A DNA stretch of 64,000 nucleotides from Candidatus Thalassarchaeum sp. GTDB taxonomy: Archaea; Thermoplasmatota; Poseidoniia; Poseidoniales; Thalassarchaeaceae. How positions within the stretch are numbered: the stretch's first letter is position 1; each line of letters opens with the position of its first letter. The stretch is taken from the NCBI GenBank assembly GCA_022449345.1, contig JAKURL010000003.1:34082-98081 (forward strand). The letters run 5' to 3'. Position numbers and translations under genes: made by a program. Of this stretch, positions 1 to 64,000 are shown piece by piece. The notes under the pieces were generated by a model. That model searched no databases and was not told where the DNA came from. It saw only the letters and a program-made list of their open reading frames with translations.

Positions 1-196
1 TTTTAGACGCCAATCCAGCGGCTCCGAAGCGAATTGCCTCAGAACGATCTCGCTGCCCTCGTTGTCGAGCATTTGCAATTTCCGCCTGCGAGTACTGCAA
101 TTCTTTCTGGAGTTCGGCTACCTTTGCTTCTAGTACAGCCATCCCATCTTCGGCTTCTTCCGTATCTTCGACGGCTTCCGACTCATCATCTGGCAT
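1..196 (-). CDS. grpE: GrpE nucleotide exchange factor, N-terminal part (gene runs off the left edge)
   Basis: Reverse-strand translation from ATG at 196: MPDDESEAVEDTEEAEDGMAVLEAKVAELQKELQYSQAEIANARQRGQRDRSEAIRFGAAGLASK; GrpE-like acidic/coiled-coil start and NxRxR...A..fg region. Not in the ORF track. Confidence 0.75.
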   Translation of the reverse strand, partial: MPDDESEAVEDTEEAEDGMAVLEAKVAELQKELQYSQAEIANARQRGQRDRSEAIRFGAAGLASK

Positions 197-255
197 GGTA
201 ACTCGGTTCCGAGCACCATTCAAGAATCCAATGGTTGTTCAGATTGCAACAAACC

Positions 256-2025
256 TCATTCTAGGTAGAAATATTCGCCGCTGGCCTTCTGTTCTCTGTC
301 TTTGCGACTACCTGGTTTGTTGATTCTAGGCCTATGTGATTCGTGATCCCTACGAAAAGTAACTTCGACGTCATTTAGGAATCTATTCATTCCTTTTCGC
401 GAAGACATGGGCCCTTCTGCATTACCATATGAACCACCCAATCCATCGAATACCAATAATGAATCTGAGACTATGTCGATGAAATAGATGTCATGGTCGA
501 TTACCATAGCCGCTTTTTCATTACTTTCCATAGTCCTTCGGATTGCTTTTGCGGCCTCCATCCTAGCGTTGGCATCAAGGTGAGCACTTGGTTCATCTAG
601 CAGGTATAAATCCGCTTCCTTTCCTAGGCAGATTGCAATACTTACAGCCTGCAACTCTCCACCAGATAGTTTCTTTGCGCGCAATTGTAATAGTTGGTCA
701 ACCTGTAAAGGTCTAATTACCTGAGTATGGAATTCACCACTCCGCCATTTTGCTCCAAGTTCTGTATCAAGCCAGTCCTGAACGCTCCCATCAAAATCAG
801 TATTGACATGCTGTGTTTTGTATGAAATGGCGGCATCCATGGTACACCAACCCTGATCAGGTTCCATCTCTCCTGCAATCATCTTGACCATTGTTGTCTT
901 TCCTGTTGCATTTGGTCCAACTACACCAACAACCTCGGCGCTACGAACTTCTCCATTCCCTGTCCTAAGTTCAAATTCTCCCAATTTTTTCTGCATATCT
1001 CCCCACTGCAATATTGGGGTTCCAACATCCATACCTCGGTCACGTCCTCTGAGAAATTGGATAGGCTTATCGCGAATACGTATGTTTTCTTCAGGAAGAT
1101 AACCTTCTAGATATGCATTTATTGCAGTTCTAGTAGTCCTTGGTGGTGTGAAAATCCCGTAGGCTGAGCGTTCACCGTATATTACGTGAATTAGGTCACA
1201 TAGAACATCAAGTATTGCTAAATCGTGTTCTACTACCAAAACTCTGTTCCCTTTCTCTGCTAATTCCCTGATAACTCCTACCATCCTCATTCTTTCATAT
1301 ATGTCCAAGTACGACGAGGGTTCATCGAAAAAGTAGACATCGGCTTCTTTCAGAAGCGTTGCACATATTGCTACGCGTTGTAATTCACCACCAGACAAGA
1401 CATCAAGATTTCTTTCCAAAATATGGTCTATACCCATTATTTTACTGAAATGAGAAAACTCGTCTCGTTCGTCAACCCTTTCAAGTAAATCTAGTACCTT
1501 TCCTTGGAAAATTTTGGGAAGTTTATCGATATACTGGGGCTTGACGGCAATTCTTACCTCTTCCTCTGCAACAAGCCCTAGATAATCCCTTAACTCACCC
1601 CTGGGAAATGTTGTGATTACATCTTCCCATTGGGGACTTGGGTTTCTCCAGTCTCCAAGATTAGGCGTGAAAGATCCTGATAGCAAATTAATCGCAGTTG
1701 ATTTTCCGATTCCGTTGGGCCCGAGAATTCCAACAATTTGCTCCTGTTTAGGGGACGGAAGACGAAATAATTTGAATGAGTTTTCTCCATAACTGTGAGT
1801 CAAATCTGTGTCTAATTCTTCTGGCAAGTTGATTATTTTCACAGCGTCGTCGGGACAGTGTTTCGCTCTCGTAAAGCAAACAGGGCACGCAGTTTCAAGG
1901 ATTCTACATTTGTCCCCCTCGATTTGAATACAATCTCTATCACACATTTCTGAGTATTTCTTTAGATATGCAAAGGCGTTGCTATTGGGTTTACAACGCT
2001 CCTCTAGAAGTATTGCCACCCTCAT
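256..2025 (-). CDS. ABCE1 / RNase L inhibitor-type ribosome recycling ATPase
   Basis: Two ABC domains (GPNGIGKST, LSGGELQR, FFDEPSSYLD; GPNATGKTT, LSGGELQA, LLDEPSAHLD) preceded by a cysteine-containing N-terminal domain; typical ABCE1 architecture. Confidence 0.95.
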   Translation of the reverse strand: MRVAILLEERCKPNSNAFAYLKKYSEMCDRDCIQIEGDKCRILETACPVCFTRAKHCPDDAVKIINLPEELDTDLTHSYGENSFKLFRLPSPKQEQIVGILGPNGIGKSTAINLLSGSFTPNLGDWRNPSPQWEDVITTFPRGELRDYLGLVAEEEVRIAVKPQYIDKLPKIFQGKVLDLLERVDERDEFSHFSKIMGIDHILERNLDVLSGGELQRVAICATLLKEADVYFFDEPSSYLDIYERMRMVGVIRELAEKGNRVLVVEHDLAILDVLCDLIHVIYGERSAYGIFTPPRTTRTAINAYLEGYLPEENIRIRDKPIQFLRGRDRGMDVGTPILQWGDMQKKLGEFELRTGNGEVRSAEVVGVVGPNATGKTTMVKMIAGEMEPDQGWCTMDAAISYKTQHVNTDFDGSVQDWLDTELGAKWRSGEFHTQVIRPLQVDQLLQLRAKKLSGGELQAVSIAICLGKEADLYLLDEPSAHLDANARMEAAKAIRRTMESNEKAAMVIDHDIYFIDIVSDSLLVFDGLGGSYGNAEGPMSSRKGMNRFLNDVEVTFRRDHESHRPRINKPGSRKDREQKASGEYFYLE

Positions 2026-2095
2026 AAATATCCCTCCGAATTACTATGCTCGATAATCTTCCCTTCTGACTTGACCTTCGCAAGCCGCTTCTTGC

Positions 2096-3346
2096 TCAAA
2101 GAGTAAGGAAGCGGTATCTCGCATATACATATGCGGCTAGAGAAATCTTCTCTGCCTTCGAAAGTTGTATACGCTCGGTGAAAACATCACCGTCGTTCTT
2201 GTTGATTTTCTTTAGTATGGATTCGTAGAAAGCCATCATTGCTGCAGGTGAATAACGAGATTGTCGATCTAACAGTGGAAGCAGTTTGAACGCCTTATCG
2301 CGATAGGATTCTGCTCTCTCAATGTACTCTTCAACGAACGGCTTCCAACCCGGATGTTTGAGTAATTCACCACCACTCTTGACATCATCCTCACTAATTC
2401 CGTACCTTCGTAAATCTTCAATTGGAAGGTAAATTCTGTCTCGCTCAGCATCCTCTGCAACGTCTCGTATGATGTTGGTCAGTTGCATGAAAATCCCCCA
2501 AGCTTCGGAGAATTCTCTTGCTTCTAATTCGGAGTATCCGTAAATTTCGATACAGACCAATCCAACGGTCGATGCAACTCGGTAGCAATAGGAATAGAGT
2601 TCTTCGAAGGTTTCGTATCGGTTGCGATGAAAGTCATCCTCCATTCCGCTAATCATATCGTCCAGTAATTGACGAGGGATCTTGTAGCGTCGAATGGTGT
2701 CTTTCAAAGCGATGAAAATCGGGTCTGTTGAGGTGACTTGACCGTACGCACTAGACAATTTCTTGCGGTAGTAGAAAAGTTGTGACATGCGGTCATCGTA
2801 ATGGTCTCGAGCGACGACAGGGCTAGTTCCAGTCAGCCTCTCGATGTGGGCTCTGTATTCTATCGATTCAGGGTCGTCTGAAGAGCCACCAGGGAATGAA
2901 TCGACATAGTCACCATCTGCAATATCATCAGCTCTACGGCAGAATGCGTAGTATGCACAAATCGCTCTACGTGCCTCATTTGGAAGATATTTGAACGAAT
3001 GATAGAAGTTTCCTGCCTCGATTCGAGTCAATTCTTCACAGTATTCGTACGCGGTTTCAATCATGTAATCCGGCACACCGGGTTCGGACCAAATCGCGGC
3101 ATCGATGTGCCCAAACGGATTAACTAACTCTCCACGAGAGCCGACGACACCCATGAATCGAGCACCTTCTCGAATGGTTTCTAGGGCGGTAATCGAAATT
3201 GCTCGGGCCGCTTCTCGGGTTAGGCTAACTGTAGATCTGACACCCTCGATACCCTTGTTTTCAACATCGGCATCCACGAGAGAAATGCTACGCTCAAGGT
3301 CGTACCGCAGATCACCTGCGGAATCGCTCCTCGTGTCTTGAGACAT
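2096..3346 (-). CDS. Squalene/phytoene synthase family protein, HpnD-like
   Basis: FCRRADDIADG first Asp motif and IIRDVAEDAERDRIYLPIEDL second Asp motif; likely start MSQDTRSD at 3346. Confidence 0.85.
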   Translation of the reverse strand: MSQDTRSDSAGDLRYDLERSISLVDADVENKGIEGVRSTVSLTREAARAISITALETIREGARFMGVVGSRGELVNPFGHIDAAIWSEPGVPDYMIETAYEYCEELTRIEAGNFYHSFKYLPNEARRAICAYYAFCRRADDIADGDYVDSFPGGSSDDPESIEYRAHIERLTGTSPVVARDHYDDRMSQLFYYRKKLSSAYGQVTSTDPIFIALKDTIRRYKIPRQLLDDMISGMEDDFHRNRYETFEELYSYCYRVASTVGLVCIEIYGYSELEAREFSEAWGIFMQLTNIIRDVAEDAERDRIYLPIEDLRRYGISEDDVKSGGELLKHPGWKPFVEEYIERAESYRDKAFKLLPLLDRQSRYSPAAMMAFYESILKKINKNDGDVFTERIQLSKAEKISLAAYVYARYRFLTL

Positions 3347-3432
3347 GGTAACGCCGAACGCGAGCCCCCGTCGTTCGCTCTTGAACCTCACCCTCGCGCG
3401 CGTGCAGGCCGCCTCAGCGGCCTATAGTCGGT

Positions 3433-4452
3433 TTAGGAGTCATTTCTAGCCCTATTTACAGCATTGTTGAGAATTCGGTTTTCCATCGGTTTGAAACGTG
3501 TTGAAATACTACATGAAATGGCAATTTTCTTGATTCTACCACGGTCGACTTTGATTCTCTCATAAGCATCGAGTACATTACCGGTTCGAAGTAGTGCAAG
3601 AGTCTCTAAGCCAATTACAACAGGTAGCATACAAGCCATTCGGAGACTACGGTATTTTCGTGGAATCATTCGAATATAACTTATTGCGGCTTCATAGTGA
3701 TGGCAGGTTAAGTCGAGATAGGAATCGTAGAGCGGTCTGAAAGCCGTAATTGATTCTGGATTCCTAAGGTCCTCGTAGCTTAGCCCAATCTCCGCTAATC
3801 TTTCACTCGGTATGTAGCAGCGACCCAAGGCCAAATCCGCAGGAATATCTCTCAGAATGTTCGTCATTTGCAGTGCCTTTCCGAAGCGAATCCCCAGCGA
3901 ATCAAATGTCGCGGTGTCGGCAATATCTCCTGACAATTCGTTCTGCAGAGTAATCGCCGTCCAGAACTCTCCAACGCTTCCAGCCACCCTGTATGCATAA
4001 TCATCCAATTCAGAATCATTTTCTAAGCAGGTGAGTTCAGATCCAAGAGCCCCAAACCTGACCAAATCGAGCCTCTGTCCCGAGATGATCACATCCAGAC
4101 AGCGTTGCATCAAAACAGCATCCTGTGAAGCCATATTCCGATATGCAGCTACAACAGAATCCAGGTTTTCTAGCAATCTTTTCTCATCAACATCGTCTTG
4201 AATTACGGCAATATTTGTCAAGTCGAGAGGTGCATCACCGACGAGGTTTTTCTGATATCCATCGAGAGCTTCAATCAATGCTTCAGCATCTTCTGTTTTG
4301 GAATCTGCAATCGTGTCTGCTAACCTCGCTAGAAGATAGAGTAGACCAACTTGATCTCGAACACTATTCGGGAGAGTTGTAAGTGTCAAATGGAAGGAAC
4401 GAGAGGTGGCCTTGAGCAGCCCATCAATGTGCTCGTCAATTACCTCAGCCAT
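3433..4452 (-). CDS. Squalene/phytoene synthase family protein, HpnC-like
   Basis: SRSFHLTLTTLP, LARLADTIADS, NILRDIPADLALGRCYIPSERL motifs; adjacent to HpnD- and HpnE-like genes. Confidence 0.82.
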   Translation of the reverse strand: MAEVIDEHIDGLLKATSRSFHLTLTTLPNSVRDQVGLLYLLARLADTIADSKTEDAEALIEALDGYQKNLVGDAPLDLTNIAVIQDDVDEKRLLENLDSVVAAYRNMASQDAVLMQRCLDVIISGQRLDLVRFGALGSELTCLENDSELDDYAYRVAGSVGEFWTAITLQNELSGDIADTATFDSLGIRFGKALQMTNILRDIPADLALGRCYIPSERLAEIGLSYEDLRNPESITAFRPLYDSYLDLTCHHYEAAISYIRMIPRKYRSLRMACMLPVVIGLETLALLRTGNVLDAYERIKVDRGRIKKIAISCSISTRFKPMENRILNNAVNRARNDS

Positions 4453-4506
4453 GCTTCTTTCACCTCCGGCACAATCGCTTATCTGTTGAGTGCTTCGCAG
4501 ATTCTT

Positions 4507-5973
4507 CTATTTCCACACTCTCCAATCTTTGTCTCCTCTATTAGGGGAATTTGGCCAGTCCAGCCAACTATCGTCGTGATGCCAACCAGTAAAGTCTCTA
4601 ACTCCGTTCAGTTCTAGATAAGTTGCTGCAGCAGTGAGTCCGGACCTCGTTGAGGCTTCTAGAGTGGAAGGCCAATCGATGTTTATCCAATCTCCTCCCA
4701 AAATCACTCCTTCGCCAGCGTCTAAGGGATTTGGGCGAAGGCGTTGAGATCCTGCCATTAGGGCCGTAGTGGCCCGATTAATTCTAACAACGCGGAAGTC
4801 GATTAATGCCGGAGATTGCGGGAATGCAGTTTCGATTACCCTTTTGTATTCGTTCCTAATCAATTCATCCGCCCAGTCGATATATGGGTCAGCGTAGGAC
4901 ACAGGGCTGGAAATCCAGTGACCCGGCAAACCACCTCTCTCTCCGTCATCGAGTTCACCAGAGCGGTCGAATAACATCTGAATCAATGGTTCATCACAAC
5001 AGATCACGAAAGGTGTACCATCGGGTAGCACAGGTCCCTCATGGAACGCGTGAATTCCGATTTGAGATGTGTTGCCCAATTTCGCGAGTCGTTCTGCAAC
5101 GTCGTGTGAAGCAAGGCTTGCTGTTGATCCTGTGAGAAGCCTCGCAGTGGCTGTAATTGGTGTGCAAATAATTACTGTTGAAGCGGCATGAAATCCATCT
5201 ATTGTATTCACACCCGTAACCTTTCCACTTTCTCGGAATAGACTCGTAGCAGAGGTTGAGAGATGGACTTCAACACCTGCAGCCGCTAGAGTTCTTCGTA
5301 GGGCAGAGGAAACTGCCTGCGTAAAGTCTGTAGTGAAGCAACCAACATCGAATGTATCTACTTGACTAAAGAATGCCTTGTTGAACAAGAAGATCGCAGA
5401 TGCAGCACTGGCCTGAGCGGAATTGATGTTTAGCGCCAATCGGATGATTGGATTCCAAAATCGAGCGATTGCTCTCTTGCTCTGGCCATTGTCCTCTAGC
5501 CATTGCAAGAAAGTTAGGTCATCTAGTTCTCTCCTTTGTTCCTCAGTCGTACTTTGAATCGCTTTGACTGCCTTCTGCATCGCCATTTTATCTACTAATC
5601 CAAGGAAACTCGCATTAAGAAAAGCGGTGGTTAGATGGTTTGGTGGAGGCAATTTACCAGAGTGAATTGTCGATATTCGCCCTTCCCCCACCTCTAGGAA
5701 TGGCAACATGGTCGAATCTTGCAATTTTACAACATCTCTCACCTCACAAGTTGCCAATAGTTGAAGAAAGCGGCTGTAAGTCCGGAAAATCACATTCTGA
5801 GTACTGTCAATTTGCCTGTTAAGTCCACTGATTTTGATGCTGTTGAAACGCCCTCCCAACCTGTTGGAAGCCTCTAGCAAAGTGACATTCACACCTCGTC
5901 CCGCAAGGGCAAGAGCAGAAGCACAACCGGCTATGCCTCCACCTAATACTACCACTCGCGATTGCAAACTCAC
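4507..5973 (-). CDS. FAD-dependent amine oxidase-family protein, HpnE-like (hydroxysqualene dehydroxylase)
   Basis: GxGxxG dinucleotide motif VVVLGGGIAGCASALALAGRGVNVTLLEAS, NRLGGR, FWNPIIRLALN; clustered with two squalene-synthase-like genes. Confidence 0.8.
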   Translation of the reverse strand: MSLQSRVVVLGGGIAGCASALALAGRGVNVTLLEASNRLGGRFNSIKISGLNRQIDSTQNVIFRTYSRFLQLLATCEVRDVVKLQDSTMLPFLEVGEGRISTIHSGKLPPPNHLTTAFLNASFLGLVDKMAMQKAVKAIQSTTEEQRRELDDLTFLQWLEDNGQSKRAIARFWNPIIRLALNINSAQASAASAIFLFNKAFFSQVDTFDVGCFTTDFTQAVSSALRRTLAAAGVEVHLSTSATSLFRESGKVTGVNTIDGFHAASTVIICTPITATARLLTGSTASLASHDVAERLAKLGNTSQIGIHAFHEGPVLPDGTPFVICCDEPLIQMLFDRSGELDDGERGGLPGHWISSPVSYADPYIDWADELIRNEYKRVIETAFPQSPALIDFRVVRINRATTALMAGSQRLRPNPLDAGEGVILGGDWINIDWPSTLEASTRSGLTAAATYLELNGVRDFTGWHHDDSWLDWPNSPNRGDKDWRVWK

Positions 5974-6037
5974 GAACGCTTGGCTGCATTCTTTGGGTTA
6001 AGACCCTCCGTGAGTCCACGGGCTTAGAGTTCGGTCT

Positions 6038-6961
6038 TCATAGAAGACCGGCTTGTTCCAAAGCGATCTTCAGCGTGGCGCCGATTTCGGAGGGGTCTCT
6101 AGCTATGTGGATGCCTGCCGCCTCGAAAGCGGCAAATTTCTCGGCGGCTGTCCCCTTACCTCCAGAGATGATGGCGCCCGCGTGCCCCATTCTCTTGCCA
6201 GGTGGAGCAGTCGCCCCAGCCACGAAGCCGACAATCGGCTTGCTGAAGTTATCTGCGACCCAAGCCGCTGCCTCCTCCTCGGCAGTACCACCAATCTCGC
6301 CAATCAGCACCACTGCCTCAGTCTCAGGATCCTCTTCGAAAGCCGCTAGGCAGTCGATGAACCCAGTCCCACTGACGGGGTCGCCACCAATTCCTATACA
6401 TGTGGTCTGACCTTCGCCTACGCTCATCGTCTGAGCCACTGCCTCGTATGTGAGAGTGCCAGATTTCGAGATAACACCGATTCTTCCCTTGGCGTGGATA
6501 TACCCAGGCATGATTCCGACCTTGCAGCCTCCATCTTCTCCGGGCGTGATGATTCCCGGGCAGTTTGGCCCAATCAGCCTGATTCCGGGTATCTTTGAGA
6601 TATGTCCGACGGATCGGACCATATCGAGGGTTGGAATACCCTCGGTGATGCAAACTATCAGTCCCTCTCCCTTGATTTCGTTGAACGCATCGGCAGCTTC
6701 GATGATTGCCGAGGCTGCGAATCTAGCTGGCACGTAAATCACGCTGACATCAGCATCAGTTTGGGAAATTGCTTCGGTCATATCATCGAACACAGGGACC
6801 TCACGACCGGGCAGTTCAACCATCTGTCCTCCCTTGCCGGGAGTGACTCCACCTACCACATCGGTCCCGTACTCTATCATCCGGGTAGCGTGAAATGTGC
6901 CTTGACTTCCAGTGATGCCCTGAACTAGGACTTTGCTCGTTTCATCGATCCAGATGCTCAA
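6038..6961 (-). CDS. sucD: Succinyl-CoA ligase alpha subunit
   Basis: [57 protein letters not shown]. Confidence 0.97.
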
Positions 6962-8169
6962 GCCTTCGCCCCCTCTAGAGCTGCGACAATTGCTTCAGCT
7001 CCCTCGGCTAGTGTACTTACAGTAGTGACTTCCAAGGAACTCTCCTCTAGGACAGTCCTGCCTTCGACATGGTTGGTGCCAGAGAATCGGACTACAAGTG
7101 GAACCGACAAACCGACCTCTCTGGATGCATCGATAATGCTTCTAGCCACCATATCACAGCGGATGATGCCCCCGAAGATGTTCACTAGGATGCCTTCCAC
7201 ATTAGGATCCTCTAGAATGATACCGAATGCAGTAGTAATTGATTCCTTATTTGCCCCTCCTCCAATGTCTAGGAAGTTGGCGGGCTCACCACCGTACAGT
7301 TTGATGACATCCATCGATGCCATTGCAAGGCCAGCACCGTTGACGAGGCAACCGATATCACCATCAAGTTTGACGTAGGAAAGACCTGCTTCCTTGGCGC
7401 GAGTTTCGGTCGGCTCTTCTTCAGACAAATCTCTTAATTCACCCCAATCCGTGTGTCGGAATGAGGCGTTTTCGTCGAAACTAACCTTAGCGTCAAGAGC
7501 GACCATTTCGTCTGACTTAGTTCGAACTAGAGGATTGATTTCTACCATCGAGCAATCGTTTGAAACGAATAGGTCGTAGAGGCTTCCGATCATTCCTAAG
7601 AAGTCCTTCAAGGCAGCACCTGATAGACCTAGAGCCATACCGAGTTTTCTCTTTTGGGATTCAAGCAAATCTGCTTGCGGATCAACCCATATTTTGTGAA
7701 TTGCTTCAGGAGTGTTTTCGGCAACCTCTTCGATATCCATACCTCCTTCCGTCGAGGCCATGATTAGTACTGCCTTTGCTTCCCTATCGACTAACAAGGC
7801 AAGGTAGTATTCATGTGCGATTTCACAACCAGCCTCGACGTAGAGATTACTGACTAATTTCCCAGCAGGTCCCGTCTGCTTAGTTACGAGTATATGTCCC
7901 AGGATGTTTTCAGCATAGGTTTCCACTTCATCACGGGAGAAAGCAATCTTGACACCGCCCTCCATTAGGAGGTCTCCAGAAGTCGGGCAGTACAGGTTGC
8001 CCTTGCCTCGCCCACCGGCATGGATTTGACTCTTGACTGCGACTACTTTTGAGCCAAGAGAATCGTATGCAGCAAGGGCTTCTTTGACACTTTTGCAGTG
8101 CACGCCATCCTGCACCTTGACACCCGCGGAACGGAAGAGCTGCTTACCCTGATACTCGTGGATGTTCAT
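6958..8169 (-). CDS. sucC: Succinyl-CoA ligase beta subunit
   Basis: [17 protein letters not shown] start at 8169; ADP-grasp motifs, [11 protein letters not shown]; 4-bp overlap with sucD. The ORF-track extension to 8370 is likely spurious. Confidence 0.97.
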
Positions 8170-8278
8170 GTCGACGGTCCGACGACCTAACACCCGTCTT
8201 TCAACGATGCGCTTAGAGGGTATGCGGGAGTCGTCGGGGACACGAAGTGCTGAAAGTGGTAATTGTGCCCGACCAACC

Positions 8279-9241
8279 ATGGACGTAGTGGTTCTGGCCG
8301 GTGGATTTGGCACTCGCTTGCGTCCATGGACTGAAACAATCCCCAAACCACTATTGCCTATTCTTGACAAGTCAATGATTGAGCATGTTCTAGATGTATT
8401 GCCTGAATCTCAAGTTGACAAGGTTCTCATCGCCGCTGGTTACGGTGTAGAACAGATGCGGGAACATTTCAAGGAAACCCCCTTACCCTACGAGGTTGTC
8501 ATTGTTGAAGAAACTGAACCTCTAGGCACTGGAGGGGCGATTGTAAACTGCCGAGAGCATCTTTCAGGAGGGACTTTCTGTGTTATCAATGGAGATTTGA
8601 TTACTAGCCTTAAGGTCGAAGAGATGCTTGAATTCCACAAACAAAATGGCGGTATTGCAACCATTTCCCTCTGGGAAGTTGAAGACCCATCTCGGTTTGG
8701 TGTCGCTGACTACAAAGCAGATACTGGCAAGATAATGAGATTCCAAGAGAAACCTGCAATCGAAGAAGCATATTCTAATCTAATCAACGCTGGAACTTAC
8801 ATCCTTGAGCAAGAAATATTCGACTTTATGCCAGACGAGGCTCATAGCATCGAGAGAGACATTTACGAGAAGATTGCAGAGACTGGTGCATTGAATGGAT
8901 TCCCCTTCGCAGGCATGTTTGTTGACGCAGACACACCTCCTTCATTTGTCGAAGCCAGCCAAGCTTGCATCACTTCTGGTCGATTCGCAACCGGTCAAGT
9001 AGCAGGCGATTCATGGATTGGAGAAGGTTGCGAAAATTTTGGTGAAGTAATTGGCAGCTCTCTTGGCTCTAATGTCATCGTAGGAGAAGGCTCATCGATT
9101 CACAACTCAGTGATTCTAGAAGGTGCAATTATTGGGTCTAATTGTCAATTGCACGGCTGCTTAATTGGTAAGAGCGCGGAAGTAAATGACGGCTCTAATC
9201 TTAATAGCAAAATCGTGGGTCACGGGTCTAAAGTTGAGTGA
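8279..9241 (+). CDS. Sugar-phosphate nucleotidyltransferase with left-handed beta-helix-like C-terminus
   Basis: MDVVVLAGGFGTRLRPWTETIPKPLLPILDKSMIEHVL; VINGDLI; hexapeptide-like repeats near C-terminus. Confidence 0.92.
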   Translation: MDVVVLAGGFGTRLRPWTETIPKPLLPILDKSMIEHVLDVLPESQVDKVLIAAGYGVEQMREHFKETPLPYEVVIVEETEPLGTGGAIVNCREHLSGGTFCVINGDLITSLKVEEMLEFHKQNGGIATISLWEVEDPSRFGVADYKADTGKIMRFQEKPAIEEAYSNLINAGTYILEQEIFDFMPDEAHSIERDIYEKIAETGALNGFPFAGMFVDADTPPSFVEASQACITSGRFATGQVAGDSWIGEGCENFGEVIGSSLGSNVIVGEGSSIHNSVILEGAIIGSNCQLHGCLIGKSAEVNDGSNLNSKIVGHGSKVE

Positions 9242-9247
9242 GATAAA

Positions 9248-12034
9248 ATGGGAAAGGATTTCGGAAATATACGATTTTCCGGGAAACTGAGACCTTCTCA
9301 AGTGGCTTCATCAAGCATAATTAGAAATGAATTAGAATCGAATTCAAAGGAATTACTTATTGTTGCTCCACCAGGTTCTGGAAAGACAGTACTTGGGTTG
9401 TATGTTTGGTCCGATTTAGTCAGACTTCCAACCTTAGTGCTTAGCCCCAACTCAGCAATACAGGCTCAGTGGGTTGAGAGGGCCAAAGAACTCTTTGACC
9501 TCGATGGAAAGGTTTCGGAAATTGGCACTGACCCCAAAAATCCAGGAATCCTCACATCACTGACATATCAATCGGTTACTTTGCCAAAAAGAGGAGGAGA
9601 GGGACTTGATGATTCAGCCATGGAATTATGGATTAGCAGTCTAATGGACTCTGATTCTAGTGACGGTATAGTTGAAGCCGAAGATCGCGAAAGTGCAATT
9701 TCTTGGATAGTAGATTTGGAGGAAAAGAATCCTGAATATCACTCAGATAGGATGGGCCATTATCGAAAGAAAGTTAGAGATTCACTATCTGAACATGGTA
9801 ATGCGCTTTGGGTGTTGCATGAATCTGCAAAAGCCAACTTGAAGAGGCTCTCTGATGTTGGCATTGGTCTTGTCATTCTTGATGAATGCCATCATCTATT
9901 GGAGCATTGGGGTAGAGTCCTAATTGAGATAGTTGAATTTCTAGATAATCCAATCGTACTGGGGCTGACTGCAACACCTCCAGAGGCAGGTAATGACCCA
10001 TCGGATAATCTCTATCTCGACCTATTTGGGGAGGTTGATTACGAAGTTCCAGTTCCTGCATTAGTTAGAGATGCTAATTTGTCTCCTTACCAAGATCTTG
10101 CATACTTCGTTCGCCCTTCACAAGGTGAGTTGAAATATATCGCAAATGTCGATCAAGACTTTGCTAACTTAATTGACGAACTGAAAAGAGGTCCAGAGAA
10201 ACCAGAGGGGAGAATCCCTAGGCTTGAGGTTTGGTTAGCTAGAATATTGGATGAACTAAGTCTACCGGCTGGTAAAGCAAAAGATTGGGATTCCTTCCGT
10301 AAGAGAGACCCTCACCTCGCTGATGCAGCAAGAGAATTCCTCGTGTCGAGTGGGCTTAGTTTGCCGAAGGACGTCCCTCAGCCATTGGAATCAACAACAT
10401 CTGGTGGAAGAAGTATGGATACGCTGATTACCGTCCTCGATCGATACATCAGAAATGGCTTGATGAGGTCAAAGAGTAAGAAAGATCACGCCCTCGCTGA
10501 AGATGCAAAGAAAAAACTCAGAATGCTAGGTGTCCAGATAACGGATTCTGGTGCAAGAATGTGCGCATCCCCTGTTGGTCGAGTAATGGCTTACGCCTCT
10601 GCTAAGTACGATGCTCTACAGAACATTCTAACTGCCGAAATGCAGGCTCTTGGGCCAGATATTAGAGCAGTCATTGTTACTGACTTTGAGAAAACCTCTG
10701 CCACTGCTTTGGTTGAAGGAGTGTTGGATAAAGAAGCAGGAGGTGCAGTAGCTGCTTACAGGGCAGTTCTACAATCAGAAACTACCGACAGGCTAGATCC
10801 TGTAATGATGACTGGAACTACTGTATTGGTAGATGACGATTTGTTGGATAGGATATTTCCTAGATTTGAGCAGTGGGTTTCCGAAAGGAATCTTGATATC
10901 AAGTTCGATTATGTTGAACGAGGAGATTATTTTGAAATTAGAGGTAAGGGCAAGGATTGGCTACCTCGGTATTACACCATGATGATAACCGAATTATTCC
11001 AAGAAGGGGTCACAAAGTGCTTGGTAGGCACTAGGGGTCTACTAGGGGAAGGTTGGGACGCTAGCCGAATCAATGTACTGGTCGATTTGACTACAGTCAC
11101 CACTAGTATGAGCATAAATCAGCTCCGAGGAAGGTCGTTTAGATTAGACAAACTTTGGCCGGAGAAAGTAGCTAATAATTGGGATATTATTTGTTTGGCT
11201 GACGAATTTTCCAAAGGCTTTGATGATTATTTGAGATTCAAGAGAAAGCACAAGCAGCTCTACGGAGTATGCGACGATGGAGCGATAGAGAAAGGGGTAG
11301 GACATGTCCATCCAGCATTCACCGAGGCTAAGCCGGAGGGTGTGTCCGAAACTATGGAAATATTCAACGAAGAAATGTTGATGAGGGCCAAAAATAGACC
11401 CCGAACAAGGCAACTATGGGGGATTGGAAAGCCCTTCAATGCCGTTCCTAGAGAAGCGGTTGAAATCAAAGGAAATCTTGGAGGAGGTTTCCCACCTGCG
11501 AATTCTATAGGTGTCACAGTCTGGACTGACGAATCTTTGATTCAAGCTATCGCTGACGCAGTTGCAACCTCATTACAAAATTTGGACTTGATAGGATTTG
11601 GTGCTAAAGTTGGTGGTGGAGACAGAAGTGGTGGCTGGATGAGAGCCTACCTTGAGGATGCGACCGAGGAAGAATCCGCAATCTTCGCTGAGGCAATGCA
11701 AGAAATACTAGGTCCACTAAATAATCCAAGGTATGTAATCCCAAGAGAGGTCAAAATAATCAGTGATACTTGGCTTAGCGATTTACTGCCCGAAGTCCTG
11801 GCGAAATACTTTCGAAAGAAGAAAAATACTCTGTCCATGTTTCATACTGTTCCAAAGGTACTTTGCCGCAATAAAGAGGAAGCAATGATATTCCAAAGGC
11901 AATGGAATTTGAAGGTCAGTCCTGGTGAAATAATGTATGGTCACAGCAAGAAAGGCAAGGAACGGGTGGCAGAAATCAACAGAGTCGGACTGGTTCCGAA
12001 AACATCCTTCCATCGCAAGAGTGTATTCCTGTGA
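9248..12034 (+). CDS. Large superfamily 2 DEAD/DEAH helicase
   Basis: APPGSGKTV (Walker A), ILDECHH (motif II), GLTATPP (motif III), GTRGLLGEGWDA and INQLRGRSFR (motifs V/VI); about 250 aa C-terminal domain not recognised. Confidence 0.85.
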   Translation: MGKDFGNIRFSGKLRPSQVASSSIIRNELESNSKELLIVAPPGSGKTVLGLYVWSDLVRLPTLVLSPNSAIQAQWVERAKELFDLDGKVSEIGTDPKNPGILTSLTYQSVTLPKRGGEGLDDSAMELWISSLMDSDSSDGIVEAEDRESAISWIVDLEEKNPEYHSDRMGHYRKKVRDSLSEHGNALWVLHESAKANLKRLSDVGIGLVILDECHHLLEHWGRVLIEIVEFLDNPIVLGLTATPPEAGNDPSDNLYLDLFGEVDYEVPVPALVRDANLSPYQDLAYFVRPSQGELKYIANVDQDFANLIDELKRGPEKPEGRIPRLEVWLARILDELSLPAGKAKDWDSFRKRDPHLADAAREFLVSSGLSLPKDVPQPLESTTSGGRSMDTLITVLDRYIRNGLMRSKSKKDHALAEDAKKKLRMLGVQITDSGARMCASPVGRVMAYASAKYDALQNILTAEMQALGPDIRAVIVTDFEKTSATALVEGVLDKEAGGAVAAYRAVLQSETTDRLDPVMMTGTTVLVDDDLLDRIFPRFEQWVSERNLDIKFDYVERGDYFEIRGKGKDWLPRYYTMMITELFQEGVTKCLVGTRGLLGEGWDASRINVLVDLTTVTTSMSINQLRGRSFRLDKLWPEKVANNWDIICLADEFSKGFDDYLRFKRKHKQLYGVCDDGAIEKGVGHVHPAFTEAKPEGVSETMEIFNEEMLMRAKNRPRTRQLWGIGKPFNAVPREAVEIKGNLGGGFPPANSIGVTVWTDESLIQAIADAVATSLQNLDLIGFGAKVGGGDRSGGWMRAYLEDATEEESAIFAEAMQEILGPLNNPRYVIPREVKIISDTWLSDLLPEVLAKYFRKKKNTLSMFHTVPKVLCRNKEEAMIFQRQWNLKVSPGEIMYGHSKKGKERVAEINRVGLVPKTSFHRKSVFL

Positions 12035-12172
12035 TTATTTCGAGCATCCATTACACTCAATGTTAGATCCTGCGTGCTTGCTACAGAATCGATTGCGACA
12101 AGTAAAGCACCTGAAGTCAAATGCAGAGACTGAATTTTCACAACCTGAATGCCCACAAGACTCATCCCCGGT
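12035..12172 (-). pseudogene. AN1-like zinc-finger coding segment, in frame with and directly downstream of the 12176-12766 ORF stop codon
   Basis: Translation TGDESCGHSGCENSVSAFDFRCFTCRNRFCSKHAGSNIECNGCSK*: CxxC-x4-CxxH core typical of AN1 fingers; no in-frame ATG/GTG/TTG between the TAA and the finger. Could instead be a readthrough domain. Confidence 0.6.
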
Positions 12173-12766
12173 TTATGCTTTGGGCAAGTCATCTGAATTA
12201 TCGACAGAATAACCTTCTTCCCACCATTCATCGCCGATGAGTTCTTCTTTCTTTTCCTCAACAACTTCCTCTTTGAGGCCAAGCACCTTGATCACGTAGG
12301 GACTGTCTAAGAATCGTCCCACATCCGATTCGGGAACACTCCATATTTCTGCGAGCCTCTGTCTTGCATCTTCTAGGGATTTAATGCCCCCTCCTCGTGC
12401 CTCAATGTATGCGATTAATCTGTCATAGGCTCGAATGTAAGAGGGAGCCAGCTCACGGTTGAGATTAAGTGGTTGGGGGTTCCTTTGGGCGGTTCGGTCA
12501 AACGAGGAATAACTCCTCTTCTGTGGCACCTTGCCTTGCTCAAGTCCAACTTTTGTCAGCATCACCACAATAGGGCCAAATGCAAGAAGGAGAATAAGGA
12601 AGCAAAAACGATCATCACCAATTCCTGAAAAAATGCTCAATCCTAGAACACTTGCCGGGACTAAGAACACCCATTTGTTGTCTGTTTGTTCATCTATCCA
12701 CTTGATTACCGCCCAGATGCCACTAAAAATTGCAAAAATTATGAAGAGTACCAATTCTGCTGACAT
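12173..12766 (-). CDS. Small membrane protein with cytoplasmic C-terminal domain
   Basis: MSAELVLFIIFAIFSGIWAVIKWI... two or three hydrophobic segments; start at 12766 preferred over ORF-track 12844. Confidence 0.65.
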   Translation of the reverse strand: MSAELVLFIIFAIFSGIWAVIKWIDEQTDNKWVFLVPASVLGLSIFSGIGDDRFCFLILLLAFGPIVVMLTKVGLEQGKVPQKRSYSSFDRTAQRNPQPLNLNRELAPSYIRAYDRLIAYIEARGGGIKSLEDARQRLAEIWSVPESDVGRFLDSPYVIKVLGLKEEVVEEKKEELIGDEWWEEGYSVDNSDDLPKA

Positions 12767-12911
12767 AGTAATCACTCGATAGTGTGACCCCGGCGCTGTC
12801 CCGGCACCGAGGTCGGTGAGGTACCTAAAGCCGATGCGTAGCATCTGCAGTCATTGCCCTCGTGGGCTCCTTCTTCGGGACAATACGCGGTTGACCCGGC
12901 GGACGATAAAC

Positions 12912-14225
12912 TCAGCGTCGGACAGCGATTCTGATGGACGCGGCTTTGTTGCCTGCTAAATCACTAGAATCTACTTTAATCGGTAAGCCAAGACGATTAC
13001 ACAATTCCAGATGGGAAGATGACCATGGGTGTTGGCATCTTGCGCTGGCATCGTAACCCAAAACGGTGATTGGCTCGAGTTCAGATTCCCAGCCTTTCCC
13101 GCTCATTCTACCGGAAACCCTAATCCAAGAATGTTCGAATCTTCGGAGGTCATTATCAAATTTCTTTAGCCCTATTTTGGATAATCTACTGAGAAGGAAA
13201 TCTCTTGGTATTGCTCTAGGAATAATTGCAAGAACACTACTTCCATCGTACCAATAAGCAACAGGTCCGATATTTTCCCTGTCGAATTTTTCTTGTGCTG
13301 TATTTACTGCCTCAATCGGTTCGCCCCACCTAGCAGGAAGCCACGTTACGAGTGCCGATCTATCCTTTGTCCCCTGTACGTGACTACTAACTTCTATGCT
13401 GACATATTCTTCATTATCAGATTTAGATTTCTTTGGTTTTGAGGCTGATTTTTGTTTGAACTTCAAGCGAGGTAAAGCAAACGTGGGTCTTTTTGGCATT
13501 TTCAAGGACAAATCATGCCTCTGGATATTTTCTACCCAATCGCTTATTGGCACCTCTAACCATTCATCCTCAAGAATCGTACAAACCCATCCTGTTGACC
13601 CGTGTAAAGTGCCAGGGACCCGGATAATCCTACGCGTATCTGCTGTAACAACAGGGTCAACAGGGTGCCCTGCAGCAATCACTCTATCCAGTAATTCCTT
13701 TCTTTGCTCTCTAACCAGTTCTTCTCTTATTTCTGCATCGGGCTCAGAAAACACGCTCCTATCAGGGTCATTTGCAATTAGATGGAATCCTTTACTTCCA
13801 GAGAATGAAACGTGCTGAATTTCTAAGTCGGTATTACTCAATAACCACTCTCTAAGCTCTAAGGTTGCGACTCTCGCCTCATCCAGTTTTTTTCTACAAA
13901 AGGGCCTCATATCTATGTCGAAGACCACCATGTGGTCAAGTAGAATCGGGGCGGGTCTTTTCTTATCCTTGAGTCGAGGTAAATTCACGGGATTTAGCCA
14001 TGATGATGTTGAGACATAAACATCAGTTGGCATCGCACTGGCAAAATCTCTGATAAGTGATTCACTAGAAGAAATCCTCCTCCTAGATGTAATCCAAGGG
14101 CCTTTCAAACTCCTCCATCTAAATTGATGTCTTGTAGGCTTATTTAGCCAACCTAGGTCGATTTGACTAGTTGCATGGTAATGGTGGCCTAGAGACTCCT
14201 CAGTCCATTGCGGCCCACCGACCAT
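12912..14225 (-). CDS. priS: Archaeal DNA primase small (catalytic) subunit
   Basis: VVFDIDMRP (DxD), VSFSGSKGFHL, DTRRIIRVPGTLHGSTG characteristic AEP primase motifs. Confidence 0.88.
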   Translation of the reverse strand: MVGGPQWTEESLGHHYHATSQIDLGWLNKPTRHQFRWRSLKGPWITSRRRISSSESLIRDFASAMPTDVYVSTSSWLNPVNLPRLKDKKRPAPILLDHMVVFDIDMRPFCRKKLDEARVATLELREWLLSNTDLEIQHVSFSGSKGFHLIANDPDRSVFSEPDAEIREELVREQRKELLDRVIAAGHPVDPVVTADTRRIIRVPGTLHGSTGWVCTILEDEWLEVPISDWVENIQRHDLSLKMPKRPTFALPRLKFKQKSASKPKKSKSDNEEYVSIEVSSHVQGTKDRSALVTWLPARWGEPIEAVNTAQEKFDRENIGPVAYWYDGSSVLAIIPRAIPRDFLLSRLSKIGLKKFDNDLRRFEHSWIRVSGRMSGKGWESELEPITVLGYDASARCQHPWSSSHLELCNRLGLPIKVDSSDLAGNKAASIRIAVRR

Positions 14226-14277
14226 AAACCCGAGAATAAGTGCTAGGTCTTGGTTTAATCCCCGTCATCGTCAAAGA

Positions 14278-14961
14278 GTGGGTGCGACTCGCATTGGTGT
14301 GAGGCAGCCCCTAGTCGTGGTCAATCTGAAGACCTACGAGACTGCACATGGTGCCGGTGCTGAAACCCTCGCGCAGGCGATTGCTAGCGTCGAGACAGAT
14401 GCTCGCATGGTCGTCGCAGTCTCAGCCTTCGACTTGTCCGCCGTGGTTGCCGCTGCCCCTGAATTAGAAGTCTGGTGCCAGCATCTCGACCCTGTTGGAT
14501 TTGGCTCATACACCGGATGGCTACACCCTGCAACCGCGGTCGAGCGGGGCGCGACTGGAACTCTAATCAATCACGCTGAGCACAAGGTAAGCATCGAGCA
14601 TGTCGCAATGTTGTTAGATTCAGTTCCTGAAGGATTCACTGTTTGCGCGTGCGCGGCTGATATCGATGAGGCGCGCGCACTATCGGCACTCGAGCCGGAT
14701 TATGTTGCCGTTGAGCCACCGGAATTAATCGGCGGAGACATTTCAGTCACGACCGCAGACCCCACAATCGTCAGCGGAACTGCGGCTGCGGTTCGAGAGA
14801 TTTCTGAACAGGTTGGAATCCTCTGTGGCGCAGGAGTCAAGAATGGCGCAGATGTTGCAGCCGCTATTGAACTTGGAACAACTGGAGTCCTACTCGCTAG
14901 CGGAGTTACGAAGGCAGAGAACCCCTCATCTGTGGTAGAGGATCTTGTCTCTGCTCTTTGA
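14278..14961 (+). CDS. tpiA: Triosephosphate isomerase, archaeal type
   Basis: VVNLKTYETAHG, VAVSAFDL, INHAEHK, VAVEPPELIGG, ILCGAGVKNGADVAAAIELGTTGVLLASGV. Confidence 0.95.
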   Translation: MGATRIGVRQPLVVVNLKTYETAHGAGAETLAQAIASVETDARMVVAVSAFDLSAVVAAAPELEVWCQHLDPVGFGSYTGWLHPATAVERGATGTLINHAEHKVSIEHVAMLLDSVPEGFTVCACAADIDEARALSALEPDYVAVEPPELIGGDISVTTADPTIVSGTAAAVREISEQVGILCGAGVKNGADVAAAIELGTTGVLLASGVTKAENPSSVVEDLVSAL

Positions 14962-14967
14962 ATAGGC

Positions 14968-15075
14968 TCATTGTCGAGCTTGCTTACGAGCGGCCTTACG
15001 CCTTCGTAGTTTCTTCTTACGCCACTTCCAGCGCTGCTTCCCAGCCTTCTTCCACGCACGGGAACCTCGCTTCAT
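14968..15075 (-). CDS. rpl41e: Ribosomal protein eL41 (35 aa)
   Basis: Reverse-strand ATG..TGA ORF MKRGSRAWKKAGKQRWKWRKKKLRRRKAARKQARQ; KWRKKKLRRRKAARKQAR matches the eL41 pattern (KWRKKRMRRLKRKRRKMRARSK). Absent from the ORF track because of length. Confidence 0.75.
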   Translation of the reverse strand: MKRGSRAWKKAGKQRWKWRKKKLRRRKAARKQARQ

Positions 15076-15149
15076 GCGTCGCGCCGACCTGCTGGGCGTA
15101 TTTGATGTAAACGGTGAATCCCTACGGGATAATAGCCTGAGAATGTTGG

Positions 15150-15223
15150 TGGGCGCGCCAGGATTCGAACCCGGGTCACCGGCTTAGAAGGCCAGCATGA
15201 TATCCAGACTACACCACGCACCC
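15150..15223 (-). tRNA. tRNA-Arg (UCU)
   Basis: Full cloverleaf on minus strand: acceptor GGGTGCG/CGCGCCC, anticodon stem CTGGC/GCCGG with loop CTTCTAA, T arm CCGGG-TTCGAAT-CCTGG; CCA encoded at 15147-15149. Confidence 0.95.
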
Positions 15224-15289
15224 ATACCTTCGGCGGTGCTTCCCCTTTGTGAATCCTGCACCTTGAGATGAGCACAATATTCGACTCTA

Positions 15290-16030
15290 TTAGGCCGATG
15301 ATTCTTCTCCATTGTCTTCTTCATCGGTGCTACGATTGAGAATTCCATCGTCTAGCATGTCCTCTCGGATATCCGACTTTGAGCGGCCTGTTGCCTTGGC
15401 AATTTTCTTCAATTTCTTATCCACTCTTCGCTGACTTCCAACCAATTCTCGCACACCATGATAAATCCGTAAGAAGGTCTCGAGAATCGATAGGAGAATT
15501 AGGCTGTTTAGGTAGGAGGCAGCTAGCTCATTTCGATTGTCAATCAACTCTTCGAACTCATTGAATTCAATCGAGGTCGAACCCACCAAGAAAACACCTA
15601 GGACCGCGAAAGGTAGCATCTTCGCTACATCGCGGGACAATTCTTCAGTCCAGTAAGATAGAATCCTAACTGAGCCCACCACCGATGTTGCAATCAGAGC
15701 ATTTCTAGCATGGTCATTCCCATCGGCGAGCAGAGTTAGAATAACCGCCATTACAACTGTCCAGAAGGCGATAATAACCGGAATCGCCAGCGCGTATTGA
15801 ACCAACCATGCGGCGGTTCTAAAGAAGGCACGAATCTTCCCTCCCATGGTCTGGTCGTACTTGCTTAGATCGAGGGTGAGAATGTCTCGCCTTGCTAGCA
15901 TTCGATAGAACATGAAGACGAATCCTGAGTATGCTGCGATGGCGATAATTGCCATCAGTGTAGGAAAAGCCTCTGCGATGAAATCCTCAGCCCAATTAGC
16001 AACTCCGTCGGGGCTTGGCGGCCAATCCAT
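15290..16030 (-). CDS. Integral membrane protein of unknown function
   Basis: Several hydrophobic segments followed by a charged C-terminal domain. Confidence 0.6.
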   Translation of the reverse strand: MDWPPSPDGVANWAEDFIAEAFPTLMAIIAIAAYSGFVFMFYRMLARRDILTLDLSKYDQTMGGKIRAFFRTAAWLVQYALAIPVIIAFWTVVMAVILTLLADGNDHARNALIATSVVGSVRILSYWTEELSRDVAKMLPFAVLGVFLVGSTSIEFNEFEELIDNRNELAASYLNSLILLSILETFLRIYHGVRELVGSQRRVDKKLKKIAKATGRSKSDIREDMLDDGILNRSTDEEDNGEESSA

Positions 16031-16093
16031 GATGTCGTCTTGGTAGCTCCGAGTTCATTGTGATTTTGCCGGATAAATCTCTGTGTTGATTCG

Positions 16094-16639
16094 TTATCTG
16101 CTATTGAACGGACGGACGCACTTTGGGCATCTTTTAGGTAATGACACCCTCCTTCTTTCCCATGTATGACCACACTCTCCACAGATCCAAGACTGTTCGG
16201 GTAGACCTGAGAGAACTTCCTCTCTCATACTCCTCAGAACAGTTGATTCCGACAACTTTGGTGCAGGAGCGACCTCGTTGACAAGTTCCGTGTGTCGATT
16301 GCCATGATCTACCAGACCAGCAGCATGGAGTAACTCGTGAACCAAAGTGTGCAGGTATAGTTTCTCATCATCCTTCAACCGTGGATGTAGTGCAATAGTA
16401 ACAGGACCTGGAGAACCTCTCAATCTGCGTCTACGAAATAACTCGTGGTGATCAAATTCGAACCTAGTATAACCTAAGCGATTGTCCGGAGCATCTGCCC
16501 ATTCCAACGATAGTTGCTTGGCCAAGTGGCGTAGAAACGGTGCATCATCGCGAGACAATCTAGAGGATAACTCATCGAGTATTCCATCAGGTAATTGAGG
16601 GGGTTCATTTGGAGTCGCTGAGACACGCCCCCCGCTCAT
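16094..16639 (-). CDS. SprT-like zinc metallopeptidase domain protein
   Basis: LVHELLHAAGLVDHG (HExxH) plus C-terminal zinc ribbon CGECGHTW...RCPKC. Confidence 0.8.
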   Translation of the reverse strand: MSGGRVSATPNEPPQLPDGILDELSSRLSRDDAPFLRHLAKQLSLEWADAPDNRLGYTRFEFDHHELFRRRRLRGSPGPVTIALHPRLKDDEKLYLHTLVHELLHAAGLVDHGNRHTELVNEVAPAPKLSESTVLRSMREEVLSGLPEQSWICGECGHTWERRRVSLPKRCPKCVRPFNSR

Positions 16640-16692
16640 GGCCTAGCCTACTCAGTTCTCCTTAAATGGCCGTCGCAGGTCGTCATCTCACT

Positions 16693-16766
16693 GGGCGTGT
16701 GGCGCAGCTTGGAAGCGCGCTTCCTTGGCATGGAAGAGGCCCCGAGTTCAAATCTCGGCACGTCCA
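16693..16766 (+). tRNA. tRNA-Ala (GGC)
   Basis: Acceptor GGGCGTG/CACGTCC containing the G3-U70 pair, D stem GCGC/GCGC, anticodon stem CTTCC/GGAAG with loop TTGGCAT, T arm CCGAG-TTCAAAT-CTCGG, encoded CCA. Confidence 0.95.
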
Positions 16767-16983
16767 CCATCTTCCCCCTCGATTTACATCTCGCAAGGAT
16801 GGTCTGATTTGCAATTTTTCCCGAGTTAGAAATTTGCTATTTTCTGCATTTTTCGTCCATTGTGGACGCAGTCAGTCGATTGAAATTTCCTGTTCCGTAA
16901 TATTGTCGAAACGGCATTTAGATACTCAAACTGCATATATTCTATATATGAACCAAAGACTCGCTCGCGGGGATGGACTCTAA

Positions 16984-19228
16984 AATGAGAGCCTTATTGA
17001 TGTGTACGCTGATGATTGCATCAGCTCTTGCCGGGTGTCTCGGCGGAGATGATGATGATGATGGCGACGACGTTGTAGAAGTGTTGGGATGTACCTATTC
17101 CGATGCCAACAACTACAACGCTGACGCCACCAAGGACGATGGATCCTGTGAATATGATCCGGGCTTCGAGCCTGTAGATGGTTGCACCAACCCTGCTGCG
17201 ACTAACTACGACTCGGCTGCGACCCGTGATGATGGATCCTGTGTCATGCCCGATACTGTAATGGGTTGCATGGACGAAGCTGCGAATAACCACGTTTCCG
17301 CAGCCGAGGAAGATGACGGCTCTTGCGATTACGGTATGGCTCAGGGAGACATTATGGCCGCATATGCCGCAGGAGATATGGCATTCTCCGATGCATGGTA
17401 CAACCTATCTGTATCACGAAAGTGCCGTGACTTGGGAACAAACAACCCATGTGAAATGACCCAAATGACGATTGGTGAGGCAGATACTCACGATCCTGCA
17501 GACGCTTATGATTCAGCGTCTGGTGACGTCATTTCCAACGTCTATGATACCCTATACCGCTACGAGGGAGACGGTACCGGTGGTTCGATTATCGTACCAC
17601 GATTGGCAACAGGATTCTCTGTAAGTGCAGACGATTTGACCTACACTTTCTCTCTACGAGACGATGTATACTTTAGCAACGGAGACCACATGACAGCTCA
17701 TGACGCTGTATACTCGTGGTGCCGTGTTATCGGAATGGGTTCTCCATCCTCTGGTGTCAACTGGATTCTAACTCAGTCCTTCGACTGTAATGATGCAGAT
17801 GGAATCCACGATGACTGGGGCGGCGATAGTCTAACTGTCATTGATGACTACACCTTCTCCGTTCAAATCTACGACCCATCCGCTGCATTCGTAGCAACAA
17901 TTGCTTACACAGTTGGATCTGTAATCAACTCTGACCTATGTGAGGCAAACAGGGTTATTGAGATGGATGAGAACGGCAACGTCACTTCTGACGACTACTG
18001 CCACGAATTCATGGACGAGGCTCAAGTAGGTGCTGGAACAAACGCTTACATGGTCGCTCAGTGGGCTCGCGGAACTCGATTGGTTATGGAGCCTAACTGG
18101 ATGTACTGGGAACAAGCAGACTTCAACCTGAACAGAGTTGTTGTCGACCTCGTAGAAGAAACTCAGACTCGTGTACTTGCTCTGCAAGACGGCGAGGTTG
18201 ACCGAGCATACATCCCGTCTGCTCAGAAGACTGAGTTCTGTGAGAACATGGAAGACCTTCCAAACGCCTACGGTAAGGAAGGATTCCGCTGCACTTACCG
18301 CCAGACCTACGGTATCGTGAACGTACCATACAACCACGAGCCAAAGGCTGACATGGCTGATGGAACTGCAGACTATGTCCTCAACCACGACTGTGATGCT
18401 GATGGAACCAATGATTGTAACGTACTAGGTCAGTCGGCTGTAAGGCAGGCACTAAGTTACACCATTGACTATGATACCATCCACACAGAATCCTACAAGG
18501 GAGAATTGATGCCAGTTTATGGCCCAATCCCAACAGGATTCCCGTACGATGATACTCAGTATGAGGTTTTCACCTACGATCTTGCTTACGCTGAGGAAAT
18601 CCTCGACGCTGCAGGATTTATCCGCCAGTACGATTGTGCTTCACTAACATTGACTGAAGCACCAACAGTTGTCGCTGAGGCAGACCGTAATGGTGATGAG
18701 TGCCGACTACCAAACTTGCTCAGGATTCTGACAAACACTGGTAACGACAACAGAATTGCTGTCGCACAGCTATGGGGACCTGCCCTAGAGTCGATTGGTA
18801 TCGCAAACGATAACGCTGACCAACCATGGGCTACCGTTATTGACAACTACATCTATGGAAAGTGGGACCTTTGGGTAATAGGTTGGGGACCTGACTACTT
18901 GGACCCTGATAACTACTGGTCACCATTTGCAGGAAGCGCAGACATCGGAGGAGACGCCTACCACGGCCACTTCCACAATGATGCTCTAGATGCGATTCTG
19001 CTAGATGCAAGAAAGGAACAAGACAGTGACGCCCGTGCACTTCTGTATGCAGATGCATTCGACCTTTGGGTCACTTCACCAACAATGGCTCTACTGGGTC
19101 AGTATGCTGGTGTAGGAGTCGGTTCCGAGACCATGTGCCCACCTGCGTACGACGCAATTGGTGGAGACTACTTCTTCAACTGGGATAAGTTGGCGAAGGT
19201 CTCCGGATCGTACGTCGGCAGTTGCTGA
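16984..19228 (+). CDS. Peptide ABC transporter substrate-binding lipoprotein (DppA/OppA-like) with N-terminal Cys-rich repeats
   Basis: Lipobox ALAGCLGG; family-5 solute-binding features (YTFSLRDDVYFSNGDHMTAHDAVYSW, RQALSYTIDYD, WGPDYLDPDNY); upstream of DppBCDF-like genes. Confidence 0.92.
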
Positions 19229-19265
19229 TAGTTGAAAACCAGATTAAGATCTGATTTACGAAAAC

Positions 19266-19295
19266 CCCCGCGTCGGGCTTGTTCCCGGCGTGGGG
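19266..19295 (+). terminator. 12-bp stem hairpin between substrate-binding protein and permease genes
   Basis: CCCCGCGTCGGG-cttgtt-CCCGGCGTGGGG pairs over 12 positions including two G-U. Confidence 0.5.
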
Positions 19296-19410
19296 TAAAT
19301 ATTCGAAATAACTGGCTAGCGTCGAGCATTGAGAAAATGGAAGGCAGTATTCATTCACAACAGTGATTGACTACTCGCTATCACACAGAGATTGTTGGTT
19401 GTGAGTCAGC

Positions 19411-20592
19411 ATGAAGACTAGTGAGTTCATCGTTCGAAGGATTCTACTTTTGATTCCGGTAATGATTGGAGTTACGGTATTCACATTTGCAATTGCTCAA
19501 ATTATCCCAGCCGACCCAGCTGCAATTTTATGCGGCGAAAGGTGTGGTTTGATTGACCCAGTAACTGGTAAGACAATGCTGGAATTACAAAGAGAGAGAT
19601 TAGGTTTAGACAAACCTGTAATCGAACAATTCAGATTGTATCTAGTGAATTTGGCTGAGGGCGATTGGGGTGAGTCTACTACTTACAATCGACCTACTTC
19701 AGAAGTGGTTAGGGATGCTGCTCCAGTGACCCTTGAAATGGCACTATTCGCTCTAATGATGGCCTACCCCATTGGAATCATTTTGGGTATTTTGAGCGCT
19801 GTTTGGCAGGACCAGGTATTCGATCACGTCTCTCGATTCTTAGCAATCGCTTTTGTCTCATTACCTATTTTCTGGTTAGCAATGATGCTCCAGTTGATTT
19901 TCGGGACAGGTACAGATGTGGGTGGAATATGCGATCCAATTTTTGGAACAGAAGGCGGTTGTCTTCCTATCTATGGACGACACGACACAGCACTGACTTA
20001 TCCAGATCGAACTTCTAGTCTATGCGATACTGCGATTACTGGAATTGCCTGCTACCCATCTTGGTATCCGTCTGGAGGGACAGGTTTCCATTTAGTTGAC
20101 AGTTGGTTTGTCACCGATGAAGCACTAGATAACATACACCCAGATTATGCTTCAAATTCAAAATTATTCAACGATAGTCTATCACACTTAATTCTTCCAT
20201 CCTTCACTTTGGGAATCGCAAGTGCAGGTTCTCTCCTTCGTTACATGCGAGCAAGTCTATTGGAAGTAATGAACGAGGATTATGTAAGAACTGCACGAGC
20301 AAAAGGTCTCTCAGAGAGTCGAGTTATCATTGTCCATGCCTGCAGGAACGCACTAGTTCCAATTCTGACAATTCTCGGATTTTCGATAGGTGGGGCGATA
20401 GGTGGAGCGGTTCTAACCGAATCGATTTTCGCATTCTATGGAATGGGTAACGTAGCCGTTGATGCCATAATCAATCTAGATTATTCAGTACTAATGGGAG
20501 TGACTCTGATCACTGCCATCATATTCCTAATGTCTAATTTGATTGTTGATATCCTATATGGTGTTGTAGATCCAAGGGTGAGGCTAGAATGA
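19411..20592 (+). CDS. ABC transporter permease, DppB-like
   Basis: IIPADPAAILCG, LRYMRASLLEVMNEDYVRTARAKGLSE (EAA loop), VVDPRVRLE C-terminus. Confidence 0.93.
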   Translation: MKTSEFIVRRILLLIPVMIGVTVFTFAIAQIIPADPAAILCGERCGLIDPVTGKTMLELQRERLGLDKPVIEQFRLYLVNLAEGDWGESTTYNRPTSEVVRDAAPVTLEMALFALMMAYPIGIILGILSAVWQDQVFDHVSRFLAIAFVSLPIFWLAMMLQLIFGTGTDVGGICDPIFGTEGGCLPIYGRHDTALTYPDRTSSLCDTAITGIACYPSWYPSGGTGFHLVDSWFVTDEALDNIHPDYASNSKLFNDSLSHLILPSFTLGIASAGSLLRYMRASLLEVMNEDYVRTARAKGLSESRVIIVHACRNALVPILTILGFSIGGAIGGAVLTESIFAFYGMGNVAVDAIINLDYSVLMGVTLITAIIFLMSNLIVDILYGVVDPRVRLE

Positions 20593-22319
20593 CTTGGGAA
20601 GATGGCGGAGAAGAAAGGGCGGAAAGTCGTCGCCGAATTAGCGAGCGCCTTGCACAAGCAAAATACGACTTCCAGAGGGGTTGGAAGATTTACCGCAGGT
20701 CATTATTGGCTGTTGTCGGATTACTCATGGTTATATCGATTTCAGTGGTTTCAATCTTCGCCGAAGACCTCGCAGTTGAACATCCGGGTAGAAATCTTCT
20801 GGATACAAGGGATGTCTGGCACATCGATTACGAGCCGAGAAAGGCAGCCCCATTCTCTGAAGAATGTGATACGCGTCATCAGAAGGTTTCACTCACCACT
20901 CTGAGACGCTGGGATGCCAATGGCACCGATGCATTAAGTCCAACAAAAATTGCAGATAACAATTCATTCTACGAAGATATTCTTGTAGTGACTGAATTCA
21001 TAGAACTACAAGACAGATATGCAAATCCAATTCCAAATGATTTGGTTTATCTTGAACCCTCAAACAACACCTATTTCTGGATATCAGACGAACTGATGGA
21101 AAATAATTCAGTTACCCAAATTAGATTAGTTTACACATTCGAAAATGACGCCATGCACCACTGGTGGATGCCAGATGGATACGATGTTTGCATTTTCGGT
21201 ACTAACGACGAAGGCCAAGACCTATTCAGCAAGATTCTCTATGGATCGCGCGTCTCACTTTCAATTGGATTCACTGTCGCGACACTGACTGTAATTATTG
21301 GAACAATTATTGGTAGTATTAGCGGATATTTTGGAGGTAGAGTAGACGAGGTAATTATGAGAATCACAGATATCTTCTTCGCAGTTCCAGGTTTAATTCT
21401 CGCTCTCGCTTTCGTCGCTGCCCTACAAGCTGTAGACAACTTCACCCTCCCCCTGTGGTTTGCATTCTTACTTCCACTTTCTTGCTTATGTGTCTATTTT
21501 AGATCTAGTATTATTGATACAATTATGCCGAGTGAAACGGTTTCAGATGCGAACGGTTTGTTGCGAATTTTAGTAATTATCTTTGTTTTACTTGTGCTCG
21601 CATTGTTTGGCCCTTGGGAAAATTTCTTTGAACGAAGTGAGTCAAGTGAGTGGAGAATATTTGCTAGCCTAATTTGCCTAATGGTAGTGGGGGGCCTATT
21701 AATTATCGATCGACGAGTAATGGACAATATTCCTCTCGATGGAGTAGGCAGTAGGGCACTAAATTCGCTTGATTGGAGGAATCCATATCGATATCTAACA
21801 TTCAGGACAATAGTGATATTCATTGCTTCAATAGCTCTCTTCACTTGGTCAGGCGATGGTGATAATGAAATCGTAGTCATCGATAATTTCGATCGCCTTT
21901 GGAAAATTCAAATCGCTCTAGTATTCACCGGATGGCCTGGCTATGCGCGATTAATTCGTGGCCAAGTTTTGTATGTCAAGGAAATGACATTTGTTGAGGC
22001 AGCTAGGAGTGTGGGTGCGCCTTCGGGGAGAATTATGTTCCGGCATATCCTGCCAAATGCTTGGGCTCCTTTGTTGGTTGCTTTCACCCTCGATATTGGG
22101 GGGACAATTCTTTCAGCATCTGGGCTATCCTTCATTGGTCTAGGTGCAGAACCAGGCGCGGCTGAATGGGGCAAATTGGTTGCAGATGGCCGAGCACATT
22201 TCCCACAAGATTACTGGTTGGTTCTGTTCCCTGGCCTTGCCATCGCCTACACAACCTTAGGTTTCAATTTGCTCGGTGATGGATTGCGAGACGTTGTTGA
22301 TCCAAAGAACAGGAGGTGA
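20589..22319 (+). CDS. ABC transporter permease, DppC-like, with about 160 aa hydrophobic insertion
   Basis: FGTNDEGQDLFSKILYGSRVSLSIG, DIFFAVPGLILALAF, TGWPGYARLIRGQVLYVKEMTFVEAARSVGA; canonical halves are separated by an extra hydrophobic segment. Confidence 0.92.
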   Translation: MTWEDGGEERAESRRRISERLAQAKYDFQRGWKIYRRSLLAVVGLLMVISISVVSIFAEDLAVEHPGRNLLDTRDVWHIDYEPRKAAPFSEECDTRHQKVSLTTLRRWDANGTDALSPTKIADNNSFYEDILVVTEFIELQDRYANPIPNDLVYLEPSNNTYFWISDELMENNSVTQIRLVYTFENDAMHHWWMPDGYDVCIFGTNDEGQDLFSKILYGSRVSLSIGFTVATLTVIIGTIIGSISGYFGGRVDEVIMRITDIFFAVPGLILALAFVAALQAVDNFTLPLWFAFLLPLSCLCVYFRSSIIDTIMPSETVSDANGLLRILVIIFVLLVLALFGPWENFFERSESSEWRIFASLICLMVVGGLLIIDRRVMDNIPLDGVGSRALNSLDWRNPYRYLTFRTIVIFIASIALFTWSGDGDNEIVVIDNFDRLWKIQIALVFTGWPGYARLIRGQVLYVKEMTFVEAARSVGAPSGRIMFRHILPNAWAPLLVAFTLDIGGTILSASGLSFIGLGAEPGAAEWGKLVADGRAHFPQDYWLVLFPGLAIAYTTLGFNLLGDGLRDVVDPKNRR

Positions 22320-22323
22320 ATGA

Positions 22324-24042
22324 ATGTCAAAATTGTTGGATATCCAAGGACTCCGGGTTCACTTTGACACTCTTGATGGTCCAGTAGAGGCTCTTCACTC
22401 AGTTTCGCTTTCAGTCAAAGAAGGGGAGATTATGGGGGTTGTAGGGGAATCAGGTTGTGGAAAATCTGTAACTTCACTAGTTACCATTGGGTTAGCAACC
22501 TGTGATATTGATGAGGGCAGAATAGCCTTTGAGGGCGAGGAAATGATCCATAAAGTCCCAGAAGAATCAGAAAGAATTCTTTCTGTTTTGAAGTACTTTA
22601 GTTCGTTTTTCACTATTGGTTTGATTCTTTCATTATTCTGGACATTCTTAGAACCAATTCAAGGATTGCAAGTTTCTGCCGTTATGTTTGTAGCATTTTC
22701 TTTATGTTTCGTTTTCACTCGTGTTCTAGATGCCCCGAGAAGAAAACATGAGAAATTTATGCGTTCAATTAGGGGAAACAAAATCAGCATGATTTTCCAA
22801 GAACCTATGACCGCATTAAATCCACTTTACACAGTCGAAAAACAGGTTTCTGAAGTATTGAGGCAGCACAAAAGACTCGATGCCACTGACACCCACAAGG
22901 TAATGAAAATCTTCCAAGCAATAATTAGCCCAGTTGAAATCTTAGTGAATTATTTCCGCAACGATTGGAGGGGGGCATTACCTATTATTGGTACACTTTT
23001 GTTTATTCTCGTCACACATCAATCCAATAATGCGGATTTGCTACTCGGAGTTCTGATGAACAAACCCACCCTTCTCCTAATGACGTCGATATTTGTTTAC
23101 TTGATTTTCTGGAATATTTTCCAAGGAAATATTACCACTTCCAACGCCGCCAACCCACTCCACCCCGAGGGCGTTGTTGCCTTATCAATCAATACCTACT
23201 TTGTAATCGCGAGTAACTGGACAAATTCCAGATTCGCCCAAATATTCGTTTCGTGGATAGTAATTTCGATTTTTCTGTGGATTCCATTTGGAGTCTTAAT
23301 TACAATAATTCTTAGCGTAGCAATTTTGGCAATCCCCCCAATTCAAATTTCGAGTTATTTCAACCTTGATTCCGCTCATACTAGGCAGGTTGTAAATATC
23401 CTCAAGGAAGTTAGGATTCCAAATCCAGAGGCTGTCGTTAAGATGCATCCACACGAATTATCTGGTGGAATGAGACAGCGTGTGATGATTGCAATGATGA
23501 TGGCTTGTGAGCCTAAGTTGTTGATTGCTGACGAACCTACTACCGCTCTGGATGTCACTATTCAAGCTCAAATTCTCAATTTAATGAAAGATCTCAGAGA
23601 CCGAGAAGGCACTGCGATAATGATGATCACTCACGATTTGGGTGTAATTGCAGAAACCTGTGATGCCGTCACTGTGATGTACGCGGGTTCAGTAGTGGAA
23701 ACCGGTTCGCTTGAACAGGTACTAGGATCTCCGAGAATGCCTTACACCATCGGCCTGCTTCACAGTATTCCTAAAATCAAAGAAACTGGTGAAGAGAGAG
23801 CTGATCTTCCAATTATCCCTGGTCAAGTGCCTGATCCAAACGAAAAATTCGACGGCTGTAGATTCCACCCTAGATGCCCATTCGCCGACGACTTATGCAG
23901 GACTAAACCACCAATGATGCAGGAAGTTTCCTCCGGACACTTCGCATCTTGTCATCACACAGATTTGACTCTGGATCTAGAAAAAGCTCAGGAAGCATTC
24001 TCAGCAGAAGAATTCCTCAAATCGGGGGTGAATGTACAATGA
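22324..24042 (+). CDS. ABC transporter ATPase, DppD-like, with two hydrophobic insertions in the nucleotide-binding domain
   Basis: GESGCGKS, MIFQEPMTALNP, HELSGGMRQRVMIAMMM, LLIADEPTTALDVTIQAQIL, GCRFHPRCPFADDLC; interrupted by hydrophobic blocks near aa 84-141 and 197-352. Confidence 0.95.
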   Translation: MSKLLDIQGLRVHFDTLDGPVEALHSVSLSVKEGEIMGVVGESGCGKSVTSLVTIGLATCDIDEGRIAFEGEEMIHKVPEESERILSVLKYFSSFFTIGLILSLFWTFLEPIQGLQVSAVMFVAFSLCFVFTRVLDAPRRKHEKFMRSIRGNKISMIFQEPMTALNPLYTVEKQVSEVLRQHKRLDATDTHKVMKIFQAIISPVEILVNYFRNDWRGALPIIGTLLFILVTHQSNNADLLLGVLMNKPTLLLMTSIFVYLIFWNIFQGNITTSNAANPLHPEGVVALSINTYFVIASNWTNSRFAQIFVSWIVISIFLWIPFGVLITIILSVAILAIPPIQISSYFNLDSAHTRQVVNILKEVRIPNPEAVVKMHPHELSGGMRQRVMIAMMMACEPKLLIADEPTTALDVTIQAQILNLMKDLRDREGTAIMMITHDLGVIAETCDAVTVMYAGSVVETGSLEQVLGSPRMPYTIGLLHSIPKIKETGEERADLPIIPGQVPDPNEKFDGCRFHPRCPFADDLCRTKPPMMQEVSSGHFASCHHTDLTLDLEKAQEAFSAEEFLKSGVNVQ

Positions 24043-25082
24043 GCGAAGAATCTCCCGAGGTTGTTTTAAAGAAAGAAACAAAAAATTCTGTACCTCTAAT
24101 CAAGATTCGAAATGCCCGCAAGTGGTTTCCAATCAAGGCAGGACTATTCTCTCCGGTATCTGCTCACGTTCGTGCGGTTGATGGAGTTGACTTGGATATC
24201 CAAAGAGGGGAGACAGTTGGAATAGTTGGAGAATCCGGTTGTGGAAAGACAACTCTAGGCCGACTTGTGATGGGACTAATTCCGATGACTGAAGGAACAA
24301 TCCAATTCGGTGGAAAGGATATTGGGGAAATCAATCGCAAAGAACTCAGGCGGCGTCTACAGATTGTTTTCCAAGACCCTGGAGGTTCGATGAATCCTAG
24401 GATGTCAGTCCGTTCAATAATCGGTGAACCTCTGCTAGTCAATGGATTGGCCGATGGAGCAGAATTAACCAAGAACGTTGCCGAATTATTGTCAATTGTC
24501 GGACTTCAACCAAATCACATGACTCGTTTCCCTCACGAATTCTCTGGAGGACAAAAACAGAGGATTGCACTCGCCAGAGCGCTTTCTTTGGACCCGGAAT
24601 TCATACTTCTCGACGAGCCAACATCAGCACTCGACGTATCGGTTCAGGCACAGGTTCTGAACCTTCTAGATTCAATTCAGAAGGAGAGGGGGCTTACATT
24701 CATCTTCATCACTCACTCACTCAATGTTGTCAACCACATTAGCGACAGAGTTGCAGTAATGTATCTCGGAAAGATTGTAGAAATCGCAGAGACAGACGAC
24801 CTATTTGCCAACCCTGCTCACCCCTACACTCATGCCCTGTTGTCTGCGATTCCTCAACCTTCTTTAGATGAAACAAAGAAGGAACGAATAGTCCTTTCTG
24901 GCGATGTTCCAAGTCCAGCAAACCCACCAAGTGGTTGTAGTTTCCACACCCGATGCCCAATCGCCGTTGCAGGTAAGTGCGATGTCGATGAACCAGAACT
25001 TCAAACCATAATCGGCGGACATAAAGTCGCTTGTCATTTCCCAGTCGAAGCGGGTGGAAGTCTCCCAGTGCTCAACGATTGA
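24039..25082 (+). CDS. ABC transporter ATPase, DppF/OppF-like
   Basis: GESGCGKTT, FQDPGGSMNPRM, EFSGGQKQRIALARAL, LLDEPTSALDVSVQAQVLNLL; starts at ATGA overlap with the previous gene. Confidence 0.95.
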   Translation: MSEESPEVVLKKETKNSVPLIKIRNARKWFPIKAGLFSPVSAHVRAVDGVDLDIQRGETVGIVGESGCGKTTLGRLVMGLIPMTEGTIQFGGKDIGEINRKELRRRLQIVFQDPGGSMNPRMSVRSIIGEPLLVNGLADGAELTKNVAELLSIVGLQPNHMTRFPHEFSGGQKQRIALARALSLDPEFILLDEPTSALDVSVQAQVLNLLDSIQKERGLTFIFITHSLNVVNHISDRVAVMYLGKIVEIAETDDLFANPAHPYTHALLSAIPQPSLDETKKERIVLSGDVPSPANPPSGCSFHTRCPIAVAGKCDVDEPELQTIIGGHKVACHFPVEAGGSLPVLND

Positions 25083-25133
25083 ATCACCGGAGGCTTTCTC
25101 AGGCTTAACAAGTTAGGGGGTTAGAGGGGTTTG

Positions 25134-25547
25134 ATGTCTGACGAATCGGATTCAACTTCGGACGCTGAAATTGAACCCCCTGAATTCATCGATAAGGAGG
25201 AGGAGGCAGAAGCTGCTTTCTGGAGATTGAAGCGGGCAGCGGATGCTTGGAGAGAAAAACGAGTAAAGCGCGTTTTAGCGCAAGAAGGAGAAAGTGTATT
25301 TCGAACGTTTGGGCGTGTACTATACGTTGGATTGTGCATTATTTTTGATGGATTAATTCTCATCGAATTACCAATTTTGATGGGCCGTTCCGCCGTGGCT
25401 TGGACGCTATACATCATTCTACTGATATTCGTTGTAAGGCTGCAGAACGATTTCTACAAGAAAAGGTTCGAAGTTGACATCACTCAGATTGAGTTAGAGA
25501 ATCCGAGAGGGGGAAATCGTGGTGCTCGATTCTCTCGAAGCGCCTGA
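25134..25547 (+). CDS. Small two-TM membrane protein of unknown function
   Basis: MSDESDSTSDAEIEPPEFIDKEEEAEAAFWRLKRAADAW... then two hydrophobic segments. Confidence 0.55.
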   Translation: MSDESDSTSDAEIEPPEFIDKEEEAEAAFWRLKRAADAWREKRVKRVLAQEGESVFRTFGRVLYVGLCIIFDGLILIELPILMGRSAVAWTLYIILLIFVVRLQNDFYKKRFEVDITQIELENPRGGNRGARFSRSA

Positions 25548-26730
25548 ATGAAGGCACAATGATTCCCACAGTGGATGTGAGCACCATGATTGCCACAGCG
25601 ATCGAGTATGTGGTCAGCACATTGGTCGTCTCAATCATCCACCCTCCCAGAACTGGTGCTAGTGGGATGAATATCAGGGAGCCGATGGCATCCAGCGAGT
25701 TGACTCTGCCACGCAGGTGCTGATCCACGCTGTCCGACATCGTGGTCCTCCAAATTACTCCCAGAGTGCCTCCAAGAGTACCCTCGATCAGCACGAACAG
25801 CAGGATTAACCAGAACGGGATGGGCATAGCCCACATCAGCATGCACCAGGCAATACCTCCAATGAACATGTAGAACACTGTGCCTCTGGACTCCTTGGGG
25901 ATGGGCCTCATACCTTCAATCACTGAACCGATCATCGCACCCCCTGCTCCAAATGCCCCGAACAGCCCGAACTCCCTTGCTCCCAGACCCTTGTTCTCGA
26001 TGCTGAACGGGATCCCTATCTCTATTGCCGAGTCTCCGACATGCCAAATCATGGCCATGATGATACCCGCGAAAAGCCATGGCTGGGTCTTGACGAAAGC
26101 CCATGCTTCGGTCACCTCTTCGCGCAGGCTTTCTGCCTCCTCTTCCCTCTGAATCGGGACCTCTGAGATGGTCCACAAGACCGCCCCGCTGAACAGGAAA
26201 GTCAGCACATCGAGGAACAGGCACACCTCGATTCCCCACTGCTCCACTGTGATGCCTCCTATCAGAGGCCCCAGCATCCAAGCAGCCGTCATGGCCACGC
26301 CCCTCAGGGCATTAGCCTGAGGCAGAATTTCCTCTTCCACTAGATCAGGCACCAACGCACCGATGGCAGGAATCGAGAACGCACCCGCACCACCGGTGAG
26401 AAAGGTAATCACGAGTAGCGTCTTGATCACATCGAAGCCAGCCATCAGAGCTAACATCGCTATCGTGACTAGGATCGCTTGGGCCAAATCTGAGATGAGA
26501 GCAACCGTCCTCCGCGGCATCCTGTCTACGACCATGCCCCCATACAGAAGCAAGGGGAGATGTCCGAGGAAGTAGGCGGTGAAGACCAGACCATAGGCCT
26601 TGGGTCCACCCACTTCGGCTATGGTCCACCCCATCCCGATTATGAAGATCGAAGTGCCCAGCATGTTGACGCCGTTTCCAATCAGCAGACGACGAAACTC
26701 GGGTATCCCCCATGCCCTGACCAAACTCAT
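25480..26730 (-). CDS. Major facilitator superfamily transporter
   Basis: 12-TM-like hydrophobicity, YGGMVVDRMPRRTVALISDLAQ motif A-like loop. Confidence 0.88.
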   Translation of the reverse strand: MSLVRAWGIPEFRRLLIGNGVNMLGTSIFIIGMGWTIAEVGGPKAYGLVFTAYFLGHLPLLLYGGMVVDRMPRRTVALISDLAQAILVTIAMLALMAGFDVIKTLLVITFLTGGAGAFSIPAIGALVPDLVEEEILPQANALRGVAMTAAWMLGPLIGGITVEQWGIEVCLFLDVLTFLFSGAVLWTISEVPIQREEEAESLREEVTEAWAFVKTQPWLFAGIIMAMIWHVGDSAIEIGIPFSIENKGLGAREFGLFGAFGAGGAMIGSVIEGMRPIPKESRGTVFYMFIGGIAWCMLMWAMPIPFWLILLFVLIEGTLGGTLGVIWRTTMSDSVDQHLRGRVNSLDAIGSLIFIPLAPVLGGWMIETTNVLTTYSIAVAIMVLTSTVGIIVPSFRRFERIEHHDFPLSDSLTQSE

Positions 26731-26994
26731 AAGTAAAAATGCACAAAATGTTGCATTTCAATCTGCTTATTCGTAGGCGTTAGAATATGCAAAATTTACA
26801 GAACCTAATCGATTGTCAATCAAACTTCGTTTTTTAAAAATGTTATTTTTCAATTTCCTAATTTTTTTTAAATTTATTGTACAATCGTTCAATATATTAC
26901 GGAATTATAGTTATTTCATGCAATTTTCTTCTATTTCAATACTCGTTTGTACCAATGATTATATCATTGCTGTTACGGGACTGGCGGTATTGGA

Positions 26995-28509
26995 GTGAAC
27001 GCCATGCTAGAGTCGACTGGGGAAGGTACTACTACCGCTGCGGCGGGAGTCTTGACATTGGAAAAATTCGGAGCCGAATCTGCTCTAATTGGTAGAGAGA
27101 TGGCAGACCAATATCATCGCTATAATATCGATACCGAGGAAGTCGATGATGTCGATCCATTACCACACAGATTCCTAGTAGAAGTCGGCAAAGTTGGATT
27201 GGCAAAATTCATTCTGTCTGAGGTATTTCACTACGGCTTGAAACCAGATGTAATTCTCTCGAGGCCCTGCACCTACGGTGTCTTCTCCGGTCCGGTTGGC
27301 GGATTCTTACCTCGACCCAAACTATGCGTCGGATGTCTACGGTGCACAGTCCAACATCCTGACTTTGTCAAAGTCCTGCCAAACCCAGATCTCCTTGCGT
27401 TGGGTGACAAATACACCACTCACGGGCACATCACTGCTATCGATGAAGAGTCGAAGAAGGGCATGGTGCCTGTCCGTGGCCAAGGATACCGAGGTAGATT
27501 TGGAGGCCCCGGATTCGATGGAATGCTAACCGACATGTCCGAGATTGTTCGCCCGAGCAGAGACGGTATACATGGCCGAGAACTAATCGGAACAAGTGTT
27601 GATATTGGTACCAAACCAATGCACCTTTCCTTCGATTCTGACGGAAACATCGTCGGCAAAACTCCTGATATGTTCACTATAAAAGTTCCATTCGTCTTCG
27701 ATATTCCACCCGGCGATCTTGGTACTCAGAGGTTAGCTGAGGTGCTCAACTCAACGTGCAAGCGGATCGACACTTTGGCTTGCATGAATGCATCTGATGT
27801 CTTAGATTGGGGGCTTGATGCACCTCATATCGTGCCAGTTGTATCTTCACCATCTCCCGAAACTGCCGCTTCATTCCCCAAGGCTCGCCTTATCGAGTTA
27901 GATGCTTGGAACAAGCAAGCCTTCGAACTACTTCGTTCTTCGACAGAGGCTCTTGTTGGTGTTCGAATCAATTTCACCGATGGTTGGCAGGAGACCATGA
28001 TGAAGGCGGTCAACAATCGCGCGGATGTCATTCATCTCAATGCTGACTTACACGGTCGAGGAGGAGATGGCAGATTCGTTAGCGACCTCCTGAAGGAGGC
28101 ACACATGCTACTCATCGAAAAGGGATGCAGAGACATGGTTACTCTGATTGGTGCAGGTGGTATTGTCAGTGCCGACCATCTGCCTAAGGCAATCATCAGT
28201 GGTCTTGACGCGGTAGCTCTCGACTTACCGGTTCTATTCGCATTACAGGGTCGTTCCCACGGTTCCCTGCAAACTCGTGATGGGGTAAAGGGAACGTTGC
28301 CAAGAAAGATGACCAATGATTGGGCAGAACAACGCCTCACCAACCTCTGTGGTTCTTGGAGAGATCAATTGCTTGAGATCCTAGGTGCAATGGGTATCCG
28401 AGAAGTTCGTCGACTTAGAGGAGAGTTTGGTCGTTCGATGATTGTTACACATCTCGAGGATGAGGCCTTCGAAGGCATAGAGGGTTATGTTAGTGGGGGT
28501 GCTGCATGA
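26995..28509 (+). CDS. Glutamate synthase-related FMN-domain-like subunit
   Basis: GASGI-type barrel segments (HLNADLHGRGGDGRFVSDLLKEA..VTLIGAGGIVSADHLPKAIISGLDAVALD); CVGCLRC; operon with GltB-type genes. Confidence 0.75.
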   Translation: MNAMLESTGEGTTTAAAGVLTLEKFGAESALIGREMADQYHRYNIDTEEVDDVDPLPHRFLVEVGKVGLAKFILSEVFHYGLKPDVILSRPCTYGVFSGPVGGFLPRPKLCVGCLRCTVQHPDFVKVLPNPDLLALGDKYTTHGHITAIDEESKKGMVPVRGQGYRGRFGGPGFDGMLTDMSEIVRPSRDGIHGRELIGTSVDIGTKPMHLSFDSDGNIVGKTPDMFTIKVPFVFDIPPGDLGTQRLAEVLNSTCKRIDTLACMNASDVLDWGLDAPHIVPVVSSPSPETAASFPKARLIELDAWNKQAFELLRSSTEALVGVRINFTDGWQETMMKAVNNRADVIHLNADLHGRGGDGRFVSDLLKEAHMLLIEKGCRDMVTLIGAGGIVSADHLPKAIISGLDAVALDLPVLFALQGRSHGSLQTRDGVKGTLPRKMTNDWAEQRLTNLCGSWRDQLLEILGAMGIREVRRLRGEFGRSMIVTHLEDEAFEGIEGYVSGGAA

Positions 28510-29828
28510 TGACGATAGTAAAACCAAGTCAGACACTTATCGAGAAAACTACCGGATTGATGCAAGACGGAATGAATGCCGTAGCTTTTGGTGAATATGG
28601 AATTCCTGAGGCTCTAGGTGACGCTCGCTGGACTGATGAGTTGATTCTCTCGACTTGGTATATGGCAGAAACAGGAAAGATTCCTGATGGTTTGAATTAC
28701 AAGACCGGAAAGTCAGACGGTGGTTTTGATAGACTGGATTTTAAATTCCTCCCCGAGTCAGAATGGCTACGACATTCTGAGGAAATAGGAACTACACTCG
28801 ACTTGAATCGCCGAGGCGATGCCAAGAGAAAATTGACTTGCGACATACCTTGGTACGGAGGTGGTATGTCATATGGTTCTGTTTCTGTGAATGTGATGAT
28901 GTCTAGAGCCCGAAATTCGGCTCGTTGGAATTCATTCATGTCTACTGGCGAGGGGGGTTATCCTGCGCCGTTGATGGAATGCAAAGAGAATGTGATTACC
29001 CAAGTCGCTACAGGCTACTTCGGCGTAGAAGAGGAGACGATTCAAGCCGCACCTATTGTCGAATTCAAGTACGCTCAAGGTGCAAAGCCGGGATTGGGCG
29101 GCCATCTTCTTGCAGCAAAAGCAGGAGAAGAAGTCGCCAAGTTGAGAGGAAGCGTACCATTCGTCAGCCTGTTCAGCCCGTTTCCATTCCATTCGACATA
29201 TTCAGTTGAGGATCACTCAAAACATCTTGATTGGATTGAGACAGTAAATCCGACAGCGATACTTTCGGTCAAAGTAAGCACCCCTCACGATGTAGACATG
29301 GTCGCAGTTGGCTCATTTTACGCAGGAGCACACATCATCCATCTTGACGGTTCATACGGTGGAACAGGTGCTGCGCCCGAGATCGCGAAGAAGAATATCG
29401 CAATGCCGATTGAACTTGCAATTCCTAAGGTGCATAAGTTCCTGCAAGCGGAAGGTGTCAGAGACAGGGTCACTCTGATCGCAAGCGGAGGGGTTCGAAC
29501 CGCGGATGATATTGCCAAGGCGATTGCCCTTGGCGCAGATGGTTGTGTCCTCGGAACAACTGACCTCGTCGGCCTCGGATGCACAAGGTGCTCCAACTGC
29601 GAGGGAGGCCCATCCGGCCGAGGTTGTCCATGGGGATTGACCACGACTGATGTTGAGTTGCAAGAATGGGTTCAGCCAGATTGGGCAGAAGAGAGATTAC
29701 ACAATCTCTACTCTGCAATGCAGTATCGTATCCGTGATATCCTACGCAAATTGGGTCTTTCAGATGTTAGTGAGCTGCGTGGCCGCACTGACTTACTCAG
29801 CTACATTGGAAAGGAGGCCGGCGAATGA
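28506..29828 (+). CDS. Glutamate synthase FMN-binding domain subunit
   Basis: WYGGGMSYGSVS, STGEGGYP, KVSTPHDVDMVAVGSFYAGAHIIHLDGSYGGTGAAP, ASGGVRTADDIAKAIALGAD, Fe-S motif CTRCSNCEGGPSGRGC. Confidence 0.93.
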   Translation: MMTIVKPSQTLIEKTTGLMQDGMNAVAFGEYGIPEALGDARWTDELILSTWYMAETGKIPDGLNYKTGKSDGGFDRLDFKFLPESEWLRHSEEIGTTLDLNRRGDAKRKLTCDIPWYGGGMSYGSVSVNVMMSRARNSARWNSFMSTGEGGYPAPLMECKENVITQVATGYFGVEEETIQAAPIVEFKYAQGAKPGLGGHLLAAKAGEEVAKLRGSVPFVSLFSPFPFHSTYSVEDHSKHLDWIETVNPTAILSVKVSTPHDVDMVAVGSFYAGAHIIHLDGSYGGTGAAPEIAKKNIAMPIELAIPKVHKFLQAEGVRDRVTLIASGGVRTADDIAKAIALGADGCVLGTTDLVGLGCTRCSNCEGGPSGRGCPWGLTTTDVELQEWVQPDWAEERLHNLYSAMQYRIRDILRKLGLSDVSELRGRTDLLSYIGKEAGE

Positions 29829-32395
29829 TTGACCCAAACACAATTATCAATGCCCGCAGAAGGATGACTGCATCACATCCAAAGTTTGAGAGAAAAGAAG
29901 AGGATGCTGCAGAAGGCGGTTGTGGAGTAGTCGGACTAGCATGCGAGATTCCAGTCGCCGGCCGACATCTTTTCAATTCGCTTGAACAAATGCGCAACAG
30001 AGGAAATGGAAAGGGCGGAGGTGTGGCAATGGTCGGTCTCGATGCTTCCCAGTTTGGGACAGATCAGAAGACTCTAGACTCGACTTATCTCTATGCTATA
30101 GCATACCTGAATAATGAGGCCCGCAACGATGTCGAGGAGTTGTTAGAGGAAGCTTACAATTTACACCATACCCATGAGATGCCTAAATTGGATACTTGGG
30201 AAGAAGACCTACCAGCCTTGGATGTGCAACCACCGGAAGTAGTGTGTTATTTCGTAACACCAAAGGCTTCAAAGGTTGACGAATTCATCGAGAATAGCCT
30301 CTCAGCAGTTGTCGATGCAGCCGATAGGGCAGTTGTCGAAGAGGAGTACACATTTCATACAACTCATGCTCTGAATGTTGAGTTCTACGCCAAGGACGGC
30401 CGTACCGATGCTTTCGTCTTGAGCCACGGTAGGGATATTCTGATTCTGAAAATTGTCGGATATGCAGAAGATGTGATTCGCTATTATCACTTAGAGGGCA
30501 TGACTGCTCACGTTTGGATCGGCCATCACCGCTACCCAACTCGAGGGCGGGTCACTCACCCTGGGGGTGCGCACCCATTTGGTCAGGGAATTGATTGTGC
30601 TCTTGTCCACAATGGAGACTTCTCGAACTATGTTTCAGTGAAAGATTATCTCGCTCAGCGCGGTATGGAACCTCTATTCTTTACAGATACCGAGGTAGCC
30701 GCGCTTGCCTTCGATCTTCATCGTCGAGTTTACCGATATTCACTTGAGCACGTTATCGAGAGTCTCGCTCCTACGAGTGAACTCGACTTCGTTATGTTGC
30801 CAGAGGAAAAACAAGAGGTTTACGAAGCGATTCAGAAGACCCACATTCATGGCTCCCCCGATGGTCCTTGGTTCTTCATCATCGCACAATCCGATGGCCC
30901 GACTCATCGCTTGTTGGGAATTACGGACACCTCGATGTTGAGGCCACAAGTCTTTGCTTACCAGCGTGGAGATGTTGGCATTGCCTTCTGCGGCTCAGAG
31001 AAACAAGTGATTGATGCGGTTCTAGAATCTCTAGCATCCGAGGACACTCGCTTCTGGCGCAGGGCTGACGAATATTGGAATGCTCGAGGAGGTTCATACA
31101 CCGATGGTGGGGCCTTCATGTTCGATTTAATGCCGAATCCAGATGGTAGTAAGACTCTGGTTATGCAAGACAAATTTGGGGCGATTGTCGATACAACTCC
31201 AACGGGAGATTACAAAGTAACAGAAGCAGGCTCCTATTCACTTACCTTGGGCACTCCACGAGCGACTTACGATGCTTTAGTAGCAGGTTTAGCAACAATG
31301 GATTGGTCAGAATCTCGTGGTTGTTTAGAAGCGCTTGAGGAAGCCGCCTCAACCAAAGGTCGTGAATGGGTTTGGGAAACACTAATTCTTCTTTTGAACC
31401 GAAAATACGACTGTGGAAACCTAAGAGAGTCTGTGTGGAAGGATTTAGTCGAGGCGGCGCTAATTCGTACCGTCGCCTCCTCTGCTGCAACCCCATGCGA
31501 TGCTTATCTTGGGCAGAAAACCGTCGGACATCGACCGAAGCCTGGCAGTCCAACTCAAGCCTTCGTTATCGACGCGCGACCTTACCCAATCGAAGGTGTG
31601 GACTCTCTAGCCCGTGAATTAGTCGCAATGCATCGATTGGGATGGAAGAAATTTTTAGTGATTAATTGCCAAGGACATCGATTCATCGGCAATGGATTCG
31701 GCCCAAGAACAGGTGATGTCAGGATGGATGTACTCGGGGCTGTAGGCGACTACTTGGCGAGCGGTAATGATGGAATGACAATTCACATGCATGGAAATGG
31801 TCAAGATCAAGTCGCTCAGATTCACAAGTCTGGCGAGTTGGTGATTCATGGTGATGTTGGCCAGTGCTACGGATACGGTTCGAAGGGCGGAGATATGTTT
31901 GTTCTTGGCAACGCCGCTGGCCGACCGATGATTAACTCGGTCGGCGGGCCACGTCTCGTAATCAATGGGACCGCCCTTGATTATCTCGCTGAATCTTTCA
32001 TGGCCGGAGACCCTCTTGATGGCGGCGGATTTGTTATCATCAACGGCCTTGAGTTTGGCCGAGATGGCTCGATGAGCGCGTTGGAAACACCATATCCTGG
32101 TGGGAATCTATTCTCTCTTGCGAGTGGTGGTGCAATCTACGTCAGAGATCCGCACAACAGATTGTCCTCTTCTCAACTCAATGGTGGAGAATTCACTCAA
32201 CTTCAGGAAGCCGATTGGGAGGTAATTGAACCATTGTTAATTCAAAATGAACAGCACTTCGATATTCCACTTGAGCGACTTCTAACAGTAAATGGCGAGC
32301 GTCGTAACCCGTACGAAATCTACCGAAAGATTGTCCCAGTCAAGTCTAAGACATTGCACGCTGAGGCAGCTTGGGTAGGCCATCACGACGATTGA
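29825..32395 (+). CDS. Glutamate synthase class II glutamine amidotransferase plus GXGXG domain subunit
   Basis: CGVVGLAC...RNRG, WIGHHRYPTRGRVTHPGGAHPF; C-terminal GXGXG beta-helix (HGDVGQCYGYGSKGGDMFVLGNAAGRPMINSVGGPRLVINGTA). Confidence 0.92.
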   Translation: MIDPNTIINARRRMTASHPKFERKEEDAAEGGCGVVGLACEIPVAGRHLFNSLEQMRNRGNGKGGGVAMVGLDASQFGTDQKTLDSTYLYAIAYLNNEARNDVEELLEEAYNLHHTHEMPKLDTWEEDLPALDVQPPEVVCYFVTPKASKVDEFIENSLSAVVDAADRAVVEEEYTFHTTHALNVEFYAKDGRTDAFVLSHGRDILILKIVGYAEDVIRYYHLEGMTAHVWIGHHRYPTRGRVTHPGGAHPFGQGIDCALVHNGDFSNYVSVKDYLAQRGMEPLFFTDTEVAALAFDLHRRVYRYSLEHVIESLAPTSELDFVMLPEEKQEVYEAIQKTHIHGSPDGPWFFIIAQSDGPTHRLLGITDTSMLRPQVFAYQRGDVGIAFCGSEKQVIDAVLESLASEDTRFWRRADEYWNARGGSYTDGGAFMFDLMPNPDGSKTLVMQDKFGAIVDTTPTGDYKVTEAGSYSLTLGTPRATYDALVAGLATMDWSESRGCLEALEEAASTKGREWVWETLILLLNRKYDCGNLRESVWKDLVEAALIRTVASSAATPCDAYLGQKTVGHRPKPGSPTQAFVIDARPYPIEGVDSLARELVAMHRLGWKKFLVINCQGHRFIGNGFGPRTGDVRMDVLGAVGDYLASGNDGMTIHMHGNGQDQVAQIHKSGELVIHGDVGQCYGYGSKGGDMFVLGNAAGRPMINSVGGPRLVINGTALDYLAESFMAGDPLDGGGFVIINGLEFGRDGSMSALETPYPGGNLFSLASGGAIYVRDPHNRLSSSQLNGGEFTQLQEADWEVIEPLLIQNEQHFDIPLERLLTVNGERRNPYEIYRKIVPVKSKTLHAEAAWVGHHDD

Positions 32396-32443
32396 TTCCA
32401 AGACAAGGCGATAATTGATGGTCTAAATCTCACTCTGGGGGGT

Positions 32444-33931
32444 GTGAATCGGAGTAAGCGGGTCGCACTTCTTCTGGTCACAATCCTTGCTCTTGCCCCC
32501 GTTTCCAGCGCTGATAAACATGGAATAATCGAAACCGAGGAGTCCGATCTCGAGGAATATTACCAGCAAATTGACGATCTGCTGAATCGTTGGGAAATCC
32601 CCGGTGGGCAATTAGCAGTCCTACACAATGGCTCCTTTGTTATGAGGGAGTCATTCGGTTTCGCAGATGTAGAAAATAATTTTCCTGTTGAAAATAATTC
32701 TAAATTTCGTATCGCCAGTTTATCCAAAGCAATTACCGCGGCATCAATATTGACGCTAATTGAAGATCGGAGGCTAACTCTTGATGATAAAATGGTAGAC
32801 TATATTCCGCATTTGATTCCCGAACCAATAGAAGGATGTGATTACCCTAATTTCGACCTTGATTACTCCATCAACGATGTGACAATATCTCATCTTCTCA
32901 ACCATAGAGGGGGTTGGGAGGTAAGTTCTGATCCTACATATTGGCATTGGAATACTTGGCATAGTAGAAATGACCCTTGCATAGACAAAGAGGGACTCAA
33001 TTCACAGTATGATAATGGCAACACTGCTCCAATACAAATGGAGAGTATTTTGAAGGAGTGGTTACGTCACCCTCTAAATTACGAGCCGGATACCGATTAT
33101 GTATATTCTAACATTGGATACCAAATTCTTGGCCAAATTATTGAGCAAATTAGTGAACAAAATTACGAGGTATACGCCATAGAAAATGTTCTTACTCCAA
33201 TGGGTATAACTTCTATGGAAATCGGAATGACAATGCCCGATCAAAGAGACCCTAACGAAGTACTATACTACGATTATGAAGATGATTGGAGTTTGTGCCA
33301 TTTCCCTTCAGGAACGGATGATGAAGGCAATCCAATTTTTGATTACGCAGCAGATCCAGATTGTGGCGATTTTGTCTTGGAAGAGAAAGATGGTGGTGGC
33401 GGCTGGATTTCTACCGCTTCAGATTACGCGAAATTCATAGCCCATCTTGATGGAACCCTATTCACTAGTGCTTTCTCAGACCCGTTTGAATTCTTCATTG
33501 GCAATCCTAGTGCGCCTTCCATGGGTGGTTACTATGGCAGAGGGGTCTACATTGCTTCTACTGATACCCAGGTTTGGAATCACAACGGAGCATTTTCTGG
33601 CTCATCAACGGCGTTCAAACGAGATGTCACAGATTCTGGTGAATCTGTAATTTCAGTTCTATTTGTCAACACAAGGCCAACCAGTTCAGAAACCATAGAT
33701 GGTAAGACTTGGAAATCAGACCGCTACTCTACAATAGGGAAAATGATGCAAATTGATTATTCTGATATTGAATATTTGACCGATTCAACAAATCAAGAGG
33801 AACTCAGTAATGATGATGATTCGGAAGACGATAATTCCGTACTTGAGCTCTCATCAATCACGGATATTCTGACAGTTCTGTTAATCGCAATCGTTGGTCT
33901 AAGAATCGCAAAAAAATCCAATCTCCTTTAA
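32444..33931 (+). CDS. Secreted/membrane-anchored beta-lactamase-fold serine hydrolase (class C / peptidase S12 type)
   Basis: Signal peptide, RIASLSKAITAASIL (SxxK), YSNIGYQILGQIIE (YxN), HNGAFSG; C-terminal TM. Confidence 0.88.
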   Translation: MNRSKRVALLLVTILALAPVSSADKHGIIETEESDLEEYYQQIDDLLNRWEIPGGQLAVLHNGSFVMRESFGFADVENNFPVENNSKFRIASLSKAITAASILTLIEDRRLTLDDKMVDYIPHLIPEPIEGCDYPNFDLDYSINDVTISHLLNHRGGWEVSSDPTYWHWNTWHSRNDPCIDKEGLNSQYDNGNTAPIQMESILKEWLRHPLNYEPDTDYVYSNIGYQILGQIIEQISEQNYEVYAIENVLTPMGITSMEIGMTMPDQRDPNEVLYYDYEDDWSLCHFPSGTDDEGNPIFDYAADPDCGDFVLEEKDGGGGWISTASDYAKFIAHLDGTLFTSAFSDPFEFFIGNPSAPSMGGYYGRGVYIASTDTQVWNHNGAFSGSSTAFKRDVTDSGESVISVLFVNTRPTSSETIDGKTWKSDRYSTIGKMMQIDYSDIEYLTDSTNQEELSNDDDSEDDNSVLELSSITDILTVLLIAIVGLRIAKKSNLL

Positions 33932-34869
33932 TTTTCAGTTTCTTCTTGGATGATTCTCAATACTTCATCGGCACATCCCCATGACAAGGTAACGCCAGCT
34001 CCGCCGTGGCCGTAATTGTGAATGATGAGGCCGTCTATTGTTTTCTGCGCTTCGAGTCTAACCTCACTTCGTGAGGGGCGAAGTCCAACCGATTCTCCGA
34101 TTATTTTGCTTCGGTCAAGTTCAGGCCAAACGGCTTCGCATTTTGACAAAATATATTCTCGATCGGAGTCTCGTAATTCAAGACTCCAATCGTCACTTTG
34201 TGCAGTTCCTCCCAGAACTGTACAGTCTCGCCTTGGGATAGTGTAGGTGAGGGTCTCCGGTTGCTGGTCATAGCGGCCAAATCCAGGATCTTGCTCGATG
34301 TAGATGATTTGTCCACGAACCGGTTTAACCTCCATGTCAGAACACAATTCTCTCGCTCCAATACCACTACAATTGACGATAATCTCAGCAGAAATTTCTG
34401 ACAAATCTTTAATCTCTTTCTGCTCTATAATCCCACCTAACTCACGTGTGCGTTGCAAAAGCCAAGGCATGTAGTGTTGCATTTCGATTATTGGCGACTG
34501 AAATTCCCATCCGAAAACCCAACCGTTTGGTATCTCATTGGCTTGTAGAACTCGAAAGTGGGTGATATCTTCTCTCCATCCTGGTAGTTCGACTTGTTCC
34601 CGAAGATATTCTCGGCCAAATCTCATTGTAATTCCTGAATTTGGCTCGACTTCACCCAACCTCATTAATTCTGTATAGGTTTCAGCACCCCATCGATCGG
34701 TTTTTTCCACCGGGTGCACCAAAAAAGGATACCAGATGGCGGCGGCTTGGTCGGAAACCAGATGAGGAGAAAATTCTCTTGCTAGGACTCTAACACTATG
34801 ACCGGCCTCCAATAATCGGATTGCACATGAGAGGCCGGATACGCCAGCCCCAATCACCACGCAATCCAT
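33928..34869 (-). CDS. FAD-dependent oxidoreductase, D-amino-acid oxidase-like
   Basis: CVVIGAGVSGLSCAIRLLEAGHSVRVLAREFSPHLVSDQAAAIWYP; VGLRPSRSEVRLE; HNYGHGGAGVTLSWGCA. Confidence 0.88.
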   Translation of the reverse strand: MDCVVIGAGVSGLSCAIRLLEAGHSVRVLAREFSPHLVSDQAAAIWYPFLVHPVEKTDRWGAETYTELMRLGEVEPNSGITMRFGREYLREQVELPGWREDITHFRVLQANEIPNGWVFGWEFQSPIIEMQHYMPWLLQRTRELGGIIEQKEIKDLSEISAEIIVNCSGIGARELCSDMEVKPVRGQIIYIEQDPGFGRYDQQPETLTYTIPRRDCTVLGGTAQSDDWSLELRDSDREYILSKCEAVWPELDRSKIIGESVGLRPSRSEVRLEAQKTIDGLIIHNYGHGGAGVTLSWGCADEVLRIIQEETEN

Positions 34870-34954
34870 GCATCTTCGGAGTTATACAATCACTTCACAT
34901 CAACGGTCCACAAGTGTCTTGAGAGACCCTATCCTGTCAGAGAGAGTCGATAGT

Positions 34955-35149
34955 ATGCCCAAGGTCAGAAAACCCAAGGGAGGGTGGTATATACCCCGCA
35001 AAAAAAAGCGCCGAACAGGTCCTAGAGTGTCGCCTAGTGAGAGAGGCCTCCCCCCCTGTCCCGCTTGTGGTGAATGGTCGATGCAGAAAGACAACAACCG
35101 AGTTGAGTTGTATTGCGGCGCTTGTGGTGCAATCATGGGTTCTCGCTAG
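34955..35149 (+). CDS. Small basic zinc-ribbon protein (64 aa)
   Basis: MPKVRKPKGGWYIPRKKKRRTGPRVSPSERGLPPCPACGEWSMQKDNNRVELYCGACGAIMGSR; CxxC...CxxC. Confidence 0.65.
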   Translation: MPKVRKPKGGWYIPRKKKRRTGPRVSPSERGLPPCPACGEWSMQKDNNRVELYCGACGAIMGSR

Positions 35150-35272
35150 GGATTAGGGCTGAACCTCAAATGGATTACCATCTACCGAGTGTCGCCGCAG
35201 TGATGAGGAACCGCACCGGATGCCTTGGGCATCGCGAGTGATGGGCGACCTGAGCGGCACCACGGTGATCCC

Positions 35273-36847
35273 ATGTCTAGAATAATCATGGATGCAAGCG
35301 GGAAGAGGTATTTGCTTGAGGAACCAGTACCTCTTAGCGAAGCACCAATGAACATACAATTGGCAACAAAAAATAAGCCATGGAAGAATTACTGGAGGAT
35401 GCTTGGAACTGTTATTCTTGCATTTATTTTGATTTGGTTTGGGCTCACTTTACTAATTGCTGGGGTTATCTACGGTGAAGCGGCAGTTACAGGTATCGGT
35501 GCGGTCTGTTCTCTGATTCCACTTCCTTTCCTGATTATTTTGCATCGGCCAAAGTTAGTACATGTAAGGCTAGCAACTCCAGATTTTTCAGGAAAGACAC
35601 ATCATCCTTTACCAGAGGGAGGATCTCTCAAGACTCCTCAACGAACGTCCTTCCAGCGTTTCATCATTCCAGACGATTCGGTACTCGATATGCCACCTTT
35701 GCGTCAGGTTTGGGGGGCTTTCGTTGCAATCATAGTTATTGGATCAGCACTATCGATTCCGCTGATTCTTTCATTATTGGCCGATGATGAGGAAATATTT
35801 TCTGTAGTCTTCGTTCTTTCATTTGTACCTGTGATGCTACTTTCTATAGCAGCATTCTCAATTCCTGTTTTTGCTTGGTGGGCGACCTCTTCGAAAATCA
35901 TCGGCTTACCCACTAGGAGGAGAGACGCTGAAGCTTGGATGATTGCTGGAATGGCTTCTGCCCTCCCCGCGATTATAGTCAACTCCTTCATTTTCCCCGC
36001 TTTTCTCCCCAATGCCCTTTCCCCTGAGACTCAATTAGCCTTGATTGCCACAATCAGTGCACCTATAGGTGAAGAAATTTTCAAATTACTAGCAGTCTGC
36101 TTGTTTTTACCTTCTATTCGTAACGCTAGAAAGGGATTCCAAGTTGGATTCACCGTAGGTCTAGGTTTTGCATTAATTGAGAATCTATCCTACATTTTGG
36201 ACAGTGGAATCTTCGGTGCTCTTTCTCTAACATTAACCACCTTAACGAGAGGAATTGGCTCTATTCCTGGACATGGGTTGTGGACAGGAATTTCAGGATT
36301 TGGAATTGGGTATTTTGCACAAACAACAGATGCTGATAAGCGAATGAAATGGATAATTAATCGTATAAGCATAAAGTCGGTTGACCTCGCAGAAAATCTC
36401 GGCTTCGATATTGATGGGGACGGAGATCATTCAGGTTTTGATGAATTTAGACCAACTTTTGAAGAGATTATGGATAAAGACGAGATTGAAACTAGTTGGA
36501 AGTTAATCGATACCAAAACAGGAGAACCAATCGATGCTCCGGGCGTTGAGACCAGTGAAGTTAGTCAGGCGTTGGTTACCTCATGGGATGCTACAAAACT
36601 AAGGAAGGAAGATGGATTCAGAATATTGCCTCCTGCTAATGTCGCGGGCTGTCTAGGTTTAGCCATAGGAGGACATGCATTTTGGAACGGAACATTAGTT
36701 GGAATTGAGCAATTATCTAGGTTGCTTAGTCTCGGAATGGGTGGCATATTGATTCTGAATTTGGTTTGGGTTGCGATTCTGATTACTGTGCTCCTAATTC
36801 TAGCCCGCGGCATATTCAGGGGGGTACGTTCTCTGCCAACGGCATGA
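35273..36847 (+). CDS. PrsW-like membrane protease
   Basis: APIGEEIFKLLAVC (EExxK), GFTVGLGFALIENLSYI, GIGSIPGHGLWTGISGF, GGHAFWNGT. Confidence 0.8.
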   Translation: MSRIIMDASGKRYLLEEPVPLSEAPMNIQLATKNKPWKNYWRMLGTVILAFILIWFGLTLLIAGVIYGEAAVTGIGAVCSLIPLPFLIILHRPKLVHVRLATPDFSGKTHHPLPEGGSLKTPQRTSFQRFIIPDDSVLDMPPLRQVWGAFVAIIVIGSALSIPLILSLLADDEEIFSVVFVLSFVPVMLLSIAAFSIPVFAWWATSSKIIGLPTRRRDAEAWMIAGMASALPAIIVNSFIFPAFLPNALSPETQLALIATISAPIGEEIFKLLAVCLFLPSIRNARKGFQVGFTVGLGFALIENLSYILDSGIFGALSLTLTTLTRGIGSIPGHGLWTGISGFGIGYFAQTTDADKRMKWIINRISIKSVDLAENLGFDIDGDGDHSGFDEFRPTFEEIMDKDEIETSWKLIDTKTGEPIDAPGVETSEVSQALVTSWDATKLRKEDGFRILPPANVAGCLGLAIGGHAFWNGTLVGIEQLSRLLSLGMGGILILNLVWVAILITVLLILARGIFRGVRSLPTA

Positions 36848-36902
36848 GTCGTTATTAGGGAATCCTTCATCATCCTTTGACGTTGTAATGGTAGGGTAGA
36901 CG

Positions 36903-37640
36903 ATGGACCCAACCTCTGACCAGATGATTTCCGTCGGGCTAGTCTTCGGCTTGATGATGCTCTCGGCAGTACGTGGAATGCTGAATAGTAGTGGATTGGT
37001 TGCCGCAGCGATAGTCGGTCTGACGGTTTCTTTGCTGGGTCATTGGACTTGGCTTACAATATTGATTTCCTTCCTCGCAGTTGGCTCTTTGGCAACTCTT
37101 TGGAAGTATGAGGAAAAGGCCGCCTTAAGGCTAGCTGAGGATAACAAAGGCGCTCGTGGTTGGAGGAATGTTATGGCCAACGGAGGTGTGGCTTCATTGG
37201 TTGCTATTGCCAATTTCACTCTTGAGCAACCAGAATGGGCTTACTTGGCGGCCTGTGCCTCCATTTCTGTGGCTGCCTCAGATACTTTAGCCTCAGAAAT
37301 CGGCAGCCTCGATCCTAGAACTCGTAATATCATCAATCTCGAGGCGGTGCCTGCCGGTACTAATGGTGGAATGTCAGTAACTGGTACCTTTGCAGCATTA
37401 GGTGGTGCATTGCTAATTGGCTTCTTGTCGGTTAGCCTTGCCTCTATCACTGATGTTGAAATCCCTATATTGACTCTAATGGTAGCTGTTTCGGTAATCG
37501 GCTGGCTTGGATGCCAAGTAGACTCTATTTTAGGCGCGCTGTTTGAGAATAAAGGCCTAATCGGCAAGCACACTGTAAACTTCCTCGCAACACTTTCAGG
37601 CGCTATTATGGCTATAGGTTTCTATTTGCGCTTCCTCTAG
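36903..37640 (+). CDS. DUF92 family membrane protein
   Basis: GARGWRNVMANGGVASLVAI, SDTLASEIGSLDPRTR, VPAGTNGGMSVTGTFAALGGALLIG. Confidence 0.85.
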   Translation: MDPTSDQMISVGLVFGLMMLSAVRGMLNSSGLVAAAIVGLTVSLLGHWTWLTILISFLAVGSLATLWKYEEKAALRLAEDNKGARGWRNVMANGGVASLVAIANFTLEQPEWAYLAACASISVAASDTLASEIGSLDPRTRNIINLEAVPAGTNGGMSVTGTFAALGGALLIGFLSVSLASITDVEIPILTLMVAVSVIGWLGCQVDSILGALFENKGLIGKHTVNFLATLSGAIMAIGFYLRFL

Positions 37641-37745
37641 GAGGAAGCGATTTTCCAAACCCCAGAGAATGCCGCTATCGTTTAAACATAGAAGCGCGAG
37701 GTTTGAATGTCGGACCAATGGGCGAATGAGCGAGAGGTGTAACCT

Positions 37746-40070
37746 TTGTTGAGATCGCGGGCGCTTTCTGTAGCAATATTACTGATGCTTCTCGGAACTA
37801 TTGCTACTAGCACTACAGGTGCACAAGAGGTTGAGGAATACGGCCCCGGTCTTGACCTTGAAATCCCACAAACTCACAACATCTTCCTGCATGGAACCGA
37901 GGAAATTCCTGAACTTCGAAGAGATTGGCCAATACTAACTGGAATACCTGGGGGTTCAGCCAGTTTTTCAAAGACTGCAGGAGCACCTCAAAACCTTGTA
38001 GATGTTCAAGGGACGCCAATCATAGAGGCACTTTCACTAAACGGAACGATTACTGTCGAATTGTATGCCTCATTGGAGGCAAAGTCTCCGATTTGCAGGC
38101 AAACTAACGTAATTCCAGGATCGCCTGCAGGAGCTACAACTCAATTTTTTGTAACCCTACGTTGGGGTTCATTCACCCTCATCAATGAAATGGCTACGAA
38201 TGTTGTGACAATGGAGGAATCCTATACACAATCGCATCTGTTTCAAGTTGTGATTCCGGTGGAGGATGTCGATTTAGGTCCTGGAGATGCCTTATCTCTG
38301 CAAATTTCTGTTCAGCATGATTGTGTTCAACCTGGCTCGTTGTGGTGGGGCACCTATGATGCTAGAAGCGGAATCACATTTTTCGGTAACCTAATCGATC
38401 CACAGTTGGAGCAGGTTACCGACTCAAATCGAATCACAAGAATAGAATTTACCCCCATTTCTCCGTGGGGTCCTTCTGATTTCTCTGAGCAAGTTATCGA
38501 AGTCGTAGGCCCAATGGATAATTATGAATCAATGGTTCATGGATTTGGTCAAGAGGATCAACGATTGGAGCACTTTGAGTCCCCTCATTCATTGAGGGTC
38601 GGTGAAGCCAATAGGACCGTTCTAACTTGGTCTACATCGAAGTCGTTGGAACCCGGACTATACATGATTGATGGTTGTTTCAAACTGCAAGACCAAGACC
38701 CAGCGGAATCTTGCGATGTAATCGCGGTATTGAAATTCGAAGTCAAGGAAGATCCTCAAGCCCTTCTAAGCGGTACTTGGGTAGCGATCATGATCCCATT
38801 AGGAGTAATCGCTTGGCTAGGCGCTTCAATGAGGGAGGCGATGTTACCTCTTCCAGCCTACGCAGTTATCCTAGTCCTCGCCATCGCTAGCATTGGTCCA
38901 GCAATCCATTTGCCCGATATCGATGCTAATTCACCACGTACCGATGGTGCAGCGCCATCATTCACTCTCTTGGAACATGGTGGTGATGGCTCGGTTTCAC
39001 TGTTTGACCTTCTATCTGATTCCGATGCCGTTGTGGTTGGGATGTATGTACCCGGCTCGGCTAATGCAAACCGTCAAACGAATGATTTCCAAATGGCTGA
39101 TGCGTTAATCGACAGAGATGTTTCGTTCGTACAAATTGCAACTGGAAAAGGAGTCAGAGCAGTAGATTTGGATGCCCATGCCAATACAATAAACGGATCT
39201 TGGCCATTATTGATGGATAATGCAGATGCAAGTGTTGGCAAGTCATTCCCAAGTGGAGCCAGTGACGCTGTGATAATCATCGACGCTGCCGGCTTCATTA
39301 CAGATTGGTCGCCCGGAACCTACTCTAGTTCTGAGATTGCAGATGCTGTTGAAGATGCAGCAAAAGGTTCAGGACACAGTGTATTTGACCCACTAACTCT
39401 GTTGTGGGGTACAGCGCTACTACCCCTGTTTGTTCTGGCTATGCCTAGAGAGAAGAAATATCGGGAGCCAAATGAGATTCTACTTCCAGGCTCTGGAATC
39501 TTACTGACATTGCTAGCAGCAGGAGTGGGATTCTCCCTTTGGGCTATTCCGATTTCTTTGATGGCTGCGGCGGGCTTGGGTGCCTATTGGATTTGGATAG
39601 AGGTGGCCCTTGCATTGATTCTAACCTATCACGGTGTCCGAACACTAACCGCAGGAAGAATTCCTGAGATTGATTGGGTTTCAAAGAAAATTCACTCAAT
39701 TCTGCCCGATGGATATCGCGAATGGAGAAATGTTTCATCCTTCAGCGACGATGTCCATCTAGGGATTTGGGTCGCTTGGCTGATTTGGTTACGAACACCT
39801 GATTTGGTAGCCCAAGGGGTTGGGTCGGTGGCACGTACCGGAATTCTTGGAGTATTGTTCTCTCTAGGGATGTTGCTGGGCCTAATCCTCGCCGCAGGTC
39901 TTGCTGTAGTAATCGCACGAGCAATCATTGGCGTAACGGGTCCAATCCCCAGAACCCTTGGCAGTCTTAGTGTAGGAATTCGTCCAAGGGCTTGGGGTCT
40001 AGCGAGCGCCATTTTGGGAAGTTGGCTACTAATCAGTCTAATCGTGGGCCCAGTTTTTGGTAGCCTATGA
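37746..40070 (+). CDS. Large multi-TM protein with extracytoplasmic region and thioredoxin-fold-like domain
   Basis: N-terminal signal; APSFTLLEHGGDGSVSLFDLLSDSDAVVVGMYVPGSANANR... peroxiredoxin-like pattern; multiple C-terminal TM segments. Confidence 0.6.
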   Translation: MLRSRALSVAILLMLLGTIATSTTGAQEVEEYGPGLDLEIPQTHNIFLHGTEEIPELRRDWPILTGIPGGSASFSKTAGAPQNLVDVQGTPIIEALSLNGTITVELYASLEAKSPICRQTNVIPGSPAGATTQFFVTLRWGSFTLINEMATNVVTMEESYTQSHLFQVVIPVEDVDLGPGDALSLQISVQHDCVQPGSLWWGTYDARSGITFFGNLIDPQLEQVTDSNRITRIEFTPISPWGPSDFSEQVIEVVGPMDNYESMVHGFGQEDQRLEHFESPHSLRVGEANRTVLTWSTSKSLEPGLYMIDGCFKLQDQDPAESCDVIAVLKFEVKEDPQALLSGTWVAIMIPLGVIAWLGASMREAMLPLPAYAVILVLAIASIGPAIHLPDIDANSPRTDGAAPSFTLLEHGGDGSVSLFDLLSDSDAVVVGMYVPGSANANRQTNDFQMADALIDRDVSFVQIATGKGVRAVDLDAHANTINGSWPLLMDNADASVGKSFPSGASDAVIIIDAAGFITDWSPGTYSSSEIADAVEDAAKGSGHSVFDPLTLLWGTALLPLFVLAMPREKKYREPNEILLPGSGILLTLLAAGVGFSLWAIPISLMAAAGLGAYWIWIEVALALILTYHGVRTLTAGRIPEIDWVSKKIHSILPDGYREWRNVSSFSDDVHLGIWVAWLIWLRTPDLVAQGVGSVARTGILGVLFSLGMLLGLILAAGLAVVIARAIIGVTGPIPRTLGSLSVGIRPRAWGLASAILGSWLLISLIVGPVFGSL

Positions 40071-40157
40071 TTTGATTGAACTATTTTTCCTTGTTTCACA
40101 GACACGAATCAACCGAGAGCATCATAAGAGTGGGGCCGCTCGTCGAATTACTCCTTT

Positions 40158-40343
40158 GGGGGTATAGTATAACCTGGTAGTACCGCGGGCTCCAGTTGCA
40201 CGGGAATGACGACGAGTGGGTAATCTGATGGTTTTGATGACCAACTGGAGCACCGACCCATCGCAAACCGAGAGCGTGCATCTGCTAGGTGCACGCTAGG
40301 CGGAAGATACCCGCTGATCTGGGTTCAAATCCCAGTGCCCCCA
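40158..40343 (+). tRNA. tRNA-Trp (CCA) with 113-nt intron at 40196-40308
   Basis: Exons: GGGGGTA...GTAT..GTAC...GCGGG-CTCCAG | intron | A-CCCGC...CTGGG-TTCAAAT-CCCAG-TGCCCCC-A, then encoded CCA (40344-40346). Intron after position 37. Confidence 0.93.
40196..40308 (+). ncRNA. Box C/D guide RNA-like tRNA-Trp intron
   Basis: ATGACGA (C, 40206-40212), CTGA (D', 40225-40228), TTGATGA (C', 40234-40240), CCGA (D, 40253-40256); guides pair with C34 and C39 of the host tRNA at the N+5 position. Confidence 0.8.
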
Positions 40344-40437
40344 CCAAATTTCTCCAGATCGATCAAGCTTTGAATCCAGTCTAAATATGGGCAAACGGTG
40401 GTTGTATTGATGAAGTGCGGCCCATCGGCATGATTCG

Positions 40438-42558
40438 ATGGACCGCAGGTCAGTTGCAGTAGCGCTGGTGCTAATTCTACTCTCACCTCTTGCTGGGAGC
40501 GTCGCCGCTCCTAGTTCAAATGTAGGCCAGAGACAACTAGATCCCACAGGGCTTCAGTTGATTGAGCAGGGCCAAATTACTAAAATCCCTCAACAAGGAC
40601 CAATTTGGTGGAATCCTGAACTGGATTGGTGGCAACACACTTCACTAGATATTGACCGAAATGGAATACATGATTCATTACAACTTGCAAAAGGCTCAGT
40701 CAATGTTGGTTTATCTTACGCGCGCGAGGTTACTACTGGGGACATCGAGAAACTGGAAGGACTAGGATTCGACATCCACCTAGAGTTGCCCATTGTTGAT
40801 GCCTTATTGCTTGGCGACGTTGATGCTAGCGAGATTTGGCAATTGGCCGAAATCGATGGCGTTGTGATGGTCGAACGTTATGGTTCTGTGGTCTTCTACG
40901 GAGATGTTCAGACCCCCGCAGTAAAAGCAAAGAATTCTTCTGAATATCCTGTTGGCGCTTGGGATTTTGGAGTTACTGGTAAAGGGATAAACATCGCAAT
41001 GGTGGATACAGGAGTTGACAATGAACATCCTGGATTGAATACAAAATTTGTAGCCGGCTACGATGCTGTTTGTTACATGCATTCAGACCCACAATGCATA
41101 CTAGCCGGTGGACGTGAAGATGACGGTTCATTCGATCCCGATGATGGCAACCAACACGGTACTGCGTGTATGGGAATGGCTAGTGCTACCGGAATTGAAT
41201 CCGATGGTTCGCAATCTGAATTCTATGGTTCAGCCCCTGATGCGGGTTTGGTAGACGTTAGGATTGGAACCGATGTCGGAGCCGGACCATTCGAAAATTA
41301 TCTCCTTGAACAGGAGTTTTACGAATCTGCGATGAATGGGCTACAATGGATTATCGATCATCGCGATGATGCTTGGCCTGGAGTTGAAGAAGAGAGTCAT
41401 GGTATCGATATAATCTCTCTTTCTTGGGGAATAACAAGCCACGAGAATGGTGGTTCAGATGGAACCGATATGCATAGCAGAATTCTCGACGAAGCCATGG
41501 AATTGGGTGTTGCAGTATCTAATGCTGCAGGAAATTCCGGCGAGGACAATGATGGCCTATCTGGGATGAGCGCTTCCTCTCTCTCAATCACGGTGGCCTC
41601 GACAGACGACCAGAACACCATCAATAGAACCGACGATACAATTGCCGGTTATTCCTCACGCGGTCCTCGTAAGGACAACGGGGATGGCAATCCAGTCAAC
41701 GAGTTGATTCCGGAAATCAGCGCACCTGGCACCAACATCGTTCAAGCTGAAGGATGTGTATCCAGTGGTGGTTGCAATAACTTCCTCGGTGGTGATGCAT
41801 CCCAGAATACCTACACTGGACGAGGCAGCGGAACATCGTATGCCGCTCCGGCAGTTACAGGAGTCGTGGCTTTGGTTTGGGAGGCAAATGAGAACTTGAC
41901 TCCATTACAGATCAAAGAAGTTCTCAAGCACACTGCTGAATTACGTGGAGAAGCCAGCGCACCAGATGTCGACCCATATTGGAATAGAGAGTATGGATAT
42001 GGCATGGTTGATGCATTGGCCGCTGTCGAGCTTGCATTGTTCCTCCAAGATAGTCGACAGACACCATTGATCGACCCAACTTTGCAAAGTCACCGACTCA
42101 ACTTGTCGATGAATGGTGTGATTAACATGACCGGACATTCTTGGGGTCAAGCAGGTAGCATTGACAGGGTCGAATATCGAATTGATGATGGAGATTGGGT
42201 CGAGACGACATATTCGGCCACCCCAAGTGAAATCGGGGCACTTACACCCTTCCTATGGCACATTCTCCTTGACTCAAGTCAACTTTCTTCAGGTAATCAT
42301 ACAGTGGAGGTTCATGCCGTTGCAGGAGCAATGCATTCCCTACCAGTTTTCTTTGAAATCACAGGAACAGAATCCGATTCTGGATCACTTGCAATCCCAC
42401 CAATCGCTATTGGAATAGTGGTTGTAGTCGCATTGGCATGGGTGGCATCGTTGGTGTTAATTCGAATACGGTCAGATGATGAAATTGAAGCAATAATTGA
42501 CAGTGTCCGCAATCTTGATGAGATTGACGAAGTTGTTGAAGCTGAACTACTCGATTGA
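40438..42558 (+). CDS. Subtilisin-like serine protease (S8), secreted, C-terminal TM anchor
   Basis: NIAMVDTGVDNEHPGL (Asp), DGNQHGTACMGMASA (His), GTSYAAPAVTGVVALV (Ser); signal peptide and C-terminal TM. Confidence 0.95.
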   Translation: MDRRSVAVALVLILLSPLAGSVAAPSSNVGQRQLDPTGLQLIEQGQITKIPQQGPIWWNPELDWWQHTSLDIDRNGIHDSLQLAKGSVNVGLSYAREVTTGDIEKLEGLGFDIHLELPIVDALLLGDVDASEIWQLAEIDGVVMVERYGSVVFYGDVQTPAVKAKNSSEYPVGAWDFGVTGKGINIAMVDTGVDNEHPGLNTKFVAGYDAVCYMHSDPQCILAGGREDDGSFDPDDGNQHGTACMGMASATGIESDGSQSEFYGSAPDAGLVDVRIGTDVGAGPFENYLLEQEFYESAMNGLQWIIDHRDDAWPGVEEESHGIDIISLSWGITSHENGGSDGTDMHSRILDEAMELGVAVSNAAGNSGEDNDGLSGMSASSLSITVASTDDQNTINRTDDTIAGYSSRGPRKDNGDGNPVNELIPEISAPGTNIVQAEGCVSSGGCNNFLGGDASQNTYTGRGSGTSYAAPAVTGVVALVWEANENLTPLQIKEVLKHTAELRGEASAPDVDPYWNREYGYGMVDALAAVELALFLQDSRQTPLIDPTLQSHRLNLSMNGVINMTGHSWGQAGSIDRVEYRIDDGDWVETTYSATPSEIGALTPFLWHILLDSSQLSSGNHTVEVHAVAGAMHSLPVFFEITGTESDSGSLAIPPIAIGIVVVVALAWVASLVLIRIRSDDEIEAIIDSVRNLDEIDEVVEAELLD

Positions 42559-42645
42559 GATAATTAGTGAAATTCACATCTTCTGGTCAATTCTATTTTT
42601 AAAGTACGAATCCGAAGGATTCGAGGGTGTTAATTCAAATGCTCA

Positions 42646-43812
42646 TTGAGTCCTCCGTGGGTCGTGGTGCGGTTTTCGGAACGGGCGAACAGCATTCGTC
42701 CAACAGGCGTTCGCCGTATGTTCGATATGGCTGGCGATGATGCGGTTCAGTTTGGATTGGGAGAGCCAGACTTCCAACCACCTGAATTAGCCATTGATGC
42801 ATTCGAAAAAGCCATGCGAGAAGGTCGCAACAAATACACCACAACTGCAGGCTTACCGCACCTGAGAAAAAAGATTGCAGAGACTTGGCATTATCTTTCT
42901 CCCGACCTTGATGAATCAAATGTTTGTATCACGATGAGCGGAACAAATGCTTTGCTCGATATTTTCCTTGCTCTCGTTGACCCAGGCGATGAGGTTCTGC
43001 TACCAGAACCCTACTTCCCATTGTACCCTCCAGATGTGGTAATTTGCGGAGGAGAACCGACACTTTACCCATGTAGATTTGAGAATGGATTTGTCCCAGC
43101 CATCGAAGATCTAGAGGCTCGAGTAACCGACAAGACCGTTGCGATTCTCTACAATTTCCCAAGTAATCCCACTGGAGGAAATGTAACACAGAAAGAACGA
43201 GATGAATTACTCGATTTTGCTGAGCGTAACGGCCTTTGGGTGATAACCGACGAAGTCTACGACAGAATCGTATATGATTGCGAACATGTTTCCTTCCTTG
43301 GGGCTGGATATGATAAAGTGATAATGATCAATTCTTTTTCCAAGACTTTCGCCATGACTGGTTGGCGAATTGGATACATCCTCTCAGAGAACCCAGAAGC
43401 CATGGCTCACATAACAAAGATGCAGTATTACGTTACTGCTTGCAGCAATGATGCGATGCAATATGCAGTTCTCGAAGCCATGGAAAAGGCTTCAGATTAT
43501 CCTGCGAAGATGTGTGAAGAATTCAAAGCACGACGAGACCTAATCTGTGAACGTCTTAATGCCATGCCAGGAGTTTCTTGTCACATACCTACAGGAGCAT
43601 TCTACGTTTTCCCTAAGGTCGATGTGCCCGGAATGAATAGTGAAGAAGTAGCCTTGGCCTTACTCGAAGGTGGAGTTCTTTGTAGCCCTGGTTCCGCTTT
43701 TGGAGAGGCTGGCGAAGGTCACCTTCGCTTCGCTTACACAATCGGCCGTGAAGACATCTCTCGGGGAATGGACAGGGTAGAGAAGGTGTTGGTAGAACTA
43801 CGTGGCGACTAA
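42646..43812 (+). CDS. Class I/II pyridoxal-phosphate aminotransferase (aspartate aminotransferase-like)
   Basis: NFPSNPTGG, SFSKTFAMTGWRIGY, PTGAFYVFPKV. Confidence 0.95.
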   Translation: MSPPWVVVRFSERANSIRPTGVRRMFDMAGDDAVQFGLGEPDFQPPELAIDAFEKAMREGRNKYTTTAGLPHLRKKIAETWHYLSPDLDESNVCITMSGTNALLDIFLALVDPGDEVLLPEPYFPLYPPDVVICGGEPTLYPCRFENGFVPAIEDLEARVTDKTVAILYNFPSNPTGGNVTQKERDELLDFAERNGLWVITDEVYDRIVYDCEHVSFLGAGYDKVIMINSFSKTFAMTGWRIGYILSENPEAMAHITKMQYYVTACSNDAMQYAVLEAMEKASDYPAKMCEEFKARRDLICERLNAMPGVSCHIPTGAFYVFPKVDVPGMNSEEVALALLEGGVLCSPGSAFGEAGEGHLRFAYTIGREDISRGMDRVEKVLVELRGD

Positions 43813-43823
43813 GAGGCGATTTT

Positions 43824-44045
43824 TTGTCAGGAATAATAACCCTCGCCTCCTTTATTGTTGGTTTTACGATATTCATGTTTGGTTCTCGTAAGCTAAACTC
43901 AAAAGTAGCTCTTGGATTGGTAATCGTTGCAGCAGTTGGACTATACATGATTGGTCCTCACCCCTTCCTCTTTGGAATGATATTGGCCACTGGATGGTGT
44001 TTGCTGAACTTAGGGGTGGATTGGATCTTTCCACTTGAAAACTAG
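43824..44045 (+). CDS. Small two-TM membrane protein (73 aa)
   Basis: Hydrophobic ORF directly after the aminotransferase, same strand. Confidence 0.5.
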   Translation: MSGIITLASFIVGFTIFMFGSRKLNSKVALGLVIVAAVGLYMIGPHPFLFGMILATGWCLLNLGVDWIFPLEN

Positions 44046-44055
44046 AATGTGAAAA

Positions 44056-45204
44056 TTAATCATCAAATAATCCGTATGGCAGATCTATCATTCTGCTCTC
44101 ATCTTCATCCGATTCAGAATTCTCTTCTTTAGTTTCTTGCGAATTAGTTGTACGTTGCCATGGAGGAAATTCTTCCAATGGGTCATCTGCATTCTCATCG
44201 GCTTTGCCTGAGGATGCCTCCTCCTCGAGTAAATTTTGATTGAGATTCTCAAGCCTCTCTTCTGGGTCACGCATCCAATCGGGCATATCATGCGCTCCTC
44301 CAAGAACCGAGATTGTTGTAAATACAGCAACTGGGAGAACGGAAATAGCCACTAGGAAATCAATTATTGCAGCATCTGGTATTTGGTCTGCTGGCATTAT
44401 TGATTTCATTAATACCGCCTCGAGTTGGACATTATGCCAAACGGAATAATCGATTTCTAACCAATCGAGAGACAGTTGCAACATTATTCGCGCTATGAAC
44501 CAGAAGATAATGATTGGAAGAATCCAAGAGAATTTGGAAATCCTCGCTAGGATTTTTCTAAACCAAGCCGCTATGCCAATTAGATGTCTGGAGTACAGTG
44601 GTTGTATCCTAAGGCCAAACCATAGTGCGATGAAATATCCAACCATGCCCAACTCAAAAGCCTGCTCGGGTTCAACAAATTTTTCGGGAATTCCTTCCAT
44701 TATTAATAGAGGAATTGCGATTAATGCAACTTGTATTGGGATTGCAAGAATTTGCAGACCACCGTGTATAGAAAGTAGATCGTATTGATGAGTTCTACTG
44801 CTAACTAATCGAGCCATTTGCCCGTAGGGACTTTGCTGTAAATTTAGTCTGGCCCGGTCAATCAGTTCTGGGGTGTTGACATTTCTTCTTAGGCCTAGAA
44901 CTGTCAACCAACCTCCTCTGTCGGCAACGCTTGTCGGAGAGTAAGCACCGGCTATCAAGGCGAGAACCAAAGAAAGGAAACCGTATAGTATTCCTGCGAT
45001 AATTATCCAATCAAGAGCGCCGAGGTCGATATCGAAGGAAAGTTGATCCCCCTCGTTATTTATCGACAATAAATAGGTTAGCGAGAATCCAATGATTGGT
45101 GCAATTGTTACCTGACCAAGGACAATCGTGGCAAGGACAAACCGCGGAAGTAGAGGAGTTCCGCGTTCGGTCATAGAGTCGTGGCGAGTAGTAGTCAACA
45201 TAAG
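44056..45204 (-). CDS. Multi-TM membrane protein with acidic C-terminus
   Basis: Several TM segments; likely start MLTTTRHDSMTERGTP rather than the ORF-track 5' extension; start not certain. Confidence 0.6.
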   Translation of the reverse strand, partial: LMLTTTRHDSMTERGTPLLPRFVLATIVLGQVTIAPIIGFSLTYLLSINNEGDQLSFDIDLGALDWIIIAGILYGFLSLVLALIAGAYSPTSVADRGGWLTVLGLRRNVNTPELIDRARLNLQQSPYGQMARLVSSRTHQYDLLSIHGGLQILAIPIQVALIAIPLLIMEGIPEKFVEPEQAFELGMVGYFIALWFGLRIQPLYSRHLIGIAAWFRKILARISKFSWILPIIIFWFIARIMLQLSLDWLEIDYSVWHNVQLEAVLMKSIMPADQIPDAAIIDFLVAISVLPVAVFTTISVLGGAHDMPDWMRDPEERLENLNQNLLEEEASSGKADENADDPLEEFPPWQRTTNSQETKEENSESDEDESRMIDLPYGLFDD

Positions 45205-45342
45205 CCCTTCATAGTTTGAGCAGCAATGAATTGCTATTCTCAAACACCGTATTGATTCGCCGAAAACAAGCGAGATGCCGCCCGTAGGGCGGCGCACGCA
45301 CCTACCGAACCTTCATACCCGAACCGATATCGCATAACCTCG

Positions 45343-48300
45343 TTGTCCATGCGTAGCCTGTCGCCTCTAACCTTATTCGTCATTCTAATGGTGACGAGCC
45401 TTTCTCCACTGGCATTTGGTCCTGCACTGGAACACAATCCAACTCGTGAAGTGTCGCCGAGAGCGTTGATCGATTTTGAAGTGAGTGATATTGAACTGGG
45501 TAATGGCTCACTTCAGGCAAGGGAATGGACTAATCCCGATAATAGCATAATTCAGTATGTGATGCGAGACGAACTAATTCAGATTAATGTCACATTTACT
45601 CAGGCAGGAACATCTGGGCAACCCGCTAGTGCGATTGGAAAAATGCAAATTTGGCATCCTGTTGGAGTAATGGTTGCAGAGTGGATAGTCAATATGACGC
45701 TCTCTGGTTTCCAGTCCTACAGAGCGGAATTTTACTGGACTCCAAACGCCGCCCAAAGCTACCTAGATGAAGATGGCTATCTTCGGGGTGGGATAATCCT
45801 TCGAGGGATTGTCGATGGAGGGCTAGCAGACGATAACCCCGACAATAACCAACTCGACCGATTAATGCCAGTAGCAGTTTGGAACGATCCTATGGAAAAC
45901 GGCATTTGCGGCGATGTTGATGAGGATGGCGAACCGGATTGTCCCAATCAACTCAGTTACAACAACCCAACATGGGTCGGTGCAGGTTATGACTCAGATG
46001 GCTCTTTATCAGACCCCCCAGACTATTATGGTCATTGGAGAATGGATAACACCTCGAATGCGAGCGCTGTCGGAGAAAAGCATTGGAGAGTATCTCGCCC
46101 AGGTTCTGATTACGCTAGCAACAGAATCGATCGACTTTGGTGGGGGTGGTTGACTCCATTCGACTCGTGTGATGACCCAGGGCATGGCCTTGGAATTGGG
46201 ACTTATGATCCAGAAGTTTCAGCTGTTTATGCTAACTATTTCTGTCGCGCTCGCATTCGAGGATTCGATTTTCTCTCCTTGCAAATGGTTTCACACGCAT
46301 GGGGAAGTATGGGTCAAGGTGACACCGTTCGATTGGAAGCCGACGCCGGAAATGAGGAATTTTTCAATTACACTGCAATGCAACTCTCAAGCTCTTTCGG
46401 AAATTGGACCCAACTTGTTTGGAATATGACAGACGTCCATCCTACTGGAGATTATACTCTAGCCTTCAGATTTGATTCTGACTCGTCTTACGCTACACAG
46501 GGTATTCATCTCGATGGATTCATCCTGTTTGGGATTGAACGCGTTCCTGAGTATACACTGGATGTTGAATGTGACGACCCCCTGCCGAATGCCTACATAG
46601 TGGTACCTGCAGATCCTCGCCCTCCTTCTCTGGAATGTACAGTGAAGAATAATGGATATGTCGACATTACTCTCAGAGCCTATACAGAGGTTTCCAACCA
46701 ATCTTGGATGTGGGATTTCCCACTTAGGATTGACTCAAACCATCCTACAGATCACGATAATAATGTCGTGACCAAGAACATCAAACCTCTCGAAACCATG
46801 GATTTGTGGGTTAATTTGACTATTCCAGATGGAGTTACGGTGCAAGAGGTCGATTGGTATATTCACCTTGGAGATGGAATAACCAATTTTTCAAAATGGA
46901 GCATTAATCTTCCAGTTGACGTTACTGCTGCCTATTCTGCTTACTTAACCCAAAAGACACTGGAAAATCCCGCAGTAACTCTTCTTCCCGGTGAAACCGG
47001 TGATGTGGTTATGACACTCAAGAATACAGGTAATCAAAAGACGATTTGGAATCTTGGAGGCACATTTGCAGATAATCGATGGAGTGCTTCCAATCTAGTC
47101 TGGACAAATGAAACTGGAGTCGAGATAACCAGTATTGAGATGGAGCTTGATGATAAAATTGAACTCAATGCTCGAATAACCTCCCCTGAGGAAATAACAC
47201 CCGGAATCTATGCGATTACTCTAATCGCTAGCGGTAGAGCTCCAGCGAATTTCCAAACTGAATGGACTGTTCACGTAGAGGTGCCAATCGATCATGACCT
47301 GAAATTAGTCCCTCAAATCAGGGAGATGATGGCACCTGCAGATGAAGCCTTACGGTGGATTGAGATTCAGCTAGTCAATGATGGAAATTCCGAGGAGGCC
47401 TTCGACCTGTCGATTTCTGCTGATTGGCGGTTAGGGTTGGAAATGAATGCTGACCAAACCTTGGGAATCGATCCATTCGGTGGAGATACTAGCGTCTTGC
47501 TGATGTTCCCTATGCCTTACGGAATAGAGAACGAAACTTACCAAATTTGGGTTCATGCAACTAGCCAAATTAATCCAGAATACCAAAGAAGTGTGCAACT
47601 ATTACTTACAGTTCCTGAAACCTACCTAATTGATGTTCCAGATCTTGACCTTACCGAGGAGGTATACCGTGCAGGCGATGACCCGAGAACAATGCGATGG
47701 GAGGTTTGGAATAACGGAAATATGCCCGATAGATTCCAAATTTCCTTTGAGACAAGTCATTCGGATATATCCGTATTTGCTAAGGATTTAAACAACGGAA
47801 AGACGGATTGGATCGAGCCAGGATCTTCAGTCAATTTGACCATAAGTTACGCTTTTGCCCAAGGTGCGGACGGGGATAGAACAGTCACTCTAATTGCCGA
47901 TAGTCAGCAAGCAGGAACTGTTGGACAGACGGTATCTGCGCAAGGAGATGCAGATTTCAAGGTCGGAAAAGTTGGTTGGCTTCTTGTCCTACCTCCAGCA
48001 GGTGGAATCGTTGTGATTGAGGACCGAGGAGACGTAACTCTCGAATTCTCTGTACAGAACCTACACACCACTTCGGAGCAATTGATGAGAGCAGATATCG
48101 ATAGAAATTCCGAGCCGGAGTTATTCTTCAACGTCTTAGATGTACGCGTAGATAGCGAAGATCGGGATTTTGTTCTTCCAGCGGGTGCAACAAAAATAGT
48201 CACCGTGACAGTAGATGTAAACCAAGAAAATCTTGATAATTTGGCAAATAACACCATGACATTCAACGTGATTTTATCCGTAGATTCAGATATTGACAAA

Positions 48301-48867
48301 GTGTCTGTATCAACGCCAATTCAGTTAGTAAAAACGATTCAAGAAGAAGATGGGCCTGATGTGGGCTTCATGGCTAAAGTCGCGGCAAATCTCGTCTTTG
48401 TAATCGCTGGATTAGTAGCGATGGGAGTAGTATTTGTAATCACATTTAGGATAGTTAGGGAGGCTAGTGCGCCGTTAGAAGAGTATTCCAGCATTGAGGA
48501 CTATTCACAGAGTTTCGTTAACCTTGGTGATGACGGCGCGGTACCTGCTGCACCCGAGTTACCGGCTGCAGACGAAGTTGCCAATTCTATGTATGGCGGT
48601 TCCGCTGAAATCTTTGAAAATCCAGCTGCAGAGATGCCACCACCACCACTTCCAGAAGACGAGCCTCAGGCTTCTGAAATACCTCCTTCGGAGGTGTCAG
48701 AACCAGAGCCTATGCCTGAACCGGAGCCCGAGCCCGAGGCTGCCGAGGAATCAGAAGTACCCCTAGGCGTACCTCCAGTTCCAGAGGAAGGTTTACCAGA
48801 GGGCTGGACCATGGAGCAGTGGGCCTATTATGGTCAGAAATGGCTGGATCAGAACAAGGGCGAATAA
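45343..48867 (+). CDS. Large secreted surface protein (1174 aa) with single TM near the C-terminus and acidic/Pro-rich cytoplasmic tail
   Basis: Signal peptide, repeated beta-sandwich-like segments (VKNNGYVDITLRAY, LKNTGNQKTIWNL, LVNDGNSEEAFDLSI, WNNGNMPDRFQISF), TM, then PEPEPEPEAAEE and GWTMEQWAYYGQKWLDQ. Confidence 0.8.
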   Translation: MSMRSLSPLTLFVILMVTSLSPLAFGPALEHNPTREVSPRALIDFEVSDIELGNGSLQAREWTNPDNSIIQYVMRDELIQINVTFTQAGTSGQPASAIGKMQIWHPVGVMVAEWIVNMTLSGFQSYRAEFYWTPNAAQSYLDEDGYLRGGIILRGIVDGGLADDNPDNNQLDRLMPVAVWNDPMENGICGDVDEDGEPDCPNQLSYNNPTWVGAGYDSDGSLSDPPDYYGHWRMDNTSNASAVGEKHWRVSRPGSDYASNRIDRLWWGWLTPFDSCDDPGHGLGIGTYDPEVSAVYANYFCRARIRGFDFLSLQMVSHAWGSMGQGDTVRLEADAGNEEFFNYTAMQLSSSFGNWTQLVWNMTDVHPTGDYTLAFRFDSDSSYATQGIHLDGFILFGIERVPEYTLDVECDDPLPNAYIVVPADPRPPSLECTVKNNGYVDITLRAYTEVSNQSWMWDFPLRIDSNHPTDHDNNVVTKNIKPLETMDLWVNLTIPDGVTVQEVDWYIHLGDGITNFSKWSINLPVDVTAAYSAYLTQKTLENPAVTLLPGETGDVVMTLKNTGNQKTIWNLGGTFADNRWSASNLVWTNETGVEITSIEMELDDKIELNARITSPEEITPGIYAITLIASGRAPANFQTEWTVHVEVPIDHDLKLVPQIREMMAPADEALRWIEIQLVNDGNSEEAFDLSISADWRLGLEMNADQTLGIDPFGGDTSVLLMFPMPYGIENETYQIWVHATSQINPEYQRSVQLLLTVPETYLIDVPDLDLTEEVYRAGDDPRTMRWEVWNNGNMPDRFQISFETSHSDISVFAKDLNNGKTDWIEPGSSVNLTISYAFAQGADGDRTVTLIADSQQAGTVGQTVSAQGDADFKVGKVGWLLVLPPAGGIVVIEDRGDVTLEFSVQNLHTTSEQLMRADIDRNSEPELFFNVLDVRVDSEDRDFVLPAGATKIVTVTVDVNQENLDNLANNTMTFNVILSVDSDIDKVSVSTPIQLVKTIQEEDGPDVGFMAKVAANLVFVIAGLVAMGVVFVITFRIVREASAPLEEYSSIEDYSQSFVNLGDDGAVPAAPELPAADEVANSMYGGSAEIFENPAAEMPPPPLPEDEPQASEIPPSEVSEPEPMPEPEPEPEAAEESEVPLGVPPVPEEGLPEGWTMEQWAYYGQKWLDQNKGE

Positions 48868-48976
48868 CCCCTCGAATTCAGGCTAATGTTCTTTCGAACG
48901 CTCGCGCCTACGTGTGCGAGGTCTTATGACCCCCACTTGGGTCGGCGGATTGCTGGATTCCGGAGCGTGATTTCCG

Positions 48977-50587
48977 ATGTACAACGGTCAACAGCCAATA
49001 TTCATCCTCAAAGAAGGCACCACTAGAACTAGTGGAAAGACTGCTCAAAGCAACAATATCGCGGCTGCAAAAGCGGTATCTGACGCGGTTAGAAGCACCC
49101 TTGGTCCAAAAGGTATGGACAAGATGTTAGTCGACGCAATGGGCGATGTAGTCATCACAAACGATGGTGCTACAATCCTAAAGGAGATGGACATCGAACA
49201 TCCTGCCGCCAAAATGATTATTGAAATCGCCAAGACTCAGGAGCAGCACTGCTTCGATGGTACAACAAGCGCTGTTGTAATCGCTGGAGAATTACTCAAG
49301 CGCAGTGAAGATTTAGTCGAGCAAAACGTTCACCCTACTGTAATCTGTGAAGGCTTCAGACTTGCTTCAGACAAGGCAGCAGATCTAATCGATTCACATG
49401 CAATAGATGTCAATGAAGATAGATTACATGAGGTTGCAAAAACCGCTCTGACTGGAAAGAGTGCAGGTGCGGTCAAGGAATTTCTTGCCGACATATCGGT
49501 TAAAGCAGTACTCGCGGTAGCTCAAGATACCGATGATGGAGTGGTTGTAGACCTAGACGACATCAAGATAGAGAAAAAGCAAGGCGGCTCAATCAAGGAT
49601 AGCGCACTGGTTGACGGAATTATTCTCGACAAGGAGAGAGTTCACTCTGGAATGCCTCGCTCAATCGCAGATACCAAGGTTGCTTTGATTAATTCAGCGA
49701 TCGAGGTCAAGAAGACTGAGGTCGATGCAAAGATACAGATTACAGATCCAAATATGCTAGCTCAATTCCTCGATGAAGAGGAGTCCTTCCTCAAAGGCTT
49801 GGTTGACACGATCATCGCTAGCGGCGCTAATGTTGTCATTTGCCAGAAGGGAATCGACGACTTAGCCCAACACTACATGGCAAAGGCCGGTCTATTCGCC
49901 ATTCGCCGAGCAAAGAAGAGCGATATGGAAGCACTTTCCAAAGCGACTGGTGGAAATATCGTCACAAATATCGACGATCTCAGTGAGGGCGACCTTGGTC
50001 AAGCAGCCAAGGTCGAAGAGCGAAAGATTGGCGATGCGGACATGGTATTCATCACAGGGTGTCCTCAAGCCAAGAGCGTCAGTGTATTGCTGCGTGGCGG
50101 CACTGAACACGTAGTCGACGAAATCCGTCGAGCATTCGACGATGCGGTAGGTGTTGTTGCAGTTGCACACGAAGATGGAGCTGTCTTGACAGGCGGTGGT
50201 TCTGTGTTGGCAGCGATTAGCCGAGACCTTCGTTCCTATGCAGAGGGAATCGGTGGTCGAGAACAGATGGCTATAGAGGCGTTCGCGGGCGCTCTAGAGG
50301 TAATTCCACGAACCCTAGCCGAGAACGCCGGTTTGGATCCAGTTAACACCATTATTGACCTTCGCAAGGCACATTCCGAAGGTCTCTCTTCACATGGAGT
50401 AAACGTCTACGACGGTGGAGTTGTAGACATGGTTGAGAGCAAGGTCTACGAGCCAAGCCGAGTCGTTGAGCAGGCTGTGCAAAGTGCATCCGAGACTGCG
50501 GTAATGATTCTCAGAATCGACGATGTAATTTCCAGCAAGGGCGGTGGAGGAGCCGACCCTGCTGACTTCGATGGCTTCGATATGTAG
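48977..50587 (+). CDS. Thermosome subunit (group II chaperonin)
   Basis: [61 protein letters not shown]...PADFDGFDM. Confidence 0.97.
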
Positions 50588-50682
50588 GGTGTAATACGAC
50601 CGTAGGTCGTAACCCTAGTTTACATCAAGTTCAAGAATCGCTTTCCAGTGGGGCAACCATCTATCGGGGCTGAGTTAGGAAG

Positions 50683-52656
50683 ATGGCTATCGTCAGCGTC
50701 TATATCGAAGAAGGATGTATCACCTGTGATGCCTGTGAAGAGACGCTTCCAGAAGTCTTCCACGTTACGGACGATACCTGCTACATCAAGGCCGACGTTA
50801 GGCTCGATGGAGGCTACGACCAGAATGAGGGTAAGGCCGGACTAAAGCCAGAAACCATTTCTCAATTCCACGACGATATTCTAGATGCAGCCGATGGCTG
50901 TCCTGTGGATGTAATTATCGTTGTAGAGGCCGGAGAAGCAGAGGCTGTAGTCGAGGAAGAAGCACCTGCTGCAGCCGAAGAAGTCGCTCTGGAGCCAGCG
51001 ACCGAAGAGCCCGTTGAGGTGGCTGGAGACGACCTTGGTGAACTGCTCAGTGCTGGCGATCGCAGCCTAGCAATTCTATTTGGTTCCCAATCGGGTAACT
51101 CAGAGGCTTTGGCTGCTAAGTTTACCAAGCAGGCGTCAAATTATGGCCTTGACGGAGTAGTCTACGATATGGATGGTTTTGACTTCGGCTCCCTGTCTGG
51201 AATGAAGCGGGTTCTCATCGTCTGCTCTACTTGGGGCGAGGGCGAGATGCCCGACAATGCCGAAGACCTCTGGCAGACAGCTCAGAAAGCATCTGCTGGC
51301 TGTCTAAATGGAGTTCATTACTCAGTCCTAGCACTTGGAGATACAAGTTATGAGTTCTTCTGCGAATCTGGAAAAGATTGGGATGAGATATTTGAGAAGT
51401 TAGGTTCTACTCGCGTTGTCGACCGCGTTGATTGCGATGTCGATTACGAAGCCCCAGCAGATACTTGGGCCCTCGATGCTTTGGCCACTATGGCGGCGGT
51501 CGATGGAAATGGTATCTTCCACGAAGATATGGTTGAAGCGATCAAGGCCTACGCCGCTGGTGGCGATGATGGAGTCGAGGGTGAAGATGGATTCACCATT
51601 CCAGACATTAGGGCAGAGCCAATTCAGGCGGAAATCACCATCTTCCGCTACCACCCAGAAGCGGCATCTACCGGTTCGGATACTTGGGTTTGCGCTATAC
51701 CTGGTCACTTGAGCCTGTTAGAGGCTCTTCGAACCATCAAGAGCACCCACGACGGTAGCCTCTCTTTCCGAGATGGTGCTTCGGATGACCCAACCACAGC
51801 GATTTGCGTCAATGGACGCTTAGTGCTACCTGGTATGGTTCGCTTGGACTCAGTAGCACCAACTCGCGATGGAACGCTACGGTTGCGAGTTGACCCATTA
51901 CCTGGATTCGATGTAATCCGCGATCTAGTCATCGACCACTGGTCGATGGAACGCAGAAGAGAATTCACTCAACCTTGGATGGTTGCCGCAACCCGAGAAG
52001 GGGTCGCTACCATGCAAGGCAACATGGGTGTGATGGACTCTAATGTTGCAACTACTTTACACTCGATGACAGACTTCGGTAGCCCTGCTTTACTGCAAGC
52101 ATCCTCAGACGCAGTCCCCCATGCAAATGGCTACCTCGGCCCTGCGGTCTTAGCACCAATTTGGGCAAGGCGAAATGACCCTCGTTCCGCCCCATCATCA
52201 ATCAGCAACCTAGACGAAATACTAGGAAGTTCAAATGGAATCAAGGCAGAGACAGACTTAGCCAGTATCCGTAGGCAAAACGGCTCCGGCCTAGTAGTAT
52301 CAGAAGCCTTACTAGACGCTAAGACCCATGTCTTGGAGCGAGATGCATTCAATGGTCGACATGGAAAGCACGTCTGGTGGTATACGTGGACTCTCAAGTC
52401 GAGCGGCAAGGTAAACGATACCGTGCTCTATCGTCAGGTCTTGGGGCCAATCGGTCTTCTCGGCAACTTGACTTCAGGAGTCACCGCTCGAATGCTTAGC
52501 GGCTTCACTCGTACAGGTGGAGACATGTTCTACGATATGCTCGCCTTGGTCGCTCCACCAGCAGGCGTTGGAAAGATGCCGCGTCAATTCAATTCATCAG
52601 TAGGAAATCACCATGAGGTCGTGGCGATATTCAACGAGTTAGATGGGAGATTCTAA
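50683..52656 (+). CDS. Ferredoxin-flavodoxin-SdhB-like fusion protein; SdhB module lacks cluster cysteines
   Basis: [4Fe-4S] ferredoxin CITCDACEE...GCPVDVI; flavodoxin ILFGSQSGNSEALA..STWGEGEMPDNA..LALGDTSY; then SdhB-like EITIFRYHPEA...SLSFRDGASDD...RVDPLPGFDVIRDLVIDHW...YLGPAVLAPIWARRNDPRSA. Confidence 0.85.
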   Translation: MAIVSVYIEEGCITCDACEETLPEVFHVTDDTCYIKADVRLDGGYDQNEGKAGLKPETISQFHDDILDAADGCPVDVIIVVEAGEAEAVVEEEAPAAAEEVALEPATEEPVEVAGDDLGELLSAGDRSLAILFGSQSGNSEALAAKFTKQASNYGLDGVVYDMDGFDFGSLSGMKRVLIVCSTWGEGEMPDNAEDLWQTAQKASAGCLNGVHYSVLALGDTSYEFFCESGKDWDEIFEKLGSTRVVDRVDCDVDYEAPADTWALDALATMAAVDGNGIFHEDMVEAIKAYAAGGDDGVEGEDGFTIPDIRAEPIQAEITIFRYHPEAASTGSDTWVCAIPGHLSLLEALRTIKSTHDGSLSFRDGASDDPTTAICVNGRLVLPGMVRLDSVAPTRDGTLRLRVDPLPGFDVIRDLVIDHWSMERRREFTQPWMVAATREGVATMQGNMGVMDSNVATTLHSMTDFGSPALLQASSDAVPHANGYLGPAVLAPIWARRNDPRSAPSSISNLDEILGSSNGIKAETDLASIRRQNGSGLVVSEALLDAKTHVLERDAFNGRHGKHVWWYTWTLKSSGKVNDTVLYRQVLGPIGLLGNLTSGVTARMLSGFTRTGGDMFYDMLALVAPPAGVGKMPRQFNSSVGNHHEVVAIFNELDGRF

Positions 52657-52665
52657 GGTGTGAAT

Positions 52666-53526
52666 ATGGCTGTTAAGTACGCATATCATCCCGGAAATGT
52701 GTCGCACAGCAGTGCACCCGAGGTCGCTACCACAATGGATTCCTTCGCGCGCGCGGTGGGCATTACGCTAGTTCCTTTGGATGAAGCCACTAGTTGTGGC
52801 GCGGGGATTGTTCGACAGGCTAACCGCAGGCTGCAACTGACCCTCAATGCCCGAACTTTTGCTATGGCTGAAGCAGAAGGTCTGAACATACTAACTCCTT
52901 GTGCGGCCACTGCAGGAAATCTGCAAGAGGATTTGATGACACTCAAATCAGATCAGATTTTGATGCAAGAAGTCAATGAGACACTTCAGAACACCTGTGG
53001 GTTAACCATGACAGGTGAAGTTGAGGTTCACCACTTGCTGCACGTTATTGTTGACGAAATCGGATTAGACAAACTTGAGGAGAAGGTTCGCAATCCACTA
53101 GATTTTGCAATCGCTGGCTATTATGGTCCAAATATCCAGCAAGAAGGCGCTTGTGGAGGAGATGACGTCTACGATCCAAATTACCTAGAACAAGTGATTT
53201 CAACGCTCGGTGGAACCCCTGTTCGATGGGAAGCGAGGACTCAGAGCGTTGGTGTGCCCGGATTATTCAGTGAAGAGCCGACAGTCATGAAACAGGCTGC
53301 TGAGGCTCTGTCAGAAGCCAAATCAGAGGGTGCTGAACTAATTGTTAGCGCTTGCAACCTTTCGCACGCAGTTCTCGATATCTACCAAGGAAAAGCTGGT
53401 CGAAATACTGGTCTTTCAACAAATATCCCGGTAATCCACCTTTGTGAAATGCTCTCATTCGCGCTAGGATGTCATAACAATCGACTAGCGATGCTAAGGA
53501 CCAGAATCGCAGTAATTGGCGATTGA
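52666..53526 (+). CDS. SdhE/HdrB (CCG-domain)-like protein with depleted cysteine motifs
   Basis: KYAYHPGNVSHSSAPEVATTMDSFARAVGITLVPL...LTPCAATAGNL...VNETLQNTCGLTMTGEVEVHHLLHVIVDEIGLDKLEEKV..PLDFAIAGYYG aligns by eye to SdhE/HdrB. Confidence 0.8.
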   Translation: MAVKYAYHPGNVSHSSAPEVATTMDSFARAVGITLVPLDEATSCGAGIVRQANRRLQLTLNARTFAMAEAEGLNILTPCAATAGNLQEDLMTLKSDQILMQEVNETLQNTCGLTMTGEVEVHHLLHVIVDEIGLDKLEEKVRNPLDFAIAGYYGPNIQQEGACGGDDVYDPNYLEQVISTLGGTPVRWEARTQSVGVPGLFSEEPTVMKQAAEALSEAKSEGAELIVSACNLSHAVLDIYQGKAGRNTGLSTNIPVIHLCEMLSFALGCHNNRLAMLRTRIAVIGD

Positions 53527-53539
53527 TTTCTCAAGCGAT

Positions 53540-55297
53540 TCATTCGCCACTTGAATTGAATTGTTCAAGTCCTGTTTGACCTTTCGGCCTGAAAGTGGAT
53601 GGTGATAATTTTCGAGAGTCTGTTGATTCCGTTTGTTCAGGGGTTTGTTGAACTTCACTCAGTACAGGCCTATGTTTTTCTCGGACTGCAATTATGAATT
53701 CGGATGCAGGAATTTCCTCATCACCATCGCCGACCGAGAAATTATCCAAGTTTGATAGATCAACATGAGTGCTGCGAGCCAGTTTCCGTCCTACTCTTGC
53801 TACTGCTCGATGCATATTTTCTTCACGACGAATAGCTGCTGCCCTAGCGCCTTCGTCACGAGTATCTTCAGCGATTATAACCACAACATCACCATCACGA
53901 TGTCTACCTGTTCTGCCTCTTCTCTGAATTGTACGAATTTCGCTCGGAACCGGCTCGTAGAAAATCACCAAGTCGGCGGTAGGAATGTCGAGCCCCTCCT
54001 CTCCTACGCTAGTTGCAATGAGCACATTGCCTTCTCCGAAGCGGAACGATTCGATACGCTCGATTTGTTGTTTTGGCGTCAAACCGGTTCCGCTCGCACG
54101 TTTGCTTTGGCCAATGAATTGGATTGGTTTAGCATCCGGTAAATCTGCTAGAGCGGTGTCAAGAGCCGTTACCGTGTCTCTATAAGTTGCAAAGATGATT
54201 ATTCTCGAATCAGGGTCGCGACGAAGTCTTTCCCTCACCAGCCTTCTTACTGCACCAACTTTACTGTGTATTTCTGGCATTTCCCTGAGACTTCCCCTAA
54301 GTTCTCTGACACGTGAATCCCTGAGTAAATTTCGAGTGTTTTTCTTTTCTGCATCTTCTCCGGTTTCCTTTCGATCTAGGAATTCTCTTGCTGCGGCTAT
54401 ACCTTGACAAAGCAAGTGGTTGATTAGGTGGTGAAGTGACATGGCTAGGCCAATTCGACTCATCGACCCATAGGCGTCAGATTGACCTCTTCTGACCGCC
54501 AAATTAGCTCGCTCCATGGCGTTGGCAAGGCCTCTATGAGTCACCGCACCTGGTATCACGTACCTGCCTAATCTTCTCTCCCTATCGACAATGGTTTCCT
54601 GCCATAGAATGAAAGGTTCTGCTAGTTCACGAATTTCGTCTGGAACCCTGACTATCAATTCTTCAATGTCGAGGTTCGCTAGGTGTTCAGAAAGCATATT
54701 GTCTTCTGAAGTTCGTAAATGAATTCGGCCCACTTGTAGCCTGTTACAAATTTCTTCGACTTTCTCAGAGTTTGAACCTGGGCTTGCTGTCATTCCGAGA
54801 ATTAGTGGTTCATCCGCAAGCCCGAGATATAGGTCCGCAACTTGCGCCTCAGCGCGTTTTCCAGTTGAGTGATGAGACTCGTCGATTACCAGCAAGCAAC
54901 AGTCCGAGAGGTTGAGTAATCCTTTATTGACATCATTGCGAACAACCTGAGGTGTGGAGATAACCAATCTACCCTTGTTCCACATACCCTCTCTCTTGGA
55001 AGGCGGAATTGCTCCACTCATCGCAATCGGTTGTGTTGATTCTTTGTCGAAAACTGATTCAAGGTCGTCGAGATGCTGTTTGACTAAGGCGGCGGTCGGG
55101 GCGATCATTAATGCCCAGCCATCACTTCGCCGAAGCATCTCGGCAATAACCATCCAAGCTACTGCAGTTTTTCCAGCAGCCGTTGGTAGAACCAAAAGTG
55201 TTGAACCAGACAGCGCAACATCGACGGCTTCTAGCTGATATGCCCTAGCCTCGATGACTCCGTCTCGGAGTCCGTCGTGGTGAAGACTAGCGCTCAT
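53540..55297 (-). CDS. Hef-type SF2 helicase (no nuclease domain in this ORF)
   Basis: LPTAAGKTAVAW, VIDESHHSTG, GMTASPGS, ATSVGEEGLDIPTADLVIFYEPVPSEIRTIQRRGRTGR. Confidence 0.85.
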   Translation of the reverse strand: MSASLHHDGLRDGVIEARAYQLEAVDVALSGSTLLVLPTAAGKTAVAWMVIAEMLRRSDGWALMIAPTAALVKQHLDDLESVFDKESTQPIAMSGAIPPSKREGMWNKGRLVISTPQVVRNDVNKGLLNLSDCCLLVIDESHHSTGKRAEAQVADLYLGLADEPLILGMTASPGSNSEKVEEICNRLQVGRIHLRTSEDNMLSEHLANLDIEELIVRVPDEIRELAEPFILWQETIVDRERRLGRYVIPGAVTHRGLANAMERANLAVRRGQSDAYGSMSRIGLAMSLHHLINHLLCQGIAAAREFLDRKETGEDAEKKNTRNLLRDSRVRELRGSLREMPEIHSKVGAVRRLVRERLRRDPDSRIIIFATYRDTVTALDTALADLPDAKPIQFIGQSKRASGTGLTPKQQIERIESFRFGEGNVLIATSVGEEGLDIPTADLVIFYEPVPSEIRTIQRRGRTGRHRDGDVVVIIAEDTRDEGARAAAIRREENMHRAVARVGRKLARSTHVDLSNLDNFSVGDGDEEIPASEFIIAVREKHRPVLSEVQQTPEQTESTDSRKLSPSTFRPKGQTGLEQFNSSGE

Positions 55298-55589
55298 GGG
55301 CCTCCTGATTCGAAGTCAGGGTTCAAAATCCTTGCACTACCTCCTATGTTCACTTACACCCCGTAGGGGTGGAAACCGTCTATGCCCGATTCGTTCATAT
55401 AGGGCATGGAGGTCGCAAGGCCGCTCACTACGTGAGGCACCAGACACCATAGGGCTCTGTACAAACATCCCAGAAATCCGAATTCCACTCGGAAATCGGC
55501 TTTCGGTGTCACGGTTCCTCCCTAACGTGGTGGCCCGGTCTGAATCCGCTTCGGCGGCAAACTTACCGGTAATTACTGGAGGACACACA

Positions 55590-56666
55590 ATGGCCGACCG
55601 ACACAACCCCCGCCGTGGTAGCATGGGCTTTAGCCCTCGTAAGAGGGCTATTCGACCCTATGGACGGATCACATCATGGCCTGATAGCGATTCAAGCGAG
55701 ATCAGGGTTCAGGGATTCGCTGGTTGGAAAGCGGGAATGACTCACGTCTTGATGAGGGATGCCAATCCTCACTCAACCTCTGCCGGTCAAGAGGTCAGAA
55801 AGGCGGTCACTGTTGTTGAGGTTCCTCCGATGAAGGTTCTAGCCATTCGAGGATATCACATGACACCATACGGAATGCAGACCGCTGGTGAAGTATGGTC
55901 AAACTCTTCAGAAGGCCCAGATGGTCTTCACCCACGCTACGCAAACCAGACTCGCGGAGAGCGCGACGCGGAAGAGGGTCGTAAGCCAGCCAAGCGTGCT
56001 GGTCGAATTCCAGTCAGAGATGGCGAGACAAACGGAGATGCATTCGAGGCACTTTCCGGATCCAACCTCTGTGAGGTGCGACTTATCGTTGCAACTCAAC
56101 CATCCCTGGTCAAGAGTGTACCATCCAAGACTCCAGAACTCATGGAGATTGGATTGGTCGGTGGAGATAACACCGCCAAGCTTGAGTGGGCTAAGGATCG
56201 ATTGGGCGGCGAGATAACCGTCGCAGATGTATACGATTCAGGTCAAGAGATTGATGTTGTTGGAATCACTAAGGGTAAGGGATTCCAAGGTGTAATCAAG
56301 AGATTTGGAGTCAAACTGCTCAGCCACAAGAACTCCAAGAGGCGTCGTCAGATTGGAAACATGGGTGATTTCGGTACAGGATATGTACGAAAGACAATCC
56401 GTCAAGCTGGTCAAATGGGCTACCATCAGCGAACAGAATTGAACAAGCGAGTTCTTCGAATTTCAAACCCAGAAGAGTCAGATGTGACTCCAGCAGGTGG
56501 CTTCCTTCACTATGGAGAAGTAACCAATCCATACATGATAATTCAAGGTAGTCTTCCAGGTCCCGCCAAGCGCCTCCTGCGCTTCCGAGATGCTGTTCGC
56601 CCGAATTCGAAATTGCATGAGATCGACCTGACCTACGTCAGTACTTCGAGCAAGCAGGGAGTGTGA
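55590..56666 (+). CDS. rpl3: Ribosomal protein uL3
   Basis: Start MADRHNPRRGSMGFSPRKRA; GFAGWKAGMTHV, GKGFQGVIKRFGVK; the ORF-track extension upstream is likely leader. Confidence 0.97.
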   Translation: MADRHNPRRGSMGFSPRKRAIRPYGRITSWPDSDSSEIRVQGFAGWKAGMTHVLMRDANPHSTSAGQEVRKAVTVVEVPPMKVLAIRGYHMTPYGMQTAGEVWSNSSEGPDGLHPRYANQTRGERDAEEGRKPAKRAGRIPVRDGETNGDAFEALSGSNLCEVRLIVATQPSLVKSVPSKTPELMEIGLVGGDNTAKLEWAKDRLGGEITVADVYDSGQEIDVVGITKGKGFQGVIKRFGVKLLSHKNSKRRRQIGNMGDFGTGYVRKTIRQAGQMGYHQRTELNKRVLRISNPEESDVTPAGGFLHYGEVTNPYMIIQGSLPGPAKRLLRFRDAVRPNSKLHEIDLTYVSTSSKQGV

Positions 56667-56670
56667 TTAA

Positions 56671-57549
56671 ATGAAGACGAAGTCATACAACCTGGTAAAC
56701 AATGTCGATCAGGAGGAGATGGACGCTGGTCTGCTAGCCGAGATGTACGAAGTCGAGGTGAAGGACGGCAAGTCGTTTACTCTGCCTTTAGTCTTCGATT
56801 CGGAAGTTCGTGAGGACCTGATTCGTAGAGCAGTCCTCGCTAGTCGAGCCAACCGCCGACAGGCATACGGACACCGAGAGCACGATGGAAAGCGTGCACC
56901 CCAACCAGGAATGAAGCATTCCGTTGAATGGTGGGGCAAGGGTCGAGGTGTATCTCGAATTATGCGAAAGGCCGGTCAGCGCACTGCAGCACAGAACCCA
57001 CACACCCGTGGTGGTCGAAGAGCCCACGGTCCAATGGTCGCAAAGGATTGGACACAGAAGATTAACAGCAAGGAAAACGCGATTGCTCGTGATTCCGCAA
57101 TCGCAGCAACTTCGGATGCAGAAATGGTCGCAGCTCGTGGACATCAATTCGACAGTGGCGTGCGATTCCCAATCGTAATCGATGGATACGTTGAGAGCCG
57201 TGAAGAAGGTGATGAGAAGTATTCAATCGAATCCATTCCACTACAATATTCAACTCGCAAGTTCATTGCAATGATGGAAGGACTCGGTCTAGGCGACGAC
57301 CTAGAGCGAGCCCGAAACGGCCGCAACATCCGTGCAGGAAAGGGCACAATGCGCGGCCGTAAGTACAGAACCCCGAAGAGCATCCTACTGGTTGTCGCCC
57401 AAACCGACTGCCTAGCGAAGGCTGCTCGCAATGTTCCCGGAGTCGACGTCGTCGCTGTCAAAGACCTGAGCGCTGAAGATCTTGCACCAGGTGGCGATGC
57501 AGGTAGACTAACTGTTTGGACCAAGGATGCAATTGGAGCACTGGAGTGA
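56671..57549 (+). CDS. rpl4: Ribosomal protein uL4
   Basis: RQAYGHREHDGKRAPQPGMKHSVEWWGKGRGVSR; operon position. Confidence 0.96.
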   Translation: MKTKSYNLVNNVDQEEMDAGLLAEMYEVEVKDGKSFTLPLVFDSEVREDLIRRAVLASRANRRQAYGHREHDGKRAPQPGMKHSVEWWGKGRGVSRIMRKAGQRTAAQNPHTRGGRRAHGPMVAKDWTQKINSKENAIARDSAIAATSDAEMVAARGHQFDSGVRFPIVIDGYVESREEGDEKYSIESIPLQYSTRKFIAMMEGLGLGDDLERARNGRNIRAGKGTMRGRKYRTPKSILLVVAQTDCLAKAARNVPGVDVVAVKDLSAEDLAPGGDAGRLTVWTKDAIGALE

Positions 57550-57554
57550 TTGAA

Positions 57555-57845
57555 ATGGTTGACCCGTACGATATTATCCAGATGCCATGGATCACTGAGA
57601 AGACTCTCGAAGCTCGCCGAGTCGCAGACGAGGAAGGCGGTTACAGAGAGAATAACAACAGAATAGAATTCATAGTAAGGCGCGAGGCGACTAAGGCAGA
57701 GATTAAGGCCGCTGTAGAGGAACTATTTGATGTCCAGGTCGCTAAGGTCAACACGAAGATTACTATCACTGGTAAGCACGCATCCGTGCGCCTTGCCGAT
57801 GGCTACGATGCGGAGGAAGCGGCGCTAAAGCTCGGGGCGTTCTGA
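57555..57845 (+). CDS. rpl23: Ribosomal protein uL23
   Basis: ITEKTLEARR...IEFIVRREATKAEIKAAVEELFDVQVAKVNT. Confidence 0.96.
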   Translation: MVDPYDIIQMPWITEKTLEARRVADEEGGYRENNNRIEFIVRREATKAEIKAAVEELFDVQVAKVNTKITITGKHASVRLADGYDAEEAALKLGAF

Positions 57846-57857
57846 TGAGGTGATTTC

Positions 57858-58574
57858 ATGGGTAAGCGCACACGTTCACAACGCCGCGGTTCAAGTCCAA
57901 AGAATCAGGTTTCGAGCCACAGATTCCCTGCGGCTAATCGTCTTCCACGCGTAAGAGAGAAGATGGGCGAGGTTACAGATCTCATCCACAGCGCGGCTCA
58001 CACCGCTCCTCTTGCTCGAGTAAAGTTTGAGGATGGAACAATCGCTCATATTGCCGCACCAGAAGGCATCTCAGTCGGTCAAGAACTAGCCTTTGGAGAC
58101 AATGTAAGCCTTCGACCCGGCAACGTTACCAAACTATCGGAGATTCCTGAGGGGACTCCAATCTGTAATGTCGAGGCTCGACCAGGAGATGGTGGCAAGT
58201 TCGCTCGCTCTGGTGGAAATTCTGCAGTACTTGAAACCCGAATGGGTGACAATGTCAGAATCCGAATGCCTAGCGGTTCGATGAAGGATCTTCCAGCATC
58301 TTGCCGTGCTACAATTGGTGTACTCGGTGGACACGGCCGTACCGATAAGCCACTGATGAAGGCCGGTGCAGCCCACTATCGTGCAAAGGCACGAGGAAAG
58401 CTCTACCCAACAGTAAGCGGTGTCGCGATGAACCCAGTAGACCACCCTCACGGTGGAGGAAACCATCAGGCGGTTCACGGACCGAACTCAGTTAGCCGCA
58501 ATGCGCCACCGGGTCAGAAGGTAGGAAACATCGCCCCACGCCGAACTGGACGTGGAAGGACAAGGGAGCAGTGA
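57858..58574 (+). CDS. rpl2: Ribosomal protein uL2
   Basis: GVAMNPVDHPHGGGNHQ. Confidence 0.98.
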   Translation: MGKRTRSQRRGSSPKNQVSSHRFPAANRLPRVREKMGEVTDLIHSAAHTAPLARVKFEDGTIAHIAAPEGISVGQELAFGDNVSLRPGNVTKLSEIPEGTPICNVEARPGDGGKFARSGGNSAVLETRMGDNVRIRMPSGSMKDLPASCRATIGVLGGHGRTDKPLMKAGAAHYRAKARGKLYPTVSGVAMNPVDHPHGGGNHQAVHGPNSVSRNAPPGQKVGNIAPRRTGRGRTREQ

Positions 58575-58584
58575 GGTGTGAGAA

Positions 58585-59085
58585 ATGGCCCGCAAATCGA
58601 AGAAGATGTTCCGCTCACCTAAGACTGCACGCCGTCAGGCTCGTAAACGCCGCTCAACTATTGCTGAGCGCCGTAAGAAGGAGTTCCTATGGCGTGGATT
58701 GACTATGGAAGAGTTGAACGTTCTTCCACTATATCCTCCTGAGGACGATCCGGAAGCACCGTGCATTGCAACTCTAATGCCTTCTCGTGCCAAGAGATCA
58801 CTATCTCGTGGTTTGTCCGAGGAAGCTGAGAAGTTCCTAGACAAGGTCCGAGCAAATGCTGGCTCAAAGATGGTCAAGACACACTGCCGAAGTATGTACG
58901 TCCTGCCTGAGATGGTGGGTTCAACAATAGGCATCCACAATGGTCGTGACTTTGTCAGGGTCGATATAATTCCAGAGATGATTGGACACGCCTTGGGTGA
59001 GTTCGCTCCAACCCGTAGATCGGTGACACACACCGGTCCAGGTGTAGGTGCTACTCGGTCAAGTAAGCACGTGGCATTGAAGTGA
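58585..59085 (+). CDS. rps19: Ribosomal protein uS19
   Basis: GIHNGRDFVRVDIIPEMIGHALGEFAPTRRSVTHTGPGVGATRSSK. Confidence 0.97.
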   Translation: MARKSKKMFRSPKTARRQARKRRSTIAERRKKEFLWRGLTMEELNVLPLYPPEDDPEAPCIATLMPSRAKRSLSRGLSEEAEKFLDKVRANAGSKMVKTHCRSMYVLPEMVGSTIGIHNGRDFVRVDIIPEMIGHALGEFAPTRRSVTHTGPGVGATRSSKHVALK

Positions 59086-59095
59086 GGTGAAAAGG

Positions 59096-59623
59096 ATGAG
59101 TCGAATTTCAGGAGAGCCACAATCCGGATACACTCAGTTGCTTGAGGGGTCCAACCTAGCTACTGCTCGTGCAGTCAACCTAGACATCCACCACAAGCAT
59201 TGCTACCAAATTGCCAAGTTCATTCGCGGAATGAATACGGTTGATGCCATTGAGTACTTGGAGAAGGTGATGGACAAGAAGAAAGCAATCCCCTACACCC
59301 GCCGATCAAGAAAGGGCAAAGGTGGCAATACAATGGCAGGTCACCGAAAGGGCAAGATGGGTCCAGGCCGCTATCCATACAAAGCCTCTAGAGAATTCAT
59401 CAAACTGATTAACAGCGCTATGGAGAACGCCCGCCAGCGCTACGACACAATCGATGCTGAGGACATGGTGATTACTCATTGTGCCGCGCACAGAGGCCAA
59501 ATTCACAGTGGTTGGAAGCCACGCGCACGAGGACGCGCGACTCCGAAGAACCACTACCAAGTGAATCTCGAGATTTTCCTCGAACACTTCGGCGATGAAG
59601 AGGATGAGGAGAACGAATTCTGA
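59096..59623 (+). CDS. rpl22: Ribosomal protein uL22
   Basis: Operon position; RGMNTVDAIEYLEKV; HCAAHRGQIHSGWKPRARGRATPKNH. Confidence 0.96.
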   Translation: MSRISGEPQSGYTQLLEGSNLATARAVNLDIHHKHCYQIAKFIRGMNTVDAIEYLEKVMDKKKAIPYTRRSRKGKGGNTMAGHRKGKMGPGRYPYKASREFIKLINSAMENARQRYDTIDAEDMVITHCAAHRGQIHSGWKPRARGRATPKNHYQVNLEIFLEHFGDEEDEENEF

Positions 59624-59633
59624 GGTGAAGATG

Positions 59634-60431
59634 ATGAGTAAGACAAACACAATTCGAAACATCGTTCACCGCAATATTGAGCGCCAGCTGGTTCGTGAGT
59701 ATCTCTTGAAGGAGACCGAGCGCGCTGGCTTTGGTGGACTAGAATTCAACCGAACACCCGATGGAACCAAGATTACTCTGCAAGCTGAGCAAGTTGGCCG
59801 AGTGATCGGCCGAAGGGGTAAGGTAATTCACGAACTCCAGCGCAGACTGCAGAATGACTTCAATCTAGAGAAGCCTCGCCTTGAGGTTAATGAAATTGAG
59901 GAGCCACGACTAAACCCACAGGTAATGGCAAGCCGTCTAGCATCATCTCTTGAGCGAGGCTGGTTCTTCCGCCGTGCTGGTCACAGCACTTCACAAAACA
60001 TCATGGATGCTGGCGCGCGTGGTTGTTTGATTATCCTCTCAGGAAAGATTTCAGGGGCTCGCCACAGAGTTCAGAAGTTCCAGAAGGGGCACATCAAGTT
60101 CTGTGGAGAGACTGCCCTCGAATTGATGGATGAAGGATTTTCCACAGCCGTCAAGAAACTGGGGACAATTGGTTGTACAGTACGAATTATGCGACCAGGA
60201 GCTAAGTTGCCACACGAGATTACTATTCAAGATCGACAAGAATCAGGTCTAAGTCCAATCGAAGAGGTCTCTATGCTGGAAATCCCAGACGATGAGCCAG
60301 AAGAGGCACCTCAGGTCGAAGAGTCCGAAGTTGCGGATGCCGAGGAAGTCGTCGACAGCGTTGTAGAAAAGATGGCTGAGATGGAATCTGAGGCCTCTGA
60401 AGAATCAACAGATGCAGGAGAGGAGGAGTGA
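59634..60431 (+). CDS. rps3: Ribosomal protein uS3 with acidic C-terminal tail
   Basis: KH motif GRVIGRRGKVIHELQ; GARGCLIILSGKISGARHR. Confidence 0.97.
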   Translation: MSKTNTIRNIVHRNIERQLVREYLLKETERAGFGGLEFNRTPDGTKITLQAEQVGRVIGRRGKVIHELQRRLQNDFNLEKPRLEVNEIEEPRLNPQVMASRLASSLERGWFFRRAGHSTSQNIMDAGARGCLIILSGKISGARHRVQKFQKGHIKFCGETALELMDEGFSTAVKKLGTIGCTVRIMRPGAKLPHEITIQDRQESGLSPIEEVSMLEIPDDEPEEAPQVEESEVADAEEVVDSVVEKMAEMESEASEESTDAGEEE

Positions 60432-60433
60432 AA

Positions 60434-60637
60434 ATGGCACAAATCAGGTCTAGAGATATTGACCAGATGAACCCTGAGCAGCGCGAGCGTCGCCTCGCTG
60501 AGCTGAGGGAGGAACTTCTCCAACTACGTGCTCAGCAAGCGCTTGGAGGTTCATCCTCCAACGCGGGCGCATACAAACAGACACGAAGGAGCATTGCACG
60601 TCTTCTGACGAAGATGTCCGAGGAGAATAAGGAGTGA
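60434..60637 (+). CDS. rpl29: Ribosomal protein uL29
   Basis: RDIDQMNPEQRERRLAELREELLQLRAQQA...RRSIARLLTKM. Confidence 0.95.
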   Translation: MAQIRSRDIDQMNPEQRERRLAELREELLQLRAQQALGGSSSNAGAYKQTRRSIARLLTKMSEENKE

Positions 60638-60642
60638 ACCAA

Positions 60643-60942
60643 ATGGCAGGTATTTGCAATCTATGTGGTTTGCCTGATGAACTATGCATCTGCCAAGAAA
60701 TAGCCAAAGAACAACAGAAAGCAATCATTTCAACAGTTAGAAGGAGGTATGGAAAGATGGTAACGATGGTAGAAGGAATCGAGGATTCCGCTATCGATAT
60801 TGGAAAACTAGCAAAGCTACTCAAGAGTGCTTGCGCTAGTGGTGGCACAGTAAAGGGCCGCACCATCGAACTCCAAGGCGATCACAAGAAACGTGTCGCA
60901 AAGGTCCTCGAACAGAATGGATACCAAGTGGAGGTGCGCTGA
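60643..60942 (+). CDS. Translation initiation factor aIF1 (SUI1 family)
   Basis: ICNLCGLPDELCICQE N-terminus; SACASGGTVKGRTIELQGDHKKRVAKVLEQNGY. Confidence 0.95.
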   Translation: MAGICNLCGLPDELCICQEIAKEQQKAIISTVRRRYGKMVTMVEGIEDSAIDIGKLAKLLKSACASGGTVKGRTIELQGDHKKRVAKVLEQNGYQVEVR

Positions 60943-61200
60943 ATGAGTATCATGCATGCACCTTGGTTGGCCCGAGAGATTCATGTTGTGGAAAGCCGAG
61001 ACCCTACCCTTGTTGGCGTCACTGGAATGATAGTCGAGGAAACTCGCAGGACGCTGAGAGTCCGAACACCGAGTGGAGAGGTCACTTTGCCCAAGGACGT
61101 AATCACATTCACAATCGATTCCGAAAAGGACGAAATTGACGGTGCTGCTGTCACACAAAGACCAGAGGATCGCATCAACCGAAGATACAGGAGGAACTGA
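60943..61200 (+). CDS. rnp1: RNase P protein component 1 (Rpp29/Rnp1)
   Basis: ARE...DPTLVGVTGMIVEETRRTLRVRTPSGEVTLPKDVITFTI between aIF1 and uS17. Confidence 0.92.
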   Translation: MSIMHAPWLAREIHVVESRDPTLVGVTGMIVEETRRTLRVRTPSGEVTLPKDVITFTIDSEKDEIDGAAVTQRPEDRINRRYRRN

Positions 61201-61202
61201 AA

Positions 61203-61535
61203 ATGAAAGACATTGGAGTAGACGTCCCCGCCCCTGAGAGTGAATGGGATGGTGACGAAAATTGCCCATTCTACGGTAGCCTAAGGCTACGAGGGCAAAT
61301 CATCGAAGGAACTGTATCATCTGTTGGAATGAGTAATTCGATTATCGTTCAGCGTGAGGTAACTCGGTACATGAAGAAATACGAGCGCTACGAGAAGAGA
61401 ACCCGCAGATATGCTGCACACCTACCGTCTTGTATTGGCGAGGTTGCTAGCGGCGATTATGTCCGAATCATGGAATGCAGACCGCTTTCGAAGACGGTCA
61501 AATTCTGCGTAATTGAGAAGGGGGATTCTGAATGA
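61203..61535 (+). CDS. rps17: Ribosomal protein uS17
   Basis: CPFYGSLRLRGQIIEGTVSSVGMSNSIIVQREV. Confidence 0.95.
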   Translation: MKDIGVDVPAPESEWDGDENCPFYGSLRLRGQIIEGTVSSVGMSNSIIVQREVTRYMKKYERYEKRTRRYAAHLPSCIGEVASGDYVRIMECRPLSKTVKFCVIEKGDSE

Positions 61536-61930
61536 GAGGAGTAGCAGGAAGGTCCACCGCTGGATTGCCTAGTATGGCTAGGATGGATTGTGTAGACAAT
61601 ACCGGTGCAAAGGTTGTGCAATTGATTACTGTCCTGAAGAAGGGTGGCGTTGCTCGCCGATATCCTTCAGCTGGAGTCGGAGATATGATTCGTGTAACAG
61701 TTCGTCGAGGAACTCCTGAGACTCGCCGTCAAATATTCAACGCGGTTATCGTACGTCAGAGGCGTCCTTTCCGCCGAGTCGATGGGACTTGGGTACAATT
61801 CGAAGACAACGCCTGTGTCATTACGAATGAGCGCGGCGATGTCAAGGGGTCCGATATCAAGGGGCCAGTAAGCCGCGAAGCAGCTGAGCGATGGCCTAGG
61901 ATTGCCGCAACGGCAAAGCAGATTGTGTGA
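61532..61930 (+). CDS. rpl14: Ribosomal protein uL14
   Basis: MDCVDNTGAKVVQLITVLKKGG; GDMIRVTVRRGTPETRRQIFNAVIVRQRRPFRRVDGTWVQFEDNACVI. Confidence 0.97.
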   Translation: MRGVAGRSTAGLPSMARMDCVDNTGAKVVQLITVLKKGGVARRYPSAGVGDMIRVTVRRGTPETRRQIFNAVIVRQRRPFRRVDGTWVQFEDNACVITNERGDVKGSDIKGPVSREAAERWPRIAATAKQIV

Positions 61931-61940
61931 GGTGTCAAGA

Positions 61941-62378
61941 ATGGTAAGCAAGAAAGCAGGAAAACAACGTCAGGCACAAACCGACGCCCCGATTCACGTC
62001 CGAAGGAAGCGTATTCGTGCGCGACTAGTAACCGATGATCCAGAACTGGCATTGATTCGCACAGTTACAGTTAGAGTCGGCGATGAAGTAGAAGTTCTGC
62101 GTGGAGATTTCGGATTCCCAAACAGTGTCAAGGCCGATTCCCGCGGAAAGAGACTTGGGCAATCGCGTGGACGCGCAGGCGTCAAGTCAAGCATCGTTGG
62201 TGTAGACACAAAGAGCGGATATGTATTCGTTGAGGGTGTTACAACCAGCACCGCTGACGGAAAGGAAGAGGCTCTACCAATTCACCCATCTAACCTAATT
62301 GTCACCAAGTTGTACGATGCTGACCCACTGCGCATCAAACGCATTATGGAGAAATCAAATGGAGGTGCTGAACAATGA
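61941..62378 (+). CDS. rpl24: Ribosomal protein uL24
   Basis: RTVTVRVGDEVEVLRGDF; IHPSNLIVTKL. Confidence 0.94.
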   Translation: MVSKKAGKQRQAQTDAPIHVRRKRIRARLVTDDPELALIRTVTVRVGDEVEVLRGDFGFPNSVKADSRGKRLGQSRGRAGVKSSIVGVDTKSGYVFVEGVTTSTADGKEEALPIHPSNLIVTKLYDADPLRIKRIMEKSNGGAEQ

Positions 62379-63073
62379 GCAGTAGCCACATGAAGAGATT
62401 GACAATGCCAAGAAGTTGGCCACTTACTCGAAAGACCAACATTTGGGTCCAGAAGCCTAACCCTAGCGGTCACAGCGATGAGATGTGTATGCCCCTCGGA
62501 ATCATTCTGCGTGACGTCCTCGGCCTTGCTCATTCAGGGAGAGAGGCGAAGCGCATGGTTGCAACTCGCAAGGTCCTAGTCGACGGTAGAATCGAAACCG
62601 ATGCCGGTCGCGGTGTTGGACTGATGGACGTTCTGACCGTAGGAGAAGACCACTATCGATGCGTTCTCGATGAGAATGGCAAGCTTCGATACCGCTCAAT
62701 TCCGGCAAAGGATTCCGGAAGCAAACTTTGCCGTGTAATGGGTAAGACCACAATTCGTGGAGGTAAGACACAGATTCACCTACACGATGGAAGAAACATT
62801 ACTGTCGATGATGCAAAGCAATACAATTCAGGAGATACACTGGTGATTTCACTACCAGATCAAGCAGTCGCTGGACACCACGCTTTCTCAGAGGGAGTTC
62901 TAGCATACCTAACTGGTGGTAGCCACATCGGCAGCACTGCAAAAGTCGTCTCAAAGGATGTAAAGCGCTCATCCAAGGCTAACGAGGTACAATTCGAAGA
63001 ATTTGGAACCGTTGCTGATTACGTATTCGTTATCGATTCCGAGAAGGATCTACCATTGGAGGTGGAGGCTTGA
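62375..63073 (+). CDS. rps4e: Ribosomal protein eS4
   Basis: HMKRLTMPRSWPLTRKTNIWVQKPNPSGHS, LGIILRDVLGLAHSGREAKRM. Confidence 0.97.
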   Translation: MSSSHMKRLTMPRSWPLTRKTNIWVQKPNPSGHSDEMCMPLGIILRDVLGLAHSGREAKRMVATRKVLVDGRIETDAGRGVGLMDVLTVGEDHYRCVLDENGKLRYRSIPAKDSGSKLCRVMGKTTIRGGKTQIHLHDGRNITVDDAKQYNSGDTLVISLPDQAVAGHHAFSEGVLAYLTGGSHIGSTAKVVSKDVKRSSKANEVQFEEFGTVADYVFVIDSEKDLPLEVEA

Positions 63074-63597
63074 GCGATACAGTCAACCCAATGTTGACCC
63101 CTCGAATTGCTAAGGTCACCGTGAACATCGGTGTCGGCGAGGGTGGAGCGCGTCTACAACTCGCTGAGCGAGTTCTTGAGTTGCTGACCAGTATGAAGCC
63201 AGTTCGAACCCTAGCAAAGAGCACCAACCGTGATCTTGGAACTCGCGAAGGAGCGCCTATTGGTTGCAAGGTAACCATTCGTGACCCCGCAACAATTGAA
63301 TCATTCCTCAAGGATGCATTCTGGGTAAGAGAGAACACTCTCCCAGCATGGAACTTTGACCAATCCGGCAACCTATCATTTGGTATCGCCGACTACACTG
63401 ATTTCCCAGAGCAGAAGTATGACCCAGACATTGGTATCTTCGGCATGGACATCAACATCGTATTCGAACGCCCAGGTCACAGGGTATCTCGCCGTCGCCG
63501 CCGTGCGGCCAAGGTTGGGGTGCCACACCGAGTAGGCAAGACCGAGTCCATGGAGTGGTTCAAAGAACACTTCGGACTTACCCTTGTGGAGGAGTGA
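63070..63597 (+). CDS. rpl5: Ribosomal protein uL5 (TTG start)
   Basis: VTVNIGVGEGGARLQLAERVLELL; DYTDFPEQKYDPDIGIFGMDINIVFERPG. Confidence 0.96.
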   Translation: MSDTVNPMLTPRIAKVTVNIGVGEGGARLQLAERVLELLTSMKPVRTLAKSTNRDLGTREGAPIGCKVTIRDPATIESFLKDAFWVRENTLPAWNFDQSGNLSFGIADYTDFPEQKYDPDIGIFGMDINIVFERPGHRVSRRRRRAAKVGVPHRVGKTESMEWFKEHFGLTLVEE

Positions 63598-63600
63598 AGC

Positions 63601-63753
63601 ATGGCAAGAGATCACGGAGAAAGTATCGGCAGAAGCGAGGGATGCCGCCGCTGCGGGCGCAAGCGCGGAATGATTCGCCGACACGGCCTCAGATTGTGCC
63701 GCCAATGCTTCCGAGATGTGGCCCCACAAATCGGTTTCAAGAAGTATAAATGA
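63601..63753 (+). CDS. rps14: Ribosomal protein uS14
   Basis: Read directly: [50 protein letters not shown]; CxxC...CxxC. Not in the ORF track. Confidence 0.95.
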
Positions 63754-63764
63754 GGTGACAAAGG

Positions 63765-64000
63765 ATGCAATTTGACCCATTGAGTGACGCTTTCGTTCGC
63801 ATCTTTAACGCGGAGCAAGCAGGACATTACGAAGTGACTGTTAACCCAGCTAGCAAGCTTCTAGGAAGCATGCTCTCAATAATGCAACAGTCAGGATACG
63901 TAGGTGAATACCAGACGATCGAGGACAGTCGTGGAGGAGGATTCCGTGTAGAGTTGATTGGAGCGATCAACCGCTGTGGTGTAATCAAGCCACGCCACTG
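63765..64000 (+). CDS. rps8: Ribosomal protein uS8, N-terminal part (runs off right edge)
   Basis: MQFDPLSDAFVRIFNAEQAGHYEVTVNPASKLLGSMLSIMQQSGYVGEYQ; follows uS14. Confidence 0.92.
   Translation, partial: MQFDPLSDAFVRIFNAEQAGHYEVTVNPASKLLGSMLSIMQQSGYVGEYQTIEDSRGGGFRVELIGAINRCGVIKPRH

Follow-up and report, generated by a model that had tools for sequence, protein, structure and literature searches.

We found that a conserved gene pair of the marine Poseidoniales (Marine Group II) is, by its sequence relationships, an orphaned and iron-stripped SdhB–SdhE pair, because relatives in the same phylum carry sdhA–sdhB–sdhE operons with every cysteine in place. Interchangeable electron-carrier domains are attached to one of its two proteins. 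The window, the whole 64-kb stretch of DNA that we analysed, comes from a Poseidoniales genome of 1.47 Mb and holds the pair, here called A and B, in the following arrangement (positions are those of the window):

48977–50587, forward strand: thermosome subunit, the conserved upstream neighbour
50683–52656, forward strand: gene A, ferredoxin–flavodoxin–SdhB-like, the partner of B (profile matches, neighbourhood comparison)
52654–52668, forward strand: A/B junction, with the TAA stop of A, a GGTG motif resembling a ribosome-binding site and the ATG of B
52666–53526, forward strand: gene B, SdhE/HdrB-like, with no cluster site left intact; 286 aa when read from ATG 52666 (profile matches, AlphaFold, Foldseek)
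53540–55297, reverse strand: Hef-type DEAD helicase, likewise a conserved neighbour, downstream and on the opposite strand to A and B

The gene order thermosome–A–B–helicase was fixed across the order wherever contigs reach. B was found in 163 of the 195 genomes of the class, in both Poseidoniales families but not in the third family sampled; for the relatives, the family names used here (Thalassarchaeaceae, f1; Poseidoniaceae, f2) were inferred from named records. The locus was already known by synteny, since a survey reports the same neighbours, named there succinate dehydrogenase cytochrome b subunit and sulfite reductase flavoprotein (PMC6741140). Although the frame of B is open from GTG 52660, translation likely starts at ATG 52666, where a previous reading made from the sequence only had placed it, because a GGTG lies 5 nt before this ATG, behind the stop codon of A. 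That reading had also described two intact frames a few bases apart, and we observed the same: both frames are open and the close stop and start suggest that A and B are probably translationally coupled. TGAGGTG is the usual form of this junction in relatives. One genome encodes a natural A–B fusion (L063:2371-5331) in which flavodoxin, flavodoxin, SdhB-like domain and B follow one another in a single frame of 997 aa from stop to stop.

The assignment of B to the SdhE/HdrB family was borne out by profiles and by structure prediction. B matched the HdrB profile TIGR03288 at 1.5e-36 (126 bits, against a cut-off of 345) and NF042965, the SdhE of methylmenaquinol:fumarate reductase, at 1.1e-32, far below the equivalog cut-off; the Pfam family PF22196 (HdrB-like_C) was weakly matched by 13 of 77 B members. 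The AlphaFold model of B (pLDDT 89.6) adopts the HdrB fold over its whole length, with TM scores of 0.86–0.88 to solved HdrB chains by Foldseek (0.88 at 27% identity for HdrB of heterodisulfide reductase; 5odc, 8rvu). In contrast to HdrB, B lacks the ligand sets for the two noncubane [4Fe-4S] clusters that do the chemistry, and the A–B locus contains no HdrA or HdrC gene.

We aligned B with full-cysteine SdhE proteins from sdhA–sdhB–sdhE operons of the same phylum. Numbered from GTG 52660, the canonical cysteine positions are 13, 45, 46, 81, 84, 157, 196, 197, 232 and 235, with the YGC site placed to within one residue. The window's B retains three of these ten (C46, C81 and C232), and its motifs have changed from YYPGC to YHPGN, CCG to SCG, CxxC to CAAT, YGC to YGP, CCG to SVG and CPLC to CNLS. 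All six eroded motifs, and the count of three cysteines out of roughly ten, had been read correctly from the sequence beforehand. A cysteine set that is merely shifted was rejected, as the alignment contained no compensating offset. The altered sites of the window's B include:

52696–52698, forward strand: Asn13, in place of the first CCG-domain cysteine (YHPGN); every eroded member of either family has this Asn
52792–52797, forward strand: Ser45-Cys46, in place of the CC of CCG (SCG); in Poseidoniaceae, residue 46 is Asp
52900–52911, forward strand: Cys81-Ala-Ala-Thr84, a CxxC remnant; Cys81 invariant in the order
53353–53364, forward strand: Cys232-Asn-Leu-Ser235, a CPLC remnant; Cys232 invariant in the order

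Among the non-canonical cysteines of B, C165 alone is widely conserved (GACG; window positions 53152–53154), being found in most members of both families.

B is under strong purifying selection. Its dN/dS within the genus was about 0.03–0.045, and that of A 0.05–0.07, both where dS was measurable and both approximate, as synonymous sites are near saturation. Thirty-six residues of B are invariant, and its frame was open in all but one of the matches listed, the exception having one TGA. Loss of catalytic ligands in both A and B might have indicated ordinary decay towards a pseudogene, but the low dN/dS, the open frames, the conservation across the order and the fixed replacement residues refute it and leave it vanishingly improbable. 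These results agree with the previous proposal of a functional change and not decay.

A combines three domains:

50683–50937, forward strand: [4Fe-4S] ferredoxin domain with all four cysteines (CxxCxxC...CP; CITCDAC...CP in the window)
51064–51498, forward strand: CysJ-type flavodoxin (FMN) domain (PF00258, 1.9e-30, over the cut-off)
51613–52653, forward strand: SdhB-like domain with all Fe-S cluster motifs lost (profile, alignment, Foldseek)

The cysteine motifs of the [2Fe-2S] cluster and of the two further SdhB Fe-S clusters, present in phylum relatives, were lost in A of all members that we examined. By contrast, the ferredoxin cysteines were kept in the window and in relatives wherever A has a ferredoxin domain, so that the cysteine loss previously noted for A applies to its SdhB-like domain and not to its N terminus. 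The CysJ-type FMN-binding motifs of the flavodoxin are kept across the order. The alignments of A and B were built with in-frame read-through references. An AlphaFold model of the A–B read-through was weak (pTM 0.50); its parts matched HdrB, FrdB and flavodoxins in Foldseek. Because of this low score we claim no A–B interface.

The closest relatives of A–B that we found were SdhE genes next to SdhB genes in operons of the same phylum, and the best homologues of A and of B adjoin each other in these operons. The pair thus resembles SdhB–SdhE of type-E succinate dehydrogenase and of 8-methylmenaquinol:fumarate reductase (NF042952, NF042965) in adjacency, in folds and in the C-terminal extension of SdhB, which the SdhB-like domain of A shares with SdhB of phylum relatives. 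It differs from them in that no sdhA lies alongside, all SdhB cluster cysteines and 7 of the 10 SdhE cysteines (window) are lost, and a ferredoxin and a flavodoxin have been added to SdhB. No SdhA was detected at the A–B locus, the SdhA matches of this genome being on other contigs. A–B is unlikely to be this genome's succinate dehydrogenase, because an SdhA and an SdhB that bears cysteines are encoded separately, on another contig.

The cysteines were lost in steps. Absent in every Poseidoniales member examined were the SdhB cluster cysteines of A and the C-terminal cluster cysteines of B except C232, so that no B examined has the two complete CCG-domain sets of SdhE. By contrast, the N-terminal set of B (positions 13, 45, 46, 81 and 84) was all-or-none: 12 of 77 aligned sequences, which come from some genera in each family, have CCCCC, and the remainder carry a set of fixed replacements, N-S-C-C-T among the Thalassarchaeaceae and N-S(or G)-D-C-S/A among the Poseidoniaceae. 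Both subunits have lost cysteines, but the parallel, coordinated loss previously proposed is not supported as a single event. Within B, the full or eroded state is accompanied by changes in seventeen columns, the ligands among them; as the ligands change with a dozen further columns, the loss of the B cluster is, on this sequence pattern, concerted.

How the eroded form spread depends on the tree that is used. On the thermosome-plus-helicase tree, our proxy for the species tree, the full/eroded state changed at least four times. The rooted B tree needs a single change: the full members branch off at its base, and the eroded ones form one clade (SH-aLRT 99). One possible explanation for this difference is that eroded and full B are old alleles that were spread by horizontal transfer, in place of repeated loss. 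L162 points the same way: it belongs to a genus with full B, yet its B nests in the eroded clade of another genus, which looks like a transfer of eroded B into a full-B genus. However, with the 17 co-changing columns excluded along with the cluster positions, monophyly of neither Thalassarchaeaceae (AU p 0.40) nor Poseidoniaceae (0.31) was rejected. We regard old alleles as a real but tentative option, one that is compatible with any of the functional readings below, and repeated loss and some transfer may possibly both be true.

The most variable part of the pair, missed by the previous reading, is the N terminus of A, where ferredoxin, flavodoxin and no carrier replace one another. On the species-proxy tree, the N-terminal domain (ferredoxin, second flavodoxin or absent) changed about 19 times, or 14 times for ferredoxin/flavodoxin alone; a few loci represent the same genome fetched twice and add no changes to this count. 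All three states occur among the closest relatives of the window: ferredoxin in L037, flavodoxin in L045 and none in L036. The N-terminal flavodoxins grouped mostly by family and apart from the core flavodoxins, which suggests that a few cassettes were exchanged, with some local duplication. The N-terminal carrier is dispensable, since some members have neither a ferredoxin nor a second flavodoxin there. The A members without an N-terminal carrier domain include L036, L050, L053, L138, L141 and L143; in L053, flavodoxin stretches sit in a separate upstream ORF.

All 11 scorable loci with a full B carried the ferredoxin, and the loci with an eroded B carried ferredoxin (42), flavodoxin (30) or no carrier (9). 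This association comprises just four independent pairs (p at least 0.125) and does no more than suggest that Fe-S loss in B is linked to ferredoxin loss in A. The trend is consistent with iron saving. More generally, the lost Fe-S sites and the repeated exchange of ferredoxin and flavodoxin suggest, as a reading of sequence patterns, selection for less iron, for oxygen tolerance or for both.

The sequences themselves establish where the pair comes from, which cysteines it has lost and which fold is predicted for it, as well as the selection on it, the fixed pairing of its genes and the swapping of its domains. A and B derive from the SdhB–SdhE pair of a type-E (SdhA–SdhB–SdhE) succinate dehydrogenase, with the loss of SdhA and of the pair's own Fe-S wire. 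On function, we propose with a probability of about 0.5 that A–B serves tethered one-electron carriers as a docking scaffold. The two proteins would remain in complex with each other, B and the SdhB-like part of A being used for docking and no longer as a wire. Redox work would fall to the carriers tethered in the N-terminal half of A, always a CysJ-type flavodoxin, with a ferredoxin, a second flavodoxin or nothing beside it, and the N-terminal positions of A would be sites for interchangeable one-electron carriers.

Two other functions would keep redox chemistry in the SdhB–SdhE-derived part. B might itself be a redox or metal enzyme, fed by the carriers of A, in which the leftover C46 or D46, C81, C232 and H236 form a new site (mononuclear metal or thiol/disulfide). 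C81 and C232, the first cysteines of the CxxC in each CCG repeat, do not vary within the order, the two families have Cys and Asp, respectively, at position 46, either of which could bind a metal, and N13 is fixed in eroded members. However, C81 was part of one cluster and C232 of another, and in full-cysteine B members they are also simply ancestral; we consider such an enzyme rather unlikely. Alternatively, A–B could still be an electron wire, with clusters held in A or B by unusual ligands, as in EtfD (9ojn; PMC13083937). Like B, EtfD is a CCG-domain protein with altered cluster ligands: it has Thr for one CCG cysteine and holds a linear [3Fe-4S] cluster, and its authors discuss the change as a possible adaptation to aerobic life. 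Full-cysteine B members could likewise hold one cluster. EtfD, however, is a membrane protein with clusters in both CCG domains and retains four cysteines at the altered site, whereas the B of the window has no intact site, the first CCG domain of eroded B proteins keeps two cysteines (Thalassarchaeaceae) or one (Poseidoniaceae) and their second CCG domain a single one, and A retains none of the SdhB motifs. A surviving wire is thus quite improbable.

If A–B is a docking scaffold for carriers, a plausible candidate for its partner is the route by which electrons would pass from 2-oxoacid:ferredoxin oxidoreductase to a complex I without its NADH subunit, NuoF. This genome encodes NuoD and the oxidoreductase, and NuoF was found neither in it nor in 45 of 47 near-complete relatives; complex I is suggested by this absence and by general logic. 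NuoF-like matches occurred in only two of the 47 near-complete Poseidoniales (G045:C20:102582-103727 and G026:C12:7897-9045), both below the family cut-off. The Flavodoxin_1 domain of A was the only one found in this genome, and 31 of the 47 near-complete relatives had a single flavodoxin match. A similar set of components (2-oxoacid oxidoreductase, flavodoxin and NuoF-less complex I) is found in Campylobacterota, whose complex I without NuoEF is thought to accept electrons from flavodoxin or ferredoxin (review, PMC6682613). There, however, NuoXY take the place of NuoEF and the flavodoxin is a protein in its own right, whereas for A–B this is a candidate role only. In its most specific form, A–B would be the Poseidoniales electron-input module replacing NuoEF, a de-ironed scaffold on complex I fed from 2-oxoacid oxidoreductase via tethered ferredoxin or flavodoxin, with the carriers repeatedly exchanged as iron supply changed; we view this version as speculative and doubtful.

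To our knowledge, no SdhB–SdhE pair has been described that lost every cluster site and had carriers added and exchanged; the parts themselves are known, and single CCG-site changes had been reported in EtfD (PMC13083937). Our literature search found no paper joining Marine Group II, flavodoxin and heterodisulfide reductase, and no account of cysteine loss at the A–B locus. The pair matters as an iron-sulfur electron-transfer module that has persisted throughout an order despite the removal of its clusters, and whose stepwise intermediates are still alive in sister genera, in one of the ocean's most abundant archaeal groups. Exchange of ferredoxin and flavodoxin in place, in one protein and at least about 14 times in one plankton order, offers a natural experiment on iron economy versus oxygen tolerance, and A–B is a candidate electron donor for NuoF-less complex I.

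Foldseek also aligned an uncharacterized H. pylori protein, 3kwl, a single protein, over much of the A–B model. On this model-based comparison it may be a structural analogue; homology was rejected because the likeness is one of structure alone (sequence E value 0.52). Finally, the neighbouring Hef-type helicase differs in length within the order, with copies of between about 580 and 930 aa. The copy in the window has 585 aa and, among the homologues compared (L060, L065 and L066), lacks the C-terminal ERCC4-nuclease-like stretch present in L060.
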